A DNA stretch of 16,314 nt from an uncultured Clostridia bacterium (lineage in GTDB: Bacteria > Bacillota > Clostridia > Oscillospirales > CAG-272). Below, piece after piece: positions 1 through 16,314 of this stretch. The DNA is taken from NCBI GenBank assembly GCA_946615525.1, contig CAMOHW010000004.1, forward strand, positions 1-16,314, in the 5' to 3' direction. The position numbers were made by a program, and so were the translations under genes. How positions within the stretch are numbered: the first letter of the stretch is position 1; each line of letters opens with the position of its first letter. The notes below the pieces were generated by a model. It was not told where the DNA came from and ran no database searches. It worked only from the letters and a program-made list of their open reading frames with translations.

Positions 1-114
1 ATCGTTCGTCAGATTTCCGTTGAAAATCCGCTTCTTCGGCAGGGCATTTTCGGCAAGGGTGGCGAAGCGCGTCGCAAAGGGAAAGCAGGAGTCGGAACGG
101 CGCGAGCAAAAGCG

Positions 115-144
115 TTTGCAAAGAAAGGGCAGATATGCTATGAT
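115..144 (+). promoter_or_regulatory. Probable sigma-A promoter for the LRR protein gene
   Basis: A -35-like TTTGCA (115-120) is followed after 18 nt by TATGAT (139-144). The -10 is preceded by TG plus one base (136-138), an extended -10 that would compensate for the weak -35. Transcription would start near 151, about 27 nt upstream of the ATG at 178. A purine-rich ribosome binding site (AAGGGGAGAG) lies just before that ATG. This is based on motif reading alone. Confidence 0.5.
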
Positions 145-177
145 GGGGACAAGCCAACCGAAAAGGGGAGAGAAAAT

Positions 178-918
178 ATGAAGATGGGAAAACAAATTCT
201 GTTGTTGGCGGTCACCTTGCTGTTGGCGGTTGCCGCCGCGGTGTTGTTGATATGGTTGGGCAGATCTGCGTCGAATACCGGGACGCCGGAAGACACGCAA
301 CCCATACCGCAGGACGAGCAGATCCGATTGCAGGAGCAGGAAGGAACAATAGACAAAAAGGATCCCGGCGATCTCGAACCGACAGGGGAAGAAGATCCTC
401 CGGAGGACGAATTGCTCTACCAAAGTCTGGGCAACGGCACCTGCTGCGTGCTGGGCCCCGGAGGGGTTCGGGATGCCTGCTTGGTCATCCCCAAGATCTC
501 GCCGGCGGGGGAACGCGTTGCCAAAATCGCATCTAAGGCGTTTTTCGGTTGCGAATGGATCACCGCCGTGCAAATCCCCGAAACCGTGCGGGAGATCGGC
601 ACGCTGGCGTTTGCCGATTGCAAAAATCTGGTCTATATTTCGGTCAACGAGCAAAATCCGGTGTATTGCGATGCCGACGGCGTTCTTTATACGGCGGATC
701 AGCGGGTCCTGTTGCAATATCCGCCTCAGCGAGCGGGGGATCCTTTGGCTTTACCGGCAAGTGTAAGCACCATTTCGGAAATGGCTTTTTACGGGTGCAA
801 AAATCTCAAATCGGTCAACTATGAAGGGAGCGGAGAAGATTGGGAACATATTGAGATCGGTTCACGGAATTATGCTCTGCTCGCCGCGGCGATCCGTTTT
901 GATGTAACAAGCGAATAA
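178..918 (+). CDS. Membrane-anchored BspA-like leucine-rich repeat protein (LRR_5 type)
   Basis: The protein has 246 residues. Residues 6-28 form one strongly hydrophobic segment after a Lys-containing start, so this is a signal anchor or uncleaved signal peptide with the rest outside the membrane. No lipobox cysteine is visible. An acidic, Pro/Glu/Asp-rich linker covers about 30-80. The remainder has the BspA/Treponema-type LRR pattern: short units such as IASKAFFGCEWITAVQIPE and LAFADCKNLVYISV, a GVLYTADQRVLLQYPP insert, another unit near 195-212, and a closing EDWEHIEIGSRNYALLAAAIRF segment typical of these proteins. Family members are cell-surface or adhesion proteins, but the ligand here is unknown. 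The ATG at 178 is chosen because a good RBS precedes it and the hydrophobic segment starts there; the frame stays open upstream to the window edge without another ATG. The gene converges on the phage block and shares a terminator region with it. Confidence 0.85.
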   Translation: MKMGKQILLLAVTLLLAVAAAVLLIWLGRSASNTGTPEDTQPIPQDEQIRLQEQEGTIDKKDPGDLEPTGEEDPPEDELLYQSLGNGTCCVLGPGGVRDACLVIPKISPAGERVAKIASKAFFGCEWITAVQIPETVREIGTLAFADCKNLVYISVNEQNPVYCDADGVLYTADQRVLLQYPPQRAGDPLALPASVSTISEMAFYGCKNLKSVNYEGSGEDWEHIEIGSRNYALLAAAIRFDVTSE

Positions 919-927
919 AACAAATCA

Positions 928-966
928 GGGGGCTTTCACGCAAGGTGTGAAAGCCCCCCTTTTTTA
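928..966 (+). terminator. Strong intrinsic terminator, probably bidirectional
   Basis: A perfect 12-bp stem pairs GGGGGCTTTCAC (928-939) with GTGAAAGCCCCC (947-958), with a 7-nt loop, followed by a C and then a run of T (960-965). It lies 9 nt after the LRR gene stop. Read on the - strand, the same hairpin follows the last phage gene (stop at 984) and leads into a moderately T-rich stretch (TGATTTGTTTTATT). It therefore plausibly ends both converging units. Confidence 0.92.
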
Positions 967-983
967 GGGAAACTTACGGCGGA

Positions 984-1373
984 TCAGTCCAGATGGTAGC
1001 GATCCACAATGGGTTCGACCGACGCCGGAATCATCCGGCGAATCTCGGCAAGCCCGGCAACATACTGGGCAAAAAACTGCTTGGAAAGCTCGCTGTTTTC
1101 ATCACTCACAAAAAGCGAGGCGAGCGCAAACGGGACAACGGCAAGAAAAACGTCCGAAAGCGGGAAATCGCTGTTCAAACTGTCAATTTGCGTAGCCGGG
1201 ACCCAGGTACTTTGGGGAAGATCGTTTGCCTGTCGGTAGATCTTGTCCAGCGGAGCGCATTGATTGTAGATCAATGCCAGCAGCCACAAGGCACGAGCGG
1301 AATAATCGCTGCTTGTGGGAGTTTGCTCATTGCTGAGACTGACCGCCGATTTGATGATATCGTCGTTGGTCAT
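984..1373 (-). CDS. Putative head-tail connector/adaptor protein
   Basis: The protein has 129 residues, is mostly alpha-helical in appearance and has no signal peptide. The N-terminal part (MTNDDIIKSAVSLSNEQ) and the central ALWLLALIYNQCAPLDKIYR segment are followed by hydrophobic helices around 70-95. Size, composition and place directly after the coat gene match small connector or adaptor proteins (gp6/gp4-like), which form a ring under the portal; in P22 the adaptor gene follows the coat gene. I infer the role mainly from position, as no diagnostic motif is seen. It starts at an ATG 17 nt after the coat stop, with a GGGAGGG ribosome binding site. It is the last gene of the block; the shared terminator follows. 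Confidence 0.65.
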   Translation of the reverse strand: MTNDDIIKSAVSLSNEQTPTSSDYSARALWLLALIYNQCAPLDKIYRQANDLPQSTWVPATQIDSLNSDFPLSDVFLAVVPFALASLFVSDENSELSKQFFAQYVAGLAEIRRMIPASVEPIVDRYHLD

Positions 1374-1390
1374 CCCGAAACCCTCCCGAA

Positions 1391-2230
1391 TCAGCCGCTG
1401 ACCGAAACGTCGATCACGCAGAGTTCGTTCGGGTAAACGGTTTTGGCGCCGTAGAGGTGCAGACCTTTTACCGCGTCGGCAAAGCGCGATTCGGGACGGT
1501 AGGCCTCAATTTCGGAAACCTGATCGGCAAAGGCGATGGCACGGCGGGAGCGCGCATAGCAGTAGTGGTGCAAAGCGGATGCGCCTTCATACGAAGCAAT
1601 GTTGTTGGTAACAAAGACTTTGCAACCGGCAAACTTGCCAATGCAGCCGTTTTCCAGAAAATCGCTGTCGGCGGAGATCAGATTGATCTCGGACTTCAAC
1701 AGAAGTTCTGCAACCTTGGGAGAAATCTCAAAGACGATGTCATTGGCATCGGGTACGCCGTTTTCCAGCAGTTTGGTGCGTGCTTCCAAAAGGGAGAACG
1801 CAAGGTTGGCGGTGCTGTCGTTGACAAGATCGCAACTGATCATTGTGCCGGCGGTTGCAAACAGCGAGAAGATGTATTGATCTGCTTCTTTGGCAAGCGC
1901 GTCTGCGGCGTTTTTCATTGCGGCTTCCATCAGTCCGGGAATTGCCTGGGCATGATCCACATCATCCAGCTGGAAGTTGAAGTATTTTGCGCGGTCGATC
2001 ACCAATTCAACGGCGTTTCCGCTCAATGTTTCCGGATAGGACATGCTGGAGTTGGGGGTGTAGTCGCCTACACTGATGTCGCCAAGATCCAGAATCTTTA
2101 CGCTGTTTCCTTTTTGGCGGATGTCTCCTTCATAGGCGCGGGAGCAGTTTGCAACGCCGATGTATTTTTGGTTCAGTGCTTTCTGAAGCGTTTCGCTCCA
2201 AATGGTGGGAATAAAATTGCTAACAGACAT
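1391..2230 (-). CDS. Phage major capsid (coat) protein, HK97 fold, P22-coat-like
   Basis: The protein has 279 residues. The N-terminus (FIPTIWSETLQKALNQKYIG) followed by SRAYEGDIRQKGNSVKI and a DISVGDYTPN segment is the usual opening of P22-type and related coat proteins, where an N-arm leads into the E-loop. A long helix follows (MEAAMKNAADALAKEADQYI, about 102-121), then a beta-rich axial domain and a C-terminal HLYGAKTVYPNELCVIDV strand. The length is close to a bare HK97-fold core, so there is no room for the large insertion domain of P22 coat. No protease gene is nearby and a separate scaffold gene sits directly upstream, which suggests assembly without a cleaved delta domain. RBS AAAGGA lies 9 nt before the ATG, and the gap to the scaffold gene is 33 nt. 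The coat family is well supported; the subfamily is inference. Confidence 0.9.
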   Translation of the reverse strand: MSVSNFIPTIWSETLQKALNQKYIGVANCSRAYEGDIRQKGNSVKILDLGDISVGDYTPNSSMSYPETLSGNAVELVIDRAKYFNFQLDDVDHAQAIPGLMEAAMKNAADALAKEADQYIFSLFATAGTMISCDLVNDSTANLAFSLLEARTKLLENGVPDANDIVFEISPKVAELLLKSEINLISADSDFLENGCIGKFAGCKVFVTNNIASYEGASALHHYCYARSRRAIAFADQVSEIEAYRPESRFADAVKGLHLYGAKTVYPNELCVIDVSVSG

Positions 2231-2263
2231 AGTAATAAATCCTTTCTTTTTGTGTTTTTTGAT

Positions 2264-2929
2264 TCAATGCCATTTCGGCATGGAAAGCAGAATTTGGCGG
2301 TACTGTTTTCGTACCTGTTCGGGCGTCATAGCCCGAACTTCGGCAGCCGAGAGGAACCCGGTGGAATTGCCCTCGGCAGATCCGCTGGAACGCTGATCGT
2401 TGGCGGCGTTTGTCGCTTTGGCAATTTGCCGGAGGTGTGCGTTCCGGCGCTCCATCAGCGCATAGGCGGCGGCAAGCGGTACTCCGCGTTGCACATCGTT
2501 CAAAACTGAATCCGGCAGGGAGGAAAGCGAAACATCGGGAAAGAGATCGCGAAACTCCTCCAGCTCGGTCTCCTGCTCGATCAGGGACTTGCGCGCCGAG
2601 CGGATCTCCTGGCGCAACCGGTTCAGTTCTTCCCGGAGCCGTCCAAGCTCTTGCGGATCAGGGAGATCAGCAGGCGGAACAGGCGAAAGAGTTCGGTCAG
2701 ACTGATCGTCAGTTTCAGCAGGAGTTTCCAAAGGGACTTTTTCTTCTGTTGAAGAAAGGTCATCTTTTGCGGGCTCCGGATCAAGTCCGGCGGGTTCTTC
2801 TGTTGCGGGGCATCCGGGTTGTTCTTCTTGCTCGTGTCCGCTTTCGGAAGTTTTTTCGCCTTCCGTGAGATCTTCCGAAGGATCCATTTCAGGCGGATCC
2901 AAAGGTTTTTGAAGGGTTTGCTCATCCAA
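2264..2929 (-). CDS. Capsid scaffolding protein (TTG start)
   Basis: The protein has 221 residues. Residues 1-90 are strongly acidic and Pro/Glu/Asp-rich with low complexity. About 94-127 is a heptad-rich coiled coil (ELGRLREELNRLRQEIRSAR). The C-terminal end (FLSAAEVRAMTPEQVRKQYR, then SMPKW) matches the coat-binding tail of many Bacillota phage scaffolds, which end in EV..MS..EVK..Y..I..SM..W. Scaffolds guide coat assembly and leave the procapsid during packaging. The frame begins at a TTG (2929-2927) that overlaps the portal stop by 8 nt, with GGAGGAGAGG upstream. No in-frame ATG occurs before residue 15. An ATG in the next frame overlaps the portal stop as ATGA and opens a different 100-codon frame (see findings). 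Family identity is well supported; the exact start is less certain. Confidence 0.85.
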   Translation of the reverse strand: MDEQTLQKPLDPPEMDPSEDLTEGEKTSESGHEQEEQPGCPATEEPAGLDPEPAKDDLSSTEEKVPLETPAETDDQSDRTLSPVPPADLPDPQELGRLREELNRLRQEIRSARKSLIEQETELEEFRDLFPDVSLSSLPDSVLNDVQRGVPLAAAYALMERRNAHLRQIAKATNAANDQRSSGSAEGNSTGFLSAAEVRAMTPEQVRKQYRQILLSMPKWH

Positions 2930-4451
2930 GGTTCACCTCTCCTCCTTCCGCGGTCAATTCCTGCAAGAGCGTGGCACGCTCGGGAATGCAACCGTCCGGC
3001 AGAGCTTGCAGGTATTGCCGGACCGAAATGTGGCCGCCCGAAAGCAGGTTGCCCAAAAGGGCAACGGTTGCCGAGGTCGAGTAGGTCGAATTGTCCGAGA
3101 AAACCGCCCGGGCGCGTAAGAGCTCGCCGGAGAGCAGATGGTAATCGGGGCGGCAGGCAACGGTTCCGGCGTCGGTTTCCACCGGGAGCAACCGCTCGGC
3201 GGGGGAATAGGCGCAAAGCATATCTGCCCAAATGGTTGCAAGTTCGCCAAGCGCACGGGTAAAGCGCGTGGAAACTTGTTTCAGGGCGAGCATTGAGGCG
3301 TCGCGCAGAGCAAGGATCGCGCTGGTATTGTTCGCGCGCTCGTCGCCCAGTGCCGAGTCGGTTGCGCCCATCAGATTTTTGGTAGTATTGATGACGTTGG
3401 TGATCAAGTCAAGATATCCCGGTTCGAGTTGTCCGGTGCCCACTACCTGGACGGCGTCGGCAACCGTTCCGCCACCGACCGCCGCAATCGCCTCGCCGAC
3501 CTCGTTTGACCATTCCGGAATACGCGATTTGTCGTAAACCACCTTGGAAAAAGCGGTGTCGTTCATGTGCTTCATGACCAGGGCGTATGCCGAATTGAGG
3601 TATTTCTGGTTGGGGATCAGTTCGGTGATGGGGGAGGAACCGTGGTAGGAACCTTTGCGGAGCAGCCAGTTGAACAGAACGACCGGATAGTTCCGCAAGC
3701 CGGTGTTTGCACAACGGATGATGCAGGAGCGCGTAGATTTTTCAAACATGACGCTCCCGTCCTTGCGGAAAAAGCGGATCAGGTAGGTCGCCTTGTCCGA
3801 TCCGGCCCGCTCGGGAATGGAAAAATCTCCGTCATCCGGCAGGATCTTTGCAACGGCTTCTTCGCTTGCGCCGGCTTCCAGCGCCTCACGGCGCAAATCG
3901 TTTACCGGGGCGCGGCCGGAAAGAATGATGTAATCCTGTGCCTGAATGTCGGGGGTATTGACATCGCACAGAAACAGGTTTGCTCCATCCACAACGTCGG
4001 TGCGGATCTCGCCCGAGAACGGCTGACCGTTGTTGACCGAATTATCCCACCAGCAGTAGAACACGCCGTCGCCCGAAATAGCGGCGTTGAGGAGGGCGCG
4101 GCTTGCGACCTCGGCCATTCTTCCGGTTTTCCAGCGGTAAGTTGCGTTTTGTTCCAGGAGGCGAAGCCCTTCGGAAACGGTCTTTTGCAGGGCGGAGGAA
4201 TCCAGATAGGGCAGTTTTTCGTCGGTGTAGCGAATGGAGATGTTTTGCGGAGAAATTGCACCGACCAGATAATCCACGATCCGTCGCGTCACATTAAAGA
4301 CGGGACGCGGAAGATCGCGGTCATATCCGTCCCATTGTTCTCCGCGGTAAAACCGCTCGTTTTGGCGATTGGTTTCGTAGAGGTTGATTTTTCGGTTGTA
4401 TTCCAGCCCGGATTCATATAAGGACCAGGCGGGCGTGATAGAATCGTTCAT
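2922..4451 (-). CDS. Phage portal protein
   Basis: The protein has 509 residues, a normal portal length. The N-terminal signature NERFYRGEQWDGYDRDLPRP followed by VFNVTRRIVDYLVGAI is characteristic of portal proteins of Bacillota phages. Later segments include a helical clip/stem-like region (GSSPITELIPNQKYLNSAYA, then LVMKHMNDTAF) and a tunnel-loop/crown-like helix around NTSAILALRDASMLALKQVS. Portals form the dodecameric ring at one capsid vertex through which the terminase pumps DNA. It starts at an ATG 53 nt after the preceding gene; the RBS (AGAAAGG, 12 nt upstream) is weak. The stop overlaps the scaffold start. The gene order portal-scaffold-coat agrees with the assignment. The reading frame is intact. 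Confidence 0.92.
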   Translation of the reverse strand: MNDSITPAWSLYESGLEYNRKINLYETNRQNERFYRGEQWDGYDRDLPRPVFNVTRRIVDYLVGAISPQNISIRYTDEKLPYLDSSALQKTVSEGLRLLEQNATYRWKTGRMAEVASRALLNAAISGDGVFYCWWDNSVNNGQPFSGEIRTDVVDGANLFLCDVNTPDIQAQDYIILSGRAPVNDLRREALEAGASEEAVAKILPDDGDFSIPERAGSDKATYLIRFFRKDGSVMFEKSTRSCIIRCANTGLRNYPVVLFNWLLRKGSYHGSSPITELIPNQKYLNSAYALVMKHMNDTAFSKVVYDKSRIPEWSNEVGEAIAAVGGGTVADAVQVVGTGQLEPGYLDLITNVINTTKNLMGATDSALGDERANNTSAILALRDASMLALKQVSTRFTRALGELATIWADMLCAYSPAERLLPVETDAGTVACRPDYHLLSGELLRARAVFSDNSTYSTSATVALLGNLLSGGHISVRQYLQALPDGCIPERATLLQELTAEGGEVNLG

Positions 4452-4504
4452 AAAATGGTGATGCCTTTCTGTAAAATGGAATATGGGAAGCCCGACGACA
4501 CTTG

Positions 4505-6226
4505 TTAAATATTGGCAAGCATCGAAAGGCGGTAGATCCGGGCGGAAGAAACTCCCGTAGTGCTGAACAAAAACCGCGCAAAGCGAAATCGCCCAATGGT
4601 CATGCCGTATTCAAAGAATTGCGGCTTTTCGCTTGATTGAGCCGGGGTCACAAAAGCCCGGCTTCGGCTATCGGTTTGTGTAAGGATGGTCAACTGTTGC
4701 CCGCCCGTATTGGCACAAACAGTTGTTCGCAGACTGCGCTTTGGATTTTCCGGCGAGGAAAATGCAATGTATTGACTGCGATAGGTCGCCGTGATCGGCA
4801 GACCCATGTCGGCATAGGACGTTTCATCCGGCAAAAGGATGATCCCGTCGGAAGTGCCAAATCCGACGCTCCCGTTCAACTCAAAAAACTTGGTAATGAA
4901 AAGATTGTCAAAACAGTACCATTCTTTTTGATCCCGTTTATAAACCCATACCAGCCCCTCTTCGCTCTCGGTGGGGTCGCGCATCCAAAGTTCGCCTCTG
5001 CCCGGGAACCAGGCAAGAATGCCGTTTTGGAAGATGGAGGCGGGCAAAAGTTCCAGCACCTCTTGCGAGAGCGCTTCGGGAATGCAGATGTCGGATTCGC
5101 CGGAAGGAAAGCGCAGTTCAAAAATCCCGCCGGTTTGAATGGTGACCGGACGGTCGCCGCAAAGCGCCCATCCGTTGACGGAAGAACAGCCGACGCCGCC
5201 TTCCAGGGGATAGGAGATCAGCCGATCGCCCGAAAATGCGAGTGCCCAGGCAAAGCGGTCATTCAGAGCGATCGCGCGGTCCCGGTCGCGGAAAATAGCA
5301 TGGATCGGGTGGACATCGTCGGCAAGGGGAAGGGTGTTCTCCAACGGGAAGTAAAGCGGCGATTCGATTACGGAAAAGAAACGGTTGCTCTCGCTGCTCA
5401 TTTCGGCACTCACCGGAGAGGAGTAGATCAGGTTGTGTTCCTGCGCTGTGCCGTAGAGAAAGACGGTGTTGTGCTGTGCGTCCGCAAACAAAAACGATTG
5501 GTTTAAGGCGGCAACCGTTGCGCGGCAGTTGTAGGTGTCGGCAAGCACCAGGGCAACTGTCAGGGTCCCGTGGGCGTATTGCAACGGGACGGAAAACGAA
5601 GTGGCGCCTTCCGTATAAGGGTTGGGCAAGATTTGAACGCCGTCCACCTCTACGCGCCCCAACTGTGCAACGCCAAAGGGAAGGTTGAAGGTGGTGGAAC
5701 CGGAGGTATTGTTGTATCGGATGCGGATCTTGTTTGAAAGAGCGTTGATCGGCTGATTGACTTCGCCCATTTGGACCGGATCCCACCCATCTCCGTAGAG
5801 CGGAGTGTAGCCGGCCACCTTAAAGAAGGTTTTGGATGACAGGGAAAAGTAATAAACTTCGCTTCCGTCAAACATATAGAGCGTTCCCTTGTAGAGCAGG
5901 AAGGAAACATCCCCGGTCGAGGAGGTCAGCTGCTTTCGCGGGTTCAGCTGATTTTGCCCCGGTAACTTGGCATAGAGGATTGATCCGGCCACCGCCAACA
6001 GGTAGTCCTCGTTTCCCAACGACCCCTGCCACAAACCGCGGATCGGAACGCCTAAATTATAAAGCGCTTTGGTTCCGGTGCGTTTTTCCAAAGAGCCATC
6101 CGCCGAAATGCGAAAGTTCCGCATTTCAGCGGCACTTGCTCCGGTCAACGCCGAGGTGCAACGAAGTCCGCCAAACTTGGAAATGGTTATTTTTTCGCTT
6201 GCTTTTTCGGGTCTGATTTTTGCCAT
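4505..6226 (-). CDS. Phage structural protein, candidate tail-hub/nozzle (P22 gp10- or T7 gp12-like)
   Basis: The protein has 573 residues, is beta-rich and has no signal peptide or membrane segment. Near the N-terminus, MRNFRISADGSLEKRTG (about 35-51) is a motif I associate with phage neck or stabilisation proteins. After it come many short beta-hairpin segments with a blade-like rhythm, for example YLLAVAGSILYAKL, LYMFDGSEVYYFSL, NQSFLFADAQHNTVFLYG and GILAWFPGRGELWMRD. This suggests a beta-propeller core. Podovirus nozzle/hub proteins such as T7 gp12 have such folds and close the portal after packaging. The position between terL and portal is unusual, because in P22-like phages the hub gene follows the coat and adaptor genes. 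RBS AAGGAG lies 8 nt before the ATG. It is a coding gene with high confidence; the function is a structural inference. Confidence 0.65.
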   Translation of the reverse strand: MAKIRPEKASEKITISKFGGLRCTSALTGASAAEMRNFRISADGSLEKRTGTKALYNLGVPIRGLWQGSLGNEDYLLAVAGSILYAKLPGQNQLNPRKQLTSSTGDVSFLLYKGTLYMFDGSEVYYFSLSSKTFFKVAGYTPLYGDGWDPVQMGEVNQPINALSNKIRIRYNNTSGSTTFNLPFGVAQLGRVEVDGVQILPNPYTEGATSFSVPLQYAHGTLTVALVLADTYNCRATVAALNQSFLFADAQHNTVFLYGTAQEHNLIYSSPVSAEMSSESNRFFSVIESPLYFPLENTLPLADDVHPIHAIFRDRDRAIALNDRFAWALAFSGDRLISYPLEGGVGCSSVNGWALCGDRPVTIQTGGIFELRFPSGESDICIPEALSQEVLELLPASIFQNGILAWFPGRGELWMRDPTESEEGLVWVYKRDQKEWYCFDNLFITKFFELNGSVGFGTSDGIILLPDETSYADMGLPITATYRSQYIAFSSPENPKRSLRTTVCANTGGQQLTILTQTDSRSRAFVTPAQSSEKPQFFEYGMTIGRFRFARFLFSTTGVSSARIYRLSMLANI

Positions 6227-6256
6227 ACTTTTTTCTCCTTTCTAAAAGATTTTTGT

Positions 6257-6294
6257 CCGGGCAGCACCGGCGCACGGAAGCCGGAACTGCCGGG
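6257..6294 (-). other. Intercistronic hairpin between terL and the 573-residue structural gene
   Basis: GGCAG (6260-6264) pairs with CTGCC (6287-6291), and CCGGC (6267-6271) with GCCGG (6280-6284). A 2x2 internal loop separates the two stems, and there are two more outer C-G pairs beyond a G-G mismatch. No immediate T-run follows on the - strand, so this is not a typical terminator. It could set transcript ends, stability or the ratio of packaging to structural protein. Confidence 0.5.
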
Positions 6295-6299
6295 AGGGC

Positions 6300-7622
6300 T
6301 TATAAAAGCCCCTTTTTCGGCGGCGTGAAAAACCGGAAGTTTTTGTCGGGTATCGCCTCGGGGCGGTAGGTCGCGTAGCGACTCATGACGGCGTAGCGCA
6401 GGGCCTCGGGCGCGTGGGTGATCGCGTGGGGTTCACCTGCGGCGTCCTCCGGCGTTCCCGCGTCGCAGAGCAGGGCGGGGAGACAGCGGATCAGCTCCCG
6501 GCAGTCCTCGCTGATGCGCAGATACGGACCATCTCCGGGGGAAAGAAATTGCCGCAGAATGCGCCAGCCCGGCACCCTTCGGTTATCGGCGGCGGACATG
6601 GGCGGCATCCCGGGTACCGCCTGCATGATCTCAAATCCGCTTCTGCCGGTATCCTGCCGCCGGTTCCAAAGGTCGGGGGAGGAGACCACATACTCCACGG
6701 CTTGCCCCCTGCAGAGTTCGGATACCGCCAGACCCGCCTCGCGCAAAGTCAACCCCGGGCGGCAGATCTCCCGAATCACAAACAGATTTCCACACCTGTC
6801 CACACCCAAAAGCAGCGCTGCCAGCATATCGAACCCGTAGTCCAGTGCCGCAAAACGGCGAATTTCGACAGGTATTTTTGCAGGTGGAAGAACATGGATC
6901 TCAATTTGAAACTCGGGAAAGAACTGCCCCTCAAACACGTCCCATCTGCCCTCCAACCATGCCTCTCGGAGCTTTTTGGGCAGACTTTCGAGCTGTCGGA
7001 CATAGTCGGGGTCGGCTTTTTGCAGGACGGGGTTGTCCCAAACGCGCGCCGGAATAAAGCGATAGTCCTCGGGGTCCTCATTGGCGTGAAAAACGCGGTC
7101 CACAAACAACCGCTTGACCCAAGCGTGTCCCACGCCGCCGGGATTGCAGGTCAAATACATTCTTCGGGGGAAGTCACGGGCGCCTCGCAGACAGGCCTTA
7201 AAAACAGAAAACTGATATTCGCTCAGTTGCGTTGCCTCGTCGATGGCGATAATGTCAAATTCCTGCCCCTGATACCGCAGAACATCGCGGTTGGCGGAGC
7301 AGAACCCGAAGGTGATCGAACTGCCGTTCGGCAGCGTGAGCCGCTTTTCGGCCTCATGCCAAAAAAGTGCCCCGGGGTATTCTGAAAGGAGGGGAAGCAG
7401 GTGGTTTTGCCGCAGTTCTCCATAGGAGCGCCGCACCAAAAGACAGCGAATGCCGGGGTAGCGCAGGCAAAGACCGATCAGTTTGCGCCGCAGAGCCCAG
7501 GATTTTCCGCCGCCGCGTGCTCCGCCGTAGGCGGTATAGCGCGCTTTGGAGGCAAAAAACTTCTTTTGCTGTTCGTTTGGCACACCTGCAATGTGCAGGA
7601 TTTTGGAAGCTTTGGGATTCAT
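6300..7622 (-). CDS. terL: Phage terminase large subunit (packaging ATPase and nuclease)
   Basis: The protein has 440 residues, a usual TerL length. The ATPase domain shows Walker A GGARGGGKS (33-41), an adenine/arginine-type RRSYGELR segment near 64-71, Walker B with catalytic Glu FDIIAIDEATQ (D128-E129), and a coupling-motif-like LTCNPGG near 157-163. The RNase H-like nuclease domain shows ALDYGFD (first acidic residue D261) and SSPDLW (second, D317). The third position falls in HAPEALRY, where E406 stands in place of the usual Asp of the xDALRY motif. TerL cuts concatemeric DNA and pumps it through the portal. The ATG overlaps the terS stop as ATGA, indicating translational coupling. The frame is intact. 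Confidence 0.95.
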   Translation of the reverse strand: MNPKASKILHIAGVPNEQQKKFFASKARYTAYGGARGGGKSWALRRKLIGLCLRYPGIRCLLVRRSYGELRQNHLLPLLSEYPGALFWHEAEKRLTLPNGSSITFGFCSANRDVLRYQGQEFDIIAIDEATQLSEYQFSVFKACLRGARDFPRRMYLTCNPGGVGHAWVKRLFVDRVFHANEDPEDYRFIPARVWDNPVLQKADPDYVRQLESLPKKLREAWLEGRWDVFEGQFFPEFQIEIHVLPPAKIPVEIRRFAALDYGFDMLAALLLGVDRCGNLFVIREICRPGLTLREAGLAVSELCRGQAVEYVVSSPDLWNRRQDTGRSGFEIMQAVPGMPPMSAADNRRVPGWRILRQFLSPGDGPYLRISEDCRELIRCLPALLCDAGTPEDAAGEPHAITHAPEALRYAVMSRYATYRPEAIPDKNFRFFTPPKKGLL

Positions 7623-7999
7623 TCGCCGTCTTCCGCAATGTCGTGTTCAAATACCAGTCGGACTTCGCCGCAATCGGCAAGCGAGGAAGATGCCGCAGCT
7701 TTTTCACTGTAAGCCAACCGCCGTTTCAGGTATGCCCCAACGACTGTTGGGGAAAGGACGGGCGAGTTGAGCGCTTCGTCCTCCATCACGGCGGCAAGAT
7801 AGTCGGCGTCGGCGGGATGGGTCAGGCGTAATTGATCAACTGCATCTATTCCGCAACCCATCCAGCGGCAAAAGCCGGCAAGGTTGGGAAATCGCCAGTT
7901 CTTCTTTTCCTCAACACGGCAGGATTGAAGATACTGTCCGATTTTCTGTTTCAACCGTCCGGCAGTTGCCGCTTCTTCTAAACTTTGCTTTTTTGCCAT
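7619..7999 (-). CDS. terS: Probable phage terminase small subunit
   Basis: The protein has 126 residues. The start is the ATG at 7999 (MAKKQSLEEA), preceded by AAGAAAGGAG about 11 nt upstream; the frame is open further upstream but without a better site. The sequence is helical, with a short basic N-terminus, then WRFPNLAGFCRWMGCGIDAV (about 46-65), a pattern seen in DNA-binding small terminases, and a C-terminal helix VVGAYLKRRLAY before an acidic tail. Small terminases recognise the packaging site and regulate TerL. The assignment rests on size, on the FPNLAGFCRW-type segment and on position directly before terL, to which it is coupled through ATGA. The region upstream holds four phased TGGCACA repeats, a possible packaging site or operator. 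Confidence 0.7.
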   Translation of the reverse strand: MAKKQSLEEAATAGRLKQKIGQYLQSCRVEEKKNWRFPNLAGFCRWMGCGIDAVDQLRLTHPADADYLAAVMEDEALNSPVLSPTVVGAYLKRRLAYSEKAAASSSLADCGEVRLVFEHDIAEDGE

Positions 8000-8054
8000 G
8001 CGTTTGCGTTCTCCTTTCTTGTTTGAAATCGCCGGTTTTTCTCCGTGCAATCGC

Positions 8055-8060
8055 ATTTTA
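8055..8060 (-). promoter_or_regulatory. Possible -10 element of the phage cassette promoter
   Basis: On the - strand this reads TAAAAT. With 17-nt spacing the -35 position would read CAGTTT, which is poor. The region from about -24 to -59 is filled by four TGGCACA repeats. If this is the promoter, it is weak on its own and would probably depend on a protein bound to the repeats. This is a tentative reading. Confidence 0.3.
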
Positions 8061-8071
8061 CTTCATTTTTT

Positions 8072-8107
8072 TGTGCCAAACTGTGCCATTTGTGCCATCC
8101 TGTGCCA
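8072..8107 (-). repeat. Four phased TGTGCCA/TGGCACA direct repeats upstream of terS
   Basis: TGTGCCA occurs on the + strand at 8072-8078, 8082-8088, 8091-8097 and 8101-8107, with periods of 10, 9 and 10 nt, close to one DNA helical turn. Read towards the phage genes the unit is TGGCACA, about 75 nt upstream of the terS start. Phased direct repeats of this kind are typical of iterons, operators, activator arrays or small-terminase recognition sites. The repeat itself is directly visible; its function is inference. Confidence 0.85.
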
Positions 8108-8109
8108 TC

Positions 8110-8284
8110 TTTCGCACAATCTTCATCGCCCCTCTGTGTTGCTCCTCGACTCGGGCGGCTTAACGTACATTAGGTACGCCTGCGCCGCCACTCGCTCGGT
8201 GCGCCTTGATGCGCTCGAATCTTGTGCGAAAGCAAGTTTCGCACAATCTTCGTCGCATTTCTGCGTTGCTCCTCAAAAGCGGCT
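8110..8284. repeat. Palindromic intergenic repeat (one full unit and one partial copy)
   Basis: A 122-bp unit (8110-8231) is bounded by perfect 10-bp inverted repeats: TTTCGCACAA at 8110-8119 and TTGTGCGAAA at 8222-8231. It contains an internal hairpin with GGCGGC (8154-8159) pairing GCCGCC (8184-8189) and, inside, CGTAC (8164-8168) pairing GTACG (8174-8178). After GCAAG, a partial direct copy begins at 8237 and runs to about 8284; 32 of 37 bases match between 8111-8147 and 8238-8274. The right TTGTGCGAAA and the second copy's TTTCGCACAA (8237-8246) also form a stem with a 5-nt loop, extended by CGAA/TTCG. It has no coding capacity. It resembles a dispersed palindromic or MITE-like element; copy number elsewhere is unknown. 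Confidence 0.75.
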
Positions 8285-8321
8285 CGCGGATTTTCTTTTT
8301 TAAAATCCCTTTCGCCAAATA

Positions 8322-8350
8322 TTGACTTTTTCTTTTGCCTATGATATAAT
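8322..8350 (+). promoter_or_regulatory. Near-consensus extended -10 sigma-A promoter for the miaB-mutS-mutL operon
   Basis: TTGACT (8322-8327) and TATAAT (8345-8350) are separated by exactly 17 nt, with TG at 8342-8343 giving an extended -10. Transcription would start near 8357 and leave a leader of about 47 nt before the miaB ATG, with a GAGGTGAG ribosome binding site (8393-8400). No terminator follows within the window, so this promoter could serve every gene to the right edge. Confidence 0.92.
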
Positions 8351-8403
8351 AAAACAGAATATAGTCTTTTATAGAAAAGCCATTCGGAAACCGAGGTGAG
8401 AAC

Positions 8404-9831
8404 ATGGAAACAAGCAATCGTCAAGCCGGCGCGGCGGCAGTGAATACCCGAACTGCCATCTCGCTTGTGCGGCAGAATAATGATCGCTTTGCCATGGAAT
8501 CGGGGCGGCCGCGCCGCGCCTTTGTTTTGACATTCGGTTGCCAGCAAAACGAGGCGGACAGCGAAAAAATTGCCGGCATGGCGCGTGCCATGGGTTATGA
8601 GGTCATCCGGGAGCCGCAGGGCGCCGATCTGATCGTTGTCAACACCTGTGCCGTGCGCGAGCACGCCGAAAAAAAGGCGCTCTCTACCGTTGGGCAGTAT
8701 AAGCACCTCAAAGCCGAAAACCCCGATTTGGTCATTGCCATGTGTGGTTGTATGGTTTCGCAACAGCACCGCGCCGAGGAAATCAAGCGGCGTTATCCTT
8801 ATGTCAATTTTGTTTTTGGAACCTCTATGCTTTCGGCATTTCCCGCACTGCTTTGGGAATGGATGAGCACCCACCGCCGCCTGTTCCGCGCCGCCGGCGA
8901 GGAGAACGCGGTCGCCGAGGGGCTTCCCGTCCTGCGGGAGAGCGGATACCGCGCCTGGGTTTCCATTATGTACGGGTGCAACAATTTTTGCTCCTATTGC
9001 ATTGTCCCCTATGTGCGGGGCAGGGAGCGCAGTCGCGAGCCGGAGCCCATTTTAGAGGAAATCCGCTCGCTTGTTGCGTCGGGTTACCGGGATATTACGC
9101 TGCTGGGGCAAAACGTCAATTCCTACGGCAAAGGCACCAAAGCCGGCTGGGATTTTGCCGATCTGCTTGCCGAAGCCGATAAAATCGAAGGCGATTTTCT
9201 GTTGCACTTTATGACCAGCCACCCGAAGGACGCCGGCAAAAAGTTGATCGATGTCATGGCAAACAGCCGTCACATCGCTCACCAGTTCCACCTGCCGCTC
9301 CAATCGGGCAGTAACGCCATTCTTGCCAAAATGAACCGCCACTACACCGCGGAAAAATATTTGGAAACGCTGGATTATCTGCGCGAAAAAATGCCGGACG
9401 TAACGGTGACTTCGGATATCATCGTCGGCTTTCCCGGCGAGACCGAAGAGGATTTTGAGGGAACGATGAAGATGATCGAGCGCGCGCAGTTCGATATGAT
9501 CTTTTCGTTTATCTATTCCCCCAGAAAGGGAACCCCTGCCGCGGCAATGGAAGATCAGGTGCCGCCGGAGGTCACCCATGCGCGTTTTGACCGCCTTTTG
9601 GAACTGCAAAATGCCATTGGCGCAGCGAAAAACCGTGCGCTGGTCGGCAAAACGCTGCGCGTGCTTTGCGACGGCGAAAGCAAAAATGATCAGGCGATCG
9701 TCAGCGGCCGTACCGAGGGCAACAAACTGGTCTTTTGGCGCGGCGACCCTGCCGCCCGGGGCAATTTTGTGCGCGTGAAGATCACAAGCGCCGAGGCATT
9801 TGCCCTGCAAGGGGAACTTTTGAACGATTGA
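8404..9831 (+). CDS. miaB: tRNA-2-methylthio-N6-dimethylallyladenosine synthase MiaB
   Basis: The 475-residue radical SAM methylthiotransferase adds the 2-methylthio group to i6A37 of tRNAs that read UNN codons, using two [4Fe-4S] clusters. After an N-terminal extension of about 38 residues, as in other Bacillota MiaB proteins, the MTTase domain supplies cluster ligands C46 (LTFGCQQNEAD), C82 (NTCAVREHAEKKA) and C116 (MCGCMVSQ). The radical SAM core has CNNFCSYC (C192, C196, C199), followed by the VRGRERSREPE segment. A TRAM domain occupies about the last 70 residues (LVGKTLRVLCDGESKND onward). The length and motifs distinguish it from RimO and MtaB. It is the first gene after the operon promoter and is followed 23 nt later by the ricA-like gene, the order known from Bacillus subtilis ymcB-ymcA. 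Confidence 0.96.
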   Translation: METSNRQAGAAAVNTRTAISLVRQNNDRFAMESGRPRRAFVLTFGCQQNEADSEKIAGMARAMGYEVIREPQGADLIVVNTCAVREHAEKKALSTVGQYKHLKAENPDLVIAMCGCMVSQQHRAEEIKRRYPYVNFVFGTSMLSAFPALLWEWMSTHRRLFRAAGEENAVAEGLPVLRESGYRAWVSIMYGCNNFCSYCIVPYVRGRERSREPEPILEEIRSLVASGYRDITLLGQNVNSYGKGTKAGWDFADLLAEADKIEGDFLLHFMTSHPKDAGKKLIDVMANSRHIAHQFHLPLQSGSNAILAKMNRHYTAEKYLETLDYLREKMPDVTVTSDIIVGFPGETEEDFEGTMKMIERAQFDMIFSFIYSPRKGTPAAAMEDQVPPEVTHARFDRLLELQNAIGAAKNRALVGKTLRVLCDGESKNDQAIVSGRTEGNKLVFWRGDPAARGNFVRVKITSAEAFALQGELLND

Positions 9832-9854
9832 AACACACCCGAAAGGAAGATTCC

Positions 9855-10247
9855 ATGGAAATTTTTGAACTTGCCGCCCGTTTGGGACAAGCATTGAAAG
9901 CCGACGAACGGCTGACTGCTTTGGAAGCGGCAAAAACGGCATACGAAAACGATGCGGCACTTTTGCGCCTGCGCAAGGAATACGAAGTCCAGCAAACCCT
10001 GCTCGCCGGCGAGATCGGCAAACAGGAGGGCAAGGACTTACACCTGATCGAAGCGATCCAAACCCGGATCGACGAACTCTACCGCGGCATCAGCGAGAAC
10101 GCATCCTACCGGAATCTTGCCGCCGCGCAAAAAGCCGTCAATGCGCTCATGGAGCGCGTCAACGCGGCAATCAACTATGAAATTACCGGTGAACTGCCCG
10201 GCGGCGGCTGCACCCACGATTGTAGTACCTGCGGCGGTTGCCACTAA
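9855..10247 (+). CDS. ricA: YlbF/YmcA-family protein, RicA-like, with C-terminal cysteine motif
   Basis: The 130-residue helical protein starts at the ATG at 9855 (MEIFELAARLGQAL), with AAAGGAAG 5 nt upstream. The body (about 1-110) has the YlbF/YmcA helical pattern, including YENDAALLRLRKEYEVQQ and NLAAAQKAVNALMERVNAAI. The C-terminus ends in Gly/Cys-rich GGGCTHDCSTCGGCH, a C-x3-C-x2-C-x2-C set. In B. subtilis, RicA, RicF and RicT form a complex carrying [4Fe-4S] clusters that directs RNase Y cleavage of mRNAs and affects competence and sporulation. The position between miaB and mutS is that of ymcA (ricA) in B. subtilis, which supports RicA rather than RicF. Whether RicT and RicF partners exist in this genome cannot be seen. 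Orthology by position is an inference. Confidence 0.8.
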   Translation: MEIFELAARLGQALKADERLTALEAAKTAYENDAALLRLRKEYEVQQTLLAGEIGKQEGKDLHLIEAIQTRIDELYRGISENASYRNLAAAQKAVNALMERVNAAINYEITGELPGGGCTHDCSTCGGCH

Positions 10248-10272
10248 CACACGCGAAAGGAGGAAAAAGCAC

Positions 10273-12861
10273 ATGACTCCCATGATGGAGCAGTATTTTG
10301 AGGTCAAAAATCAATACAAGGACTATCTCTTGTTCTACCGGTTGGGCGATTTTTACGAGATGTTTTTTGACGATGCCATCATCGGCTCGCGGGAGTTGGA
10401 ATTGACGCTCACCGGCAGAGATTGCGGCGAGGAAGAACGCGCCCCCATGTGCGGCGTTCCGTTCCATTCGGCGGATGTTTACATTGGAAAACTCATTGAG
10501 AAGGGTTATAAGGTTGCCATCTGCGAGCAGACCGAGGATCCGGCGCTTGCCAAGGGACTGGTCAAGCGTGAGGTCATTCGCGTCATCACTCCCGGCACGC
10601 TCATCGAATCCGAACTGCTTTCGGAGCAAAAAAACAACTATCTTTGCACGCTTGCCATGGGCGAGTTTGAAAGCGGCATTTGCTTTGCCGATATTTCCAC
10701 GGCGCAAATCTATGTCACCTCGTTTTCGGGCGCGGGCATGAACGACCGCATCCGCAACGAACTGGGGACCTACGCCCCGCGTGAAGTGCTTGTCAACATC
10801 AGCAAAACGCACATGGGCTCTGTGGGCGATTACCTTTCGGCGCACCCGGAGATCATGCTTTCGGACGCGCAAACCGCGCGCTTTGATCCCGAATCCTGCC
10901 GCAAAACGGTGCGTGAACACTTTGGCGACAGCATCAAGAGCGAGGTTTATTCCAATCCCCCCATGCTTGCGGCGGTGGGCGCCATGCTCGACTATATCCG
11001 CGAGAGCGAAAAGCGCGATATTTCCTACCTGAAAGAACTCAATGTTTATACCGACGGGCAGTATCTGGAAATGGATGTGAACACCCGCCGGAACCTGGAA
11101 CTGACCGAATCGATGCGCACCAAAGAAAAGCGCGGCTCGCTCCTTTGGGTGCTGGACCGCACCAAAACGGCGCCGGGTGCGCGTTGCCTGCGCAAATGGG
11201 TAGAGCATCCGTTGCTTTCCACAGGTGAGATCAAACGCCGCCAGGGCGCGGTGGGCGAGCTTGCCGGCGCGTTTATGCTGCGCGAGGAACTTGCCGATAC
11301 GCTTTCCCATGTCCATGATCTGGAACGCCTGGTTACCCGTATCGTTTACGGAACGGCAAACGCTAAGGATCTGCGCGCCGTCCAGGGAACGGTAGCGGTC
11401 ATTCCCGAGGTTGCCCGTCTTTTGGGCGAATGCCAAAGCGAGCGGCTTTGTAAGATCCGTTCCGAACTTGACCTTTTGGAGGATGTTGCCGGCCGCATTG
11501 ACGAGGCGATCGCCGAGGAACCCCCGCTTTCTGTCCGTGAAGGCAAAATGATCCGCCCCGGCTACAACAAGGATGTGGATGAATTGCGCGCCATTATGGA
11601 CCACGGAAGCGAATGGGTGAGAAAGGTGGAAGCCGAGGAGCGCGAAAAAACCGGCATCAAGACTCTGCGCATTGCCTACAACCGCGTGTTCGGTTATTAT
11701 ATCGAGGTCACCAACTCCTATCGTGACCTTGTTCCCGAGGAATACATCCGCAAGCAGACGCTGGTCGGCTCGGAGCGGTATATTACCCCCGCCCTCAAAG
11801 ATATGGAATCCACCATTCTGGGCGCTTCTGACCGCGATTGCGCCCTGGAATATGACCTGTTCCAGGAAGTGCGCGCCTTTGTTGCCGAGCAGAGCGCAAG
11901 GATCCAAAAATCGGCGGCCCTGCTTGCCGAACTGGACGCTTACCTCTCGCTGGCTTTGGTCGCAACCAAAAACCGCTATGTTTGCCCCGAGGTTGACGCG
12001 GGCGATGTCATTTCCATCAAGGATGGTCGCCATCCGGTGGTGGAGCAGTTCGTCAAGGATACCTACTTTGTCCCCAATGACGCATACCTGGATACCGGCA
12101 AGAACCGGCTCATGCTCATTACCGGACCGAATATGGCGGGTAAATCCACCTATATGCGCCAGGTGGCGCTCATTACGGTCATGGCGCAAATCGGCTCGTT
12201 TGTTCCGGCAAGCGAGGCGCGCGTGGGCGTGGTGGACAAGGTCTTTACCCGTGTGGGAGCGTCGGATGATCTTGCCTCCGGGCAGTCTACCTTCATGCTG
12301 GAAATGAACGAGGTTTCCTACATCCTCAAAAATGCCACCAAAAAGAGTCTGATCATTTACGATGAAGTCGGGCGCGGCACCTCCACCTTTGACGGCATGA
12401 GCATTGCGCGCGCCATTGTGGAATACACCAACAGCAAAAAAATCGGAGCCAAAACGCTTTTTGCCACGCACTACCACGAACTGACCTCTATGGAAGAGGA
12501 GTTTGAGGGCGTTGTCAACTACCACATTGCCGCCAAGAAGCGCGGCGAGGACATCATCTTTCTGCGCAAGATCGTGCGCGGTTCCACCGACGACAGTTAC
12601 GGTATCGAGGTCGCCAAACTGGCGGGATTGCCAAATGAAGTCATCAAGCGCGCCCGCGAGGTGCTTTCCTCGGTGGAAAAAACGGCGCGCGCTATCGGCG
12701 AGAACAATCAGGCGCCCGAGGTCAAGGACGATTCAATCATCACCATCGAGGAGCAAATGAACGAGCAGGTGCTTGCCGATCTCAAAGCGGCAGACCTCAA
12801 TTCGCTTTCTCCGTTTGAGTGTATGTCCTTCCTTTTCGACCTCAAAAAAAGATTGCTGTAA
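10273..12861 (+). CDS. mutS: DNA mismatch repair protein MutS
   Basis: The protein has 862 residues and starts at the ATG at 10273, with AAAGGAGG (10256-10263) 9 nt upstream; the frame is open further upstream inside ricA but that part is not MutS. The mismatch-binding domain carries GDFYEMF with the Phe-x-Glu pair F27 and E29, which stacks on the mispaired base. Connector, lever and clamp regions follow, with EYDLFQEVR near 530. The ATPase domain has Walker A GPNMAGKST (618-626), Walker B with DEVGRGTSTFDG (D697-E698) and FATHYHELT. The C-terminus ends FECMSFLFDLKKRLL. MutS recognises mismatches and recruits MutL. It lies 25 nt after ricA, and mutL follows after 56 nt with a hairpin between them. 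Confidence 0.98.
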   Translation: MTPMMEQYFEVKNQYKDYLLFYRLGDFYEMFFDDAIIGSRELELTLTGRDCGEEERAPMCGVPFHSADVYIGKLIEKGYKVAICEQTEDPALAKGLVKREVIRVITPGTLIESELLSEQKNNYLCTLAMGEFESGICFADISTAQIYVTSFSGAGMNDRIRNELGTYAPREVLVNISKTHMGSVGDYLSAHPEIMLSDAQTARFDPESCRKTVREHFGDSIKSEVYSNPPMLAAVGAMLDYIRESEKRDISYLKELNVYTDGQYLEMDVNTRRNLELTESMRTKEKRGSLLWVLDRTKTAPGARCLRKWVEHPLLSTGEIKRRQGAVGELAGAFMLREELADTLSHVHDLERLVTRIVYGTANAKDLRAVQGTVAVIPEVARLLGECQSERLCKIRSELDLLEDVAGRIDEAIAEEPPLSVREGKMIRPGYNKDVDELRAIMDHGSEWVRKVEAEEREKTGIKTLRIAYNRVFGYYIEVTNSYRDLVPEEYIRKQTLVGSERYITPALKDMESTILGASDRDCALEYDLFQEVRAFVAEQSARIQKSAALLAELDAYLSLALVATKNRYVCPEVDAGDVISIKDGRHPVVEQFVKDTYFVPNDAYLDTGKNRLMLITGPNMAGKSTYMRQVALITVMAQIGSFVPASEARVGVVDKVFTRVGASDDLASGQSTFMLEMNEVSYILKNATKKSLIIYDEVGRGTSTFDGMSIARAIVEYTNSKKIGAKTLFATHYHELTSMEEEFEGVVNYHIAAKKRGEDIIFLRKIVRGSTDDSYGIEVAKLAGLPNEVIKRAREVLSSVEKTARAIGENNQAPEVKDDSIITIEEQMNEQVLADLKAADLNSLSPFECMSFLFDLKKRLL

Positions 12862-12882
12862 CGATTTGTTTTCGATAAAAAG

Positions 12883-12903
12883 GGAGGGAGCAAAGCCCCC
12901 TCC
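12883..12903 (+). other. Hairpin in the mutS-mutL intercistronic gap
   Basis: GGAGGG (12883-12888) pairs with CCCTCC (12898-12903), then one A-C mismatch, then GC/GC (12890-12891 with 12895-12896) around an AAA loop. The sequence after it (GGAAAGG, the mutL ribosome binding site) has no T-run, so this is not an intrinsic terminator. It may stabilise or separate transcript segments, or influence access to the mutL RBS a few bases downstream. Confidence 0.6.
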
Positions 12904-12917
12904 GGAAAGGAAACGCA

Positions 12918-14957
12918 ATGGGAAAAATCAATGTTCTGCCCTTTGAGGTTGCAAACCTGATCGCCGCCGGCGAGGTGGTGGATCGGCCTGCCTCGGTCAT
13001 CAAAGAACTCATGGAAAACGCCATTGACGCGGGCGCTACCTCTGTTGTTGTGGAAATTCGGCAGGGCGGAATTGCGTTTATGCGCGTCAGCGATAACGGG
13101 TGCGGCATTTCCCGCGAGGATCTGCCGGTTGCCCTGCGCCGCCACGCCACCTCCAAGATCAAGGACCGCGACGATCTTGCCGCCATTATGACGCTCGGTT
13201 TCCGCGGCGAGGCGCTTGCCGCCATTGCGGCGGTGACCGATGTCCGCATCCTTTCCAAAACAGCAGACGCGCCCATGGGCGCGCAACTTACCGCTCCCTG
13301 TGGCGGTGAGGTCACGGTGGAGGATCACGGATGTTCCAACGGCACCACCGTCATTGTGGAAAATCTGTTTGCCCGCGTTCCCGCGCGGCGCAAGTTTCTC
13401 AAAAAGGATGTTACCGAATCCATGGCGGTCAGCGCCAATGTGGAAAAAGTGGCGCTCTCCCACCCCGAAATCGCCTTCCGGTTGATCGTGGACGGCAATG
13501 TCCGTCTGGAAACCGAAGGGGACGGTGACCTTTTGCACACCATCCATTCGCTTTTCGGCAGGGAGTTTGCCGGCAGAATGCTCAAAGTCGAATCACAGGC
13601 CGAGGGCATTACCGTTTCGGGCTACACCGGCAGAAGCGATAACTACAAGGCAAACCGCAACCAGGAAAACTTTTTCCTCAACGGGCGGTTCGTCAAGAGC
13701 AAGACGATCATGGCGGCGCTGGAACAGGCATATACCTCCTATATGCCGCCCGAGCGTTTCCCTTGTTGTGTGCTTTGCGTTGATTTGGATCCTTCGCGGG
13801 TGGATGTCAATGTTCACCCCTCCAAACTGGAGGTCAAGTTCTCCAATGAAAAAGCGGTGTTTGAGGCGGTTTATTACGCCGTGCGCACCGTTTTGGAAAA
13901 CAATGTGACAAGACCGAACGTCAACCTGGATTCGGCGCTGAAAAAGAACCCGTTTGCCTATCCGGGCGGCAAGATCTCCCAGGCGACCGCTCCGGTGGAG
14001 GTGGAGCGCCCAGGTTCGCTTTCCCAGCGCCAGCTTTCCTATGATACGCAAAAGACCATTCAGCATCAGCCCCAATCGCGCATGACCTCTGCCGAGTATC
14101 TGCGCACGGTGGCGGGCGAGGATCGGCAAAAACCGGCGCCTGCTTTTGCGGCACCTCAAAAAACAGCCGAGCCGCCCAAACCTGAAGCACCGAAAACCAA
14201 GCAGGAGCCGTTGCCAGAGGGGGCGGTCCGCGTTCCGCTTCACATGAATGTCAAGTTCCCGCCCTCGGTCAATCCGAATGCCGAACTCTCGGTGCCGGAA
14301 ACCGGAGGGATCGCGCAACTCAACGCGCTGGGGGATGTGCCGCAAAAAACGCCGGAGCCGCCCGCCGCCCTGCCGCCCTACCGCATTTTGGGCGTTGCTT
14401 TTCGTTGCTACATCTTGGTGGAAACCGGAGAAAAACTGCTTCTCATCGATCAACACGCCGCCCATGAGCGCATTTTGTTTGAAGAACTCAAAGCCGGGCT
14501 TGCAAGCGTTCCGGTTACCTCGCAAATGCTTATGCTCCCGGTGGAAACCATGCTCACTGCCGCCGAGGTCTCGGCGCTGGAAGAGTTTGACGGTGAACTG
14601 CAAAAAATCGGTTTCCGGTTGCGCTATGCCAAAAACACCATCCTGGCGGACGCCATTCCCCAAGGGGTGGAGCCGGGTGCCGTTGGCGCCATGCTGGGAA
14701 CAATGGCGGGTCGGTTGATCGACAACACAGGCAGCGTCAAACTCACGCGTGACATTCTGTTTGAAAAGGCGCTTTACCAGGCGGCCTGCAAAGCGGCAAT
14801 CAAGGGGGGCAGGGAATATTCCCCCGAAGAGATCGAATGGCTGGTCAAAAAGATGATGGAACTGCCGGATATTACCTTCTGCCCGCACGGGCGCCCGGTG
14901 GCAATGGAACTGACCAAACGCGTTTTGGATAAACAATTTGACCGCACCGGCTTTTGA
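12918..14957 (+). CDS. mutL: DNA mismatch repair protein MutL, endonuclease type
   Basis: The protein has 679 residues. The N-terminal GHKL ATPase shows ELMENAIDAGA (motif I), DNGCGI (II), ATSKI and GFRGEAL (III), and NGTTVIVENLF. A Pro/Lys-rich linker occupies about 345-480. The C-terminal domain shows the DQHA(X)2E(X)4E metal-binding motif (D511, Q512, H513, E517, E522), ACKAAIKGG and CPHGRPV (655-661). These mark a metal-dependent nicking endonuclease, as in bacteria lacking MutH. MutL links MutS mismatch recognition to strand incision. The ATG at 12918 is preceded by GGAAAGG. The stop at 14955-14957 lies 26 nt before the tgt ATG. Confidence 0.98.
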   Translation: MGKINVLPFEVANLIAAGEVVDRPASVIKELMENAIDAGATSVVVEIRQGGIAFMRVSDNGCGISREDLPVALRRHATSKIKDRDDLAAIMTLGFRGEALAAIAAVTDVRILSKTADAPMGAQLTAPCGGEVTVEDHGCSNGTTVIVENLFARVPARRKFLKKDVTESMAVSANVEKVALSHPEIAFRLIVDGNVRLETEGDGDLLHTIHSLFGREFAGRMLKVESQAEGITVSGYTGRSDNYKANRNQENFFLNGRFVKSKTIMAALEQAYTSYMPPERFPCCVLCVDLDPSRVDVNVHPSKLEVKFSNEKAVFEAVYYAVRTVLENNVTRPNVNLDSALKKNPFAYPGGKISQATAPVEVERPGSLSQRQLSYDTQKTIQHQPQSRMTSAEYLRTVAGEDRQKPAPAFAAPQKTAEPPKPEAPKTKQEPLPEGAVRVPLHMNVKFPPSVNPNAELSVPETGGIAQLNALGDVPQKTPEPPAALPPYRILGVAFRCYILVETGEKLLLIDQHAAHERILFEELKAGLASVPVTSQMLMLPVETMLTAAEVSALEEFDGELQKIGFRLRYAKNTILADAIPQGVEPGAVGAMLGTMAGRLIDNTGSVKLTRDILFEKALYQAACKAAIKGGREYSPEEIEWLVKKMMELPDITFCPHGRPVAMELTKRVLDKQFDRTGF

Positions 14958-14983
14958 AAAAGGAAAGGAAACGGATTTTTCCC

Positions 14984-16120
14984 ATGTTTGAATTACTGAA
15001 AACCGAGGGGCGCGCCCGCCGCGGTATTTTGCATACCGTCCACGGGGATATTCAAACCCCGGTGTTTATGAATGTTGGAACCTGCGCCGCCATCAAGGGG
15101 GGCGTCAACACCATGCAATTGCGGCAGATCGGTTGCCAGGTGGAACTTTCCAACACCTACCATTTGCACATTCGCCCGGGAGACGGACTGATCCGCGAGA
15201 TGGGCGGCCTGCACAAGTTTATGAACTGGGATCGCCCCATTCTCACCGATAGCGGCGGATTCCAGGTCTTCTCGCTGGCAAAACTGCGCCGCATCAAGGA
15301 GGAGGGAGTTTATTTTTCCTCCCATGTGGACGGCAAAAAGATCTTTATGGGGCCGGAGGAGAGTATGCAGATCCAATCCAATCTCGCCTCCACCATTGCC
15401 ATGGCGTTTGACGAATGCGTGGAAAACCCCTCGCCCTACCCCTATTGCAAAAAGAGCATGGAGCGCACCTATCGCTGGCTTGTGCGTTGCCGTGCCGAAA
15501 TGGACCGGCTAAACGCCCTGCCCGATACCATCAACCGCCACCAAATGCTGTTCGGCATCAACCAGGGCAGCACTTTTGAAGATCTGCGGATCGCGCATAT
15601 GCAAATGATCTCCGAGGTCCCCTGCGAGGGCTATGCCATTGGCGGTCTTGCCGTCGGAGAACCCACCGAGGAAATGTATCGCATCATTGATGCGGTCGAG
15701 CCGTATATGCCCAAGGAGAAACCCCGCTACCTGATGGGCGTGGGAACCCCTTGCAACATTCTGGAAGCGGTGCATTTTGGCGTGGACTTTTTCGATTGCG
15801 TCATGCCTAGCCGCAACGCACGCCACGGAAACCTGTTCACCTGGCACGGCAAAATCAACCTGGGCAACGAAAAATATGCCAAGGATCCCCGTCCGCTGGA
15901 TGAGGGATGCGGTTGCCCCTGTTGCCGCAATTATTCGCGCGCCTACTTGCGCCATCTCATCAAAGCCAAGGAGTCGGTGGGAATGTCGCTTTGCGTTACG
16001 CACAACCTTTGGTTCTATAACGAACTCACCGCCAAGATCCGCGAGGCGCTGGACGGCGGCTATTTTGAATCTTTCTATCAGAAATATCGCAACATTTTGG
16101 GCGAACGGGTAGAGGATTGA
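14984..16120 (+). CDS. tgt: Queuine/preQ1 tRNA-guanine transglycosylase
   Basis: The 378-residue bacterial TGT exchanges G34 of GUN-anticodon tRNAs for preQ1 in queuosine synthesis. The start is the ATG at 14984 ([14 protein letters not shown]), which matches the family; a TTG at 14954 overlapping the mutL stop would add ten atypical residues. The catalytic Asp lies in [12 protein letters not shown] (D89). The nucleophile Asp is in [13 protein letters not shown] (D271). The zinc site is C309, C311 and C314 (CGCPCC) with H340 in VTHNLWFY, a CxCx2Cx25H pattern. The ribosome binding region AAGGAAAGG ends 15 nt before the ATG, rather far; a small GGAAA/TTTCC fold could shorten this. Neither queA nor yajC, frequent neighbours elsewhere, adjoins it. 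Confidence 0.97.
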
Positions 16121-16146
16121 ACGAACGAAAAGATCGGAGAATGGTT

Positions 16147-16314
16147 ATGGAGTCGATTTGCGAATTGTATCGGATCGGGCGCGGACCCTCTTCTTCCCAC
16201 ACCATGGGACCTTGCCGCGCGGTTCAAAAAATGAAACAGGAGTATCCGCAAGCCAACGGATACAAGGTCGTTCTCTACGGCTCGCTTGCCATGACCGGCG
16301 TCGGGCACGGAACC
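16147..16314 (+). CDS. L-serine dehydratase (iron-sulfur type), beta domain, 5' part only
   Basis: The window ends after 56 codons. [13 protein letters not shown] followed by an [14 protein letters not shown] segment is the N-terminal signature of the beta domain of Fe-S dependent L-serine ammonia-lyases (SdaAB or the N-terminal half of fused SdaA), which deaminate serine to pyruvate. The cluster-binding alpha domain is not in view, so a two-gene or fused form cannot be told apart. The ATG at 16147 is preferred because GGAG (16136-16139) lies 7 nt upstream; an ATG two codons earlier sits too close to it. It starts 26 nt after tgt and is probably cotranscribed. Confidence 0.9.

Follow-up and report, generated by a model that had tools for sequence, protein, structure and literature searches.

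Phage head genes lying between the chromosomal genes of a bacterium raise the question of whether they are what is left of a virus, a satellite in need of a helper, or a structure that the cell has made its own. Here, we focus on such a set in an uncultured Clostridia bacterium. The window, by which we mean the whole stretch of 16,314 nucleotides that was analyzed, is contig C4 with both of its ends included, and the leftward view in this genome stops at position 1. From the listing of open reading frames (ORFs) in the window, a cassette of seven open genes (7.0 kb) is evident at positions 984-7999 of the minus strand, with the reading order small terminase-like protein, large terminase, nozzle-like protein, portal, scaffold, coat and connector. 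None of the seven ORFs is missing or interrupted, as the preliminary description of this DNA had claimed. The features are as follows:

7619..7999, minus strand: small terminase-like protein (TerS), 126 aa, with a longer ORF extending to 8056; named from its position upstream of the large terminase, a weak PF16677 match and an aligned family in the genus
6300..7622, minus strand: large terminase (TerL), 440 aa; named from PF03237, phrog_979, invariant motifs and a match to the solved TerL 5oe8
4505..6226, minus strand: probable nozzle/head-closure protein, 573 aa; named from homology to the virion structural protein of the Pagevirus Pookie
2922..4451, minus strand: portal protein, P22-like, 509 aa; named from PF16510 and phrog_156
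2264..2929, minus strand: probable scaffolding protein, 221 aa, overlapping the portal stop with its start; named from lying between portal and coat, the P22 arrangement
1391..2230, minus strand: major capsid (coat) protein, 279 aa; named from phrog_267 and PF19821
984..1373, minus strand: probable head-tail connector/adaptor, 129 aa; named from its position, as P22 gp4, and an aligned family of 29
927..959, both strands: terminator-like hairpin between the cassette and a convergent LRR gene
8000..8403, no strand: gap between the cassette and miaB, holding two copies of a 38-nt repeat (8110-8147 and 8237-8274)

Structural genes derived from tailed phages are a trait of gene transfer agents (GTAs), and here they are recognized from the profile matches of TerL (PF03237, 1.8e-11; phrog_979, 7.8e-48), the portal (the P22-like PF16510, 3.6e-17; phrog_156, 1.2e-29) and the coat protein (phrog_267, 1.9e-46; PF19821, 6.6e-7). 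In TerL, a GGxxGGGKS motif and aspartates 261, 317 and 393, which we take to be the Walker A motif and the nuclease residues, respectively, are invariant among 26 aligned sequences, and the family profile matches 5oe8 at 4.1e-6. Pfam gave nothing for the nozzle-like protein at E 1, and the single PHROG match of the window's own copy is phrog_5107, labelled amidase (115 residues, 1.6e-8). The family of this protein can be aligned over almost all of its length with a virion protein of the Bacillus phage Pookie (E 1.1e-46), and phrog_3287, a "virion structural protein", is matched by an outgroup member; the resemblance to P22 gp10 falls short of significance (E 0.061 over 52 columns). The small terminase-like protein is so named from its position and from a match to GP3_package (PF16677) at E 0.0027, which lies under the curated cut-off. 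No convincing family match was found for the scaffold-position protein in Pfam or PHROG, nor a profile match between the connector and P22 gp4 (E 0.15). These two names are probable ones, which follow from position in the P22 order (TerS-TerL-portal-scaffold-coat-adaptor-closure) that outgroup relatives match. Compared with outgroup loci (L115 and L257 among them), the nozzle gene of the cassette has moved and now stands between TerL and portal. A defence system was also considered and rejected, with PADLOC matching none of eight proteins at E 0.01.

The same cassette recurs across the genus. A cassette-type portal was found in 32 of 35 genus genomes with no internal stop in any match, and TerL in 30 of the 34 other genomes as well as in the window's own. 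The portal is absent from G019 (91% complete) and G021 (84% complete), and G014 holds only a diverged relative of it. All seven frames are open in 21 of the 24 genus loci compared, and these 21 share one gene set; the remaining three are cut by contig ends, including G007, whose TerS ends at the contig end (two short loci, L065 and L080, are also cut and were excluded from this count). The location of the cassette is less constant. A search of relatives for the seven-gene order at miaB had been suggested. The order is kept open across the genus; the miaB site is shared only by the window's genome and its sister species G028 among 23 genus loci compared. Since position differs between subclades, miaB was rejected as a fixed home.

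A functional subset of genes kept entire, unlike the random losses of decay, was another claim of the preliminary description, and the open frames are joined in its favor by purifying selection and by co-divergence with the host. Each of the seven genes has a dN/dS below 1, with an overall range of 0.10-0.57: 0.10-0.16 for TerL, 0.10-0.17 for portal and 0.21-0.34 for nozzle (eight pairs each), and 0.11-0.26 for coat, 0.21-0.34 for connector, 0.15-0.37 for TerS and 0.42-0.57 for scaffold (six pairs each). MutS has lower values (0.03-0.12) in every comparison. The cassette dS of 0.55-1.51 is partly saturated; between the window's genome and G028, TerL and portal each have a value of 0.55, and MutS has 0.46. 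With the MutS frame of each genome picked by its match to MutS, Mantel correlations with MutS are 0.72 for TerL, 0.84 for portal and 0.81 for nozzle, values reached in none of 2000 permutations each. A concatenated tree of six cassette proteins from 21 genomes has 12 of 18 splits in common with MutS (relabelled mean 0.34, maximum 4), and of the 11 MutS splits with support of at least 0.9, ten recur in it. The GC3 of TerL and portal tracks that of MutS across 22 genomes (r 0.83), averaging 0.05 below it. These data indicate that the cassette has been transmitted vertically with the cell genome. The coat signal is weaker, with a Mantel r of 0.42 that becomes 0.37 (110/2000) once the window's clade is left out and a tree recovering 4 of the 11 well-supported MutS splits. 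As the MutS tree also lacks 3 of the 14 splits that are well supported in the concatenated tree, some exchange is possible.

How does this bear on an ordinary or decaying prophage? Homologous genes do occur in phage-like contigs, for example L335 (from a 31.7-kb contig, TerL 49% identical), and among the 133 flank ORFs scanned (of 218 listed) at least one has a match to an integrase family, with a few more matching endolysin or repressor families, as judged from the 25 of 97 matched families listed. Against this stand the open frames, the identical gene set of the uncut loci and vertical descent, and prophage was rejected as highly improbable. The nine IMG/VR loci returned with a TerL identity of at least 58% are all on contigs of 4.2-10.1 kb, a weak point in the same direction as such short contigs may be fragments. 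Furthermore, Pfam and PHROG searches found none of the genes expected of a temperate prophage (integrase, repressor, replication, lysis) among the seven cassette proteins and the LRR neighbor, the left side being visible as far as position 1, and the genes of the right flank look like housekeeping genes.

The repeats and terminator described earlier were found as well. Two terminator-like sites are present in 850-1100 where 0.5 would be expected, with the hairpin at 927-959 readable on both strands, and the repeats at 8110 and 8237 are 87% alike; a pattern of the repeat with five free positions has no further match in the window's 61%-complete assembly. In the gap between cassette and miaB, the sole promoter-like site (8322-8350) points toward miaB, and no cassette promoter was identified there.

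A satellite relying on genes elsewhere had been offered as another option; here it would make its own head and borrow lysis, tail and mobility from a helper phage. Partner genes that do not adjoin the cassette and a position varying by subclade would suit it. However, the cassette has no integrase, regulator or mobility gene, follows the host tree and is found in nearly every genus genome (32/35), and we rejected the satellite as having very little probability.

Lysis or tail genes elsewhere in the genome were sought with two holin profiles, one spike-base profile and one coiled-coil profile, built from larger relatives. In these incomplete assemblies, no partner common to the genus was found by the profiles used: the spike-base protein is missing from all 25 genus genomes searched, and the coiled-coil protein from those other than G002 and G014. 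These absences, together with the related cassette L106, next to which no nozzle gene is labelled, would fit a domesticated head particle with a purpose other than gene transfer, be it killing relatives (as PBSX does), removing or protecting DNA, or serving as an empty shell. We regard this as unlikely. The TerL motifs are invariant and constraint on TerL and portal is among the strongest in the cassette, which suggests that DNA loading matters, and PBSX acts as a tailocin whereas the cassette shows no tail genes.

The open order throughout the genus, the dN/dS below 1, the co-divergence and the lack of a shared lysis or spike gene among the hits of the profiles used together argue for a domesticated GTA-type particle over a remnant or a satellite. 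This supports the domesticated, GTA-like packaging particle of the preliminary description, for which we infer gene transfer. GTAs in general lack genes for autonomous replication, integration or excision, enclose host DNA with at most part of their own genes, and are induced in a small fraction of cells. We consider it rather likely that the cassette is what remains of a small podovirus, domesticated and passed on vertically, and that selection keeps it to build a DNA-packaging particle that works like a GTA; likewise that this particle probably packages the bacterium's own DNA with no virus being made. TerS and TerL would load DNA via the portal into a head assembled from coat protein upon the scaffold, and the connector and nozzle would then close it. 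Since the cassette lacks genes for replication, integration and excision, fragments of the host chromosome would be what is packaged; for its release and attachment the particle would depend on other genes or on ordinary cell death. Counting against the GTA reading are the missing portal of G019 and G021 and the diverged one of G014, the weaker coat co-divergence with its possible exchange, the partly saturated dS, a dN/dS above that of MutS, the lower GC3 and the scarcity of strong TerL matches in the family of Fournierella. A further point against it is that no lysis, spike or regulator gene has been recognized in the genus to account for release and delivery. Tentatively, the cassette could encode a minimal lysis-free and spike-free particle of seven head genes, kept genus-wide and working with no release or attachment genes of its own; it would then be either the smallest known GTA, set free when cells die in the ordinary course, or a shell whose packaged DNA has a new use in the cell.

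Candidate packaging genes can be offered in a lineage of gut Clostridia besides Faecalibacterium, in a cassette family that is inherited and selected and not the product of recent infections. The cassette illustrates the extent to which a phage head cluster can shrink, and gene transfer among gut bacteria of this genus becomes directly testable.

The closest published system, matched by its description, is operon I of the Faecalibacterium GTA (FpGTA), whose particles are reported to be 40 nm in size with approximately 9 kb of DNA inside (Borodovich et al., 2026, PMC12946183). According to that description, the podovirus-like operon I comprises ten ORFs over 10.5 kb and occurs in all 12 Faecalibacterium genomes examined, while another operon, encoding tail fibre, holin and endolysin, was detected in 5 of the 12 and not in the other 7. 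In Faecalibacterium prausnitzii ATCC 27766, the coat and portal have the accessions RCH50849.1 and RCH50851.1, respectively. Host DNA was reported in particles from several gut Clostridia, with a candidate GTA operon given for Faecalibacterium only (PMC12946183). The FpGTA small terminase is described as having no DNA-binding domain (PMC12946183), and the same is reported of RcGTA. Like operon I as described, the cassette comprises TerS, TerL, portal, scaffold and coat, with the first and fourth assigned chiefly from where they lie, has no replication genes and belongs to gut Clostridia. In contrast, it has seven ORFs in 7.0 kb and is found in another genus, in which no lysis or attachment operon was detected with the holin, spike-base and coiled-coil profiles from other relatives. 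FpGTA particles were seen, whereas the cassette is known here from its genes and was compared with FpGTA by the latter's description. Fournierella's family offers a further comparison: L257, the best fit of 15 loci from it, has some ten ORFs in a homologous cluster of 10.3 kb and fits the published description of operon I, and a strong TerL match was found in only 20 of 119 genomes of this family. Larger clusters are also carried by relatives recorded as strains, Fournierella massiliensis An912 (L132) and bacterium 1XD42-1 (L121). Among phages, the nozzle protein is homologous to the virion structural protein of Pagevirus, the Bacillus podoviruses. Unlike podoviruses with the P22-type head order, the cassette is devoid of genes for needle, spike, ejection, replication, lysis or integration, and its nozzle gene has changed position. 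As for the alphaproteobacterial and Brachyspira GTAs (Kogay et al., 2022, PMC9662315), they share with the cassette phage-derived genes and vertical inheritance. They differ from it in that its TerL and coat are of the podovirus-type group and its gene transfer is a prediction, and this podovirus-type TerL and coat make it likely that the cassette arose separately from them.

Between positions 984 and 7999, on the minus strand, lie seven genes in which every frame is open, as the preliminary description of a phage head and packaging cassette had stated. The window runs along contig C4 from end to end, and the assembly is 61% complete. The gene names proposed at that time stand to different degrees. 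The large terminase (TerL), portal and coat are securely predicted from their profiles, and the nozzle is probable: this 573-aa protein aligns with a Pagevirus virion protein over almost its entire length, while its sole direct PHROG match is to a family labelled amidase, covering 115 residues. For the small terminase (TerS), scaffold and connector, the names are drawn mainly from gene position, which in outgroup relatives follows the P22 order. The features in and around the cassette are as follows, including both copies of the repeat that had been reported upstream.

178-918: BspA-type leucine-rich-repeat gene (PF13306), left neighbour of the cassette
984-7999, minus strand: the seven cassette genes
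8110-8147 and 8237-8274: two copies of a 38-nt repeat, 87% alike, in the gap between cassette and miaB

The right neighbour, miaB, was recognized by its Pfam domains, and the genes beyond it are presumably ylbF, mutS, mutL and tgt.

The cassette is widespread in the genus. TerL and coat are each present in the window's own genome and in 30 of the 34 others (the coat of genome G014 being a diverged copy), and portal is present in 33 of 35, 32 of them with the cassette type and G014 with a diverged one only. Occurrence in one strain with frameshifts in close relatives, which the preliminary description had associated with an ordinary prophage or its remnant, is not what the genus displays, and no TerL, coat or portal match across its genomes contains an internal stop. 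Seven open frames are found in 21 of the 24 genus loci compared, a count that leaves out the cut loci L065 and L080; the other three (G007, G016 and G028) are truncated at contig ends. In two of the 21, one frame is open but has none of the start codons ATG, GTG and TTG where its start is expected (TerS of G010, portal of G003). The gene order anticipated at miaB recurs in relatives; among the genus loci compared, adjacency to miaB is seen in two genomes.

Distances of all seven proteins correlate with those of the host protein MutS across 21-22 genomes (TerS 0.54, TerL 0.72, nozzle 0.81, portal 0.84, scaffold 0.76, coat 0.42 and connector 0.70; 0/2000 permutations each), and with 27 genomes the value for portal is 0.82. 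When the window's clade is removed, coat drops to 0.37 (110/2000) and TerS to 0.38 (11/2000), while the other five remain at 0/2000. A tree of six concatenated cassette proteins from 21 genomes has 12 of 18 splits in common with MutS, against a mean of 0.34 and a maximum of 4 after relabelling. It contains ten of the 11 MutS splits supported at 0.9 or above, and the MutS tree lacks three of the 14 splits that are well supported in the concatenated tree; a tree of the coat by itself has 4 of those 11 MutS splits. GC3 of TerL and portal also tracks that of MutS (r 0.83, 22 genomes), with a mean 0.05 lower. Because the cassette co-diverges with MutS and its neighbours are common only within subclades, we conclude that its descent is vertical and its genomic position has moved. 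Some cassettes have DNA-repair genes close by: the window cassette lies near mutS and mutL, and four others in the genus (L046, L047, L051 and L054) lie near recX and recA, on the connector side and within about 3 kb. A BspA-type gene is found beyond the connector end at six genus loci (the window, L041, L042, L055, L059 and L063). Measurement of dN/dS for each gene, as had been proposed, gave 0.10-0.17 for TerL and portal (eight pairs) and a highest cassette value of 0.57, for scaffold; MutS, at 0.03-0.12, is below the cassette genes in every comparison. Domestication of the cassette is well supported.

Beyond these genomes, at least 549 relatives were collected by TerL alignment, and the best 80 named contigs among them, a set partly overlapping the genus genomes, were analysed. 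Among these 80, at least 6 kb past TerL is available in 55, of which 19 have the same seven-gene order (three without a labelled scaffold) and 36 have other arrangements. Locus L106 (2427-8136) is a six-gene cassette in which no nozzle gene is labelled; other genes occupy about 6.4 kb after it. In genome G052, TerL (C3:82531-83757; L067) and the portal, scaffold, coat and nozzle genes (C19; L068) are on different contigs, which suggests a split cluster. At L137, L146, L147, L151, L153 and L159, TerL has no other labelled cassette genes adjoining, although diverged ones may be missed.

A fuller version is seen in L115 (8644-20021, about 11.4 kb), a larger relative set between host genes, where genes for ThrE exporters and for an RNase-R-like protein bracket the cluster. 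After its head genes come a 135-aa protein without a family match, read as a holin, an endolysin of the Amidase_3-LysM type, a spike-like protein rich in glycine and a coiled-coil protein, and an S24-type repressor is on the opposite strand. No integrase was found among the nine flank proteins scanned. Two related loci have TerL 88-90% alike: L113, whose last gene was read in part only, and L114, whose contig stops past the coat gene. The ThrE-type neighbour is upstream in all three.

Partner genes of this kind, which the preliminary description had suggested might lie elsewhere, were searched for in the window's genus, in incomplete assemblies from which diverged genes could escape. The L115-type holin profile matched in 0/35 genomes, Phage_holin_5_2 in two (G020 and G027), the spike-base profile in 0/25 searched, and the coiled-coil profile in two of 35 (G002 and G014), on contigs of their diverged elements. 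These second elements (L064 in G014:C45, L079 in G002:C16) have portal at 28% and coat at 38% and 33% identity, respectively, with the coiled-coil match 7-8 kb away on the same contig. Around the cassettes, 133 of 218 flank ORFs were scanned against PHROGs and 97 families matched; the matches listed, for 25 of these families, include one to an integrase family and a few to endolysin and repressor families.

As for phage origin, the longer phage-like IMG/VR contigs (19-53 kb) among the matches listed have TerL identity of at most 53%, and the nine listed loci at 58% or above are on contigs of 4.2-10.1 kb. One of these longer contigs, L335 (TerL 49%), encodes portal, scaffold, coat, connector and nozzle as well, with a large protein downstream. 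The highest TerL identity among phage records, 50.7%, is to a human faecal phage scaffold, MT836592.1 (L081), an unannotated record that encodes a collagen-like protein besides TerL, portal, scaffold, coat and nozzle.

In the family of Fournierella, which we take to be Ruminococcaceae, TerL matches at E 1e-60 or better in 20 of 119 genomes. Fifteen of these TerL loci carry a labelled portal in 12 cases and a labelled nozzle in eight; the fullest, L257, has about ten ORFs, chosen by hand, over 10.3 kb. The gene transfer agent (GTA) of Faecalibacterium, FpGTA, forms particles of about 40 nm with about 9 kb of DNA; its operon I encodes TerS, TerL, portal, scaffold and coat, and tail fibre and lysis genes are in operon II. 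The published account leaves open whether FpGTA transfers DNA (Borodovich et al., 2026; PMC12946183). Compared by published description only, the L257 cluster fits FpGTA operon I (PMC12946183). By title and abstract, the open-licence literature searched on GTAs in Clostridia, the rumen and related groups described no other such cassette. Judging from sequence, the function of the cassette would most likely be a GTA-like role, and relative to the recently described type it is a new, reduced form.
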